DNA from: Cystobasidiopsis lactophilus
Lineage: Eukaryota > Basidiomycota > Agaricostilbomycetes > Agaricostilbales > Chionosphaeraceae
DNA length: 64,000 nt
Assembly (NCBI GenBank): GCA_001599975.1
Contig: BCIO01000002.1
Span: 2,615,883 to 2,679,882 of the forward strand
Reading direction: 5' to 3'
Part shown: positions 1-64,000 of the stretch, in pieces
Numbering within the stretch: position 1 is the first letter of the stretch
Layout: every line of letters starts with the position of its first letter
Program-made: the position numbers and the translations under genes
Notes under the pieces: generated by a model
Seen by the model: only the letters and a program-made list of their open reading frames with translations
Databases searched by the model: none
What the model was told of the DNA's origin: nothing

Positions 1-2243
1 AATCCACCGAGGTGAACGAGGTCAGCGGGAAGGACGAGATCAGCGTCTTGGCGATCTGCTTCAGGATGCTATCGTCCTGGTTGTAGAGCGGGCTGTTAAC
101 GTTGAGGGTGTAGGCCTGCAGCGCGGGAACCGTGCTCGTTGGGACGTAGCCGAGCCAGCAGGTGAGAAGCGTGGCCGAGTCGGTGCTGGTCATGGGCTGG
201 TAGGCGACCAACGCGCTGGTCTGGACCTGGCTGGCTGTGATGTTGAGCGTGTTGACGAGCAACGGCGGCATAAAGGCGATGATCTGGGCGGCGGCATCTT
301 GATGCTCCACAACAAAACTCCACGCCAAATCGGGGTTGAACAGGAACGAGATCAAGGTGGAGTCGTCCGGCGCTTGCGATGCGGCATCGATAGGCACAAT
401 CTTGGCAGGCAGAGACGATGGCAGCACTTGCGCCATTGAAACAGTCGAAATCGACTCTTCAGCTGCAGAAGCCCCTGTCAAAGTGGGCGCCGTGGTGGCG
501 GGCGTTGTGGAGGAGAGCGCGGGCGTCGAAGGTTCGGTGTTGACCAACAAGGTGCTGGTGGGCACAAAGTTGTAGTTGGAACTGCCCGAGCAAACATGAG
601 CAAACCATTCCGTGTCAGCAGCAATGGGGAAGAGCTGCTCACTTTAGCGACGCCGTCTTCGTTGTGCTAGCTGGAGACTCCGAAGAGCTGCCGGTATCGA
701 AGAAGCCTGACGACGCCGCACCACCGGCCGACGAAGTGCCCAAACCATCGCTGAACCCTTGAGATGCTCCACTTGCAGTGACCCCAGCGGAAGAGCGGAC
801 TCTGCTGGAGAAGCCATCAGAAGGTGTGCTGGTAGGCGGCGCATCCGTAACAACGCTTGACCCGCCCAGCACGTCCGACGACAAGCCACCAGTTGGCAGC
901 GAGGTGTCGCTCGAGCCAGTCTGCGCGCCACTTGAGACACCGCCCAGGCCGGAAGACTTGTCAGGCTTGGAGCGGGTGGCCGACTCGGTGGCGTTGCTGG
1001 TGATCGTTGGCAAGTTGACCGAGACGCTAATAGAGCCCAGTCCACCGGGGTCAGAGCTGGGCGCGCTGTCAGGAGTCGATGTAGGCGAGTCAGCTGCCTT
1101 GGAAGTGGAGCTGGGAGAGCTGTCGGGGGTCGATGAGGGCGAATCTGCCGGCTTGGACGAGGCAGGCGGGTCGGTGACCTTGGTGTTCGAGGTAGGCGTC
1201 GAAATGGTCACGCCGCCATCGTCAGGAGAAGACGTCGGGGAGCTCGTGGGGGACGAAGAGACGCCAATGATGATCGAGTCCGGAGTAGAGGTGGCGCCCT
1301 TTTCCGGGGTCGACGAGGCAGCATCCGGGGTGGACGTCGGCGAGTCGGCCGGCGTAGAAGACGGCGTGTCCTTCGAAGTAGAAGTCGAGGACGCGGGCGG
1401 CAAGAGCACCGACGAAAGCGTGTTCAAGATGGACGACAGAATGTTGCCACCATCGTCCGACGAGGTCGTTTTGCTCGAGGTGGGAGTCGAGGTAGGCGGG
1501 CCGACCACAATGGACTGTGTGCTGGTGGTCGAGCTATCACTCGACGACGAAGACGAGGTCTTGGGAATCGATGTGTCGGAGCTTGATGTCGACGAAGAGG
1601 TGGTGTCGCCGCCAATTTCGATCGATGTGGCCGAGTCGCCGGAGCTGCTGCTGGTGGAAGTCGAAGCAGAGTCATCGGCACTGTTGGTAGACGTCGCCGC
1701 CGAGTCGTCAGCGCTGTTGGTGGACTTCGGAGTCGGTGTGTCGTCAGAGGAGGACGACGAGGGCGAGCTGGAAGTCGAGTCATCGCCGCCACCAACAGAA
1801 ATGGCATCGGGCCCCGGCGTGGAGGTCGGATCGCGTTTACCGGAGGAAGTGGGCGAGCTCTGGCCGTCGTCCGAGGAAGTCGGGGCATCAGGGGTGGAGG
1901 ATGTTCGATCCTTTGTTGAGGTGCTCGAAGATTCCTGCTGGTCACCACCCGTCTGGCTGCTGCTCTTGCCGCCGTCATCCGAATCGGACGTAGTAGTTGT
2001 CTTTGGCTTCTGGGCGCTGACGGTCTCAACGGGGGTGAATTCGGGGGTGGACGAGGAGTTGGTGGAGGCGCCCAAATTGTCGATGGCGTCTATCAAGCTC
2101 TTGAGCGTGTCATCCCGCCTTTGCTTGACGGGAGCAGGCGAGTGGAACTCCCGCCGGTACTTCTTGGGCGCCTTGGTGCCGGCGGCGGCGTTGGCCAGTG
2201 CTGCGGAGGAGGCGAGCAGGAGGACGGCGCATAATTTGACCAT
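1..2243 (-). CDS. MSB2: MSB2-like signalling mucin (partial, cut by left edge)
   Basis: Probable cell-surface mucin sensor feeding a MAPK cascade. The start at 2243 gives a hydrophobic signal peptide (MVKLCAVLLLASSAALANA), followed by about 500 residues dominated by Ser, Thr, Pro and Asp, as expected of an O-glycosylated mucin stalk. An intron at 582-642 (GTGAGC...CAG, 61 nt) joins this in frame to a second exon that runs off the window. That exon carries a non-repetitive domain including WSFVVEHQDAAAQIIAFMPP and a later LLTCWLGYVPTST, which resemble the Hkr1/Msb2 homology (HMH) domain. The transmembrane segment and cytoplasmic tail would lie to the left of base 1 and are not visible. The mucin region alone would not identify the gene; the HMH-like segment carries the call. 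Alternative: another Ser/Thr-rich secreted wall protein. Confidence 0.68.
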
Positions 2244-3231
2244 GTTGTTGTCGCGGGTCGCGCCGTGTTGGGAGTTTGATTATGCTACAAGACAAACGAG
2301 TGTGGGTGTGGGGTGGGCTTGGTGTGGAAGCAGGCGCGAGAGAGCGGAGGGTGGGAGCTGTCACACACGGCAGAAGGTCTGAGCACACGCCCAAACAAAG
2401 CCAAAAGCGAGCAACACACAACTCGATAGTCAGCGCCGGGCGAACTACAGGCTCCACGGATTGGTGGCACTACAACGACAGCAAGGTGGTGGACTGCCAG
2501 CAAAAAACGCCTTGCTTCCGAGGGGGAGAGGGCGATGGAAAACAGAAGGAAGCCGAAAAACGATCAAACGAGTGTGGGTATGTTGGGCGGTCTCAGAACG
2601 GGCTTGCGGGCGCTCTCTGTGGCGAGCGGGTGCAGCTGGACCAGGTATGGGTTGGAGGGGCGTGTTGGCTCTCGAGGGAAGAGAAGCGAGAGGGCGCTCA
2701 CGTTTCACTTCGATGGGACCCCCTTTTCGCCGTTGAGATCGACCCCCTCCTGAGTGGTGACCCAAGGGGGATTATTCACTGCATGATGATGGCTAGTAGG
2801 AGAGCGCTTAGGGCAACAAGGGCACAGATCCCGCAAGGCGGCCGACGCGTCCTTATCTCCCAGGCACCTCCTCCATCGCGAAAGCTCTGTGAGGCTCTGT
2901 GAGAATCCGTTGTGAGCGTGACAGATTCAGCCGGCACTTGAAGCACGAACACACATTTCTAGAGTCACACAGGCGGCGCGCCGAATTATTGGCTTTTTTG
3001 CCTCTGCAGCACGACAGGCTTCCAGCTCTTGTTTACCTGTTTTGTGTTGCGCTCCATGCCTTTGCGCACATCAACGCGGCCTCCGACCGAGCGGAAGGAG
3101 TCGAATTAAGAGATCGAGACTAGTGGTTAATTTGTCGAAGTTGACCAAACGCGCAACGAAGGCAAAAGGTCTCCAACGCAGGGTCTTGTTTGTCATAGTA
3201 TTGCATGTACCCTGAAAGGTAGTTTACCTGT
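2244..3231. other. Intergenic, about 1 kb
   Basis: Lies upstream of the mucin gene and downstream of the HIT gene. Only short unrelated reading frames are open here; none carries a recognisable domain or a convincing splice pattern. It probably holds the mucin promoter and 5' leader and the HIT gene 3' end. Confidence 0.4.
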
Positions 3232-3930
3232 CTAGAACGTTGAGCACGGTGACACACATAGCAAGGGCAAGGACACAGCCACTGACATCTTCGCTTTGAT
3301 CTCCTCCGCCAGCGCCTTGAGTTCAGCTATAGGCACAACCGCTCGAGTGTTCGGTGGTTTGCGCGGACGAGGAGCGAGGGACTGACCAGGGTCAGCTTTG
3401 GCAGCGGGCCAGCCAACGGTGAGGCCTTCGTCCTTGTTGGGTTTGGGGATGACTGAACCAGAAAGGTTTCTGAGCACGATTGTGAACCCCTTTGGAAAGT
3501 CAAACGAAAGCTTGCCGTGGATGTGGACGTGATCGACCTCTTGATGGGCAATTCGACCGTTGTTCTGCAGAATGTTGTAGTCCACCAAGCCTTCGGCCAC
3601 CGCGATCTTGGGGAGTACGAATTAGCGGCCCGCTCAACGACTGCGCTTGACGGGAGCACGCCAACCTTTTTGGCGATGGACAACAGCTCGGTAAGGTGCT
3701 CGTCCGGCACTTCGTGCAGCTTGGCGGCGTGGAACTTGGGGATGACCAGGGCGTGGCCCTTCGAGAGCGGGCCGATATCCAGGAAGGCAAAGCTGTTGTC
3801 GGTCCAGCTTTAAGCCTCCAACTACCAATCACAGCAACCTTTCCTACGTATTCTCGGTGTCGGCCAGCTTGCAAGAGGGGATCTTGCCCGCAATGATCTT
3901 GCAGAACAGGCAATTGGCGTCCGTCGTCAT
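3232..3930 (-). CDS. HNT1: HIT family (HINT-type) nucleotide hydrolase
   Basis: Small purine-nucleoside phosphoramidase of the HINT branch. Four exons join in frame across introns at 3793-3847, 3607-3665 and 3453-3515, giving about 173 residues. Visible family marks are CLFCKIIAGKIPSCKL near the N terminus, FAFLDIGPLSKGHALVIPK, YNILQNNGRIAHQ, and the catalytic triad region HVHIHVIPKPN. The last intron starts with GC rather than GT and splits the HIT motif between the third and fourth exon. I chose the ATG at 3930 because homologues begin just before the CLFCKII motif. An in-frame ATG at 4029 would add a basic, Ser/Arg-bearing N-terminal extension that could act as a mitochondrial presequence. 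The last 14 or so residues after KAKM are unlike the family and may be changed by an unrecognised splice. Confidence 0.9.
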
Positions 3931-4464
3931 CTTTCGAGCAAAGCGCAAGGAATTGGCAATGGCAGTCCGGCAAACAGGCAAGCCTTTGTAGAGAGGAATG
4001 GTGTATGGGGTGTGTGCGTAAGAGACCACAGCTTCGACGTCGTCGTTGAGTCCAACCCGTCTTTCGACTCTGAAGGTCCTTCGGCAACCGCGGCCATCCC
4101 CTTGTGGTTACCTTCACTTTCGTCTTCCTTTGGACGTACAGATTGGTTGTGCTCTAAGCGAGTCCGGAGACCGAACGCCTTACCGAACGCCTTGTTCGCT
4201 TCTCTCGAATTGCTGCCGTAGCCTCCGCATTTGCCCTGGTCCAGGACTGTGGCTGCTCTCAGAAGCCCTACGCTCTGCTTCACTTCGCCGTTGTGGATTG
4301 CTTTCTTTGGTGTTGAATCGTCTACCCGATATCTGCTCCTAAAGACCCGGTCACAAGCTGGCCCCTCGTTTCCGCGGAGAGCGCAACCTTGACGCCATTG
4401 CTCTCTCTTGGTCTGCAACCGTGTGCATCCACCGACTGAAGTGCGGCCATCAATTCGTGTGAAC

Positions 4465-5756
4465 ATGATACCGACGATCGACTTTGCCGAGTTTGAAAGC
4501 TCTCCAGAAGTCAATGAATTCGCTTGCCGCTTTGTCCGGGCAGAGGCTGACTTGGGTTGGCCAACTTTGCAGGCCACAAATCGAATCGGACTTCGATTCT
4601 ACGAGGCCTGCAAGACTTATGGGTTTGCATATCTCAAAAACACGCGGCTAGACTGGCAGCATGTGGATGCCATGTTCGACCAGTCAAAGCGGTTCTTTCG
4701 GTTGCCAGAAGAACTTAAAGCAAAGGCACCTCACCCAACAGATGGATCGCAACATGTTGGCTGGTCCAAAGCCGGGCTGGAGAAGGTGGCAGATCATGGC
4801 ATGGACAAGGAAAAGCTGAAGAACGACCGACCGGCCGCAATGGACCTGAAAGAGAGCTTTGACTTGGTAAAGAGCTCTTTGCGTACTCAGAATGCGCGCG
4901 CGTTTAGCTGATCTGCGGCCTAAAGTGGAGCGCTGACAACCCTTTTCAGCACAACATCTGGCTTCCCGAAGACGACCTGCCTGGCTTCCAGCAGCAAGCG
5001 GAAGTTTTCTGGAAGGAGTGCCATCTTACCAGCAAACAAGTCCTCCGTGCCCTTGCCTGTGGCCTGCCCCAAGTTCAGCCCGACTTCTTTGACGACTACC
5101 ACCGAGAAGGGAACTGCCAGCTTGTCGGTCTTTCTCTCCTTCTTCATGAGATCGGAGAGTTTGAGTTGCTGAATGTTTTATCAGCGGCTACTCCATTACC
5201 TGGCCGCCGCTTACGAGGACTACGAAAGCGGGAAATATGGCCGCATCGCACCTCACACAGACTTCTGCACGTACGCCGTTTCCCTCCGACTTAACTCAAA
5301 TCCATCGATCGAAATGTGATACATGGACCAGCTGCACGATGCTCTTCCAAGATGGCGTGAGCGGTTTAGAAATCGAGTCGCCCACCACCGAGGGCGAATA
5401 CCTCCCCGTCGAGCACCGCGACAAATGCATCTTGTTCAACGTGGGCGATTTTCTTCAGAGGTGGAGCAACGACGCCCTCAAATCCACCAAACATCGTGTG
5501 GTCCCGCCGACTCGGCCGTCGCCAGACGCGACGGAGGCTCCCGAACGATTCTCTGTTCCTTTTGTGAGCCACAACCCATACTTCTGCACGCTACTGAGCC
5601 CACAGAAATGACCACTTTGAACGGCAGTTTATTGCGGCGGACCCGACCAAAGAGGTGGACTGCTTGCCGGGCACGTTCGGGCCTGACAAGCCCAAAAAGT
5701 ACGAGCCGATTACGAGTTGGGATTACATAAAGATGCGACTGGCACAAGCCTACTAG
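4465..5756 (+). CDS. 2-oxoglutarate/Fe(II) oxygenase, isopenicillin N synthase-like
   Basis: Five exons with introns at 4867-4949, 5124-5184, 5271-5331 and 5564-5627 give about 340 residues, the usual size for this family. The N-terminal DIOX_N part begins MIPTIDFAEF. The core has APHTDFCT, supplying the His and Asp iron ligands, then CTMLFQDGVSGLEIE, then STKHRVV with the distal His ligand, and ERFSVPF with the Arg-x-Ser that binds 2-oxoglutarate. The C-terminal PKKYEPITSWDYIKMRL is typical of fungal members. The start is the ATG at 4465; the frame is open further upstream but only from a TTG. Substrate cannot be told from sequence. The stop codon overlaps the stop of the convergent SEN34 gene. 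Confidence 0.9.
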
Positions 5757-6816
5757 CCCATCGCCGCCCATTCTAACGAGTAGAATTCGACCTCGTCCTT
5801 CTTGACGTCGTAGCCGCACACCAAATGAGCCTTCTTGACCGCCGTGGCCAGTCGGCCGTAAGACACAAAGTCGATCGGTCGGATTGGCGAGTCTAGTGAC
5901 GGGACGACCGTAGTGGAAAAGTGCGAGTGGTAGCGCAAAGGGTCGTGCGGGTACACCAGGAAGTCACCGCCGAACCGCAAGCCGCCGCCCATGTAATGGC
6001 CCTTTTTCCAGAGCGCCTCAAAGCTGGCGCACTTGGCTCGTTGGAGAGGGGTGGTCGGATAGGTCCAAAGTTGAGCCTCCTTGGCGGCTTCGAGGGTGTG
6101 GTAGGCAAACGACTGGGGCTGGTACCACGGCAGGCCATGCGACGAGCCTTTAATCTTGATCGTGTACGCGGCGTCCAGCGTCTTGGTCGGTGGTGGACCT
6201 GGCTCGGTCGGGGTGGAGGGAGCCGAGAGCAGGACCAAGTCCTCCTCCGGCGCAGGTTCTGGCGCCTTTTGCTGCTCTAGCCGCTTCTTTTCTGCTTTCT
6301 CTAGCCGCCGCTTTTGAATCAACTCTGTGTTCTCCAGAGCCGCCACTTTCTCCGCCGCCAGCCTCTGAGCTTCCTCAATTTGGCGCTCAGCGTCCGCTTG
6401 GCGCTCTTCTGCCACTGCTTCTGCTTGCTCCGGGGTAGCTTCCAGATGCGCCTTTTCGTCGTCGATCAAGTACGCCAGCTCTTAAGGATCCCGACAGCGC
6501 GAGGTCAAGATGACGGCTAAATGAAATTTTTGGGGAAAGGAGCGCTCACCATTCTTGACGAGGACAACGACCTCCTCGGGCAGCAGCTGCAAAGGTAGAC
6601 CGAGAAACACGTTTTGTTGAGAAACTTGGGGCAGGGTGCCCAAGAGCAAGCCGCAGATGTGATGCTCCTCTCTCAGCTTGCGGGCGTCTGGTTTCGGGCG
6701 GCATGAGTGAGCATTGCGAGGCTGCCAAAGGGCTGTGGCTACTGCATACCTTCTAATCTCCATACGAATGCTTTGCCTTGCACGACGCTGATGGGCACTT
6801 TGGCGGATGACTCCAT
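5753..6816 (-). CDS. SEN34: tRNA-splicing endonuclease subunit Sen34
   Basis: One of the two catalytic subunits of the heterotetrameric nuclease that cuts introns out of pre-tRNA. Three exons (introns 6688-6749 and 6481-6549) give 310 residues. After an N-terminal domain and an Ala/Glu/Lys-rich helical linker comes the endonuclease fold: ASFEALWKKGHYMGGG, RFGGDFLVYPHDPLRYHSHF with the catalytic His, and GRLATAVKKAHLVCGYD with the catalytic Lys, ending YSLEWAAMG. These match the Sen34 branch rather than Sen2, as does the length. The ATG at 6816 gives MESSAKVPISVVQGKAFVW, like the usual start. It is transcribed divergently from the F-box gene (232 bp between starts) and convergently with the oxygenase, sharing a CTAG at the two stops. 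Confidence 0.93.
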
Positions 6817-7048
6817 TCTGACTTGGTGGCCCTCGTCCGCCAAGAAGCTCGGAATGCACCCGAGCCCTTGAGACGACCGCTCTTGGGTCTTGCTGTCGCA
6901 GCCCAGTGCTCAACAGCGTCCATCAAGCTCTTCGATAGAGTCACCAAGCGCAACCACTGTTTACTGAGCGACAGACGAGCACTTGTTGTTTGTTGTTCCT
7001 GGGCTTGAGCTTGCCTATTCTGGACAGCATCGGCGACCCTCGCTCCCA
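6817..7048. promoter_or_regulatory. Shared divergent promoter region, SEN34 / F-box gene
   Basis: The two start codons point away from each other with 232 bp between them, so both promoters must lie here or overlap the leaders. No TATA-like box or known binding motif was picked out. Confidence 0.4.
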
Positions 7049-8406
7049 ATGGACGCCCTCCAGCTGGCCTCCAACCGGCCAGAGCTGTCCCGCAAGCCGT
7101 GGGGGGTCAGGCTGATCCCTGGCAGTTGGGCGGCCCTCAAGCAGCTGCCGTTTGCATCATCGGCTGGCAGCAGCAAGCCCCAGCCGCTCAAGAGCGAGCG
7201 GGCCTTCCTCCAGTCGCTCGAGCCGGAGCTGGCCCAGCCTAGGAAGCGGCGGCGGCTGAGCAGCAAGCCGTGCGGGTGGGAGTCATTGCCACTGGAGCTG
7301 CTGGACGACATCCTGGGGAGACTGGATTGGGCGGATGTTTATGCGCTGCGCTCGGTCAACAAGGCGGTTCGTCCCTGTCCCATCTTTGGTTTGCTGCTCG
7401 ATGGCAGTGCTGAGCGCCGCCGCAGATGTATTCCGTCTGCCTGCACCATCCGACCGCCTACCTCAGGCTGGACCTCTCCCTCCACCTGACCCGCTCGGTC
7501 CTCTCGGTCTACGACTGCCTGCCTCGACTTCCCACCCCGTTCAAGGGCTATGTCCTCGCTGCAGCGGAGCACCTCTCCATCGCTCGCATCCACCTCAACC
7601 CAGCCCACGTCTCGGCCCTGCTGGCGAACGTCCCCTTCAAGCGGCTTACGTCCCTCGACCTCAGCTTCAACCCGGCCGTCACAGAGATGACGCTGTTCGC
7701 CTTGCTCTCCAACGACGTCCACCTCAAGCGGCTGAACCTCAAGGGTTGCCAAGGCATTCGGTCCGGCGAGAAGCTGGCCCAGGCAACGCCCTCGCTTGAG
7801 GTCCTGGACGTCAGCTGGTCTCGCCTGCAGACTCTACCGACCTCGCAGCAGCAGCTGGACCTGTCGCCAATTATGCACGGACTACCGCTGCAGCCTTCGT
7901 TGGCCTTCTCAGACGACGAGGACTGGTCGGATGACACGCTGGTGGCGGGCGACGAAGCCGACTCGCCCGCCTTCTGGCCGCACCTGCAATCCTTGTCGCT
8001 GTCCAGCTGCATGTCGCTCTCGGCCGACACGCTCGCCAACTTTCTCGTTCGCGATTTGCCACCCTCCCTCATCTCGCTCGACCTCTCCTACCTCTCGCCT
8101 TACCAAACCCCTTTGCACGTCCTCGGCGCTCTTTCCGTCACACAGCCAGATCCAAATCATCTGCTCAAGACCATCCCCAACTCGCTGCAGGTCCTCAACC
8201 TCAAAGGGCTCGACTACCTCACGCGCCAAGAAGTCGCCGCCCTTTCGGAAACCTACCTCGCCCAGCGCGCCTGCTCTTCAGAAAAAGAGGCAGAAACGAA
8301 AGGGCTGCGCATCATCTCCAACGAGCTCATGCTCGAAGAGAACTCGGAGGCGGCCTACCTCCACTTCCTCCGCATCCTCACCACCAGCTACACCGCCTCA
8401 CCTTAG
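7049..8406 (+). CDS. F-box / leucine-rich repeat protein
   Basis: Probable substrate receptor of an SCF ubiquitin ligase. Two exons (intron 7367-7425) give 432 residues. An N-terminal basic stretch (RKRRRLSSK) precedes an F-box: WESLPLELLDDILGRLDW, then YALRSVNKA. The second exon holds irregular leucine-rich repeats such as LTSL.DLSFN, LKRLNLKGC, LEVLDVSWS, LQSLSLSSC, LISLDLSYL and LQVLNLKGL (dots mark gaps). A Ser/Asp acidic insert (FSDDEDWSDD) lies between repeats. The intron falls directly behind the F-box. The particular orthologue and target are not recognisable. Confidence 0.82.
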
Positions 8407-8904
8407 ACCCTCTGGCCTCGCTTCACGCACTCTTCGCATGCCTGTGTTATTATATAATTTTGAGTGTAATACTTCCCACCCTTCCCTAGAGCTCGCGTTC
8501 GATTGTATGAAATACTTGTCAACTTTCCCCGGTCGTACCTCAATGTAATCCTTTCTTGCCATTGCCGCTCGGTAATAGTTCATAACGCATCCTCAACGAG
8601 GGCGTGCACATTGGAGATCGTAAGAGGGCATTAGCTCGTATGGGTTTCCCTGCTCAACCCGCCGTAAAACGTCCGTTCAGAAGGGCAAATGAGAGTGTGG
8701 GTTTAGTGCGTATGTATGCTAAAGAAAACGACTTTGGAGGATGGTGGTGGTGACATGCTTTTGATGCGTAAAACGAGAGGACGGGGGTATCGCCGTGTGT
8801 TGGGTAGCAGATGAGGTGATGAACAGAAACAGGGACGCTGAAAGGGGACGAAAAGGTCGGACAAAAGCAACGTATAGAAGGGGGCGAAAGGTGCTGGGTG
8901 GGGT
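8407..8904. other. Intergenic between two convergent genes
   Basis: Holds the 3' ends of the F-box gene and of the minus-strand Ser/Pro-rich gene. No coding exon, RNA gene or repeat was seen. Confidence 0.4.
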
Positions 8905-9812
8905 TCAGGTGGCCGGCAGGTCGGGGACGCCGCTTCCGGCCGCGATGAGTTTCAACCGGCTCTCCAAGTCCACCCCTTCGCCGCCGCTGGTCGTGTTCCG
9001 CCTCTTGCTCGCTCTGTTGCGACTTGAAGAGCGGCTGGAGGAGGTACTCGACGGCGGGTTCTCGAAGAAGCCCTGGGCGCAGTAGACGTCGGGCCCAGGC
9101 GCGAACGCGAGGCCGGCGCAAGCCGAAGCTGAGCGAGAGAGCTTGGGAAGAGCGTGCGGTTGGGTGTAGTAGGAGAAGGAGGCCGCCGGCACCAGGGGCC
9201 CGAACAGCTCCAGTATAGGGTCCGCACCGGCTTTCAAATTGGACGACGAGCGGTTGGGGTTTTTGAGGGAGGCGAGGTTGGAGGACGAATGTGTCCTGGA
9301 CGGTGGGAGGGGCTGTGTCGCACTGTGCCGAGAAGGCCTCGGGCCGGGCGAGAGGGCGCGGCGAGGGACTGAGCGCGGCGGGCTGGGCAGCTCAGACTGA
9401 GTGCGGCCCAGGCGAGGAGGCGTGAGCGGTTGTTGAGAGTAGGGGTTGAAAGCCTCCTTGTCGGAGGCCGAGTCGGAGGACAGCGTCGGTGACAGGTCGC
9501 TGTCCGGCTGGGGAGACATCACGGGGGAGGATGGCCTGGAGGTCGATGCGGCCGTTGATGATGGCTCGTGAAGCCACTCCATCAGTCGCGAATTGCTGCC
9601 CCGACGCCTCTTCGCCACTGAGGACCCGGAAAGGATGCGAGCCAGAAGAGGTTTGTCAGAGAGCTGCCACGATCGGGCTTTATTCAGTCCTTGTTGACTT
9701 GAAGACGTCAATTTGGGGCACTGCTCACCGTTGGCAATGGGGTCTCGTCCTCCAAATCGTCGTCGCTGATCAAGTCCGTGAAACTGACGTAGGAAGAGGT
9801 GTAGGACGCCAT
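8905..9812 (-). CDS. Ser/Pro-rich protein of unknown function
   Basis: Two exons with an intron at 9664-9728 (65 nt) give 280 residues. The first exon encodes MASYTSSYVSFTDLIS and an acidic stretch; the second begins LSDKPLLARILSGSS, a short conserved-looking segment followed by KRRRGSNSRLMEWLHE. The rest is low-complexity Ser, Pro and Arg with many SP/TP sites (SRPSSPVMSPQP, PLTPPRLGRTQSELPSPP), suggesting a disordered phosphoprotein. There is a second small motif, ILELFGPLVPAASFSYY, near residue 190. No catalytic domain is visible and I do not recognise the family. Confidence 0.65.
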
Positions 9813-11091
9813 GGTGGTCGCCTAGGGAAGAGAGGTGTGTCGTATGGGTTGGAGTGGAGCTTTGGCGAAGGTGAGAGAAATCGTTGGCCGTTTGGCTTGC
9901 TGTCGTCGGTCAGGAATCGGAACCCGTCGTACTCAACATGCCGGCTCTTGAAACGTCAGCAAGGCTGCCCAATTTGAGCACCTTGGGGTTGGAGTCGCTC
10001 GCAGGAGAGAGAGCTCAGAGCTCTGCCCGGAGCTTTCTGTTCCGCGTCGACTTTCCACACTCGTGGTGGTCTGCGCAAGCACCTCGTTTCGAGTAGCAGC
10101 TTGAACCGAACCGTCCACTTGTGAAAGCCCCACAAACGCCGACTGCAGACTGTGCTCGCTTCTCGGACTGCCCTCCTTTTCCCGTTTTTGCCACCTGGCC
10201 AGCTCAAAATCTGCTCGCTTTGCCGTTGGGCCCCTGCACCGCACGGGCTTTCGTTGGGCTTCAAACCTGGGCGCTTTCTGGATGCCCCTAAATGTACTAC
10301 TGTGGCCCAAAATCTGTCGGCTGCAAGCATGGATTTGGCCAGATTTGGCGGTCTTTCTCGGTTTTCTGTTCTGCCGCATGCGTCAAAGCACAGACGGCGC
10401 GTTGCCTTGGCTTGAAGCAAGCTGGGACAGCTGTTCTCGTGGTTCATGACGAGGGGGACGAAAACGACTCTGCACAGGGCACTGGACCGATTTTGCCACC
10501 AAAGCTTCACCTCCATGTCTGCATCACAGACAGGCCACCATCCGTTCTCGCCACCCCTCGCTACGCTGCCAATCAATGTCCTTTTCGATCACAGATCTTG
10601 ACCTGCTCTTGCGTTCTTTGCGTTCTTTGATGCCCACGTCAAGTCCTACGGCGGGGCAGCGTGCCGCTTCAACTGTTGTTGCTCTCCGCGAGTACTTCGC
10701 ATTCTAAATTATCAGCTATGAGTACGCGTCACTCTGGAGTCCACCTCGCCTCTAGAAACGCTAAAAAGGCCAGGGTGCAGGGAAAGCGAGGGCCGGGATT
10801 TCGGAACCGGTCAATGATCGCCGCGTGCCCATCATCGTCTCGAAAGAGGTGGCGGAGGATAGCACAGAAGAGAGAAAGGCTTGCATAGGAAGTGCTTCAG
10901 GTTCCAGAGACGTGCATACAAGCGTGAAATAGGAAATGGACAAAGACCAAACCTACGTAACCCAGATTTGTGGACGGACCGTGGAGGGTGGTGGATCAAA
11001 CTTGTGCTCCGCTGCGACGGCGCATGAACGACTTGACCGCCGTCGACACCGCCGTCGACCACCAAAAATGACACAACTTTAGGCTCCTGCT
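9813..11091. other. Intergenic, about 1.3 kb, upstream of WC-1
   Basis: Separates two divergent genes. It contains only short reading frames without domains. A run of CCGCCGTCGAC-type words lies at about 11030-11060. Probably regulatory DNA and the 5' leader of the photoreceptor gene. Confidence 0.4.
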
Positions 11092-14000
11092 ATGCAAGGC
11101 CAAAGCGACTACTCAGTCCTGACGCCCTTCGCTAGCTATGTGAGCGGCGGCTTCGACGACTATCAGCTCTCCTTCCCTTCTTTTCAAGCGCCCCCGTTCG
11201 CTCGGCAAACCCAGCTGCCCAGTCAGTATTTGCCTTTGGAGACATCGTAAGTCGCCCGTGCGAATCTGGCTCCTGCCGCGAGGTGTTTCAGAGCTTGACG
11301 GCTTTGTGTCTGCCCTGGTTTTGCAGGACTCGGTTCGAGGAAATTGAGGACCTGTCGCCCCGGCAGCCTCAGGCGTCCACCTCCAAGCCCTCTGCGCCTC
11401 CTCCTTTGCTCAGGCGGCCAACCGGCAACTACCAACCCGACCCGGCCAACCCAATCTATTCCAGCTATGGCTCGTCAGTCGTCGACCTTAACCCCGACCT
11501 GACGCCGTTTGCGCACGCCGCCGCCCAGTTCCACAGGCTACGCACCCTGCAAGCCAACCTGCACAGGGCAGAGCAGGAGCAAAAGCAGAAGGGCAAGGGG
11601 ACGGCGTCGGATGCTTCGTCCGCCGAATTTGATCCGTATGCACCTCACCTGCCCAGGTTCGTCGGCGGCAACTTCCCAGGTGCGCCGTTCTTGTTCTTTT
11701 GAGCGAATGCAGGAGGTGCTCAAAGCGCAACGCGCTACCGGCCAGGCCTTTACTCAGCATCCGGGTTCGACATCATTGGCATCCTCGCCCGGATGGCGAC
11801 CCGGGCCCATCCCCAAATCGACGTTGGGCCAATCGACTTGTCGGCCAGTTTTGTCGTGGTGCGTCCCGCCGCCGTGTGGCCGTGTTGGAATTGCCAGTCG
11901 CAAAGGCTAACGAGGGAGGGCTCGTCTGGCACAGGTCGACGCTCGCAAATACGACCTGCCCATCGTATATGCTTCAGACTCGTTTTCACTGTTGACCGGC
12001 TATTCGAACTTGGAGATTGTGGGCAAGAACTGCCGGTTTCTGCAATCTCCGACCGGCGTAGTCGAAGCAGGCTCGAAACGCACGCACACTGACGGCGACG
12101 GCGTCTATCACCTCAAGTCACACATCAACTGTGGCAAAGAGACGCAGGTGAGCCCCGTTTCTTCTTGGAGTGGCAACGGAAGGAGCGGTTGTGAAGCCAG
12201 CTTGGGGCGCAGACTGCTCTGGTCAACTACAAGAAAGACCATACGCCGTTCATCAACCTCATGACCATCATCCCTATCTCTTGGGAAGGTGCCTCGATCG
12301 CGTACCTTGTGGGCCTCCAGGTTGACCTGGTCAACCAACCAAACGCTATTTTGAACCGGGTAGGCTTGCTCCCTCGCCTGGCCTCTTTACTCCCTTAATG
12401 AATGGCATGAGCAGATGAAAAATGGCTACTACACCGTCAACTACAACGTGTTGCCCAAGGCCAGCCCATCTAGAGTCACCCCTCCCGCCCCTGTGCCGCC
12501 CTCCTCCACAGAAACTCCTCCAATCATTCCACCGCAACTCCCACCACCGCCTCCTGCGGCCCCTTCTTCCAAACCCGCTCCTGCACCCCTTCCTGCCCCT
12601 CATCAAATTCGCATTCCAGCCCCGGGCGGTGCCTCCCAAAAGAGCCCAATGTCGGCGGACGCCGCAGAGCCGCGCGTCTCACCGTGGGACGAGATTCTTC
12701 TCAACAACGTGGGTGCACTGCTTTGACTTCGCCTGTGAAAGCTCAAGCCATCCCTTTGTCTTTCGCAGAGCGGCGACATGATCTTCACATTGACGTTGAA
12801 GGGCGTCTTCATCTACATGTCGCCCGCCGTCGAACGGCAGCTCGAGTACGGCCCGTCAGAGCTCTTGGAGCAGACCATTGCCCAAATTTGCCACCCGGCC
12901 GACCTGACGCCAGTCATGCGCGAGCTGAAGGATTCGGGTCTCTACACAAACGCTTCGCTCGAAGATCCCATGGTCCATCTCCTCTTCCGGGTCAAGAGGA
13001 AGAGGTCGGGCTACACCTGGATGGAGGCTAACGGCAAAGTGCACACCGAGCCAGGCAAAACTCGAAAGGTGCGCAGGCCTTCTGAGTAGGTTCAGCAGGT
13101 ACATTGACTTAAGTCCCCTGCTCTGCAGACTGTCGTTTTTGTTGGACGCCTCCGCCACGCCTACAGCTTGCCGTTGTCATCCATGAACTCTCCCTCCGGC
13201 CAGTTTGGCAAACTTGAGTTCTGGACCAAGCTCTCCCCGCAAGGTCTGATTCTCTACGCGACGCCGACCGTCGAGGACGTGCTGGAGTTCTCGTCCGACG
13301 ACCTCATGGGCACGTCCATGCTGGGCCTTATCGGTCCCTCCGTTGTGTCGCCGCCCCTGCAGCAAATACCAGCAGGACAAGATTTTGCCAGCTGCCTCCG
13401 CTCTGCCGCTGGTGGCTCAAGCGTCGAGCTGCGACACACGATGCGCAACCGCCACGGCCAGGTCGTCGACTGCTACTCGCACTTCTATCCACCGGTCCAA
13501 CCGAGCGTCCCCTTCCTCCTTTGCCGCACCAACGAGTACGCTTCTGAGGTCGCGCGGCGCCATCAGTCCCAAAACTCTTCGGCCTCTACGCCGTCGTCTG
13601 CGGGTGCTAGCACTCTTTCAAACCCGCCCAATCTTTTTTCGGAGTTGGACCCAACCCAGAACACGTCTTGGCAGTAAGCGCTTCCTGCCTTGCAAAGAGT
13701 GTCGAAACTGACCGGTCTACCAGGTTTGAGTTACACCAGCTCAAGCTCAACAATAAGCGTTTGAGGGAAGAAATCGATCGCCTGGAATCCATGAAACGAA
13801 GCAAGAGGGCCGCTGTTGCAGCAGCGGCAGTGACCTCGACCGTTCAATCGACGAGCATGGCCGACAGTGGCATGATGTCTGACAGCCCCGTTTCTCCTCG
13901 GCCGTCGTCTTCCCGAACCAACTCGGATGCCAAATGCCGCAGCTGCGGCATCAACGATGCTCAACATTCAGTGTAAGCGATTCTTCCCCTGACCCATTTT

Positions 14001-14158
14001 CTAGTCAATCTCACGTGTCGTGTACCAGCATCGGTCCTGGCGGTCACGCCAACCTCTGCCTCTCTTGCGATTCGTCGTGGCAAAAATCGCTGGCCATGTC
14101 CTCCGCCCAATTCTACGACCATGGCTCGGTGTCAGGCAGCGAATTCGACTTGACCTGA
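11092..14158 (+). CDS. WC1: White Collar-1-type blue-light photoreceptor (LOV, PAS, zinc finger)
   Basis: Blue-light receptor and transcription factor. About eight exons. The LOV domain runs from SGFDIIGILARMATR through LTGYSNLEIVGKNCRFLQSP, which holds the flavin-binding Cys, to PFINLMTIIPISWEG. A proline-rich linker leads to a second PAS domain (GVFIYMSPAVERQLEYGPSE, ICHPADLTPVMRELK) and a third (GLILYATPTVEDVLEFSSDD). Then come a basic helix with SMKRSKRAA, a likely nuclear signal, and a C-terminal C-x2-C...C-x2-C module (KCRSCGINDAQHS joined to GPGGHANLCLSCDSSW). That module has GATA-finger spacing of 18 residues but lacks the usual Trp-Arg-Arg core. The splice near 11657-11725 is uncertain: either a 69-nt intron there or a 33-nt intron at 11680-11712. 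A donor GTAAGC inside the finger restores the frame. No other LOV gene lies nearby. Confidence 0.9.
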
Positions 14159-14616
14159 ACATCGGCCTTGCCTTCTCCGATTCGTCAACTTTTTGTTTGC
14201 ATAGCTTCCTCGTCGTCCTTCTGGCTTCTGTCTCTCTAGCATAAATGGGTTGCGGTGTCCCTCTTCGGGAGGAAATGGGAAATGGGTGGGCCACCAGAGT
14301 CGATTTGTTTGCCTCCTGGTGCCCTTCGAAGCTGCCGCATTGTATTCATTCTTGGCCTCATCTGAATAGCATCTTGATCTCTTCGTTCAAGCCAAACCTT
14401 TGGAACAACCATCATCCGGTCTACCCCGCTGCCGCCTTGAACTTTCCCCAGAGTTTTGGCGCTTGTCCTCGCCCGACACCGCTTCAGTCCCATCGTCGAC
14501 TTTTGCATCAATTTTCAGCACTCCACCTTCTGGATCTGTATCCAGAAGCTCCCGCCCTCAAAATTTGGTCGGCTGGGTTGTCCAAAGCCTTTGGCCTGTT
14601 TGACTCGCCGTCCGCG
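14159..14616. other. Intergenic between WC-1 and PDK
   Basis: The frame of the kinase gene is open back to an ATG at about 14245, but the encoded 120 residues have no clear mitochondrial presequence or domain and I take them as 5' leader. Confidence 0.4.
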
Positions 14617-16439
14617 ATGAGTCGGTACACCATTTCGCAGGAGCTGTGGAAATCGATCAACCACTATGCGTCGTTCAACCAGACCGGCGTCTCCCTGCGG
14701 CAGATGGTCATGTTTGGTGAGTGGGCCAGCTAGCGCGGGTCGACACAAAGTGGGCCTGAACGAAGATGGCGCAGGCCAAAACCCGTCGCAAGGGACGCTC
14801 TTCCGAGCCAGCCAGTTCTTAGCCGGTGAGATTCTAAGCTTGCTATGACGCTGCCAGACGGGCACTGACGCGGCCGGGGCAGATGAACTGCCAATACGGC
14901 TAGCGCATCGAGTGCGGGAGCTAGACGAGCTGCCAAACGAGCTCAACGAAATGCCGAGCATCATCAAGGTCAAGAACTGGTATGCCCAGTCCTTTGAGGT
15001 CAGCCCGTTTCTCGCGTTCTCGCGGCGAGCCCCAATTAACGGAGCTGCATTTGCACAGGAACTGATCACCTTTCCCAAGCCCAAGCTCTCCTCGGAGCTC
15101 CAAAAGGCGCTCATTGGCAACCCATCAGAAGCCAGGCCTCTGCCGCAAACCCGGCCCAACCCCAGCTTGCCCGCCCATCTGGATACGCACACGCGGGAAC
15201 TGCAGAATGGCAAGAAGCGGAGGCAGGCGGTGGACTGGCACAGGTGCGTCCTTTGCCGCCTTGCTTCTAGATCTGAAGAGTAGTCTGAGCTTTGTTGTCG
15301 GGCACAGATACTATGCTAGCCCGCCGAAGGACATCACTTGGCCACCAGAGGTGCTAGACTACAACGAGCGGTTTACGGAGTGCCTTTCCAACGTCAAGAA
15401 GCGGCACGACCCGGTGGTGACGTCTGTGGCCCAAGGCATTCTGGAGTACAAGCGGAAGAAGGGGATCACAGACCAGATTGACACCCAGATCAAGCTGTTC
15501 CTCGACCGGTTCTACATGTCGCGCATTGGTATCCGTGTGCTCATCGGCCAGCACATTGCGCTCAACAAGATGGGCCCGGACCCCAATTACGTCGGCATCA
15601 TCTGCACGAAAACCAACATCCACGATATTGCGCAGGAGGCCATCGACAACGCCCTCTTTGTTTGCGAAGACTACTACAGCCTGTTCAAGGGGCCAAAGGT
15701 TGAGCTCATCTGCCCGGACGACCTCGAGTTCATGTACATTCCCAGCCATCTTGTTCGTGTTCCCTCTGCTAGGCTGGTCATCGCGAAGCGCTCGACTGAC
15801 CTAGTGCTCCAGAATCACATGCTCTTCGAGATCCTCAAGAACTCGCTTCGAGCGACAGTCGAGCGGTACGGAGTGGATTGCGAAGACTTCCCTCCCGTCA
15901 AGGTCATTGTTGCCCACGGGAAAGAGGACATCACCATCAAGATTTCGGACGAGGGCGGAGGAATTCCGCGCAGCGCCATCCCTTTGATTTGGACCTACAT
16001 GTGCGTTCTTCTGGTTTAATGCGCTTTTCCGTACTTGACAGAAGTCACAGGTACACCACTGCCGCGCCTGAGTCAGTAGACCAAAATTTTGAAGGCTCCG
16101 ATTTCAAGGCGCCACTCGCCGGCTTTGGCTATGGCTTGCCCATTGCCCGTTTATACGCCCAGGTCAGTGGCCATGATTACTTTGCCGGAATAGGGATCCT
16201 TACCTCTTCTATATCGGCGCCGGCAGTATTTGGGCGGAGGGTGAGTGCAGCCTAAGAGGGAAGGCGAGAGAAACAAGCTGAACCTGGATTGGCTGCAGAC
16301 TCAAACTCATGTCGATGGAAGGCTACGGGTGTGACGTCTATATCCGTACGTCGCTGTTTGCTTTGTCTTAGTCTGTCAGCTGCTTATCGTGGCCACAGAC
16401 TTGTCGAGGTTATCGGAGAACAGCGAGCCCCTCCAATGA
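14617..16439 (+). CDS. PKP1: Mitochondrial pyruvate dehydrogenase (or branched-chain) kinase
   Basis: Protein kinase of the GHKL fold that phosphorylates and switches off the pyruvate dehydrogenase complex in the matrix. About nine exons. The N-terminal four-helix domain includes RYTISQELWKSINHYASF and FLYMSRIGIRVLIGQH-like sequence (FYMSRIGIRVLIGQHIAL). The ATP lid has HMLFEILKNSLRATVERYG (N box), ISDEGGGIP (G1 box) and GFGYGLPIARLYA (G2 box), ending LMSMEGYGCDVYIHLSRL. One exon near the 3' end is only 14 nt long (16227-16240). The ATG at 14617 gives a start typical of the family, although no strong presequence is visible. Whether it acts on pyruvate or branched-chain dehydrogenase cannot be told for certain; the short N terminus and motifs fit PDK better. 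Confidence 0.9.
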
Positions 16440-16822
16440 AGCGCCGTTTGCTTGTCTCTATATCTGTCTAGGCATTCTCCCTACTGTTATTCGCTGTACT
16501 TCATCTCCTCACGGGCGTGATATGGGACGGGAAGGGTGCTCTCTTGGCGCCGCAATGTGGGTATGCTCTCTAAATGTAAATTCGCTCGGTATGAAAAGAG
16601 AAAACCCGCAACTACTCCCCATTCTCTTGGTCTTGACGTGTTCGCCAATACCAACAGCATGCCAAGAGTGGAGTTGCGTGGCCCGGCTTCGGGTCGTGTA
16701 GTGTACAAGGACAGACTGAGAGAAAGGACGAAAAGGACTGGCGTAAAAGATGCAACAGGGCAAGAAAGAACTGAAGTCGTGGTGTTGTAGAAAGAACTGG
16801 AATCGTGGTGTTGTACAATGGT
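16440..16822. other. Intergenic between convergent genes
   Basis: 383 bp holding the 3' ends of the kinase and HD-domain genes. Two short near-repeats of GAAAGAACTG.A.TCGTGGTGTTGTA (dot marks differing bases) lie side by side at about 16768-16815. Confidence 0.45.
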
Positions 16823-18127
16823 CTAGTTGGCAGCGGGCGGCAAGGTGATGCGGAATCTGCGAAGTGGACCACCGGCCTTGAGCTCGCCGCACCTTTGACG
16901 AAGCGACCAGAACTTACCTGAGAGGCGCTTGCCTGCTGTCGATGTACGCTTGTCGTTCTACCCGGTACGCTTCGTCTAGCTCTGAGAGCTGTTTTGTGGC
17001 GGATCCGTCGCCGACCAGCACATCCGGGTCCAGGGTTCGCACCTTGAATTTCCTCTCCACCACTTCGCCGCCGGCCTGCTCTAGGACACCTCCCAGAGGC
17101 GTCGAAGCAGGCACCTCCTCCACGATCAAGTCCGCTCGCACCCTTGAAGCCGCCAGCCTGATCTCCGCATCCGGCGAGTCCACAAACGCTTGCCAGAACT
17201 CGACGTCCGGGTACTTCCACAGGTCGTCCTTGACCAAGCGGCCTTTTTCCAGGGCGACCTTGATTGCTCGAGAGGTGTAGATGTAGAGCACGCCGTGGAG
17301 GGCGTTTGCCCAGGCCATTTGGTCGCAGCGCATGTACGCCATGGAGAAGACCTTGGCCCAGTGGGCTGTTTTGTGCGCGAACCGGCCGTTGAAGTTGACG
17401 AAGTCGTTGCGGATGGAGGTGACTTCGGAAGTGGTGAGCTGGCCCAGCGTGAGGGCGTCGCGCAAGCCATAATCTGCCCAGGGTCTCAATTGAGACTTCC
17501 ACGAGGACGAATAAATAAGCATGCGAACCTTGGCGGTCGGCGCACAAGAAGGGTGCGTCTCGCTCCAGCAAAGGAAAGTTGACCTCTTCGAGAATGTGGT
17601 CCACTCGGTGGACGCCAAAGTGCCGTTGTAGGATGGAAGGAACGGGCGTCGTGCGCAGGTAGTAGAGCTTGTCATCCTCATGCACCACGCAGTTGAAAAC
17701 GCTGTCGACGACGTGGGAGAGCGAGGTGTGGGCCACATCGTGCAAGAGGGCCGCCGCCTGGGCTTCCAGGTCGCCTCCGCCCCTTCTGACCAGGATCATG
17801 GCCCCAACGGAATGGTCGAAGCGGTTCACGGGCGGATTGCCGGCCATGCCCAGGTTGGCGCCAATGCCGGCCTGTAAATAGGCGGATCAGTGAGCTCTCG
17901 ACTAAATGACGGAGGGCGCTGCATGAACGCACCTGGTAGACGCCCTTGAGCCTCTGCATGGTGCTCGACTCGATCAGCTGGATGAGAGGGAGCTCTGGGA
18001 TGGTCTCGGAGCCATGGACGGGGCACTCGACATGGTAGGGCGCATGGGAAGGCTTGGACTGAGTCGGAAGAGCTGCCGCCTTTGTGCTCCGGCCGAACGA
18101 GGTGAGCGACTCTTGGATGATGGCCAT
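16823..18127 (-). CDS. HD-domain metal-dependent phosphohydrolase
   Basis: Predicted hydrolase of phosphate esters, probably nucleotide-related, in the HD superfamily. Four exons. The first ends with RLKGVYQ, the second has NRFDHSVGAMILVRR and AALLHDVAHTSLSHVVDSV, which supply the H...HD...H metal ligands. The third exon (DYGLRDALTLGQLTTSEV) carries an all-helical C-terminal part (WANALHGVLYIYTSRAIK, PDVEFWQAFVDSPDAEIR). A last short exon, spliced from AYIDSRQAPL, encodes FRITLPPAAN and the stop at 16823. The start ATG at 18127 lies just before a Ser-rich leader and a conserved ECPVHGSETIPELPLIQLI. The exact substrate is not evident; it is shorter than SAMHD1 and has no SAM domain. Confidence 0.85.
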
Positions 18128-18462
18128 TGTGCCTTGCTTTTTCGTAGAGATTAAGGAGCGTCTAGAGCTGCGGGAGCCAGGTCGGAACCTGCCGTTCGCC
18201 GTGCAGGAGGAAGAGGCAAAGTTTCGTGTTGACTTTGGACCTACACTTCCGCTCGAGTTCCGGTATGCCTCTGCCTCGCCTCAAACCCACCGGAAATTGG
18301 TCTGGATGCTCTCTCAAGTCTATGCCAGCAAGCAGGGAGCTGTTCATGCCGAATTGCACAAGTGTTAAAATGTGGCGAACCGCTCCGCTACTGAAACTGC
18401 TTCCACTTTGCACCGCACTGCCCGCTGGCAGCATCACGACAGGAGGGCTCTTAGCTTGCTGA
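18117..18462 (+). CDS. Possible small unrecognised gene
   Basis: A frame beginning MMAIVPCFFVEIKERLELRE runs through RNLPFAVQEEEAKFRVDFGP to a GTATGC donor, and an AAGCAG acceptor restores a frame reading ELFMPNCTSVKMW with a stop at 18462. The charged, non-repetitive composition looks like coding sequence, but it has no known domain. The start overlaps the first codons of the HD gene on the other strand, and TTTTTCGTAG just inside looks like an acceptor, so the true 5' exon may differ. It would be convergent with SPO11 and overlap its stop. Confidence 0.3.
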
Positions 18463-20692
18463 CAGCATGTAGTGCGACTCCATCGCCGTCTTGCCCTGCT
18501 TGATTGGAAAGAATCTCGATCTCGGCTTTGAAGCCGCGGTGCATCATGAGCGCGAGCTCTCTCCTGGTAGTCCAGTCGACAATCAGTACACGTTGGAGTA
18601 ATGACCCATCTGGCATGAAGCTCACGTCAAGAGATCTGGGACGTCCTCTCGCTTTAGCAAGGTTTGGATCTTGCGACGATCGTTGGTGGTGAGCGGCAGC
18701 GTCGCGTCTCGAAGACTGGATGCTCGGTGTGCTCAGGTCGCTGACACTACTGCAGCTGTCATACTCACTGATCGTAGTCGCCCACACGCAGGCCAAGCCA
18801 ACGAAGTCGCTCGGACACCAGATTTTCGCTGTCGAAGCGCATAGCTTTGGAGCCGAAGGCGTAGCTGTTCCGCTTGGTCAGACAGAACTAGATGTCTATT
18901 AGGGGATGCTCACGTTTGATATATGTCAATACCATGGGGCTGTCCTTGCTTGGATGAGCATTCTGCAACCAAGCCCACGCCTGACCTACGTCGCTATCTA
19001 CCAAAGCCAAGACAGGCTTGTCTTCTGGAAGGAGCTGACATATCTTGGCGAGGAGACCTCTTGACGAAACGTCGGGATAGCCTTTGCCACAGATCAGCAG
19101 ACCAGCAAACTCGGGCATGAGGTCGATCAAAGCCGGGCGGAGTGATTGAAACACAGCCTGTAGGACTGCAACTTCTTCACATGTTCAGTCCAATGAAGTG
19201 GAACAGGAGCCTACCTCCTTCTCTACGACGAGCACAAAGTCGACCTGGTCCAAATCGATCTGCCTGATCGTCTCGTAGGGCGGGATCAACACGGCTCCTC
19301 CTCGACCATCGATAGTGGCGCCTTCAGAAGTATGGAGGGTGATTGGTCCAGAGAAAACTCCTTTCGAGGCGGCGACAACGTTGAGGTCAAATCGACGGAC
19401 GCCAAGCGTGGCTGCCAGATCGTCCACCAGTCCGTCGACGACTGGCTGCTTCTGAAACAGTTTGACATCTTTATAGAACAGATCTCGCTTGGACTGAAGG
19501 CTGCCTTGGCGGAGGCCGGTACAGATCAGCTCGACCAGACGGATCAGACACAGAAATGGGTTGGGGCTGGCGCTGTGCAGCTTCCTTGGGAAGCGGATTC
19601 TCTTGATCCCAGTCGAGCCATCTTCATCTTCAGCACCTCTTCGATCGGCAAGCTCGATGCAAACAGGAGCGAGCGAGGGTGAGGAAAGCAAGCGAAGGCC
19701 GCTTTTGGCCCGTGGGCGCGGTCGTTTGCGCCTAGGGTTGCTATCCTCCTGTGCTTGCTCTGATGCTGTAGAATTCTCATCGCTAGATTCGTTCTCTGCG
19801 CTCTCCAGAGTATCAGCGACGGTCGAGATGCGGTCGCCGAGCTGGAGCACGATGGACAAGGTGATCTTTGGTAGAGCGACCAAGACAGCTGCGGACTTTC
19901 TGTGAATCGACTGCATTATTCAATTGAAACGAATGGCGAGAAGCTTGAAGCTTACTCCTCGCCAGTCAGGTCAGCCGGGACACGAAAGCATTCAATGCTG
20001 CCGGTCCGAAGCTGCTCGTAGAGCTCGAGCTGCTCTTCTGATAGCTCCATGTCATCGATACTGTCATGATCAAAGGAATCTTCGTCCTCTGTGCTAGATG
20101 AGGGGCCGGCAACAGGAGCTGTGTCTGCACGAGGACGGTGGACTGGAACCGGTTCAATGACTACTGGCCGAGGCGGAGAGCTCGGCAGCACCGGGCTCCC
20201 CGGACGAGGAAGGAGATTGGGCGGACTAGGAGGCTGCGGCATAGGCAAAGGTAGAATGCGGCCATATCGCCGCAGAGGACTGCCTAGTGGTGAAGGTGGC
20301 TGGGAAGCGTAGGCTGCTCGCCTTTCGGGCGAGAAGAGGTCATCTTCGACAAGGTAGCTATCATCTTGATCCGAGAATGAGAGGTCTTCGTCGTAGGTTC
20401 GGCCCCGGGTGTCGACCAACTCCTCGTCGTCTTCCGACTCGCTGCCTTCCGCCGCAGTCTCGCGGTAGTGTTTAAACGGTTGGGTGATATCAGGCGAGTC
20501 ATTGAGATGTGCATGTAAGCCTCGGCCAGTCGGTGCGACCAGTTCGTCCTCCTCGTCTTCAAAAAGGTCGTTGACAGCTTCATCGGCTCGAGGATGCATT
20601 GGGGTCTCGGTGGATTCGGCCACAAGCTCGATGTCAGAGCTTGGCAGCGGAGTTTCAGCAGTGAGCTCGCGGTCTTCGTCTGACCAGTCCAT
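18434..20692 (-). CDS. SPO11: Meiotic DNA double-strand-break protein Spo11 with long N-terminal extension
   Basis: Topoisomerase VI A-like enzyme that makes meiotic double-strand breaks. The catalytic core has KRDLFYKDVKLFQ with the active Tyr, then VFSGPITL, LVVEKEAVFQSL with a metal-binding Glu, LLICGKGYPDVSSR, and LALVDSDVG in the Toprim fold. SYAFGSKAMRFDSENL, RWLGLRVGDYD and a C-terminal WTTRRELALMMHRGFKAEIE complete it. Upstream, an intron at 19900-19955 (GTAAGC...CAG) joins in frame to an exon of 246 codons rich in Asp, Glu, Ser and Pro (start MDWSDEDREL at 20692). This makes the protein roughly 300 residues longer than yeast Spo11. If the intron is not real, the first exon would be a separate acidic-protein gene and Spo11 would start at 19916. 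The splice joint after DSPM at about 18910-18945 is not resolved. Confidence 0.85.
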
Positions 20693-21025
20693 TCTGATGT
20701 GGGAAGCAAGTCCAAGCAAGTGGCGGCGGCGATCAAAAAAGGCGAAACCGAGTCGACGAGCAGCGATTCAAAGATCGAGAAGCCACATGGTGGCATTCCA
20801 CAGAAGAAATATGTACAATGCAAGACAGGAGACCGTCGAATGGCGCCATCAAGCTCCAGAGCGCGTCATCTCGCTCGCTCGATGTCAGCGCACGACTAGT
20901 ATCAGCAGCAGAGGCACCTATAGAGCTCAAGTGAGCTACACTTTTATGTGGAAGAAGGAAGTAGTAACTCACAAGTACAGTGCAAGGGCGAAACACGTAG
21001 GGAGTTAGGACGTGAAGACCAGGGG

Positions 21026-21869
21026 TCACCGCGCGGTCCCTTGTAACGAGGAGGACGCCGTGCTCTTGTCCTTCAGCCCTTCCAGCACCGACGGCATGGC
21101 ATTTTCAGCGCCCACTTTGAGGCCCTCCGACTCTTGCTTCTTTGCGGACCGTGATGACCCCTTGAAGCCGAGGTAGAAGAGGCGAAGGTGCTCGCGAACG
21201 GGTCGAAGTGGGAGGTAGATGGTGACGCTCGATACACTGGCGAACCTGTTGACTTTGAGAGGGTACTCGATTGCTCCAGACTCTTCGAGCAGTTGAAAGT
21301 CCTGGTCGGGCTCCGTCGCTTGAGCATCGTCAAACCCAAACCCGATCCTGTTGGCCCAAATGCGACATGAGCTGGCCATCTCGTCTCCGTTTGCTGGCGC
21401 AGAAAGCAGGATCTGCTTGATTCGGACTGGTGGCGACACGCTTCGTCAGCGTCAGCGTCTTCGAAGGAAGTCGCCGAACCCACCTAGCTCGCTGAAGCGC
21501 ACTTCTATTAACATCCCGTCGTCCTCGTCCAAATTGGTGATGCTTTGTTCGATGTCGATGATGTGGCGAGAGTCATTGGGTCGCAGAACAGAGCGGAGCG
21601 ACTCTGGGTTTTGAAGGTTGAGGCCGTGGGAAGCTCTTGTGTCTATGAAAGCGTAGAGATCTGCGACTCGTTTGAGTTAATCCTGCAACTTTCGAGTCGC
21701 TCAGCTCACTATAGCAGTCCGCAGTGCCCCCAGAGTTCCGTTCGAGCACATGAGCGCTGGTCGAAGCCGCCTGTAAATCTTCGGCAAGCAGGTCACTCTC
21801 CTGGATTCGGCGACGTCAGGGTATCATCATGAGCTTCTCATATTGCTGTGAACGCACGCAGTTGGCCAT
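21026..21869 (-). CDS. PITH domain protein (PITHD1-like)
   Basis: Four exons give 226 residues, nearly all PITH domain. The domain binds the proteasome through thioredoxin-like partners in TXNL1, while stand-alone PITH proteins have poorly known roles. Visible: CYNLYAFIDTRASHGLNLQN, SVLRPNDSRHIIDIEQSI, MLIEVRFSELVRIKQILLS, CRIWANRIGFGFDDA and VTIYLPLRPVREHLRLFYLG. Introns: 21801-21857, then about 49 nt and 57 nt. The start ATG at 21869 was chosen because a GTGCGT donor right after MANC, with a CTGAC branch and CAG acceptor, puts the rest in frame. It is divergent from the chitinase gene, 117 bp apart. The C-terminal 30 residues are Lys/Ser-rich and less conserved. Confidence 0.88.
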
Positions 21870-21986
21870 TTGACGATCACGGCTTGGCGAACCGAGAGCA
21901 AAAGGGCCAAAACGCGAAACACCGCCTCTTGCTCTCGGACGTCCACCTTTGGTGCTTTTTGTAGGACTTCACGACCTGATTGATGC
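21870..21986. promoter_or_regulatory. Compact divergent promoter, PITH / chitinase
   Basis: Only 117 bp separate the two start codons, so the leaders and promoters of both genes must be packed here or the chitinase starts at a later ATG (22119 or so), which would widen the gap to about 250 bp. Confidence 0.4.
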
Positions 21987-23668
21987 ATGAACGACATTCC
22001 TGACGATACCCGACGACCACCGACCGCAGAGCATCCATCTTGGAAGACCCAACTCGCTCTCCCTCTGCTCTTTCTCCTGCTGGTGATCTTCCTCCTGACC
22101 GACGCCTCGACAAGCACAATGGGCCTTTCCGAAAAGCTGTCTGCTCTTGGTCTGAAATCCGGCAGCAAGCCTTCCGAGGCTGGGGCGGACAGAGGCTCCC
22201 AGCAGCCAAAGCGACGTGGGTGGCGCTCGCCCTTGCCAGTTCTTTGGCAGGGGTGTCCGACATGTTCTGCGCTGACTGAAGTTTGTCGCGATGTTAGACG
22301 TGGCGTATTACACCAACTGGAGCATTTACGGGCGAAAATTCAATCCCCAAGCGCTTCCACATCAGCATCTCACCCACATTCTCTATGCGTTCGCCAATAT
22401 CAAGGACGATGGCGAAGTGCACTTGACTGATGCTTGGTCGGACTCCGACATCCACTTCGATGGCGATTCGTGGAACGACGTCGGCACCAACCTGTACGGC
22501 TGCCTCAAGCAACTCTACCTCCTCAAGAAGAAGAACCCGCACCTCAAAGTCCTTCTAAGCATTGGCGGATGGACCTACAGCCCTCGATTTGTCCAGCCTT
22601 GCTCCACGCCTACCGGTCGCGCCATCTTTGCCAAGAGCGCCACCAAGCTCGTGGAGGACTACGGTTTCGACGGCCTCGACATCGACTGGGAATGTAAGCG
22701 TGCTTTCACTGCTCGTTTGGCGTCAATCAGACTAAGCAAGACTCAGACCCCAAGACTAGCGAACAAGCTCAGCATTACGTGCTATTGCTGAAAGCCTGTC
22801 GGGAAGCGTTGGACGAGCTGCAGCGGTCCAAGCAAGAATCGGAGCCGTATGAGCTCACGATCGCCGCATCTTGTGGCTCCGATTACGAGGTCATGGACAT
22901 CAAGGGCATGGACAAGTACTTGTCGTTTTGGAACTTGATGGCTTACGATTACGCCGGATCATGGGATTCAAAGGCTGGCCATCAAGCGAACGTCTTCGCC
23001 AAAGATGACGGGACCTTCTCCACCTCCAAGGCTGTCTCCTTTTACCTCAAATCTGGCGTCAGGCCCGACAAATTGGTGATTGGTCTTCCTTTGTACGGGC
23101 GCAGCTTCGCCAACACCGACGGCATTGGAGAACCGTTCTCTGGTGTCGGCCAAGGTTCATGGGAGCAGGGCGTGGTACGTTCTGTCCTCCTCTACTCGCT
23201 ATCAGCTATAACAGTGGCAACCCTCCACACAGTATGACTACAAGGCGTTGCCTCTGCCAGGCTCGAAGGAAGAGAGCAGTGACAAGCTACTGGCTTCGTG
23301 GTGCTACAACCCTGGCAGCCGCGAGTTGGTTTCCTACGACACGGTGGATATGGCGGCCAAGAAGGCGGAGTGGATTTGCTCGTCCAAGGTGAGTCTTTTG
23401 AGTCCTCTAGCACCATCAGTGTTTTGTGAATGTGCGGCCAGCTCGGAGGTTCCATGTACTGGGAGGCGAGCGGTACGTGATATCCGACTGCTGGTGGCCA
23501 GCGTTCTCATCACAAGGTTGAGCAGGCGACCACCCTGCCGACTCGCCCAAGTCCATCCTTGCTCGTGTCTCGTCGGTTTTGGCGGCTCACGGTGGCCTGG
23601 AGCACAGTAAAAACCACCTCAACTACCCCAACTCCAAATACGACAACCTCCGCAACCGCATGGAATAG
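21987..23668 (+). CDS. GH18 chitinase with N-terminal membrane anchor
   Basis: Hydrolyses chitin, probably in wall remodelling. Catalytic barrel starts [17 protein letters not shown] or [14 protein letters not shown], depending on the joint near 22220-22295. Then come [23 protein letters not shown] with the catalytic Glu at an exon end, [26 protein letters not shown] and [16 protein letters not shown]. At least five introns. The first in-frame ATG (21987) encodes [20 protein letters not shown], then a hydrophobic [15 protein letters not shown] segment that could be a signal anchor. A second ATG ([11 protein letters not shown]) would give a soluble protein. No chitin-binding module is seen and no Ser/Thr-rich stalk follows the barrel. 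Confidence 0.9.
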
Positions 23669-23848
23669 TCGACCTCGAGGCTACTCTACGTTTTGCCTCA
23701 CGACCAAGGACATTTTTTCCCGTGTCACACGTCGCATGAAGATTCCCTTTCGAGCTGTTTTGCTATGAAGCAAGCGATACCATAGCATGCGATGGAAGAT
23801 CTATCCAAAAATTGTACAATGCAAAGGGCCAGTCCCCCTTCTTACGCT

Positions 23849-26337
23849 TCACCAGAACCGGCTGGCGTACTCTATGAGCATGGTGTCCGAGCTGAAGTTG
23901 GAGTAGAGGAAGACGTCGCGCTTGGAGTAGAGCGTGACGTTCTGGACTCGGTTGAGAGCGTCAATGACCATGGGTGTGATGAAGTCCTGTTCGTCGTGAG
24001 CCTTACGTGAGATTAAAGGACGAAGACGTGAGGTAAGAACAAACCAGAAAGGCGACGTCCACATTGTCGGCTTCCACGTCGTACTGTGTGGCGAGGAAGA
24101 CGGGCGGCTCGTAGTAGGGCAACGGCACATGTTGCGTGTCGTCGCCGAGCCCGGGACACTTGTCGATGGTGTGACTGTGAGAGAAACCTTGAGACGGAAA
24201 TCCAGAAGAGGGATAGCGAGGGAACCAAACTCACTACCCATAGCTCGCCTTCCCACCGAGGACCTCCGCCTCCTCCTGGCTAGCTTCCTTCTTGAGCAAA
24301 TGCATCTCCAAGGCGTGCTCTTGCTCTTCTTCAAATTGAATCAAGGCCTCTCGATCCCCGACGTGCCACTCTTGCAGCCTCGAGTGATACTCCCCATATT
24401 CGTTGAGCGAGGCTAGCAGCTTCTTGGCGGTGGCTACGGGCACGTTGGGCACGAAGACGTTGCGATTGATCTGTGTGCCAATGACCAATGGCTAGCTATC
24501 AGACTCGAAACTGACGGAAAGAAGAAGCCGGGCGCACAAAGGGGAAGACCAAAGACTGCGAGTCCCTCGTGAACGGCCCTTTGGAGATATCAAACCTCGC
24601 AGAGCCCGAATTCAGGACCATGAGCGGCATTGGGTTCTTCCTGTCTTCCCTCTTGAGCAAGCTAGGGAAGACTTGAGTGAGCAAGAGGTGGAAGACGGAG
24701 GACGGGTGGTCGATCGGATGGCGGTAGAGGTAGTAGTTCCTAGGGGAGGTGCCATAGGCAAAAGAAAGGTTCCAGCTCGAGGCGAGGTTGTTGAGCTTGA
24801 GGGAGATGGACTGCCCCCGCTTGGTGTCAAACGTGTCGTCCGTCATCCGGGTGTGATATTTGTACTGTGAGCCGTTAATTGGCTGCAAAACTCTAGCAGA
24901 ATAGGGCGAACAGAGCTCACTGTCCGTCGATTGGCGTCTAGATACCGCCGTTGAAGCTTGGGATGCGCTTCAAAAGTAGTCGACAGCCAGCCGATGGTCT
25001 CGAGATCTGAACGCCTCCTTTTCAACGATAGCCAAAGCTATAGGAGGAAGGAGACCCACATCGACCACTGGCCAAAGTCATCGACTTGCCGTCCAGCTGC
25101 TCGCATGCTCTCACATGGGCGTGCCCTCCGAAGATCAATCTGTGCGGTGTGGAGAATCCTTCGATACCGGGTCCATGTATAAAAGCAAGGAGGCAACGCA
25201 CATTTGAACCTCAGGCAACTCCTTCCTGATGGCTTTATGGATGACCTTCCACTCGTCCGCGCCCACGGGCAAATGGCCAACGAGAAGCACCACATCGACC
25301 TCCTCCCTCTTCAGCTCTGCCAAAAACCAGTCTTGCCTCACAAAATCAGCCATAAACTGAACGTGGATCTCCGGGGCGGAGTAGTTGAAGTTGAACAGCG
25401 TGCCGAACGCCAGCACTCGGCGTTCTTGAGCGGGAGTGACGAAGCGTTTGAAAGGGGAGCCGAAGAGGACAGCGGTGGAGTTGGGGAGAGTGATGTAGAC
25501 GTTAGAGGCGAGGTATGAGTCGCCTATTAAAGGGTAGAAGCGCTGGTGGAAATCGAGCGCCACCGAATAGTCTGTGCAAAATCCCATCCCCTAATGACCG
25601 AAAGCAGACATGAGGTAGAGGGGAATACGCACTGTATAGCTCGTGGTTGCCGACAGTCATCACGTCGTAAGGCAAAGCGGCCATGATTTCAGAAGCCATT
25701 TGACCTCTGATGCCCGGGTCCGCCTGTTTTGCCCTTTCCTTTAGCTTCCACTTCTTCGCCATACAGTCCGGACTCACATCTACCAATCCATTTCCTGTTG
25801 GTTCAAACTTCTGGATCAAGTAGTTCCGAAGGACTTTGAGGGAGCCGGCACGAACCATCGTGAAGGTCCCCACTGTCGACAAGCAACAAGTCGACGTCTC
25901 TCTTGGCCGCCTCCTCTTTTAAATGGGAAGCGAAAGAGTATAAGTCGCCCCAGTCGCCTGTTCGCGATTGCAGACCGAAAATCAGCATGGTAGGACTGAT
26001 TGGGCAGTGTGAAAGCAGTGCGAACCTGAGTAGTTGGGCTCCGGCTCGTTCGATCCCAAATGGCCTCTTAACCAACCTGCATGTCGTCGGCAGTCTGAGA
26101 GATCAGCTCTCTCTGAGGAGAAGGACACAACATGCCGTGGGTGTCAGTCGTAGCCAGCACATTGAGCTCTCCCCAAGGTAAAGCCCCTAATGAAGGCGAG
26201 GAGCGAGGCGAGCCTGAGCCTGGTTGTTGGAATGGCAGCTGCTTAGGGTTTGATTGAAAGCCGAGCGTGGCGGTTGGAAGCAGCAACAGCGACAGTGACA
26301 GCTTGCCCCAGGAACGGAGGCTTGCAGCGTCAAGCAT
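23849..26337 (-). CDS. Secreted or vacuolar calcineurin-like phosphoesterase (5'-nucleotidase type)
   Basis: Metallophosphoesterase resembling the fungal family of yeast YHR202W. About nine exons. The first has a likely signal peptide ([17 protein letters not shown]) and then [13 protein letters not shown], the first metal motif. Next come [36 protein letters not shown] and [17 protein letters not shown], completing the D-x-H, GD, GNHE, GH and GHxH set. A C-terminal nucleotidase-like domain follows ([33 protein letters not shown]). It ends [22 protein letters not shown]. Secretion is inferred from the leader; the substrate is unknown. Confidence 0.85.
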
Positions 26338-26506
26338 GGCTGCTCGGCCCGCTGGCGAGCTGGCACCACTTCGAAGCAGTCACGAATGCACTGAGATGCG
26401 CAATGACAGAAGCAAAACGAGAGCAACCAGCAGTGACAGGCAGCCAAATGCGAGGGGATGACGGACGTCCGCCTCCAAGCTCTTGTCCTGCGAACCAAGG
26501 CCGGCC

Positions 26507-27463
26507 ATGGAATCGCAGTTATCAGGCGCCAAGTTGACGGAGGAGACCAACTTTGTGAAGAAGTCGCTGGACACGCTGGGCAAGCTCAAGGTGAAGCACG
26601 AAGCGACGACGACGCCGGATGCGAGCACGAGAACCCGCAAGGTGCCATTAGCCCAAGTAACGAGCGCTTGTTTTACGCGTCGCAGATCAACGCTGAGAGT
26701 GTGTGCAAAGGTGCCAGTGCAAGCTCCACCGGCGATCGACGACGACGGGGACGCCGAGATGGAATCGACCATCTCACTCGAGATCAAGTGCTCTAAGCCC
26801 GCCTTGACCTACACGCTGGCCGACGCCTCGCTGACCGCGTCCGTCGCTTCGTTAAAGCAGCAAGTCGAGGACGAATGCGGCGGCCCTAAAGTGGACGACC
26901 AGCGCTGGCTCATCAAAGGCAAAGTATTGGCCGACTCCAAGCTGCTCAAAGAGTACTCGGTCGACTCGGCCACTAAGATCACTTTGATGCTCAAGCCTGG
27001 CTCTACCTTCTCCCCTTCCGCCTCCACCCCGGCGGCGGCGACAGCAACAGCGGGCGCAGGAGGCAAGAGCTTGTCCTCCAGCCACGGCCATGGCCACGTC
27101 CGAGTGCCCTCTTTGACGCTCAACACCACCGACCTGGAACCCGAAGTGACCCTGGGCCGCACACACTCGCAGCCGGCGGGGTCGAGCGCCGAGTTCAACG
27201 CCAAGATCGCCAACCCCGACTTTTGGGCCGGCATCCACACCAACCTCAAGGCCAACTTTGGCGGCTCGTCCGTCGGCGCCGGGGAGGAGGCCAAGCGCGT
27301 TTGGGAGGCCTGGTTCAATGCGTCCAAGCAGTGGTTGACGCCCGGCGAGGTGGCGAAGATCAGGGACTTTACCGGCTTGACCGGCATGGCGGGGTGCGCT
27401 GTCTCTCCCCTTGAGATCTTTGCTTGGGCTGATTTGCTGGTTTTGTCTCCTCACAGAGCCTGA
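26507..27463 (+). CDS. Ubiquitin-like domain protein, GET5/UBL4A-like
   Basis: Possible component of the guided-entry pathway for tail-anchored proteins. Three exons give about 274 residues. A short helical N-terminal part (TNFVKKSLDTLGKLKVKHE) precedes a ubiquitin-like fold: TISLEIKCSKPALTYTL, SVASLKQQVEDECGG, QRWLIKGKVLADSKLLKEY, ITLMLKPG. A Ser/Ala-rich linker leads to FWAGIHTNLKANFGG and KQWLTPGEVAKIRDFTGLTG, resembling the C-terminal dimer or binding segment of Get5-type proteins. Both probable introns (69 and 63 nt) are multiples of three with no stop, so the frame stays open straight through the gene. Assignment to GET5 is by the layout and C-terminal motif and is not certain; other UBL proteins are possible. 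Confidence 0.65.
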   Translation: MESQLSGAKLTEETNFVKKSLDTLGKLKVKHEATTTPDASTRTRKVPLAQVTSACFTRRRSTLRVCAKVPVQAPPAIDDDGDAEMESTISLEIKCSKPALTYTLADASLTASVASLKQQVEDECGGPKVDDQRWLIKGKVLADSKLLKEYSVDSATKITLMLKPGSTFSPSASTPAAATATAGAGGKSLSSSHGHGHVRVPSLTLNTTDLEPEVTLGRTHSQPAGSSAEFNAKIANPDFWAGIHTNLKANFGGSSVGAGEEAKRVWEAWFNASKQWLTPGEVAKIRDFTGLTGMAGCAVSPLEIFAWADLLVLSPHRA

Positions 27464-27856
27464 TTCTGTTGGTACTCTGGATTGAACGGCATGGAGGAAG
27501 GCTGAAGTGGCGAGGTGCGCTGTCGCTTTACCTTCAATCAAGCTCCCACTTGATGTTCTTCTGGTGCGGGCGTACAGATGGGCTTGATGTGGAGAAAGGA
27601 GAAGAGGTAGGCTCTCGAATTTTACCGCAAGACCTCTTGGGTCTTTTCTGAAAGGCCCACAACAGAGACGATTGCATGATCTGCCGCAACGGAGGAACAA
27701 GGCTGTTTTTCCCGTGCGTCTTGATTGCTCACCTTAGATCTCGCTGAACACCCTATTCTGACAAGACTTTCAAATGCGCACAGATCCTGAAAGCGGCTCA
27801 ACCCCAGGAAAAAATGAACGATGACCTCTTGAAATGTGCACAAACGACCGTTGACG
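27464..27856. other. Intergenic
   Basis: Downstream of the UBL gene. No domain or exon is convincing here. Confidence 0.35.
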
Positions 27857-28437
27857 ATGCTTGAAACCTTTTCGCCTTGCTTCTGTTTGTCTTTGTGTGC
27901 TTGCTTTGGCGTGGTGAGGACGTATCTCGAGCTATGATAAGGTGCGTGGCACGTCCTCTCCATCTCTAACCTCGAGATGGTGACTTGGCGTGTCTTTTCC
28001 ACAGTCGAATCTGGTTTTCAGATCTGGGCCGTCGCGGAGCAGCAAAGTCAGACTACTCCTCTGACGAGTGGAATTGAACTCAGGCTTCGACCGCCCCTCA
28101 CTCGCCATCTGCCAAGTGAACAGGTGCGCTCATTGGAACCCTTCTAAGACCTGTCCATGACATTGTCATGTTGATTTTAGACTTTCTTTTGCGCCCACAG
28201 AGCGAGCGGTAGATGGAGCGCTTTCGGATATCGAGTGTCTTTTGATTTCTCGTTCCAATTCTCTCGGCGTTTCAATCTACTCTCGCAGGTTTCGGGTGGA
28301 CTGGCTAGAAGGACGATAAGGTGCGGCTTGCCTACCAGAATCAGCGTTGTCCGTTTGCTGATTCTTGTGTTGTGTGGTCACACAGGGAGTGGCGAAATAG
28401 GCAAGCCTCTTCTCTTCTTGCTTCTGGCCGTCTCTAG
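27857..28437 (+). CDS. Candidate spliced gene, unrecognised
   Basis: Three GT-AG blocks with good borders lie in a row: 27942-28004 (or a donor GTGAGG at about 27915), 28124-28180 and about 28322-28384. Joining across the last two gives one open frame containing IWAVAEQQSQTTPL, ELRLRPPLTRHLPSEQ, TFFCAHRASGRWSAFGYR, FDFSFQFSRRFNLLSQ and REWRNRQASSLLASGRL before a stop at 28437. The first exon is uncertain; one choice starts at 27857 with a hydrophobic MLETFSPCFCLSLCACFGV. No family is recognised. It may instead be a spliced non-coding RNA or the 5' leader of the gene at 28905. Confidence 0.3.
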
Positions 28438-28904
28438 CTGACTTGCCATCACTGCAGATCGCTCCATAGCCTCGCAGCTTTGAAATCCTTCAGGCACCTA
28501 CTCGGGGCCTCCTCCGACCTCCAGCTCCCATCTCTATTGCGCAAGCTCCCGTCTCGCTCCGACAACGTTTAGCGCAATCGATTGGGAACAGTGTCGAGTC
28601 AATGAGCGAATTACTACGCGCAGGCCCTAATCTGGTCAGGCTGACCTTCTGTTCTTTGAAGCCCGACGAATGACTGGCTGAGTACGTCACACTTTTTTCA
28701 CCCAAGACCCGCCTCTTGCCTTCCTTTCCTGACGACCACCACAGCCTACCAACAAACAGCAGAGATTTTGCGCCATTGGGCGGCGAGCTCGCCCCAACAC
28801 GTTCCGCGCCCGCCCCCCCTCGCCACCCTTGCTCCTTGGGCTCCGACTCTTCTTCCACGTCGTCCACCCTTCACTTCCTCTTCCGCCTCCGTCCCTGACC
28901 AAAG

Positions 28905-30195
28905 ATGACGCTCATCGACTTTGACAAGGTAGAGCGCAAGCTGACTGGTACTGTAGGTGTCTCCATGCATAAGGAGACACGAATTGAGCCTTGCCGTCGT
29001 GAACCCACAGAAAGCCTGGGTGGCGCCGAGCAGGAAGTCACAGTTGCACGAGCGGGAGAAGCGCCACCGACAGATCGAGGAGTACCGAATCACGGAAGCC
29101 ATGAGGCGGATGGAGCGCGAGGTGTGTTGCGGCTTGCTTCCTTTATCATGTGCAGGACAAACCTGATCAGACACAATGTTTCGTGCACACAGGCCAGGGA
29201 AGACGAGGCCTTCTCCCGCAGGCAGCACCAGCGCATCCGCCGCCTCTCCATGCCTACGATGCGGCCGCCTCCCATCATGCGCGCTCCACCACCCATGGCG
29301 ATCCGACAGTCGGCCTCCGTCGCTCACCTGCCCACGTACCCTTCGTCCGTCCCTTACAACCGCCCCTCGCAAGTGCAGGTCGACCGGCTTGCTCAATCTC
29401 TCGCTTCCCTGGACCTCGCCACCCCGTCGGCCAACTCCCAGCAGCGCCGCCTGGCTTTGGAGAGGCAAAGGCAGTTGCAGGCCGCGCGGTCTGCCGAAGA
29501 GCTGCGAGGATACCAGCAGCAGCAGGCTCTGCTCCGCCGCAAGCAACAGCAGCTGCAGCAGCAACAGCAGCAGCAGATGGCGGCCGCCGCAGCCTTGGAT
29601 CGACAGAGGCGAAGGTCGAGCGCTGCCAGTATGCAAGAGAGGGAAGTTTGGATGCAGCAGCAGCAGGCTTCTCGCAGGAGGGCCCAACAGCAGCAGTTGG
29701 AGCTCGAGCGCGAACGCAGGGAGCGCGAACTCCGCCGCAGGTCGTGGAACGGTCTCCCGCAGAACTTTGGCTCGGTGAGTTGGCCTACCCTTTCATCAGT
29801 TTGGCTTTCCTGGTGGTGAGCTGGCGGCTGTTCATTCACAGCCCATGTCCACCAGCCCCTACAGCTCAGAGTTCGCCTACGAGTCGGGGTATGTTCAACC
29901 TCCGTCGCCATTTGCCAGCTCTCCGTCGTCCGCCACCATGCCTTCACCCTACCAATCCCCTGCCATGTCGTTCACCAGGTCGCCCCGAGTTTCCAACGCG
30001 TCCTTCGCGTCCGCCGGCGAGGCCTTGGCCTACCAGCGCGAGAGGGAGGCCGCTCGGCAAGAGGCTATGCAAAGGCAGCAAGCGTTCTATGGTACACAGC
30101 GGGGCCCTCTCTTTGGCGGATTGGGAGGCCGGCCAGGCGTGGAAAGGAGGAGGAGCCGCAGCGACGCCGGCAGGCAGACGCCTCGCTTCATCTGA
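28905..30195 (+). CDS. Glutamine-rich coiled-coil protein, unknown function
   Basis: Four exons. After MTLIDFDK an intron leads to AWVAPSRKSQLHEREKRHRQ, a basic helical stretch (EEYRITEAMRRMERE), then AREDEAFSRRQHQRIRRLSM. The long third exon encodes a Pro-rich patch and a Gln/Arg helix with a run of Gln codons (about 29513-29578, CAG-rich), likely a long coiled coil or disordered polyQ tract. The last exon is Ser/Pro-rich and ends RSRSDAGRQTPRFI at 30195. No catalytic domain. The uninterrupted CAG-type repeat is probably length-variable between strains. Confidence 0.65.
29513..29578 (+). repeat. CAG/CAA-rich polyglutamine-coding tract
   Basis: Imperfect trinucleotide run in the reading frame of the coiled-coil gene, encoding QQQQALLRRKQQQLQQQQQQ. 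Mixed with CTG, CTC and AAG codons, so probably not hypervariable in its whole length. Confidence 0.8.
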
Positions 30196-30879
30196 TCTGG
30201 TTGTCTAGAAAGGTGCGGCAGCCCACTTGCCTCAGTCCTGATTTGGCATTTGGCTGACGCTCCTTTCGGCTCAATCACAGCCACTGCCAAATCTTTTCGC
30301 CCGTCATCCGCCCGCGCCAAATCTGGCCCACGAATAGAGTGAGCTGCCGCAATCTCCGTGCCCTTGCGCGCGTGCTGACCTCTTACATACAATTATAGGC
30401 CTTTCTCTCCAACAACGTGTCAAATCGACTGTCCATGCTCTCCCCTAATTCGCTTTGGCTCGCCTCTCATCATTCGCGCCACAAAGTCCATATCTGTTCT
30501 TGTCAATTCGCCCATTACCAAGACCCTTCTGCTCCATGTTGCTTTGGGATCTCGCATCAGTTCAATTTCCTTCTAATTCCTAGTCGGTAAGTCTTCACAC
30601 CCAGCAACATCAAGACCATGTCTCAAATGGAAAATCATAGGCTCCATCTTGTCCACACTCTGTCCAAGGCCTTCTTATTACTCTACTTTTGTTGCGCTTT
30701 CTTAATGCCGGCAGCACGTCCTTCGTCTACATCTTGATTCGACTCGGCAGATAATTCGATGGACCATTTTTCGTCTCCTTGCCGTCCTCGTCCTTCTCCC
30801 TCCTGCAGATTTGCTTGTGCATATGCTTCCTTGATGTTCAGAAATAGAGCTTGCAACTTCGACGAGTGTCTACGCAACC
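30196..30879. other. Intergenic
   Basis: AT-richer and pyrimidine-rich compared with the flanking genes. No exon or RNA gene recognised. Confidence 0.35.
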
Positions 30880-31354
30880 ATGAGCGAGCCGTCGGCTTCG
30901 CCACTCAAATCGACTTCTCCGACTTCTGACCTCGACGGTGAACCTTCGTCCGCACTTTTTGCTACTTTGGCCCTTTGCTATGAGTCTGCTGCTCAATTTG
31001 ACTGGGTGGCAGCCCTGCCCTACCCTGCCCTAACTTGAGTCAAGCCGAGAAGTTCTGCTCGACCTTGCGCTCGTTCGTGGACACTTCGTGGACCTGTTGC
31101 AGTTGTTTACTGCGCGGGGATCGACGGTTTTGGGGACTTCATCAAACACAAGGGTCCAGGGTGCCGGTTCCGTTTCAATCCTGGCCAGCAAACCCGACCT
31201 GAAATGGCAAATCTGTCGGCCCGCGCTGTCTCCTCCAAGGGACCTCAAGCCGTGGACAGGGGCCCAGAGAAGGCCCGCGGGCTCGACGCGGCCCAGAGCG
31301 ATCCGATTTGGCCACTCAGGCAACATCAAGCAGCGGCAACTTTTGGAGAATTAA
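30880..31354 (+). CDS. Small protein of unknown function (146 aa), one very short intron
   Basis: An ATG at 30880 opens MSEPSASPLKSTSPTSDLDG and continues to QFDW. A 34-nt segment (31009-31042, GTGGCA...TTGAG with a CTAAC branch-like word) then interrupts the frame, after which SSREVLLDLALVRGHFVDLL and QLFTARGSTVLGTS continue to a stop at 31354. The joined length is an exact multiple of three. The second part is a plausible helical segment followed by a basic tail (GHSGNIKQRQLLEN). No family recognised; the intron is unusually short, so the model needs transcript proof. Confidence 0.45.
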
Positions 31355-31469
31355 GCTTTGGGCGCTGGCGATCTCTTAGCCCCTGCCCGATCAATAATGC
31401 AGGTCTTCCTCTTTGCCAGGCGTCGCCATCTCGCTACCTCAGCTTGCCTAGAGTGCTGTGTTGTCCTGC

Positions 31470-32766
31470 ATGTCGCAAAGTTATGATCCGAGTACCGACA
31501 CTTGGGGCCCGCTAGCCTTCCAAAGGGACGCAATCAACTTGTATGGCCCAGAAACAGTCGGTTGGGCGCTCCAGTACGTGGTCTTCTGCTGCCTGATGGC
31601 GCAAGCTCTTAAGAATCGTCTCAAAGATTTCTCTTTGTCGGCATGAGTGGCACACTCGTCGCTATTCTCGTTTCCGACGCCCAGTCTCCAATTCATCACC
31701 AGAAGTGGACACGCCTCACGTTCTGGGCGCTCAACGTGCTCAATTTGGCGGCATTTGCGCTGTCGGCAGCTGGTCAGTGCTTGTCGCAGATGTTCAGACG
31801 CATTGCTGACCAGGCGGGCCAGACTGCTTCAATCTCCAAACCTCCCAACGCCGCAGCTACGTGAATCTCAACACCTACACCACAGTCGAGTGTATCCAGC
31901 CAGCATTCTCTGGCGTCATTGGGTTGATTGTTCAGACATTTTGGGCTCATCGTTGTTGGAAGGTTCGTGAACGTGCATTTTCCTCCAGGTTAAAGCTCAT
32001 TCTTGGGCCTAAGCTCCTCAACAAAAACCGGGTCTTCCCCTTTATCATCGGATTCTTTATCCTCGGGACGTTCGGAACGGCTTTGGCCTGCACTGCGGAA
32101 CTGTGTGAGTGGTTCTGGATGCTCTCTACTTACCCTTCATCTCACCTAAAGTGGGTTTTTTCAGTCCTTCGAGGCGAAGGCAGCAATGCACCGGGTTTCG
32201 CTAGCGTCATTCTACCGGCCATGCTGGACACCTGGCTCTGTCTTTCTGCGCTGACGGATGCGATCATCACGGCGATCCAAGTAGTGATGCTCTCCAAGAT
32301 GAAGCAGGGCTTCAATAAGACGTGAGTCCTGCTTTTCGTTGTAGCTATAAGGCTCTCAACTCGTCGTTGCTATAGGACCGACGACAAATTGACGGTGATC
32401 ATCCGGCTCACGCTCGAATGCGCCGCCTTGACCACGGTTTTCGCCATCATCGCAGCGGTGACCAGTGCTAGCTTGGCCAACACCCAATTCGTCTGCATCT
32501 ATCTCGTCTTCATGAACCCCATGCCGGCGCTTTACTGCCTCTCATTCTTTTACTGCCTCCTCACGTCGCGGCGGGTGGCGCAAATGGGGACTGTATTCGA
32601 GCATTCAGTGCTCCCAGTCACTGTTTCTCTTACACCCTCGCTAGCAACGGACACCCCGAAGCCTCCAGAGTCGCCGCTGGCTTCGAGCCAAGCTTTCAAG
32701 AGTGAAGGCCTAAAACCTCCGTCCGCTTCGCCTAGATTTGACGTGCAGTTTGTACATTCGCCGTGA
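31470..32766 (+). CDS. Multi-pass membrane protein, DUF6534-like
   Basis: Several hydrophobic segments typical of the basidiomycete DUF6534 family of about seven-helix proteins: LTFWALNVLNLAAFALSAAG, YTTVECIQPAFSGVIGLIVQ, VFPFIIGFFILGTFGTALAC, ILPAMLDTWLCLSALTDAII and LTLECAALTTVFAIIAAVTS. The KTTDDKLTVIIRLTLECA joint matches the conserved domain boundary of this family. At least four introns; the first exon (MSQSYDPSTDTWGP) and the joints up to about 31860 are only partly resolved. The C-terminal tail is Ser/Pro-rich and cytosolic. Function of the family is unknown. The 3' end may overlap that of the convergent GFA gene. Confidence 0.62.
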
Positions 32767-33591
32767 AGGCAGCGCTGGTAGCTGCTGTACTTGATGATAT
32801 AACGACCGACACGATTGTCCTGAACATTTGACTTGGCTGCCATGACCACTGACCGACTTTTGCTCTACAAGTTGCTTCGCGCGGCGCGTCTAGCGGCTTT
32901 GATACCACCGCTGTGTTAAAAATGCGATCACTGCAGCTGGACGTGGCACGTTGCTCACCGTTGTAGTAGCCGCCTTCATGCTGCTCGACTCCCTCAGCCC
33001 CCCGCAACCAGCTCGCCCGGTCCTTTGTGTATTGCTCAATCCGAGGTTTGATGAGAGTTTCCGCCAGGTTAAAGTCGTCAATAGTGCCAATGCGGCAGAC
33101 GCTGTATCCAGGGAAGTTGGAGCCCCTTCTGTAAAGCAGTGAACCGCAATTCGAGCAGAAGAAGTTGGTCATCAGCCCTCCAGATTCGATGGTCTCGGAC
33201 TGTGCAAACGTCTTGAGGATGTCTTGTCCGCGAAGATGTTTCAAGTACTTGTCGTCCACTATGAAGTTGCTTGCGAAAGTGCTCGCGGTGATCTTGCGGC
33301 TGTGGGCCCAGGGGTTTCAGCGTACCCTCCGAGGAAGGCCATTCAGCTATCCTACCAATCTGTGCAGTTGCAGATGAAAGCTTCAACAAAGCCAGGCTTT
33401 TCGGTCGGCTATGAGTCGAATCAGACTGCAGTCATCTTAGCTCGACCTCGATAGCAAAGGCTTACGAACGCTATCTGCACGGAGCCGCAGAAGCAAGTGG
33501 CTGTTGCCTCCCCGTCCCTTGAGTACCCATCTTGTGGACCGGTGCCGGCAAGTGGGATGTACGGTTTGGTTCGGTCGGCAGTGGCGGCCAT
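32732..33591 (-). CDS. GFA-type (glutathione-dependent formaldehyde-activating/CENP-V) zinc protein
   Basis: Small zinc-binding protein of the Mss4-like fold. The start at 33591 gives MAATADRTKPYIPLAGTG, then ATCFCGSVQIAF with the first Cys pair. After an intron, KPGFVEAFICNCTDC has the C-x-C-x2-C site; another intron splits the last Cys codon. Then come RKITASTFASNFIVDD and NFFCSNCGSLLYRRG with the last Cys pair, and KPRIEQYTKDRASWL. The exon ends at GGYYN; the final exon is unsure. One choice runs to a stop at 32732, overlapping the DUF6534 coding end by 35 bp; another stops near 32865. Enzymatic activity cannot be inferred: many family members lack any shown reaction. Confidence 0.82.
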
Positions 33592-33888
33592 TGAGAGGTT
33601 TGCAGGGTAGGGAGTTGATAGCAGCCGAGGAATTAGCGATGACTTTTTGGTTGATCCGCTCCAAAAGAGGATCTGACTGATAGCTAGCCATGCACACTAG
33701 TCGCATCGGCGATTGAAAAAGTCTCCGTCCGTGCCCGGCGAAGAGAGGGAGCTTTGTGGCTATCTACAGCCAGCATCAGAAAACTTGAAAAGAGCCAGCA
33801 GATCTACCAGAAGCCTTACCTAGCTCCAGGCCAGTCCCAGCCTGCAGCCGCTGCAGCTGAACAGCAACCACCTTAATCTTGGCAAAGG
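33592..33888. other. Divergent intergenic region, GFA / SET genes
   Basis: 297 bp between the two starts; holds both promoters. Nothing else seen. Confidence 0.35.
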
Positions 33889-35189
33889 ATGCTGGAACGC
33901 CCTTCGACCAAACCGCCTGACCCAGGCCTGCTTGAGAGCCTCAACAAGCAAATTTTCTCAAAAGGAGCCAAGATTGTGTTCGAGGCAGATGGAGAGAGGG
34001 CAGGAAAGCAATTGAGAGCGACCGCGGACTTGAAGCCGCACCAACTGCTCTTGAAAGAAAAGGCCGTGATGTGGGCATGGACGAGACGGTGAATAAGTAC
34101 ACTGTGCTCATAGATTGTTTCTCATCGCTTTGTCTGTTACCTCCAGTGACATGAGCGACGCAATCACACAGGGACAATCTTGCCACTTCTGCGGCCGGGC
34201 TCTCGACAAGCGCAAGGTTTGGCCTTGCGACAGCTGCAAAGCCAAATGCACGACCAGGTACTGCAGCCTCGATTGCCGAAAGGCGAACGCCAAAGCATAT
34301 GGCATTTGTTTGGCGAGCATACCATGTAGGCTCTCTCTCCAGCTTCCGCTCAACCCGTGCTCAATGTGGGACCAGACCAGCAGCTAATTGCCGAATGCTA
34401 TGCATGCGTCCGATTTCAGGCAATTGGAGCGCTTCGATTGCTTTTGCTTGCTCGCACGTTGGAAGGAAAGACAAGCGTCGAATGGTTCACGCGCGTGAAC
34501 GAACGAGCTCGCTTAAAGCTGGTCTCTCCGCTCTCTGTACGTCGGACGATTCCGATCTACCAGCGCCATCACGCACTCGCCCAAGAAGCAGCCGGCATCA
34601 CCATCGATTTCGAGCTGTTCCTTGAATATATGTGAGGCTTGGGAAAATTCTCCTTGTTTCGGCCGCTAACAGGTGTGCAATCAGTGGGCTCCTGCAAATC
34701 AACGCGACGGACCAGGGTGCTCTGTTCCCGGTCTACGCTTCGATGAACCACGATTGCAACGCGAATACGACCACTCGGTACCAACCCCTGGGTGTGGATC
34801 TTCACGCGGATTCAACGCCTTCAGAGTGCTTCTTCTATACAACCAAGCCAGTTGTGGCCGGGAATGAGCTATCCAACTGCTATGTCCTTCCGACGTTTCG
34901 CGTATGGAAGCGGAGGGCTTTGTTGAACCGGGCCTTCATGTTCCAGTGCGGTTGCCTGCGGTGTAGGGATGAGCTCGCAAGATCGAACAAAGCAAAACGG
35001 GTGGCGCTCAAGTTGGTGTTGTGGATCTTGGTCGCAATAGCATTGGTGAGTCCCACCAATTCACGTGGCATAAAGAGCACGTCCGAGGAGACACGCAGGC
35101 TGGAGCGGCGCGGCATACAATTTCGTTGCGAATGCAGCATTACAAGTGATATATTCAGCCCAGAGCCCAATCCACCAAAGCATACATGA
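33889..35189 (+). CDS. SET and MYND-like zinc-finger protein (SMYD/Set5-like)
   Basis: Probable protein lysine methyltransferase. An N-terminal part (GAKIVFEADGERAGKQLRAT, FEADGE) resembles the start of a split SET domain. After an intron comes a zinc cluster, CHFCGRALDKRKVW, CDSCKAKCTTRYCSLDCRKA, at the place of the MYND finger. Then a helical part, and the SET core: GLLQINATDQGALFPVYASM followed by NHDCNANTTTRY, the cofactor-binding motif, and VVAGNELSNCYVLP. A post-SET-like FMFQCGCLRCRDEL closes it. The usual GEEL-x-x-SY motif is changed to GNELSNCY, keeping the Tyr. The joint near 34300-34335 and the C-terminal tail after RCRDEL are unresolved. Confidence 0.75.
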
Positions 35190-35329
35190 TCCGTTACCGT
35201 TCCTGACTTTCCCTGCATACCTGCATACCAAGCCAATGCCACTTTTCAACCAATCACCTGCACAGGTGGGCACGAGACAGTACTAATATCGGTGTGCTCT
35301 TCGAAGATGAGATCAACGACGACGCAGTT

Positions 35330-36117
35330 TATAGCAGCTTTTGAGCACAGTCAGCAACAGGCCGCGAAGTTTGCAAAAAGCAGCTCCCACAGCCACATCC
35401 ATTCGTTGAGAACCAGGCGGTAGCTCCAGCGGCCCCGACAAGCCGCCAGCCGGTCGAACCGGGCGATTGCGACAGAATGAACTGGATGGGTCCGCCAGCG
35501 GGTCTGTCATATTGTCGAATTTGAACGGCTGGAGGACAGATTGGGAGTTAAGAGGAGCATTCGACGGCTGGATGCTCACACACCGTCACCGGTCATCCAA
35601 GTCTTCCAATCGACACTGCTGTACCAGTTCCCGCCACCAGCAGAGCGAGTAGGATCGCTGCCCTCCTCGTTCTTCTTGACGTTGGTGAAAACGCCCTAGT
35701 CGGCCGAGTTTGGTGCCAAGTTTTGGGCCGCATTCCAGAAACCCAGGGCGTTGCCTTCCGCATCAGAGTAGCCGCTCAAAGCGAAGAAGTATTGGCTGGT
35801 GGGACTTCAGCCAACGATGGGCGGTGTTTATCTGGGCGCGCTTACTTTCCAGAGGCCTGATCTTGATAATAGCGCGCACATAAGTTGGGAAGGCGAGGGT
35901 CGCCCATCACCAAGGAAGCTGAGCCGGTCTTGGTGCGGGTCAAATACCCTTTCAGCTAGCATTAGATCAGGACCCAGAGGCCAAGATTTCATGTCGTACC
36001 GTAGTTTTTGTTGTCGAGAATGCCTCGGCCGTAGATGAAGTAGGCGGGGCCCAGCCGGGGAGCAGCAGCCAAGACTTGGGCAGCAAGAGCAGCGAGCAGC
36101 AGTAAATTTGCGAGCAT
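35330..36117 (-). pseudogene. Secreted-protein gene, probably broken
   Basis: The start at 36117 encodes a good signal peptide (MLANLLLLAALAAQVLAAA) and PRLGPAYFIYGRGILDNKNY. A 50-nt-type intron leads to YLTRTKTGSASLVMGDPRLP, another to QYFFALSGYSDAEGNALGFW and NAAQNLAPNSAD. Here an in-frame TAG (35696-35698) stands in otherwise open coding sequence that goes on GVFTNVKKNEEGSDPTRSAG, GNWYSSVDWKTWMTG. A last exon reads YDRPAGGPIQFILSQSPG. Clear coding composition on both sides of the TAG suggests a recent nonsense change, unless an intron ends exactly at that TAG. No family recognised. Confidence 0.5.
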
Positions 36118-36772
36118 GGCAGCCGATGAGGTCGTAAAAGAAGAACAGAAACTTTGCCATTGAGGAGGGCGGGACGGCGCTTGACTTTGCTTTGCTTGGC
36201 GCGGAGAGCGGGCTGCACAGAACGAACGTAGCGGGCCGGGCAGTGCACTGTGGAATGATCAAAGTCGGGCGCTGGGTGTTACGGCACGCCATTGAAGCAG
36301 AGTAAGCAGGGCGCCCGTTGGCTACTCAGTTGCCCTGCTGTGGCCGGGCCAAGGTGATCAATTGCGAACAATGGCGGCAAGCCCAATTTGGCTCCACGAT
36401 CTGGCGGACGGCCCGCCGTTTCTATTGGGAGTCACAAGACAAGTTTCAAGCCGTATCGCCGGAGAAGGAGCCAGAGCATGCGAGGAGAAGCCCAGGACCA
36501 AATTTCCTGTGGACCAACCGGTGCCAGGGAAGCCAGCGAGGTGGAGGCACCAGCATGTCAGCTACAAATTCCTCAGACGTGATATCGTGACGATGAGAGG
36601 CAATGCAAGATGAGTAGACCCGCGCAGAACGACGTTCGCCACCGACCCCAAACCTGGCGGTCCTGGCCATCGGTAAATCCCAAATGTGGTCGCGGCATAG
36701 GCATCCACCAAGCACGATGCCAGTCACTATGTACAAGTCTGCGTGCTCTGTTGGACCCCAAGAAACGATTTC
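36118..36772. other. Intergenic, about 650 bp
   Basis: Contains the 3' region of the ankyrin-MYND gene and the promoter of the secreted-protein gene. Short open frames on both strands have no recognisable content. Confidence 0.35.
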
Positions 36773-38077
36773 TCAGCCACGCTTGCAACTCGCTTTCTTG
36801 TAGTGTTTCCAATCTAATTTTTGATGCGCAGCTGAGCAGTACTGCACGATTCGGCAAACTGTGCGAGAGAAGGTCACAAAGATGTTATGGAAGCAAGATC
36901 AGGCCAGACGCACCTGAACACTGCATTAGCTCTTTGTCTGTCTGGCCACAGAATGTGCACGCTGCACGGCCTCGCCGCCGTCTAATAGTCTCCTCGGTTT
37001 GGAGAATCCGCCTGAGCGTATCAGTATCAGAAGCTTTGTCCTTCAAAAATCAGCAAGCACGGCGGAACGGACACCAGCTTGGGCGAAATCCGCTTTGCCG
37101 TGTCCAGTGTCTGATCAGAGCTATCGGTCAATTTCCGCAGAGAAGGAGATAATGCTAGCGCACTGATCGGGGAGTCAATCCACCAGCGTCGGCGAGACTG
37201 CAAGCGAAAGAGTAAGCGTGAAGAGTCCGCAACAAAGGGCGCAGCCACTTACTCCACATTTCCGCCCCGAGAAAGCCACCAGCGGAAGGCTTCGTTTGTT
37301 TGCTCGATTTTCGAAAAGTCCCAAATGCACAAGACTTGATGCAAAGTCCGTTGGTACGCAACACCATTTCAAGGCCAGCCCAAAGAAAACCTACATTCGC
37401 TACAGCAGTTGCCACCATATCTGTGTAGAAAGTGTGCCGCTCAAAAGAGTTCAGCATTTTCATATGCAGCATAGTTACCGGTTACGGTAGTTGATGTCAG
37501 CCCCAGCGTCAAGCAGGACTGGAGGGTTTCAGCGTCAGGGACAGTGAACAGAGCCAAAGTTGAAGGGCTCACCTTGAGCGTACTCGAGGTCGAAAAACGG
37601 TTTCACGGAGATGGCGTGCATGAACGCGGTCGTCCCGCTCAAATCTGGCTTGTCGACCGGCACCTTTGCCTCAAAGGCCAAGAATCGCGCCTTCTCCAGG
37701 TACGACAACCGGTTTTGAGGGTGCATCATGGTGAAAGTCAGCAGAAGGTTGTAGACCGAAGTCTTGGTTTCTGCCCAGTCCATGTCGTAGATGTCAGAAG
37801 CCGCGCTTTTGGGTGGCTCTTCGTCACCTTGCTGCATCTTGAGCTGAACGCGCTTGTCAAAATCAAGTCGCACCGCATCGATTGTCCCGTGCTCCAGGAG
37901 CCGCCCATACACGCCCACGTTTGGGCCAGGCACGTAGACACTGGTGCAGAAGGTGCGCAGGGTTTGTGCCTCCTTCCCTTTCAAGAACCCTTTCGAGACC
38001 TTCAACTGCTCTAAAGTCCGTCCTTCGCCTGGATCTGAAAGGCCTGCTAGCATCTCTTCCCGAGTAGGAAATGCCAT
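36773..38077 (-). CDS. Ankyrin-repeat protein with C-terminal MYND zinc finger
   Basis: About seven exons, mostly short. The first, from the ATG at 38077, encodes MAFPTREEMLAGLSDPGEGR, LEHGTIDAVRLDFDKRV and PDLSGTTAFMHAIS, the first ankyrin-like unit. Splicing then gives YAQVLLDAGADINYRNRYGG, and later WWLSRGGNVDLADA and GHGKADFAQAGVRSAVLADF. The C-terminal exons give RAACTFCGQTDKELMQC, a joint, VCRIVQYCSAAHQKLDWK and HYKKASCKRG, a full C-x2-C ... C-x2-C ... C-x3-C-type MYND finger with the final Cys. Such ankyrin-MYND proteins are common in basidiomycetes; they probably act as protein-interaction scaffolds. Exon joints around 37330-37480 are the weakest. Confidence 0.75.
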
Positions 38078-38388
38078 TGTTTCGCGTTAAATTGGAAGGA
38101 GGTTGGAGCAGCAGGCCAAAAGTCGTGGGTGAGAAGGAACTCGACCTGAGTAGGATAAATCAGGCTTTCGAACTCTCTGTGACGCGTCGCAAGAGCAGAT
38201 ATACAGATAAAAAGCGGAGCAGCAGCACTGGTGAGCAAAAAGCGATTCTGTCAGACGGCGGGCAAGAGCAAGTTGAAAGAGTCGGACCTCTCTTGCACTC
38301 GAACTTCGGCCATCGGTGGCGCTGCAAACTTGCTGATCTATCTCGCCTGCTCTCTAGTCTCAAGCTGCCCTAGGCTAAGACAATCAGT
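38078..38388. promoter_or_regulatory. Divergent intergenic region
   Basis: 311 bp between the ankyrin-MYND gene and the probable start of the coiled-coil gene. No motif identified. Confidence 0.3.
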
Positions 38389-40416
38389 ATGAGCTGGCTC
38401 CTCCTGAGAGCGAGCAGGGCCGCCACCGGCGCCGAATCGATCTCACGCCGCGCTGGATGGCCAGACAGGCTTTAATCGCTGCTTTCGCGTGGCTTTTCTG
38501 TCGTGATCCGCTCATTTCCGTTTCCAAAGCCCTTGCCCTGAACACCTCTTGCGGCGTCGTTGGGGGCGGAAGAAGTTTAAACTCTTATCTCCTGCCTCAG
38601 AGCACTCTTGAAACCGCTTCCAGCCAATGCCTTCTCTTCTCGGGAGTCACTTATCACCTCGAGTGCAGCCGGGAGCTGGGCGAGAAGGTGCTGGCCTGCC
38701 CTTCAGTGGAAATCTTGGACACTTCCAGCCTTTGTCGGTGGCGGCGCCACGATTTATCAAACCGAGGCTCTCGCAGAAGGGATGCCTCTGAGCGTGTCTA
38801 TCGCTCTAATGCGTTCTCGTGTCATCTAAATCCTCGAGGAAAGTTTTGAGGCCGCCCATGCTGGCTCTTTCGACCACCAACATTACTGAATGCCGCCTCT
38901 GACCGGTGCCAAAACCTGGTGTGCACACCGCATCTGGCGGCTCGCTTAAGCTGCAATTTTGCTGATGCCAATGCGCAGGATTGCCCCGACCGCTGTGGAT
39001 TGGCGTGCGAGGGAAACCTCGATGCAGCGAAGGCGGCTGAGCGATCGAGCCAGTCTGCTGGCGGAACGCATGCGAGACAAGGTGTGTTCTCATGGACCAA
39101 TTCATATGCAAGACTCCTAATCCAAGGGACAGGTCTTCCACTGCTGGGCGGAAGATGAGCGGGCGCAGCGGCTTCACAGGGCCAAAGTCGAAATCGACGA
39201 GGTTTTCCACACCCTGTCGCCAGGTGAGCACAGTTTGACAGATATCTTCCAGCGTCTAATACAGCCGATACACAGAAGCACAAGCCCTGTTCGTCGAGTC
39301 ACAAGGTCCTCGGCGTCAAGAGATGGCTCTTCTGGAGCAACAGATGCAATTGCTCCGAGTAAGTCTTCCTAGTCATCGCTTGCATAGAGATGCATAGAGA
39401 GCTTAAAATTACAGCAATAGTCACATGAGATCGCACACCAGCACGCCGAGGGTCAACACGCACTTCAGTTGGAACGGCAAATCCAAGAGCAAACCAGGTG
39501 GCGGGTGAGAGAGCTTCCATACCGTGCCAAGCCTTACTTAAAGAGACGCTCAGCGGATCAAACGAGCACAAAAGCTTCAGGCCGAACAAGCCTATGCTCG
39601 CGCCCAGTACTTAGTGGGTCGACACCTCTTTCGCTATGTGGATGAAAGCTAAGATAGCAAACACAGGCGGCCATGCAGCAGCTCGCGGAGCAAGCACATC
39701 ACTCTCGTCAATCACACAGGAGGCACCGCCACAGCCTGTCTGACCTCCTTGGTCAGCCGCTCTTCGAGCATACTTGGGAGATGGAGGCGGACCCTTCGCC
39801 ACGAGACAAACGCGCTCAGTGGCTTCAGCACCACTTTGATCTTGAGACTAACAGCCTTTAAAATTGCTGCTCGATGCCGCCCAAAATTTCAATAGACTTG
39901 TTCAGCGCATGCTATCCAGCTTGGGATTTTGTCTCTTGGACCCAGTCCACCATCTTCGCCATGTCATTTATAACTTGTAACAAGTGCCTCAGAATAGCTT
40001 CCGCCTTGAAAATCTCGATGAAGCTCAGAGGAACCGGCGGGTTGGGCGACAACTTGGTCTCCAAGCGAAATTGGATTGCAAGACGAAGTACTAGCTCCAG
40101 AGGCTCTCCCACCCAATCACATGAGCCGTCAAATAGCAAGGTGAGGTTTTCGCGGCGCAGGCAAGAATGGACAAGAGGCCTGACTGGAACAATTCGCCAG
40201 CTCCAAGCCGATGTCGCATCGTCAGAGGTCGACGTTGGCTCCCCCGAGCGATCAAAACCGGTAGCGAAGACCCAGAAGCAGAAAGACGACGAAATGATGC
40301 AGAAGATGAAAGAGCGCATGTCGAGGGAAGGAGACGATCGTGAGGCCTGGCGCAGCATGACGGATTGGACGGAGCTGATACTCCATACCAGCCTGGGAAG
40401 ACGGCCAGCCACCTGA
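38389..40416 (+). CDS. Coiled-coil-rich protein, unknown, many small exons
   Basis: Only partly resolved. A start at 38389 gives MSWLLLRASRAATGAESISR, Arg/Ser/Ala-rich like a mitochondrial presequence. Later pieces in good coding frames are LLKPLPANAFSSRESLITSS, WTLPAFVGGGATIYQTEALA, FHCWAEDERAQRLHRAKVEI, EAQALFVESQGPRRQEMALL, HEIAHQHAEGQHALQLERQI, IKRAQKLQAEQAYARAQYL and AAMQQLAEQAHHSRQSHRR. The final exon, after a GTGAGG...CAG intron (40140-40198) with CTGAC branch, encodes LQADVASSEVDVGSPERSKP, KQKDDEMMQKMKERMSREGD and ends at 40416. Long charged helices suggest a coiled coil. Whether all these exons belong to one gene is inference; exons between 39860 and 40080 are unclear. Confidence 0.45.
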
Positions 40417-40701
40417 GTCTGGTCTTAGGAAAGATGTAAAGCGTAACATGTTCAGGTTGATATAGGGACGTGAAGACAAGGCGAGGCAGGCAGAGAGAGA
40501 GAGAGGTGGACGCCAAATTTCATGAAACCTTCGCGCGAGGCTTGGCGCGCTTCAGGGACTGTAAGATAGACTAAGAAATGTGCCAATGTGCAACACCAGA
40601 GGAAGCAAGGACGAAATGAGGGACCAGCCACCGATGAGCTCACTGCCACGAAAAATCAACATTTGGAGCAAACTCAGCTTGGAGAGCAGCCGCCGCGCAG
40701 G

Positions 40702-43551
40702 ATGGTGTTGAAGCGCAAGTCCAAAGGCGGGAGCAGCAAAGCGAGCACCAAGAAGGCCCGCCTCGAGGCCAAAGGGACCGAGAAGAAGCGCAAGGGGCCG
40801 CCCGTGTCGATTCCAGCGCCTGTGCAGCACGAAGACGAGCCGAGCGAATGGGCCGGCATCAACGGGGACCTGGCTGCTGATGCTCTGGCACTGGGCTTTG
40901 CCGAGCACCTCGACCCTGCCGCCATTTCCAAGTCGAGGCGGACGGTCAAGCAGGAGTGGAAAAAATCAAAGGCAAAGGTCGAGCAAGGGCCCTCCGTCAC
41001 CTCCAAGCTGCTGGCCACCATCAAACCGGCCCCGCTGGTCGCCAGCACGTCCAAGCGCAAGGTCGAGGAGGTCGACGACGGCGGGGAGGGCGAGGACATG
41101 AATGCGCTGGACGAGGACGATTTTGCGTTTGGGTCGGGCGACAGCGACGACGACCTCAGCCTCATGTCTGACATGTCCGACATGTCCTCAGATGATGCCG
41201 AGCTGGACGACGGCGACAGCGACCTGGACTCGGACCTGGATTCGGACGAGCTGGGCTCCGACTTTGACCTCACCAACTTTTACGACAAGGACGTTGCACT
41301 TTCTCAAGACGAGGACGAAGACGAAGATCAAGTGGAGCAGAACTACGAGGCCAAGAAGCAGCGCAAGCAGAAAGAGCCGGCCGCCAAAGCTCCCACCCGC
41401 CTGCCTTTGAAGCTGCCCAATGGCACCATCCAAGCCCAGGAACACCCAGAAGAAGAGGCTGTTCCTGCAAACGAGAAGCGAAAGGTCACGTTTGAGATGG
41501 AGGAGGAAGTGCCAGAGGAGGAGGCCCCGAATGTGCAGGAGCCGGTGGCGAGGTCAGATCCGCTTGGCACTCGCTTTGGAAGGCTGGGCGTCAGAGCGTT
41601 GTTGGAGTTGCCGAGCAAGTCGGAGCGTCTGGCACGGTCAAGAGCAGAGGTGGCCACGCTTTCGAACGACATCATGGCTGATCCCGAGAACAGCGTGCGT
41701 TTAATCATTCCCGTTGCTCACGAATGTCAATTCTGATCGCAATGCGATGTCTACAAAACAGCTCAACTTGATCAAGCGCCTCCTAGCTTTTTGCTACTTC
41801 ACCTATTCCAGTGGCAAACACGACCCTGAGCCGGCTGTGCCCATCGACCAGCCCATCCGAGCACTGGCCATCCTTTCTCTGTTGGCTGTCTTCTTAGACA
41901 TTGTGCCGTGCGTGGTGCTTGTGTTTATTCCTTGTTGGCTGCCTTTCTCACATTTCGCGCACAGCCAATATCGCATCCGAGAACTGGGTGACGCGGAGAA
42001 GGGCATCAAAGTCAGTCAGGCCGTGGCCCGGCAGCGTGACTACGAGAACGGCTTGGTCGCCAGCTACAAACGCTACCTCGAGCTGTGCGAAAAGGAAGTC
42101 AACAAGTCGTCCCCCTTGGCGCCGGTCGGCATCAAGGCCCTGTGCGAGCTGCTCAAGGCCAAGACTCAGTTCAACTTTGGAGTCAACATCATGGATATGG
42201 TCTCTAAGCATCTTAGCCGCTCCGACTGGGACGAAGTTGGTCGTCTCGTCCTGCCAGTTTGTGGCGCTCCGTGCTGACATTTCACAGTCTTCCGCTCTCT
42301 GCCTCAATACCGTCATTCACGTCTTTGAGAACGACAACAACGGCTCAGACTCACTCCATCTGGTCCGACTGCTATCAAGGACCATCAAGAGCCAGTCCTT
42401 CAAAGTCAACCCGTCCATCCTCGCTTCCTTCCTCCATCTCCGCTTGTCCAACGACCTTCGAGGCATCCGCGTCGGTGGGGACCGAGTCAGCAGAGACATT
42501 CCACTGAGTCAGATGAAGCACGTCGAGAAGAAGAAGAAGCAAGAGGAGAAGCCAATCCTCAGCAAGAAGGCCAAGAAAGCGATGAAGTCCAAGCGAGAAG
42601 TTGAAAAGGAGTTTGCAGAGGCCGAGATGACGGTCACCAACGAGGAGAAAGAGAAAGAAGTAAGTGACTTGTCACTTCGATTGAACCATGATCGAATTGC
42701 ATTTGACTTCGGTTTTCACAGCGGACGGAAACCCTCAAAGTCCTCTTCGCGCTCTACTTTCGCATTCTCAAACTCGACTACAAGACCGACCTGCTTTCTC
42801 CAGCTTTAGAAGGCCTGGCAGCCTTTGCGCACCTAATCAACATCGACTTCTTCAGCGACCTGCTCGCCCATCTCAAGGTTCTCATGGGCACCACCGGGAA
42901 CGCATCGATCCAGCTTGATACCAGAGAGCGGCTGTTGTGCATCGTCACTGCTTTCGAGTTGCTGACAGGCCAAGGTGAGGATTGCTCGCTCCCTTCATAA
43001 GTCTCGTCTGATTGAGGTGTGGGACAGGCGAGGCCCTCAACTTCGATCTGGCCGACTTCGTGGCTCAGCTTTACGCCATCATGACCCCTCTATCTCTCAG
43101 TGTTCGATTCGAGGACAAGGTCACGACTGAATTTGACGACGACGGCTCGCCAGCCAAAGCGTTCAAGTCCATCCGGTCGAGCGAAGCCGACCTTCTCTTC
43201 CGGGCCCTCAACGCCATCTTCATCTCGTCTCACGTCAAGCATTCTTCAAGTCGGATGCTCGCTTTTTCAAAGCGACTTTTGGCGTCCAGCTTGCAATGGC
43301 CTGGCGATGCCGCGCTGCGGGCCCTGGAAATTGTTCGCCGGATGCTCATTAAGGAACCGGCTTTGGAGAGCATGTTGTTTGTCGACGACTCGCCACACGT
43401 GGGGGTTTTCAACGCCCAAACGGACGACCTTAACTTGGTGGAGGCCGAAGCGACGGCGTGGTGGGATTTGGCCGCGTTGGAGTCTTCGCATTATGACGGG
43501 CGCGTTCGAGAGGCAGCAGAGGCTCTCTCTACTTATGTACGCAACCGCTAA
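40702..43551 (+). CDS. NOC3: Nucleolar complex protein 3 (ribosome biogenesis)
   Basis: Noc3 works with Noc2 in intranuclear movement of pre-60S particles and is also linked to replication licensing. Five or so exons. The N-terminal third is basic then very acidic (LKRKSKGGSSKASTKKAR, DLDSDLDSDELGSDFD). Then come RFGRLGVRALLELPSKSERL, RALAILSLLAVFLDIVPC spliced to YRIRELGDAEKGIKVSQAVA and RQRDYENGLVASYKRYLELC, the NOC3 signature. DSLHLVRLLSRTIKSQSFKV and the C-terminal CBF/MAK21-type domain (AIFISSHVKHSSSRMLAFSK, WDLAALESSHYDGRVREAAE) follow. The ATG at 40702 gives MVLKRKSKGG; an in-frame ATG at 40588 would add 38 residues. Length of about 850 residues is close to the family. Confidence 0.9.
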
Positions 43552-43648
43552 TGCAAGGTTTTAATCTACACTGGTACTGCTTAGAGTCCATCAAGTCGTC
43601 CCCCATGCTAATGATTGACAAGGCGAAATATCAACAGGGGAAAAGTCT

Positions 43649-45822
43649 TCAATTCTTCTTTGCGGGCGAGAGGACAATCATGTCCTTCTTCGCCAGGGCG
43701 CCAGCAGTGGAAGGCGAGGACAGGAGCCAAGATGGCACCCAGCCGAGCTCGTTGGCTCGCTCTTTAATGGCAAATGACCAGTGCGAGCAGCGAGCGTAAA
43801 CTCGACACTTATCGCCCTTGGAGATTGAGAGCTCGCCGTTCTGGTTGGTAGCTCGATCGCTGTGCAGCGAGAATAAGAATGTGCTCAGCTGGAATACGAA
43901 GAGAGACTTACATCAGGGCATAGGCGGACACGTAAGGGCAAGAAACCATGTTGGGATCCAAGATTCTTTGGCCATTTGGACGAGTAGGTGGGAGAGTGTA
44001 GGTGTCCAGGACGACTGAGGCTGGAATGCGAGTTTGGTTCTGCCGGTTGATAGAATCCTCGACCGTCCTCTGCACCTCGTAATAGCCCTCCCGCCTTTCC
44101 AAGATGAGAAAGCATTCAGCAAACTCCGAGTCCAACTCAAGGTCGGTCTCAGCTGCGTAAGGAAAGATGCAGAAAGCGAAGCGAGCAGCTGGGCCTTCTG
44201 TCAGCTGAGTTGTATCCAGTTGGGGCAGCAGGACATACTGGGCGGAAGGCGAGCTCGGATATCCTCAGGAAGAGAGCGTCCTTCAGTGACAATGTTGGGC
44301 AAGACTTGCTTCGGGATGGACGTTGTGTCAATCTTGGGCGAGCCTTCGCTGTCCACGTAGCGGCGAAAAAGCTTGGCTTTCCTACTAGCTGCCAGGCTCA
44401 GAGGACTTGTTGAACTCGTCAGTATGTGCTGCCCAAAGACAAGCGGGATATTCACCTCTTTAGCTCGCTCTGGTGCTGGACCAAGCAAGAAACAGATTCG
44501 CCCTTCTCGCGCAGCTCGTGAACCACAGTCCGTGGGCGCTCATCATAGCTTAGAGCTCTCTCTAGAGGGAGCTTCAGACCCGATTGTGCTGAGCAAGGAG
44601 ATGACCAACTTTGACCTGCCCACGCCACGATCATCGCGTATTCGGACCACGGATGTTTGAGCGAGTACTTCTTGACAGCAGCGGCTGGTGGGCAGACTTT
44701 GAGTTGCTTTGATAGTCATAAGAAGAGCGCGGGACTCACGAAGGACTTGCAAGCAAGTGTCGTGGCCTGATTTGGTGGAGGCAGTACGCGGGTTGGGCGG
44801 CCTTTTCGTTTTGATTGGTGAGTCGTCGGAAATGGGGATAGCCGCTGACCGAGGAGTTGGCGGCGGAAGACGATGGGCTTGCTGCGAGCTCGTACTTCCA
44901 GTCTTTGGGGTCGGGCTCTCGTACGGAGACATGGGTGGGCTTTCGGTCGGTGGATCAAAGTAGCCTTGCCGCTTGTCGCTCATGGCTGGCACAGATGAGG
45001 GATAAGACGATTTGGGGACAACGAGACCGGTGGGCATCGAGGCGGTCGGGGTGAGCGACTCGCGGCGAGAAGCGATGTCCGTCCGGCTCGTGTCGACGGA
45101 GAGTGCCGGCTTGCCAAATGGCCGGCCCTGCGTCTTCATAGATTGCAGCATGAGCTGTAAATGCCCCTGTCAGAAAAATCAATAGGCCAAAGGAGCCCAA
45201 GGACGCACCTTGGTTTCGAGGGATGAACTCGCGATGCTGCTAACAAGCAGATGGAGGCTCTCCAACTCTTGCTTGGTGCTCATCAACTCTTGCTCCAGCG
45301 CAGAGACTGACATGGAGCTGCTTGAGCTGCTATTGCTTAATGACGTGCTTCTCCTGCGGCCGCCCGAGTCATGGCTGCCCCCTGGTGGCGCGCCTAAGCG
45401 TCAGATCGTTGAGCCCGAAGCCGGTGCATAAACATACCGCTATTGGATGGAGGACACCACGAGCTCTCGTCCAAGTCCAGTCCGTCCCTTCGCTTGATGT
45501 CATAGATGGCGCGGAGGATACGAAGCCTCTGACCGACAGAAGTCAACCCGAGGTCGCGCAGAGATTCATGGTCTAAGTAGACTAGCGTCTGGCCGTCAAT
45601 GCCTGCTTGCTGAACTGAGACGCAACTCCCTAGTGTCAGCCGCGTGGGCAGTCTGTCAAAGTATGAGAGCTTACTTAGGTCCGCGTAGGCTTCAAGGCCC
45701 AAAAAAACGAAGAAGTCCACCACCTCCTCCACTTGCCAATCCTTCAAGCCGCAGTTCACTGAGCTAAGAGAATCCCTCCGGGCATCAGAGGCGACCTACT
45801 TCGACAAATCGGCGAGAGACAT
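43649..45822 (-). CDS. UBC2: STE50/UBC2-like MAPK adaptor: SAM, RA and two SH3 domains
   Basis: Adaptor that links small GTPase and MAPKKK in mating and filamentation. About ten exons. SAM domain near the N terminus: LKDWQVEEVVDFFVFLGLEA, IQQAGIDGQTLVYLDHESLR, GLTSVGQRLRILRAIYDIKR. A Ser/Pro-rich linker has SKSGHDTCLQVL spliced to PAAVKKYSLKHPWSEYAMIV, then ERALSYDERPRTVVHELREK and LVQHQSELK, a Ras-association domain. Two SH3-like modules close the protein: FAFCIFPYAAETDLELDSEF with LERREGYYEVQR, and FLFSLHSDRATNQNGELSIS with ANELGWVPSWLLS. SAM-RA alone is the Ste50 plan; C-terminal SH3 domains are described for basidiomycete Ubc2. The ATG at 45822 gives MSLADLS and an intron follows at once. 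Stop at 43649. Confidence 0.87.
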
Positions 45823-46358
45823 AGCCTCCCGCTGAATAAACTGGCGAAGGGGGCGAATCCATTCATTCGCTGACGACGAGAAAGAGTCTATCACCGTCCT
45901 GTGAGGCTTGGCGAAGTACAGGGAGAAACGACAGTTCGACGTTCGCGTCTCGACGTCCTTGAAATTCCCAAGACGGCGTCCGAGGCACAAAGGGACCCGA
46001 ATGAGACGAATGTTCGCCACACCTTCCCATGGGCTACTTAGGGTGTTGACGACGGTCAAAGATCACTCAAAACGTGAGACTGTGCACAGGCAGCCCGAAC
46101 AGAACACGTCCAGGCTTGAGGTCGGAGTCGACTTTCGCTGCGGGTCAGTGGAGCCAGGCTCCTCTGCCTCGGTCAAACGCGCCCAAAACGTGTCGAGAAC
46201 AGACAGTAACAAGCATGTTCAGACGCGCTAACAAGCACTGGGCGCAACTGATAGTTACAGTGCAAGGTCGAGCAGGCAAACGGCGTCGTCGATGATGGGT
46301 TTCGTCAATTTCACATGCAAAATGCTGGGATATGCAAAAGATGTTACTATAGATGCGT
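45823..46358. other. Intergenic between two minus-strand genes
   Basis: Contains the promoter of the adaptor gene and the 3' region of CAR2. No exon recognised. Confidence 0.35.
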
Positions 46359-48255
46359 TCACAAAGAGACAAAGTGAGCGTTGGTATCGTGGGCGGAGAG
46401 ATCTGCGGAAGCAGCGATGAGCTACGCAAGCGAAAGGGCGCAAAGAGGCTTTACCTTCAATCTCTTCGCGCTGTGAATCACATCATAGTCAGCGCATTGC
46501 GATGTTGCAGAAGCAAGATGCAACAAACCGTATCGACCTCCTTCAAAGCCTCCTCGATGACACGGACACACTTCTCGAGATCCTCTTCGGAAATGACCAA
46601 AGGTGGAGCCAAGCGAATGGTGTTGACGTGAGTCGGCTTGGCTAGGACGCCCTTCTCCTTCATCAACAAGCACACATGCCAGGCGCCACGGCCCTTGGTC
46701 GACTTCTTCTCGTCGATGACGATTGCGTTGAGCAAGCCCAGACCTGCAAAAGCGTGTCAATATCGACTCGTTTATTTTCAAACAATCCCAAGACTTGCCT
46801 CGCACTTCCTTGATCCACCCATTGGAACGACCCTGAAGGTCTCTGAGCGATTTCCGGAAGCCGTCACCAAGCTTGCTGGCGCGCTCGCACAGGTTCTCGT
46901 CGATCAGAACATCCAGAGCTGCGATGCCGCATGCACTGGCCAGAGGGTTGCCGCCATACGTCGATCCGTCTGTACGAGGACTCATCGAAAATTTAAAAAC
47001 TAAGAACGACCGCCATTGAGAGTTAACGCACGCGAGCCCGGCGTAATGCAGTCCATGATCTCTCTTGAAGATAGGACGGCGGAGATGGGGTAGACGCCAC
47101 CAGAAAGCGCCTTGCCGACGGTCACAATGTCGGGCTTGACGTTGGGGTTGTGTTGGAAAGCAAGCCTGTGTCCAAGGTTAGCTTCCCCTTAACCAGGCAG
47201 ATTCGGGCGACGCTCACATCTTGCCAGTGCGAGCGAATCCAGTTTGGATCTCGTCGCAAATCAGAAGGACCTGTACTCGGTGGCCGACCACATCAGCGAC
47301 CAATCGATTGGAGTACTGCAGAGCACGCACATTGTGGCGCCTGCAAAGGGCCTGCACCTTCTCGAGGTAGTCTGGAGCAGGAACAATGATACCAGCCTCT
47401 CCCTGTCGCCACAATCTCAAATGTGAGGTCATGCCTCGAGGTGGTGGATCAACGCACCTGAATTGGCTCGACCAGAAAAGCGGCGACTTCCGGTCCATGT
47501 GCTTCCAAAGCGGCCTCCAAGTCCTCTATGTTGTTGAAACGGATGGTAAGAGGGTTGTTGGGGTCCTTGGGGTTGGGAACAAAAGGTCCAACGCGGTCGA
47601 GGAAAGGGCCAAAGTTCTCGCGGCACTCGGGATCGGTGGACATGGAGATGACGCCAATCGTTCGGCCGTGGAAGTTCTCGGTTACGGCTAGGATGCGGGC
47701 CTTGTTGGGAGCGACGCCTTTCTTCATGTAGGCCCAGCGCCGGGCGAGCTTGATGGCAGTTTCGTCCGCCTCTGCGCCGGTCTGTGCCAACAAACTCGTC
47801 ATTTTCGAGAACTGCAGTGATCTCTAGAGTAAAATCGTAACGCACATTCATGGGCAGGACAGCCTCGAAGCCCAAAACCTTGGTGATCTTCTCCGCAAAG
47901 TCACCCAGCAGGTTGGAATGAAAAGCGCGACTGGACAAGGTGAGCTTGCTGGCCTGCTCGGTCAGGGCTGCCACGATCTTGGGGTGGCAATGGCCTTGAT
48001 TGACCTAGTGTGCATATCGATTAGAACCAGATTGATGCAATCTTGGAGTGGCAAACTCACGGCCGAGTACGCGGACAAGCAGTCGATGTACTGGTTCCCA
48101 TCGACGTCCCAGACATGTGCACCAGATGCTCGCTCAAAGGCGACTGGGAGTGGGTGGTAGTTGTTGGAAACAAAGGTGTGCTCCTTGGTCAGGACGGCCT
48201 TGGTCTTCTCGTTCTTCGAGGCGTGCGCGCCGTTCGTCTTGAGTCCGGCAGCCAT
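46359..48255 (-). CDS. CAR2: Ornithine aminotransferase
   Basis: PLP-dependent enzyme that turns ornithine and 2-oxoglutarate into glutamate semialdehyde and glutamate, in arginine breakdown. About nine exons. Seen: [87 protein letters not shown] with the PLP-binding Asp, [20 protein letters not shown] with the Schiff-base Lys, and [18 protein letters not shown]. The C-terminal exon reads [20 protein letters not shown], then VDT; two further introns appear to add [19 protein letters not shown] and the stop at 46359. If these are not used, the protein ends a few residues after VDT at 46478. The ATG at 48255 gives [14 protein letters not shown] without a mitochondrial presequence, so a cytosolic enzyme. 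Confidence 0.95.
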
Positions 48256-48367
48256 GTTTGAATTGGATTGCTGTCTTTGCAGGTATATCGGTATGCTAGG
48301 TTGCAGGGTGAGAGCTTTTCACAGGTGGAGTGCTCGTTGCTCCGCAACCAGCGTCAGCGGCATCCCG
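48256..48367. other. CAR2 upstream region
   Basis: Only 112 bp lie between the CAR2 start and the inserted element; the promoter probably continues into the element or has been displaced by it. Confidence 0.4.
48359..48367 (+). repeat. Left copy of 9-bp flanking direct repeat
   Basis: GGCATCCCG, identical to 49260-49268; likely target-site duplication of the element between. Confidence 0.65.
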
Positions 48368-48429
48368 GAGCCCATCACGGATCAACCGGTTGACGCCGTC
48401 AAGCTTGCTCTTTGTCAAGCTTCTGGTTG

Positions 48430-48536
48430 TCAAGTAAACTGCTGCAAGCTGGCGCAAGTTTGCGCAACCTTACGCAAGCTGGCGCAACCTGCTGCAATCT
48501 GGCGCAACCTGCTGCAAGCTGGCGCAAGCTGGCGTC
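48430..48536 (+). repeat. Degenerate tandem repeat, CTGCTGCAAGCTGGCGCAA words
   Basis: About five imperfect copies of a unit near 20 bp, each holding TGGCGCAA or TTGCGCAA. The same words recur in reverse orientation at about 49035-49110 in the right half of the element, so the interior can fold back on itself. Confidence 0.75.
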
Positions 48537-48636
48537 CGTTTTGCCTTTGCCCTTGGTCAATGTGCACATTTGCCTATTGCTCTGCCCATCCTTGCCTGAC
48601 TGCTCGTTCTTATTTAAACTCAAGAGCGTCCCTGGT

Positions 48637-48696
48637 GTCAAGTTGCCCTTTGTCAAGTTGCTCTTTGTCAAGCTGCTCTTTGTCAAGCGCCACTTT
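48637..48696 (+). repeat. Four tandem copies of a 15-bp unit
   Basis: GTCAAGTTGCCCTTT followed by three near-copies with 1-4 changes each, at exact 15-bp spacing. Confidence 0.85.
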
Positions 48697-49259
48697 GCCA
48701 CGTTCAAGGGCGTCAAGTGCTTGCTTGTCGCGTCTAGCCTTCTATCCTGCCCCCATGCTTATGGTCGTTATAACTTCGGCTAAGGAAAAGGTGACGAGGG
48801 TAATGAGACGCCGAATCTTCGAGTGGCAAAAGCAAGCTTGCGTTTGTGCCAGTTGACAGGAAGCGATTTGACAAGATTGTTCTTTAAGTCGGACAGCTTG
48901 ACGAGCGGGAGCTTGCACTTGGCAACTTGTCAAGCGTCAAGGGGTGGTGGCGAAACGGGCAGCAAGGTCTAGCGGGAGGGCAAGTTGACGGACGGCAACT
49001 TGACACTTGCCAAGCTTATCGACTACATGTCAAGCGCATGTAAAGCTTGCGCAAGCTTGCGTATAGCTTGCGCAAGCTGGCGCAACTTGCCGCAATCTCG
49101 TGCAACCTTGTCAATGCTTGTACCTCCTGAAGTTGCCTGAAATCAATCCATTGCAAGCAGTTGTAAGCTCTTGCAAGCAGCTTAACCCGCTTGCAAGAGC
49201 TTGACAGCACTTGCACTTTCGGAAGTTGCGCCCGTCAACCGGTTGATCCGTCACGGCCT

Positions 49260-49268
49260 GGCATCCCG
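49260..49268 (+). repeat. Right copy of 9-bp flanking direct repeat
   Basis: GGCATCCCG, directly next to the right inverted repeat. Confidence 0.65.
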
Positions 49269-49402
49269 TCTCCAGCTTTGCTGCTCAATTGCCCGTACTT
49301 TTGGTTGTCGTTCGACCTTGCTTCTGCGCCTTTTGCATTTGTCTGCAGTCCAAGTGAGCATAGAACGACAGAGGCAGCGGCTCTCGAGAAAGTCTTGGCA
49401 AC

Positions 49403-51018
49403 ATGGCCCTCTTGTTTGACCTGCCGACGACCGGCCAGGTGTCGTTTGGGAGCCTGCTGGTGTCTGCAAATGGCATCTCCAAGAACACACGCCAAACTAT
49501 GCTGGCCTCCACCGCGCGACAGAAGCTGCGGATGGTGCTCAAGGCCAACAGACGCTCAGAAGTCGGAGCGCGAGACTTCAACCTCGTCCTGTCCACCGTC
49601 CAAGACTACCTGCCGCACTTGCTGTGGATAAAAGAATGCTGCGAGAAAGACGTGCTGCTGCCCAAACAAGAGCTGGGTTCGTTTATGCTCTTGTCCTGCA
49701 GCACTCTCGGTGCTGAGAGACTTTGTTTGATCTCGGACAGTCTTCTCCTGGCGGCCGGTGCTATACACTTCCAAACTTAAGAAGTCAAAACGAGTGGAGA
49801 TACGCTCAATGTAAGCGTCCTATGGCACCCTTAGCGTTGACGTGTGCTGATTTGGGCGACAATGCCGCAGCCACTTTGAGCTGGCCTACGTCTTGCTCAT
49901 CTACGGCCTCACATTGTTCAACATCGCCTCTCAAACGGTGGTCGCTTTAGGGGACTACGAGCACGAGCGATTCACGTCGGAGGCGGACCGGAAGCGGCAA
50001 GACGCCAACCTCAACAGCGCGGCCGAAACGCTCTGCCGGGCGGCGGGCATCTTTAAGCACCTGTCCGACAAAGTTCTACTCGAATGGAATGGGGTCAGGT
50101 CGCAGGACGACCGGCCCATCCCGCCGGATCTGAGGAGCGAGACCGTGATGGCGTTGTCGAGGTGCGTTTTCCCGTTACTTTAGTCCAGAGGACTTAGGTT
50201 GAGCCCCAATGCACAGTTTGGCCATGGCCTGTGCGGAGAGACTGGCGGTACGCAAGCTCCTAAGCAAAGCGGTGGCGGACGCGGCGGTGGCTCCTGGCCC
50301 GCCACTCCCTCGCTCCCACCCCTCGCCATCTCTGCTGGCCAAGCTCCAGCTCAACGTGCTCTCCCACTTCAAGACGGCTTCTTCTTTGATCCTGTCCAAC
50401 TCAGCGTCCCACTCTGCAGGTGACGTGGTAGGGTATCTGAAGAAGTTCATCGAGGACGGCACGCTCTTGTCTGGCGCGTTGGCTTACAAGTGGCTCGGCG
50501 TGGACCTCGGGGAGGCGGGTAAAGAGGTGGGGCAGGCAGTGGCTTGGTTGGGAGTGGCGTTGGCGGATCTGAACAAGCTGGCGGGCTCGACTGGCGGTGC
50601 GGGAAGCAAGTTGTCGGCGCTGGGCAAGAAGAAGGCACCCGCCGCCACGAAGAGTAGGCTGGGCTACGAGGTGGAGAGCGTGTCCAACTTCCTCAAGGCG
50701 TACAAGACCATCAACGACAAGGTTCGTTGCCACCTCCCTTCACGCCGGCCGCCCTTTTTGCTTACCAGTCGCGCTACCGAGCAGGTCACTTTCCAGCCGG
50801 TCCCGCCAGCAGCCAGCTTGCTTTCTCAGGTGCCAGGAGGGCGTGCAGCGCTGGCGGTCAAGGCGTTCAGCTTGCCACCGCCGAGCGTAGTGGACACCTC
50901 CGCGCCCGACGTGCCGGCGGACGAGTTGGCCGGCCTGGGTCTGGAGGGGGACAGCTCCGACGAGGAGCCTGCTGCTGGGGCCAAAGGCAGCTATGCCCTA
51001 GCTTCCGAGTACTTCTAA
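49403..51018 (+). CDS. BRO1-domain protein
   Basis: Member of the Bro1/Rhophilin/Alix domain family, which binds ESCRT-III or related partners. Six exons. Seen: MALLFDLPTTGQVSFGSLLV, DFNLVLSTVQDYLPHLLWIK, then VFSWRPVLYTSKLKKSKRVE, spliced to HFELAYVLLIYGLTLFNIAS, which is the core BRO1 helix pair. LNSAAETLCRAAGIFKHLSD and SLAMACAERLAVRKLLSKAV follow, the latter with the usual conserved Ala-Gln-Glu region changed. YKWLGVDLGEAGKEVGQAVA and an acidic tail (GDSSDEEPAAG) end it. At about 470 residues it has only the BRO1 domain, without the V-domain of Alix/Rim20, like BROX or fungal stand-alone forms. Confidence 0.82.
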
Positions 51019-51771
51019 TAGCCCAATGCCTAAATCAAAACATTGGGCGTTTCATGCCACAAGTGAGAGATCGCGGCCTTTGAGAGGAAGGCGAAAAGGA
51101 CGCTCGCCTCGCATCCAACTCGATAGCGTTGAGGCCTTTGACCGGGTCTCAGTCCTTGCCAGTCCCTTCAAGGTCAAATCCAGCGCAGCCCCGCCCAGAG
51201 CGAAGAGCCCGACCAACGCCAGTTGTTCTCGTCTTTCCTGCAACTCCTTGCGCTCGCGGTCGCCTGCCCATCCTCCTGTCGCCCTCTGCCCTCGCTCCTC
51301 GCGCTCGCCCCTCGCAGCCTCGACTGAAGCCCGCGCTCGGAACCGCACGCCAGCCAGCCTTGACCAGTCGAATCGAAGTCGCCTTTTTTCCTGCTTTGCC
51401 CGCCCGCCCGCCTTTGTCCCCTTTGCGCGCTGCTCCAGGTTCGTTGGCTCCGTCCCCTCCTGCGCTTGCGTCTAGATCTTGGGTGCTGTTGTCGGTGGCG
51501 AGGGTGGCGCGGGGTTATCGGTCGATGCCAGGCGAGGGCGCCGCCACGTCCCTGCTCAGCTCTGGCCCGTTCCCGCATTACCTCTGCTCCTCAGCCCTCG
51601 TTTGCGCTCGATGACCCATGCTGACCTTCTGTTCGTGCTTGCTGACAGGCTTGAACACCTCGACCCAGCTCGGCCGGCCCTAATCAGCGCTCGAAACCAG
51701 CCAGGAAGCCCCAAGCTACCCGGACAACCGCCGAAGCTTCCTCCTCTCCCAATTTCCTTTAGACGGTCGCC
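51019..51771. other. Pyrimidine-rich region upstream of PP1
   Basis: About 750 bp, strongly C/T-rich on the plus strand between 51180 and 51770 with many CCTTGCTCCTC-type words. Such tracts are usual in promoters and leaders of highly expressed basidiomycete genes. Open frames here are low-complexity Pro/Arg/Ser and I do not take them as coding. Confidence 0.5.
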
Positions 51772-53382
<1,611 letters not shown>

Positions 53383-54361
53383 AGCTCCAAGGCCCGGCCA
53401 ACCACCTCAAGCTATCTGACCGCCTCCGTCTCAAAACCTTCAACCACCCCTCTTCGCTATACCCCCCTTTGAAAGCCCTCCGCCCTCAGCTCGTTTTATC
53501 GGATCCTCGACCTTCATCCCCAATTTTGCCGCCATCTCTTCCTCGTCCTGCTCGCTTGTCATCCGCTCGTATGGGCTGGCTCTCTTATTGCCATACCAGA
53601 CCAGCCTCTTGCGCGTCGTCCTTCTGCCACTCGTCCATGAACACACACACACGCCCTCTCTTTTTCTGTTTTCGCTGTGGAGTAAAAGCTTTTCAACACT
53701 ATCTGTGCTTTTTTGAACTGGTCTGGGACGCAAGAGAGGAGCGTTTGGATTGGGGCAGGGCCCTTGGACAAGAGCAGCGCAACTTCCTTTCGCCGATTGA
53801 CAACCCTCGACCTTTTGCGGTCTCGCAACGCACCCTTCGCCGCCCTCGCCTTTCGCATACGCACTTCTCATCTCTTTAGACGGTCTCATCGAGCTTCTTC
53901 CACCTCATCCATCCACCCACCTCTTACTCTACGTTAACGAAAACACCAAACGACCCAATCTGCATCTCTTCCAAATTCTCATGTGCGAATGGCGAACGGC
54001 AAAAGGCTCTGGCAAACTTCAAGTTTTGGTGGTTTCTCAAGGCGGCGCAGCTCTGGTGCGGTGCCTGGGCGCGGCGAGGCGTCGCAATGGATTGGTGGCG
54101 GCAGGTCGCGGAAACGGACGATGGAACGGCGACTCTACTCTCTCTGGGCTTTCTCCTCCCTTTTTTCTTCTTCTGGCTTCATCAAACAAATCTTCTGGAG
54201 GATTTTTGCGTCTCTTCTCTGATGAAATTGTAAACGCTGTTCGCGCCCACCTTTGAGAACTTGCTTTAAGCGCGCGAGGGTTTGCATGAGGGGTTGGACT
54301 ACAGCTTTTAAAACGACAAGCGATGATGGTATGCTATGGATTGGACAAAGGATCAAAGGGA
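53383..54361. other. Intergenic between convergent genes, about 1 kb
   Basis: Pyrimidine-rich 3' region of PP1 with a short CA run at about 53641-53651. Open frames seen on both strands lack any domain. Confidence 0.4.
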
Positions 54362-57300
54362 CTACTCGGACAGGCTGAAACCTCGCTTGACCTGGGTGAC
54401 CGGGGAGGTGTTGGGGTCGAAGTCAACCTCGGGTGGCGGCCGGCTGGTCTGTACCCGGCCTTTTGGATTCATGAGCGCTCCTTGAGTGGTGGCATCGATG
54501 GCAAGGGAGCGAAGGTGGGCGGCCTCTGCCTCTCCGATGCCCAGCTCGTCTTGAGGCAGCCAGATGGGCTTCATTTCCTCCCAGATGGCCGGGTGCTCGA
54601 AGGCCTGATAAAGGGGGCTCGGCTCCAAGGTCCAACAAAAAATGCAGGGGCAAGACTCACATGCTCGCTTACTTCGGGATCCTCTTCTTTCGCCTCGTCT
54701 TCGCCTTCTGGGCGATCGAGCTCCTCCATGTCAAGCTCTTCGGGCTCGTCAGTCATCGGGGCGGCGTTGGTGCCAATAGCCAGCTTCTTGAGAGCGCGGA
54801 AGTGGGAGCTTTTGTTGAGCGGGTTGGCGCCAGAGACGCCGTCCTTCATCTTGTGTCCGCTTTCCTTGAGCTTGGAGTATGTCCTCGCTCCCGCTTTTCC
54901 CACGAACGCTCCTCCGCCTTTAGCTGCTCCTGCAAAAGGCTGGATACCGCCCTTGATCATCCCGGCGAATTTGGCATCCTTCTGCGCAGGGGTGTATTCT
55001 CCAGCAGCGTCGTCGATTTTCATGCCAAGGTTCAAGGGTAGGTTCTTAATGAGCGGGCCGTAGCTGGTGAAGATGAGGAGGTGGTACAGAATGGTGATGA
55101 CGATAAGCACGACCGCGAATGCGCCCTCTGGGATGGCTGAGGCACGGTTGTTGCTGTCTCGGGCGAGGAAGAAAAGCCCAGCCATGCAAAGCATCTCGAC
55201 GTAAAGACCTGGTGCGCTCTTAGAACTTGAGCGCAGATATGAGAGGCTAGTGCTTACCGGTAAAGATGTGGTGTATTGACAAGGGGAAGAACAGGCCTCC
55301 CGTCTCGCCCGCATCGGGCTGGTCGTAGACCCACGTGAACAAGTACTTATATGCAAAGGCGAATAAGATGAATGCGAAGCAGGCGAATGCGTTGATTATA
55401 GGGGCGATGACCGAGTAGGCAATCGAGATGACGGTACTGGAACGCGGATCTGGTTTAAGCTTCGGGTGCGTTTACCGCACTCACGCCACTTACAGAAGGG
55501 TCATGTTGGGAAACAGCGTTCCCCATTGGGTCGATTGCATGTTGTTTGTGGTGGACCAGACTTTGCGAGGCGTCGAAGCCAGGAGGAACAGGAAGACATA
55601 GTGCAGAGCCAGCGTGACGATTTGGACAAAGGACGAGGCGGCGCCAGACAGTCCAGTGGTGATGATGTACGTGAGGAAAAAGTTGCTGTAATTGATCGCG
55701 TGAGACAATGTTGGGCCACAATCAGTCGCAAACCTACCTGGCATCTGGAAGATTTTGGGCCAAGATGGTAACGGTGGAAGCTGGGTTTTCTGCGGGTCAA
55801 GCATGAGCAGGTGCGTGAAAGCAGAAGCAGGCCAAAGTTGTAGCTGACCTGAAATTTGTGGCAGAGAAGCGATAAGGCCGCTCGCAAGGGTGCACACGAG
55901 GAAGCCGTGAATGACAAGGAAGAGGAAGTAGCGTTTCATGAGCGACACTTCAACGAGAGATCGCAGAGGGATGCCCTCGAAGGTGGCCATAAAGCGCAAA
56001 AAGATGGGCAGGAGCAGGAAGAGAACAGCTAGAGCCACCGGAGGCAGCACGCCTTGGATGATGCCGTTGATCGGGACCGGCAGCTTGCAAAGCCACGCAA
56101 TCCAGCTGTATTTAATACACAGTTGGTTGACATTGGACAGCAGGGCGACGAAGGCGACTGGGAATGTCCATGCGATGACCAAGCCGATTGTCGCCGCCCA
56201 AGAGATGATGTAGCGGATCTTTTGCTGATAGGGATTTATGCCGAGGTTGTTGAAGATCACATCTTCCGAAGCGACCTCGGTGTATCTGTCAGACATCCGG
56301 AGCGGCAAGTGATGCATGAGCGACTGCTGAAAGATGTGCGCTCCGATTTGCGAGTTGAAGCGGATGAAGGCGGACGAGTCGGGTGGGCGCTTGTCGACCT
56401 CATTGCGCTCCGCTTTGAGCGCGTCAGACACGGTGACCAGTTGAGCCTTGATGTAGTCGATCTTGTCCGTCTTGATGCCGAAGAAGGGCAAGGGCAGCTT
56501 CTTGTTGATGCGAACGGTGGGTCGGTCCTTGCGATCGACCAGCTGGTCCGTCAAGTTGCCATCCTTTTCAGGGTCATACGACTTGAAGTAGCGTTCCGTA
56601 TTGTTTTCTGGCGCCGTTGCTTTACGGTAGTGTTCCGTGTTGCCTTCTGGCGCCGGTGATTCACCGTAGTGGTCCGTGTTGCTGTCTGGCGCCGGTGCTT
56701 CACCAGTCGGTGCCGACTTCTTGACTGCCTTCTGGTGCTCCTTTTCCATCTTGGTCTCGCCCTTCCGCCTCTGATTCACTGCTTTTTTGATCAAGCTCGT
56801 CTCTGCAGACTCTAGCTGTCCGCAGAGTTTGGTCTGTTCGGCGTAGAGCTTCGGCAAGCGAGAGCCGATGTTGCGGACCAGCCAGATGCGCTCGTAAGAC
56901 CCGGGCATGTACTCTGACAGCTTTGCAAGGGCTTTTTCGTTCCTGAACTCGGGCGGGAGGCCGGTGACGAGGACGGTCTTGCTCTGCGGCAGGACCAAGT
57001 GCTGGCGGGACGAAAGAAACTCGTGGCGAAGCGTCACGAACTCTCTCATCTCCTTCCATATGAGGTAGAACACCCAGAACGTGAAAGCGTAGAGCAGAAT
57101 GAGGGGCAGGGCGTATCGAGTCTGTTTGCCGGTCGAGACATCTGGGCTCGTCGTCAACCTTGAGGCTTCCAGCAAACTGAAAGGGGACACGTACTGCCAA
57201 AGGTCAACTTGTAAAGTCCTTGCTTGTCGCCTTGACCCGTGCCATAGACCTGTCCGCCGCTGGATCTCAGAATTCGAGATAGGAGGGAGAGGAGCAAGGC

Positions 57301-57796
57301 CGCCCACCGGCAGGAGCAAGATCCAAGACACCACCCACAATGGGCCAAAAATCCAGATCTGGAGGTACAGATACCTCAGGAACATGTAGGCCTGACGAAC
57401 CCAAGGGCGGTCAGCTCCCCTATCACGCAAGGCCATGTCTGAAGCTTAAACGCACATCAAGGCCATTCTTGCTGATGACGTCCTTGCTGTCCGCCCTCCA
57501 TATCGTAATGACCCAGCCAAACAGAGACCTGGGCAAGGCTGCCACCCGGTCCTTTGCCAACAGCGGAATGTACGTGCGCGGCTGGTAGATGATGGGAAAG
57601 GCGCGAAAGATGAGGGCGAAGACGCCGACTTCCACCGAGGCCACAATGAGGTTGGTGACCAAGCTAGTCACAAAGGACTGCGTCGACACCGATTTGGCGA
57701 CATCTGAGGACGAGGCGCCACTTGAATGCGGCCAAGCCCAAAATCAGCGTCATAGCGAGTGGGATCTCCAGGGCCAGCGACTCACGTATTGCTCAT
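54362..57796 (-). CDS. CSC1/TMEM63-type osmosensitive cation channel (DUF221)
   Basis: Ten to eleven membrane helices of the hyperosmolality-gated channel family. About nine exons. The first has MSNT only; a 60-nt-type intron joins it to GASSSDVAKSVSTQSFVTSL. Next come VEVGVFALIFRAFPIIYQPR, YMFLRYLYLQIWIFGPLWVV, QTRYALPLILLYAFTFWVFY, then a long cytosolic loop with TVLVTGLPPEFRNEKALAKL and RPTVRINKKLPLPFFGIKTD. The channel core has ISWAATIGLVIAWTFPVAFV, GVLPPVALAVLFLLLPIFLR, FLFLVIHGFLVCTLASGLIA, and FFLTYIITTGLSGAASSFVQ. Later helices end before a cytosolic tail with ELDMEELDRPEGEDE. A 39-bp unit repeated three times (56589-56705) expands the cytosolic loop. Closest to RSN1/PHM7-like members by overall plan. 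Confidence 0.9.
56589..56705 (-). repeat. Three in-frame copies of a 39-bp unit in the channel gene
   Basis: Period is exactly 39 bp (56589, 56628, 56667). It encodes a 13-residue motif of the form AP-E/D-x-NT-E/D-x-Y, seen as APAPDSNTDHYGE, SPAPEGNTEHYRK and TAPENNTERYFK, inserted in the cytosolic loop before the conserved SYDPEKDG. Confidence 0.88.
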
Positions 57797-58150
57797 GTCG
57801 CCCACTCCCAGCTACACAACTAAGCACAAAGAACAAACTCGAAGCGGCGGAGGCCGGGCACTGGAGCGGATGTCGGCGGCGGAAGAAAGAGATGCAAAAA
57901 AGCAACAAAGGTGGCCGCTTGGCGGCAAATGATGGGACTTCGGTTCAGCTCATCTCAGACCCTTAGACTCTCTCGCAGCAGCTTTAGAGCTACAGGGTGT
58001 GGTCGACAAGCCCAATGTCCGCGATAAATGACACGCTGCTAATATTTATGCATTTCCATTCTACATCAAACGGGCTTGCTGAATGCTACATATGCATATG
58101 AAGTGAGCTGCAAGAAGCAATAGAGAACCAGGAGAATGAATCGCACCGCA
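57797..58150. other. Intergenic between two minus-strand genes
   Basis: Promoter of the channel gene and 3' region of the fucosyltransferase-like copy A. The part at about 58070-58110 is similar to 60730-60770 behind copy B. Confidence 0.45.
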
Positions 58151-59743
58151 TTAGAACTGATGATGCTCCGACCGCCGTGCGCCACGAAACTGCCTGCGCG
58201 CAAACACCCGACCAGAGTAGGTGGAGAACTTGTTGCCGAGAAAATGGACAGCTCTGGGGTCGTCCAAGATGGCCAGGTCAACCATAGACGGTGCAAACAG
58301 GCCGAACGTCCTGTTCGAAGGGTAACGTTTGAGAAGCACGCCACCGTCAGAGATTCGAAGCTGACCTGTAAGTGTCCAGTTCGGTGTGGTTGACGACAAC
58401 ATAGCTACGCTCTTCGAAGGCTTGTAGCTCCGCGGCGTCCTCGGTGTTGGAAGCGATCACCATTTGGCAAGGGGCTTCTGAGCGGGCTGCGCTCTGAACC
58501 ACCAGGCCACCGCACGCCCCTTCGTGCACCTTTTCGATAAGCTCCGTTGCTTGCTCTAAAGTAGGGTAACAATGTTGAAGCTCGCTGGCGTGGGAAGCTT
58601 CGCAGTATTCCTTGAAGTCGCCGCGTCTAAAGTGAACGGCGGCGAAAGGCGGGACGTCGCCGATATTGGACGCGAAGTCGGTCTCGCTGAGGATGGCAAC
58701 GATTTGGTCGGTAGATATGTCGCGGGAGAGGAGGTGGCTCAGGCGCTCGGCCCAACTTCCGGCAATGTGCATGGCAGAAGTCTTGAGGAAAATCTTCGAA
58801 GCCGCTTGGAGCCATGGCTGATAGCTCAGTCGGCCCTCGAACTGTCTGTAGAGCCCAGGTGGGCTGGACCGAATGCGCGAAAAGGTTGAAGTGACGCAGA
58901 CCACTTTGTCGTCGGCGTCCTGTTGCAAGAAATCGACCAGCTCGTCGAACTGCAAAAACGGTCGCTCTTCTGTGTAGCCGGCTGTCAAGTTGACCTTCCA
59001 GTTGAGTCGTTTCGCCAAGAGCCTGAAGACAGACGATCCCCATGGCGCCTCCTTGACGCCGGCGTCCATCCGTCCAGGCGCGTTGTGGCAACTAAGGTAG
59101 CCATCTTCGCTGGGAAGCAGCTGCCGCTTCAGCGCTTCGTCAAAGTCGATCGTTTTGACGTCCAACGTCTTGAAGTCCAGGAAGTTAGACCATTCTCGGG
59201 TTTCTGTCGGGGGAAACCGACTGAGCGCAAATCCCGCGCCACTTGGAAACCCTGACCCACGGCCTAGATCCGTTCCATTGTAGTGATAGGAAGCGATGTG
59301 AGGTGGGACAATGAGCGTCCGGTTTAGAGCTTGGGCGATCATCAAGCCTTCGATGACGGCTGTTGTAGGAAATAGTGAGCTTTGATTCTCTCATAAATCA
59401 TGCAGCATACTGTGCAACTGATTAATGTTCCCACCAGTCGGGAAGGCGACAAAGAAGCGTTCGCGATCGTCGGGATCAGCCAAAACCGGCGGGACGACGT
59501 TCTCGACTGGGAGTCGGTCAGGCAAGTGCAAAGGCCAAACCAACGGGCGGTGTAGGAACCAGACACTGGTCATGCAAAGGGCTCCAATTGCCAACAGGAC
59601 CTTGGATCCCTTCTTCTTGTTCCTTGTTGCGGTCCAGGCTGGTGCCGGAGCGTGGGCTGGATCTGAGCGGGCGAGTGTTAAGCCGACAATGCGCGCATGG
59701 AGACCAACGAGGAGGCCTTACCCATTGTAATTTTCGTGTTCAT
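58151..59743 (-). CDS. O-fucosyltransferase-like protein, copy A (type II membrane)
   Basis: Predicted Golgi or ER glycosyltransferase of the GDP-fucose protein O-fucosyltransferase-like superfamily. Four exons. A tiny first exon (MNTKITM) is spliced to DPAHAPAPAWTATRNKKKGS and the signal-anchor helix VLLAIGALCMTSVWFLH. GGNINQLHTVIEGLMIAQAL, NRTLIVPP, and FAAVHFRRGDFKEYC are the conserved donor-binding parts. IASNTEDAAELQAFEERSYV, VVNHTELDTYR and a last exon with VDLAILDDPRAVHFLGNKFS follow. The protein ends HHQF at 58151. It is a tandem duplicate of the gene at 60819-62398 with the same exon layout. The acceptor protein is unknown. Confidence 0.82.
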
Positions 59744-60818
59744 TGGTTTAAAGTTAAAGCCGTGGCGAGGGCTGTGATACTCCTCGTGAGAACGCTGCCC
59801 AAAGAAAAGAGGGCTCTAGCAGAACAGCTCGCCGCCAGTTGCACTCACAATCGCTTGCTTAACTCGTCTCCGTGAGTCATTAGTTGGTTGAGACCGAAAG
59901 AGCGGTCGAAGGCTGGGTCCCAGGATCTTGACGACTGGGCAAGGTTTCACCGAAGTCCGCGCACTGAATTTGCTGTGGCGGCACCTTTTGCTTACCAACA
60001 CATCTTGTTTGGCGTTGAAGCGTTGTTCTGTAGGCAGCAAAGGGCGCTCAGCGGATTGGGGCTTTTGTCGAGTTTTTGGACATTTAACAGGAATTGGCAA
60101 TTGAAAGCAGAACGCCCAGTCGACAGTACTAGTCTGTTAAATAGACCTAATTCGTCCATCCAAAACCAAAGAGCGGAGTCCCCGAGTAGTAGCTGGATGT
60201 CGGGGCGGTCGATAGCCTAGATTCCTGGGGAATTCGGCCGTTTGTTGCGCCAAGAAAGGAAAGCGTCAGCTTCACAGAGGCAACAGCAGTGGTAGGTGGT
60301 CTCAAGCAACCAACAACGCAATGAAACAAATGGGACGATTTGAAAGGATGCGAATGCGGTCAAAGTCAAGCTTGAAGTTGAAGGAGCGTCGAGTCGAGTC
60401 AGTCGAGCATGTGTGCTCCTTACAGATGCACGTTGAAGGGACTGGTGTATCGCTTTCAGGGTGGTCAATTGAAGGATCCCTCGAGCCATCAAAGCTTGGC
60501 ACTGAAGTGTGCGTTGGAGAAGAACGCGTTTAAAGGTGCGAGGTGCAGGCTGAGGCACTGAGGTGGCAAGATTGTGGGACTTGAATCAGCGTGCAGTGGC
60601 CTTAAAGTGCTCCAAAACTATTCATTGCTCCTTAGATTGCGGGCCAAAGCCAGGGAAGCAAAACGATCAACGCCTGCGATTGACGGCCAAATCTCCTCTG
60701 TCGCTAAGCATCCCAAAGCTATCATGCATGCATCGAAAGTCGCTTGATGAACGCTGCATATACGCAAGAAGTGAGTTGGGCGAAAGAGCCAAAGAAGCAG
60801 AGTGAGAAAGCGCACCTT
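59744..60818. other. Spacer between tandem copies
   Basis: About 1.1 kb. The last 80 bp resemble the 3' flank of copy A, showing that the duplication took in the 3' region. The rest has no recognisable coding content. Confidence 0.45.
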
Positions 60819-62398
60819 CTAAAATTGGTGGCGTTCCTTTACGCCCCGGAAAAGCCGGCGCGCAAAAACCCAAGCAGAATAAGTGGAGAACTTGTTGCCC
60901 AGGAACTGGACAGCTCTGGGGTCATCCAAAATGGCCATGTCGACCAGGCTTGCGGCGAACAGGCCCATAGCGCTGTGCGAACAAATGCGTGAGAACCCAA
61001 CTGCTCTCTTCTAACTCTTGGAAACGAACCTGTACGTATCCAGCTCGGTGTGATTGACGACAACGTAGCGTCTCTCTTTCAAATGCCCGGAGCTCGGCAG
61101 CGTCTTCCGTATTGGATGCGATCACCACCTGGCACGGCGCTTCGATGTTGCCTGGGTTCTCGTGCGCCAGGTCACTGCAAGCCTCCTCATACACATTTCC
61201 GATGAGATCCATCGCTTGCGTCAAGGTGGGGTAGCAGGCCTGCAGCTCATTCGGGTGATACTCTTGGCAGTATTCCTTGAAGTCACCCCTTCTGAAGTGA
61301 ACGGCAGCGAAGGGTGAGACGTCGCTGGAGCTGTGCACAAAGTCGAGCTCGCCGAGGGTCGAAAGGACCTGGTCGGTGGAGACGTCGCGGGAGAGGAGGT
61401 GGCTCAGGCGCTCGGCCCAAGTCCCGGTGATGTGCATGGCCGAAGTCTTGAGGAAGATCTTGGAGGCCACCTGGAGCCAGGGTTGGTAGTTGATGCTGCC
61501 CTCAAACTTGCGGTATAGGCCAGGCGGGCTGGACCGGATGTGTGCGAAGGTGGAGGCCAAGCACACCACTTTGTCGTCGTCCTTTTGCAAGAAATCGACC
61601 AGCTCGTCAAATAGCAGGAACGGCCGCGCTTCCGTGTAGCCGGGTGTTATGTTGAGCTTCCAGTTGAGCCGATGCATTAAAATTCGAAGGTCAGTCGAGC
61701 CCCACGACGCCTCCTTAAGGCCAGCGTCCATGACTCCAGGCGCGTTGTGGCAAATGAGATAGCCATTCTTGGCCGAGCTTGGAAGCAGATGTCGCTTGAG
61801 TGCCTCTCCAAAGTCGATCGTCTTGACGTTGTCGTCCAAAGTCTTGAAATCGAGGAATTCGGACCATTCTCGAGTGTCTGCCGGAACAGCTTTGGGCACA
61901 GAAGCAAAGCTCAAAGGGGGAAATTGCGCACGGCCGTGATCCATCCCCATGTAATGGGTCGAAGCAACACGAGGAGGGACGATGAGAGTCCTGTTCAGAG
62001 CTTGGGCGATCATCAGGGCTTCGATAACGCCTGATCTCGGGTTGAATAAGCGCAGGCCGCACCCAGAGGACGTTTCCAACGCACCATGGAGCTGATTTAG
62101 GCCTCCTCCAGACGGAAAAGTGGTCAAGTACCGTTCTTCTTGATCTGGATTTGGGGTAGAGCTGTTGGAAGTGGCAGGGTGGTTGGCCGAGGGCCAGTCG
62201 ACAGCATTCCAGTTGTGCAGAACCCAAATGCTGCCAACCAAAATGGCGCCGATGCTTAACAGCAGCCTGAAGTAGCCTTTCTTCTTGTAGTTCGAGTTTG
62301 TCGTGGCCCAAGCCGGTGGAGGAGCTCGGGACGGTTGTTCTGGAGCCAAGCTGTCAGATCGTGTGGACTCCTGCCCTTGCGGAAGCCGCCTTACCCAT
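60819..62398 (-). CDS. O-fucosyltransferase-like protein, copy B, frameshifted near its 3' end
   Basis: Same plan as copy A: short first exon (M), EQPSRAPPPAWATTNSNYKK, signal anchor LLLSIGAILVGSIWVLHNW, GGGLNQLHGVIEALMIAQAL, NRTLIVPPRVAS, FAAVHFRRGDFKEYCQEY. At IASNTEDAAELRAFE the frame parts from copy A because of one extra base in a GA-rich run at about 61068-61082. As written, the frame goes on with unrelated residues to a stop at 60922. Downstream sequence still carries the splice joint and last exon (MGLFAASLVDMAILDDPRAV, stop at 60819) with conserved residues. So either this copy recently lost its normal end, or the extra base is a sequence error. Confidence 0.75.
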
Positions 62399-62964
62399 CA
62401 GATTTTCAGTCCCAGCATAATCTGAGGCAGAGCCAGGGTGAATGCTGTGTCACGAATTGTGAGACTGTTGACAGCTGAACAAATGCCACGCTCACCCTCG
62501 CTCGCTGGCTGCCTCGTCGTACATCATCGTCGCTCGCTGTCGAAAGAGAGTCTCCAAACGCAAAAGCAGCATGACGGGAAGAGGGATATTATCACAGTCC
62601 TGGACAGCAAAAAAAGAGGGTTCGCCGCTCGCCGCTCTCTGACACAAAAGTGACAGCACATTTTCGGATGCCTGTGCACTCCTTCTTGCTTCACACCTTA
62701 AACTTCAAGAGTCACCTTAAACTTCAAGAGTCACACAAGTGCTCCAGTGTGGTAAGGTTGGAGGCTTGCTTACATTGCAAGCAAAGTCCATAAAATCGAA
62801 ATGTTCAATAAAAAGCAACATGTGTGCAACGCCAAAGCTTGTACACGCCAATGAACTTTTCTGTGTACAGCAGGCGTGAAAAAGAAGGCATTCAGTTGCC
62901 GCCGCAGGGTGTAAAAAGATATGCGACCCACCATTCCACCAAATCGCAAGGGGCCATATTTGAC
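62399..62964. other. Intergenic
   Basis: About 570 bp; has a direct repeat CACCTTAAACTTCAAGAGTCA in two adjacent copies at about 62694-62734. Otherwise nothing. Confidence 0.45.
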
Positions 62965-63403
62965 TCAAGGAGCGGTGGTGGACGCATCGACCAACTCTGC
63001 GGCTTGTGTGGTGAAGTCGATTTGCTTCTTGCAGGTCGAGCGGCAGAAGGCTTGAACGGTAGCTGGAGCACAAGTGGGCCAGTAAGCATCTGCCGTTCAT
63101 CAAACAAGAGGGGACGATCAAACGCACTCTGGGCATCTTTCTGGAACTCGCAGACTTGGAAGACCTTCGGGTTCTTGCGGTGGGTGGCCTTGGCCACAGC
63201 TCTGGTAGAAATTGACGGCAGTCAGATCTGCGCTCCAGCGCTCGAGCCATGGCAAGGGAGGCAACGCACGCAACACAGGCATGCTTCCACTCTGCACAGG
63301 TAGTCGAAGCCAAATCTTTGACATAGACAGTCTCGCGATAATCAAAAGCGGCTGCGGATGAGGCTGCGACAAGGCCGAGCGCGACAAAAGCTGGGAAGCG
63401 CAT
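62965..63403 (-). CDS. Small secreted Cys-rich protein
   Basis: The start at 63403 gives a signal peptide (MRFPAFVALGLVAASSAAA). The mature part reads FDYRETVYVKDLASTTCAEW, KHACVAC, then after an intron ATHRKNPKVFQVCEFQKDAQ, and after a second intron AYWPTCAPATVQAFCRSTCK with a stop at 62965, total 107 residues. The seven Cys are spread over the protein, which suggests disulfides and secretion, and the size fits an effector-like or wall-linked small protein. The second intron is only 38 nt (GTGCGT...CAG); the first is 77 nt with a CTGAC branch. Joined length is an exact multiple of three. No family recognised. Confidence 0.6.
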
Positions 63404-63789
63404 GCTGGTTTGTTGCTGACAAGAACTCGGGCGGACGTATCAAAAGAGCGTGGGTTGTGTAAAAGAGTGACGACAGAGGAACTCTTGGCTTGGCTGTGGA
63501 CGTTGCGGAAAGAGCGTTGTTTACTTCTAGAGGAGCGCGCATAAGCGGCGGAGCAATACACGCGCGGCTGTTGGCCTAATGAAGCCGCCAACGTTCTTCA
63601 AGCTTGGAGGCTGCGGGCGTTGTTCTCTGTCGGGGATGAAGGAGACGCACTACTGAAGAAGACGCGTCTTGCCAGGCGGGAAGTGGGCGAGCGGCACCGA
63701 GGCCGGCTACAAGGCAAAATGCTAAGTGCTAGGATTACACTGGTGAAATGGTGAAAGTACACGCTATGTTTCTAATTGGGGGAGAGAAC
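63404..63789. other. Intergenic
   Basis: Promoter of the Cys-rich gene and 3' region of the acyltransferase gene. Nothing else seen. Confidence 0.4.
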
Positions 63790-64000
63790 TCAAGCCTTGA
63801 GGATGCCCTTGGCCTCCCATTGAGCCTTCACTTTTTCGAGGAGCTCGTCCTTGGCCACGAAGCGCTGCTCCAGCCATTTGCCGAGAGCTTGCGGGTCGCT
63901 TGGCAAGTCGCTGATGGCAAATCTACAGCAGGGGATCAGCAGCTGCAATTGAGATGAAGAGGGGGTTGTCCACCTCTGAATGTCGATCTGCCAATGCCAG
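63790..64000 (-). CDS. Lysophospholipid acyltransferase-like protein, C-terminal end (partial)
   Basis: Only the last two exons are in the window. They read WHWQIDIQR spliced (intron about 50 nt ending TGTAG) to FAISDLPSDPQALGKWLEQR and FVAKDELLEKVKAQWEAKG, ending ILKA at 63790. The RRF-x-I-x-x-LP and WL-x-x-RF-x-x-KDELL pattern is that of the C-terminal part of AGPAT3-5/CST26-like acyltransferases. The catalytic HX4D part is to the right of the window. Confidence 0.65.
   Translation of the reverse strand, partial: WHWQIDIQRWTTPSSSQLQLLIPCCRFAISDLPSDPQALGKWLEQRFVAKDELLEKVKAQWEAKGILKA

Follow-up and report, generated by a model that had tools for sequence, protein, structure and literature searches.

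A probable non-autonomous DNA transposon in the short divergent promoter region of a CAR2-like gene

We analyzed a 64-kb stretch of DNA ("the window") and considered an element of 891-893 bp that lies between a CAR2-like gene and a divergent neighbor with a weak match to the BRO1 domain. The best explanation is that a non-autonomous class II (cut-and-paste) DNA transposon inserted once into the short promoter region that these two genes share, and we put the probability of this at roughly 90%. As mobile elements go, this one is real but commonplace in kind: such elements have been described in print for a basidiomycete yeast (PMC9713403). The locus illustrates cleanly how a non-autonomous DNA transposon can fill a compact divergent promoter.

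Inverted ends and target-site duplication

The two ends of the element match in inverted orientation. A 19-bp core, ACGGATCAACCGGTTGACG, occurs at 48377-48395 on the forward strand and at 49233-49251 on the reverse strand, with no mismatches between the arms and at exactly the coordinates that an earlier note on this DNA had given. When up to 3 mismatches are allowed, the core has two matches in the window, which are the two ends of the element, and it has no matches in any of 100 shuffles. The same note had extended the core, with mismatches, to about 27 bp; by our measurement, the left terminal inverted repeat (48369-48395, + strand) and the right one (49233-49259, - strand) are each 27 bp and are complementary at 24 of 27 positions (89%). 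All three mismatches are among the eight outermost paired bases, which we counted against the transposon reading. Because the core contains a 12-bp palindrome (TCAACCGGTTGA, at 48382-48393 in the left arm), it can also be read as a direct repeat.

Outside of both arms is the 9-mer GGCATCCCG, at 48359-48367 and 49260-49268, which is absent from the rest of the window. The earlier note took this as a 9-bp target-site duplication. The two copies are indeed exact, but their placement relative to the inverted ends is asymmetric, as the 9-bp reading adds a G to the left end and none to the right. If the element is symmetric, then it could run from 48368 to 49260 (893 bp), with an exact 8/8 duplication (GCATCCCG, at 48360-48367 and 49261-49268) and with its outermost base unpaired. 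Or it could run from 48369 to 49259 (891 bp), with a 10-bp duplication (48359-48368 and 49260-49269) that matches at 9 of 10 positions. The duplication fits no single length cleanly.

We compared these features to what would be expected by chance. Within 5 kb, perfect inverted pairs reach at most 19 bp here and at most 12-17 bp in 100 Markov windows of equal size, and a direct repeat of at least 9 bp near the ends was seen for just 3 of 20,000 random pairs of positions. Two or more copies of GGCATCCCG are also found in 20 of 100 shuffles, so the two copies mean little on their own, and it is their position at the ends of the element that counts. For a joint test, we took the 8-mer direct repeats of the window, of which 8,039 pairs are 80-5,000 bp apart, and scored the inverted matches just inside each pair, out of 28. 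The element's pair ranked best of the 8,039, with 24 of 28 matches. The runner-up in the window, with a score of 18, is within the repeats of the element itself. Across 100 null windows, the best score per window ranged from 15 to 19. Taken together, the inverted ends and the duplication are far beyond chance, and they are jointly the best in the window.

We found no second copy of the element in the 64-kb window, either by searching for the core with up to 3 mismatches or by blastn of the whole element. (Comparing the element to the rest of the window with blastn gave two short and weak matches, with E = 0.064 and E = 0.17, which we took as chance.) Having just one copy in 64 kb is a point against the transposon reading. 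More broadly, the exact 19-bp core has no matches in viral contigs, and it matches 5 stretches in genome contigs of bacteria and archaea. These are from five unrelated bacteria, with one match each, and about 2 matches would be expected (uniform 257 billion bases).

The earlier note also called the element a MITE. It is short and non-coding, with inverted ends and a duplication (891-893 bp, with no Pfam domain), which agrees with that label; the multi-copy family that the label also implies is hypothetical, with one copy in 64 kb. Also, 891-893 bp is long for a MITE. As to published descriptions, we met none of this element in the titles and abstracts of part of the matches for MITEs in Rhodotorula or Rhodosporidium, basidiomycete Mutator-like MITEs, and Pucciniomycotina. 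In PMC8481953, MITEs come up just in the list of references. Three 14-base pieces of the core had no match in the paper text that was searched (supplements and letters broken up by spaces are outside its scope).

Repeats inside the element

The interior of the element is rich in short repeats, which we describe from left to right on the forward strand. Units of about 15 bp, of the GTCAAG...TTGCTC type, occupy 48398-48434, and they are followed by an array of 10-bp units of the AAGCTGGCGC type (48436-48535). Further in is an array of about four copies of the 15-bp unit TGTCAAGTTGCTCTT (48636-48697), and a 30-bp stretch at 48977-49006 is 83% complementary to 48635-48664. On the right side, there is another array of 10-bp units, of the AAGCTTGCGC type (49043-49110), which has the same orientation as the left array; the two are about 75% alike over 126 aligned positions. 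Lastly, subterminal units of about 20 bp occupy 49151-49215, which also includes a 32-bp inverted pair (75%). The interior also differs from the rest of the window: it has 42 words of the [GT]CAAG type, counting both strands, while the median for the window is 7 per 893 bp, and TTGTCAAG occurs six times inside the element and nowhere else in the window. The difference in GC content is small (0.526 vs. 0.561).

All of the tandem arrays that we found at the locus lie between the ends of the element (48398-49215). This bears on a quite different explanation, which is that there is no transposon, and that we are looking at a repeat-rich divergent promoter with arrays of sites bound by a host regulator, whose ends form an inverted pair by chance. 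In favor of this are the location of the arrays in a promoter region, their partial palindromes, which are common in regulator sites, and the single copy in the window. However, the arrays are confined between the ends, and the score of 24/28 for the inverted ends and the flanking duplication exceeds the top score in every one of 100 null windows (15-19). We consider this explanation to be very unlikely.

We also considered a foldback element with long arms. As a single strand, the element folds far better than 20 shuffles of it do (z = -8.8). Nevertheless, we rejected this candidate: ungapped identity at mirrored positions is 0.62 in the first 50 bp and 0.38 or below after that, and we found no long composite inverted repeats of the Foldback type, which would pair from one side of the element to the other. 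When the two halves are compared to each other, the direct score is 85 (maximum of 200 shuffles, 30) and the inverted score is 56 (maximum, 29). Since the halves are more alike in direct than in inverted orientation, it is too simple to treat the subterminal arrays as stretches of long inverted ends.

No transposase frame had been seen inside the element in the earlier note, and our results agree: comparing its six frames to Pfam shows no recognized domain. Five of the six frames have no match at all up to E = 1, and we rejected the match of the sixth frame to DUF6287 (E = 0.28) as being at the level of chance. The window as a whole has 120 stop-to-stop frames of 140 codons or more; we scanned 70 of these with Pfam (E = 0.001), and none of the 70 matched a transposase family. 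Separately, a 200-codon open frame on the + strand (48254-48856) runs from opposite the CAR2 start codon into the element; it has no Pfam match and is probably due to chance.

If the element is a transposon, then its transposase would have come from an autonomous relative elsewhere in the genome and would have acted in trans. We infer that this transposase would most likely bind the 27-bp inverted ends along with the phased 10-bp and 15-bp subterminal repeats. The element would then have been excised by cut and paste and reinserted, and a staggered cut at the target would account for the duplication of 8-10 bp. A more elaborate version of this is that the element represents an undescribed family of fungal transposons, in which the 12-bp palindromic core within the short inverted ends and the helically phased 10-bp arrays, which lie near both ends and share one direction, form a binding platform for the transposase, with the element today accounting for the greater part of the promoter between the two genes. 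We think that this whole combination is improbable.

Superfamily and similar elements

The earlier note assigned the element to the Mutator-like superfamily, and we also favor that assignment over hAT, at slightly better than even odds, which are a matter of judgement and were not computed. The target-site duplications of MULEs are 8-11 bp (PMC6446971). Their terminal inverted repeats were 14-500 bp in one survey (PMC6446971), with typical ends of over 100 bp (PMC5225508, PMC6446971). The element's duplication adjoins its inverted ends and has a suitable length however it is read (8/8, 9/9 with an asymmetric end, or 9/10), and its ends are within the range of the survey, but at 27 bp they are far shorter than is typical. 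At 8 bp, the duplication would not be specific to MULEs. Mutator-like elements do make 8-bp duplications (PMC5225508), and so does Zisupton (PMC12730594). The label was based on how long the duplication is, and because this can be read as 8, 9, or 10 bp, the label is plausible only, and Mutator-like is one of several live superfamilies.

The same insertion could instead have been mobilized by a hAT transposase, which is compatible with the insertion and changes only the superfamily. The element would then be 48368-49260, flanked by the exact 8-bp duplication GCATCCCG, with both ends equidistant from the core. We view this as possible but as clearly less probable than a Mutator-like origin. Duplications made by hAT elements are 8 bp long, and hAT transposons have been described with subterminal repeats (PMC4763223): repeats of this kind are reported to matter for Kat1, a hAT-type transposase, and that study cites similar findings on further hAT elements. 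Also, some MITEs with 8-bp duplications in a basidiomycete yeast were ascribed to hAT by the authors of that study (PMC9713403). However, 8 bp is not a strong argument for hAT because Mutator-like elements make 8-bp duplications too, and in the 8-bp reading, the outermost bases are unpaired (the left end begins with G and the right end reads C). The ends of hAT elements typically carry A as the second base and G as the fifth. The ends of this element, GAGCC and CAGGC, have the A but not the G. The remaining probability, beyond Mutator-like and hAT, goes to superfamilies that are neither, such as Zisupton.

Several known elements resemble this one. Muta1, a family of Mutator-like elements from Aedes aegypti, is described as having a palindromic terminal motif, short subterminal tandem repeats, and duplications of 8 or 9 bp, as here, and its non-autonomous derivatives have variable interiors (PMC5225508). 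The likeness is by description, and the inverted ends of Muta1 are 145 bp instead of 27 bp and its repeat units are 12 bp instead of 10 and 15 bp (PMC5225508). Among yeasts, the Mutator-like element Mutyl from Yarrowia lipolytica has similar ends and duplications (imperfect 22-bp ends and duplications of 9 or 9-10 bp), but unlike our element, it is 7.4 kb at full length and codes for a transposase (PMC5014426, PMC6446971). The MITEs of Dioszegia hungarica are non-autonomous, and one related to Mutator has 10-bp duplications, while those ascribed to hAT have 8-bp duplications; this likeness is also by description (PMC9713403). D. hungarica is a basidiomycete yeast with a GC content of 57% (PMC9713403), and the window has 56%. 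The Tm1 family (Mutator/Foldback) of root-knot nematodes has composite ends in which a unit of about 14 bp recurs, short outer motifs that are not inverted, duplications of mostly 8-10 bp, and MITE-like members (PMC3169594). In contrast to our element, which has a 27-bp inverted part and one known copy, Tm1 is present in multiple copies, whose composite inverted repeats vary in length (PMC3169594). In another superfamily, the mimps are MITEs of 200-220 bp that are found in fungal promoters and have ends of about 27 bp (PMC3599309).

The insertion site and its neighbors

To the left of the element, at 46300-48255 on the - strand, is the CAR2-like gene, a gene with introns for an ornithine aminotransferase. 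(The range is the stretch that we searched, and the 3' end is approximate.) The best NCBIfam match in each of three frames is TIGR01885 (ornithine--oxo-acid transaminase), although the match is split by introns and is below the cutoff for the full-length family. Among proteins of known structure, the best match is a chain of PDB entry 5viu that is named acetylornithine aminotransferase, followed by chains that are named ornithine aminotransferase, so it is NCBIfam that supports the more specific name. On the other side of the element, at 49403-51018 on the + strand (with approximate exon ends), is a gene in which one of three frames has a weak match to the BRO1 domain (E = 0.0015, and 18 bits, below the cutoff of 35.1). 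We take this gene to be PalC-like. There were no Rfam matches in 47000-51500, and a tRNA scan of the window, which used the bacterial code, found none. The introns, the GC content, and the genes present suggest that the DNA is from a fungus, perhaps a basidiomycete.

As the earlier note had stated, the insertion is 112 bp from the CAR2 start codon: the A of the ATG is at 48255, and we counted 112 bases. On the other side, 134 bp separate the element from the start codon of the neighbor. This gives 246 bp in total, including one copy of the duplication, and when the flanks are joined without the element, they form a plausible divergent intergenic region of that length.

Just 112 bp and 134 bp of other DNA separate the element from the two start codons, a count that takes in a single copy of the duplication, so any control sequences located farther from either gene would be within the element or on its far side. 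This raises the idea that the insertion was co-opted, so that the transposon's repeat arrays now regulate both CAR2 and its divergent neighbor. This would be an addition to the insertion, not a replacement for it. The three mismatches between the ends do not give a date for the insertion, and we think that co-option is unlikely. What was originally proposed, a MITE beside CAR2 that could provide its promoter, is a reasonable hypothesis; the insertion itself is the one part of it with good support. If strains differ at this site, then they would provide a natural test of the insertion's effect on the two adjoining genes.

We made a few other observations elsewhere in the window. Two frames on the - strand, at 58350-59390 and 60925-62397, match GDP-fucose O-fucosyltransferase, one below and one just above the curated cutoff, and these are perhaps a tandem duplicate. 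A long frame at 55493-57445 (- strand), which matches RSN1/PHM7 channel domains, contains three copies of a 39-bp (13-codon) tandem repeat at 56588-56704. There is also a perfect 19-bp tandem repeat, with 2.2 copies, at 62694-62734. A type IIB topoisomerase domain at 19188-19919 (- strand) is presumably Spo11-like. Finally, a family-18 glycosyl hydrolase extends across two overlapping frames at 22276-23234 (+ strand).
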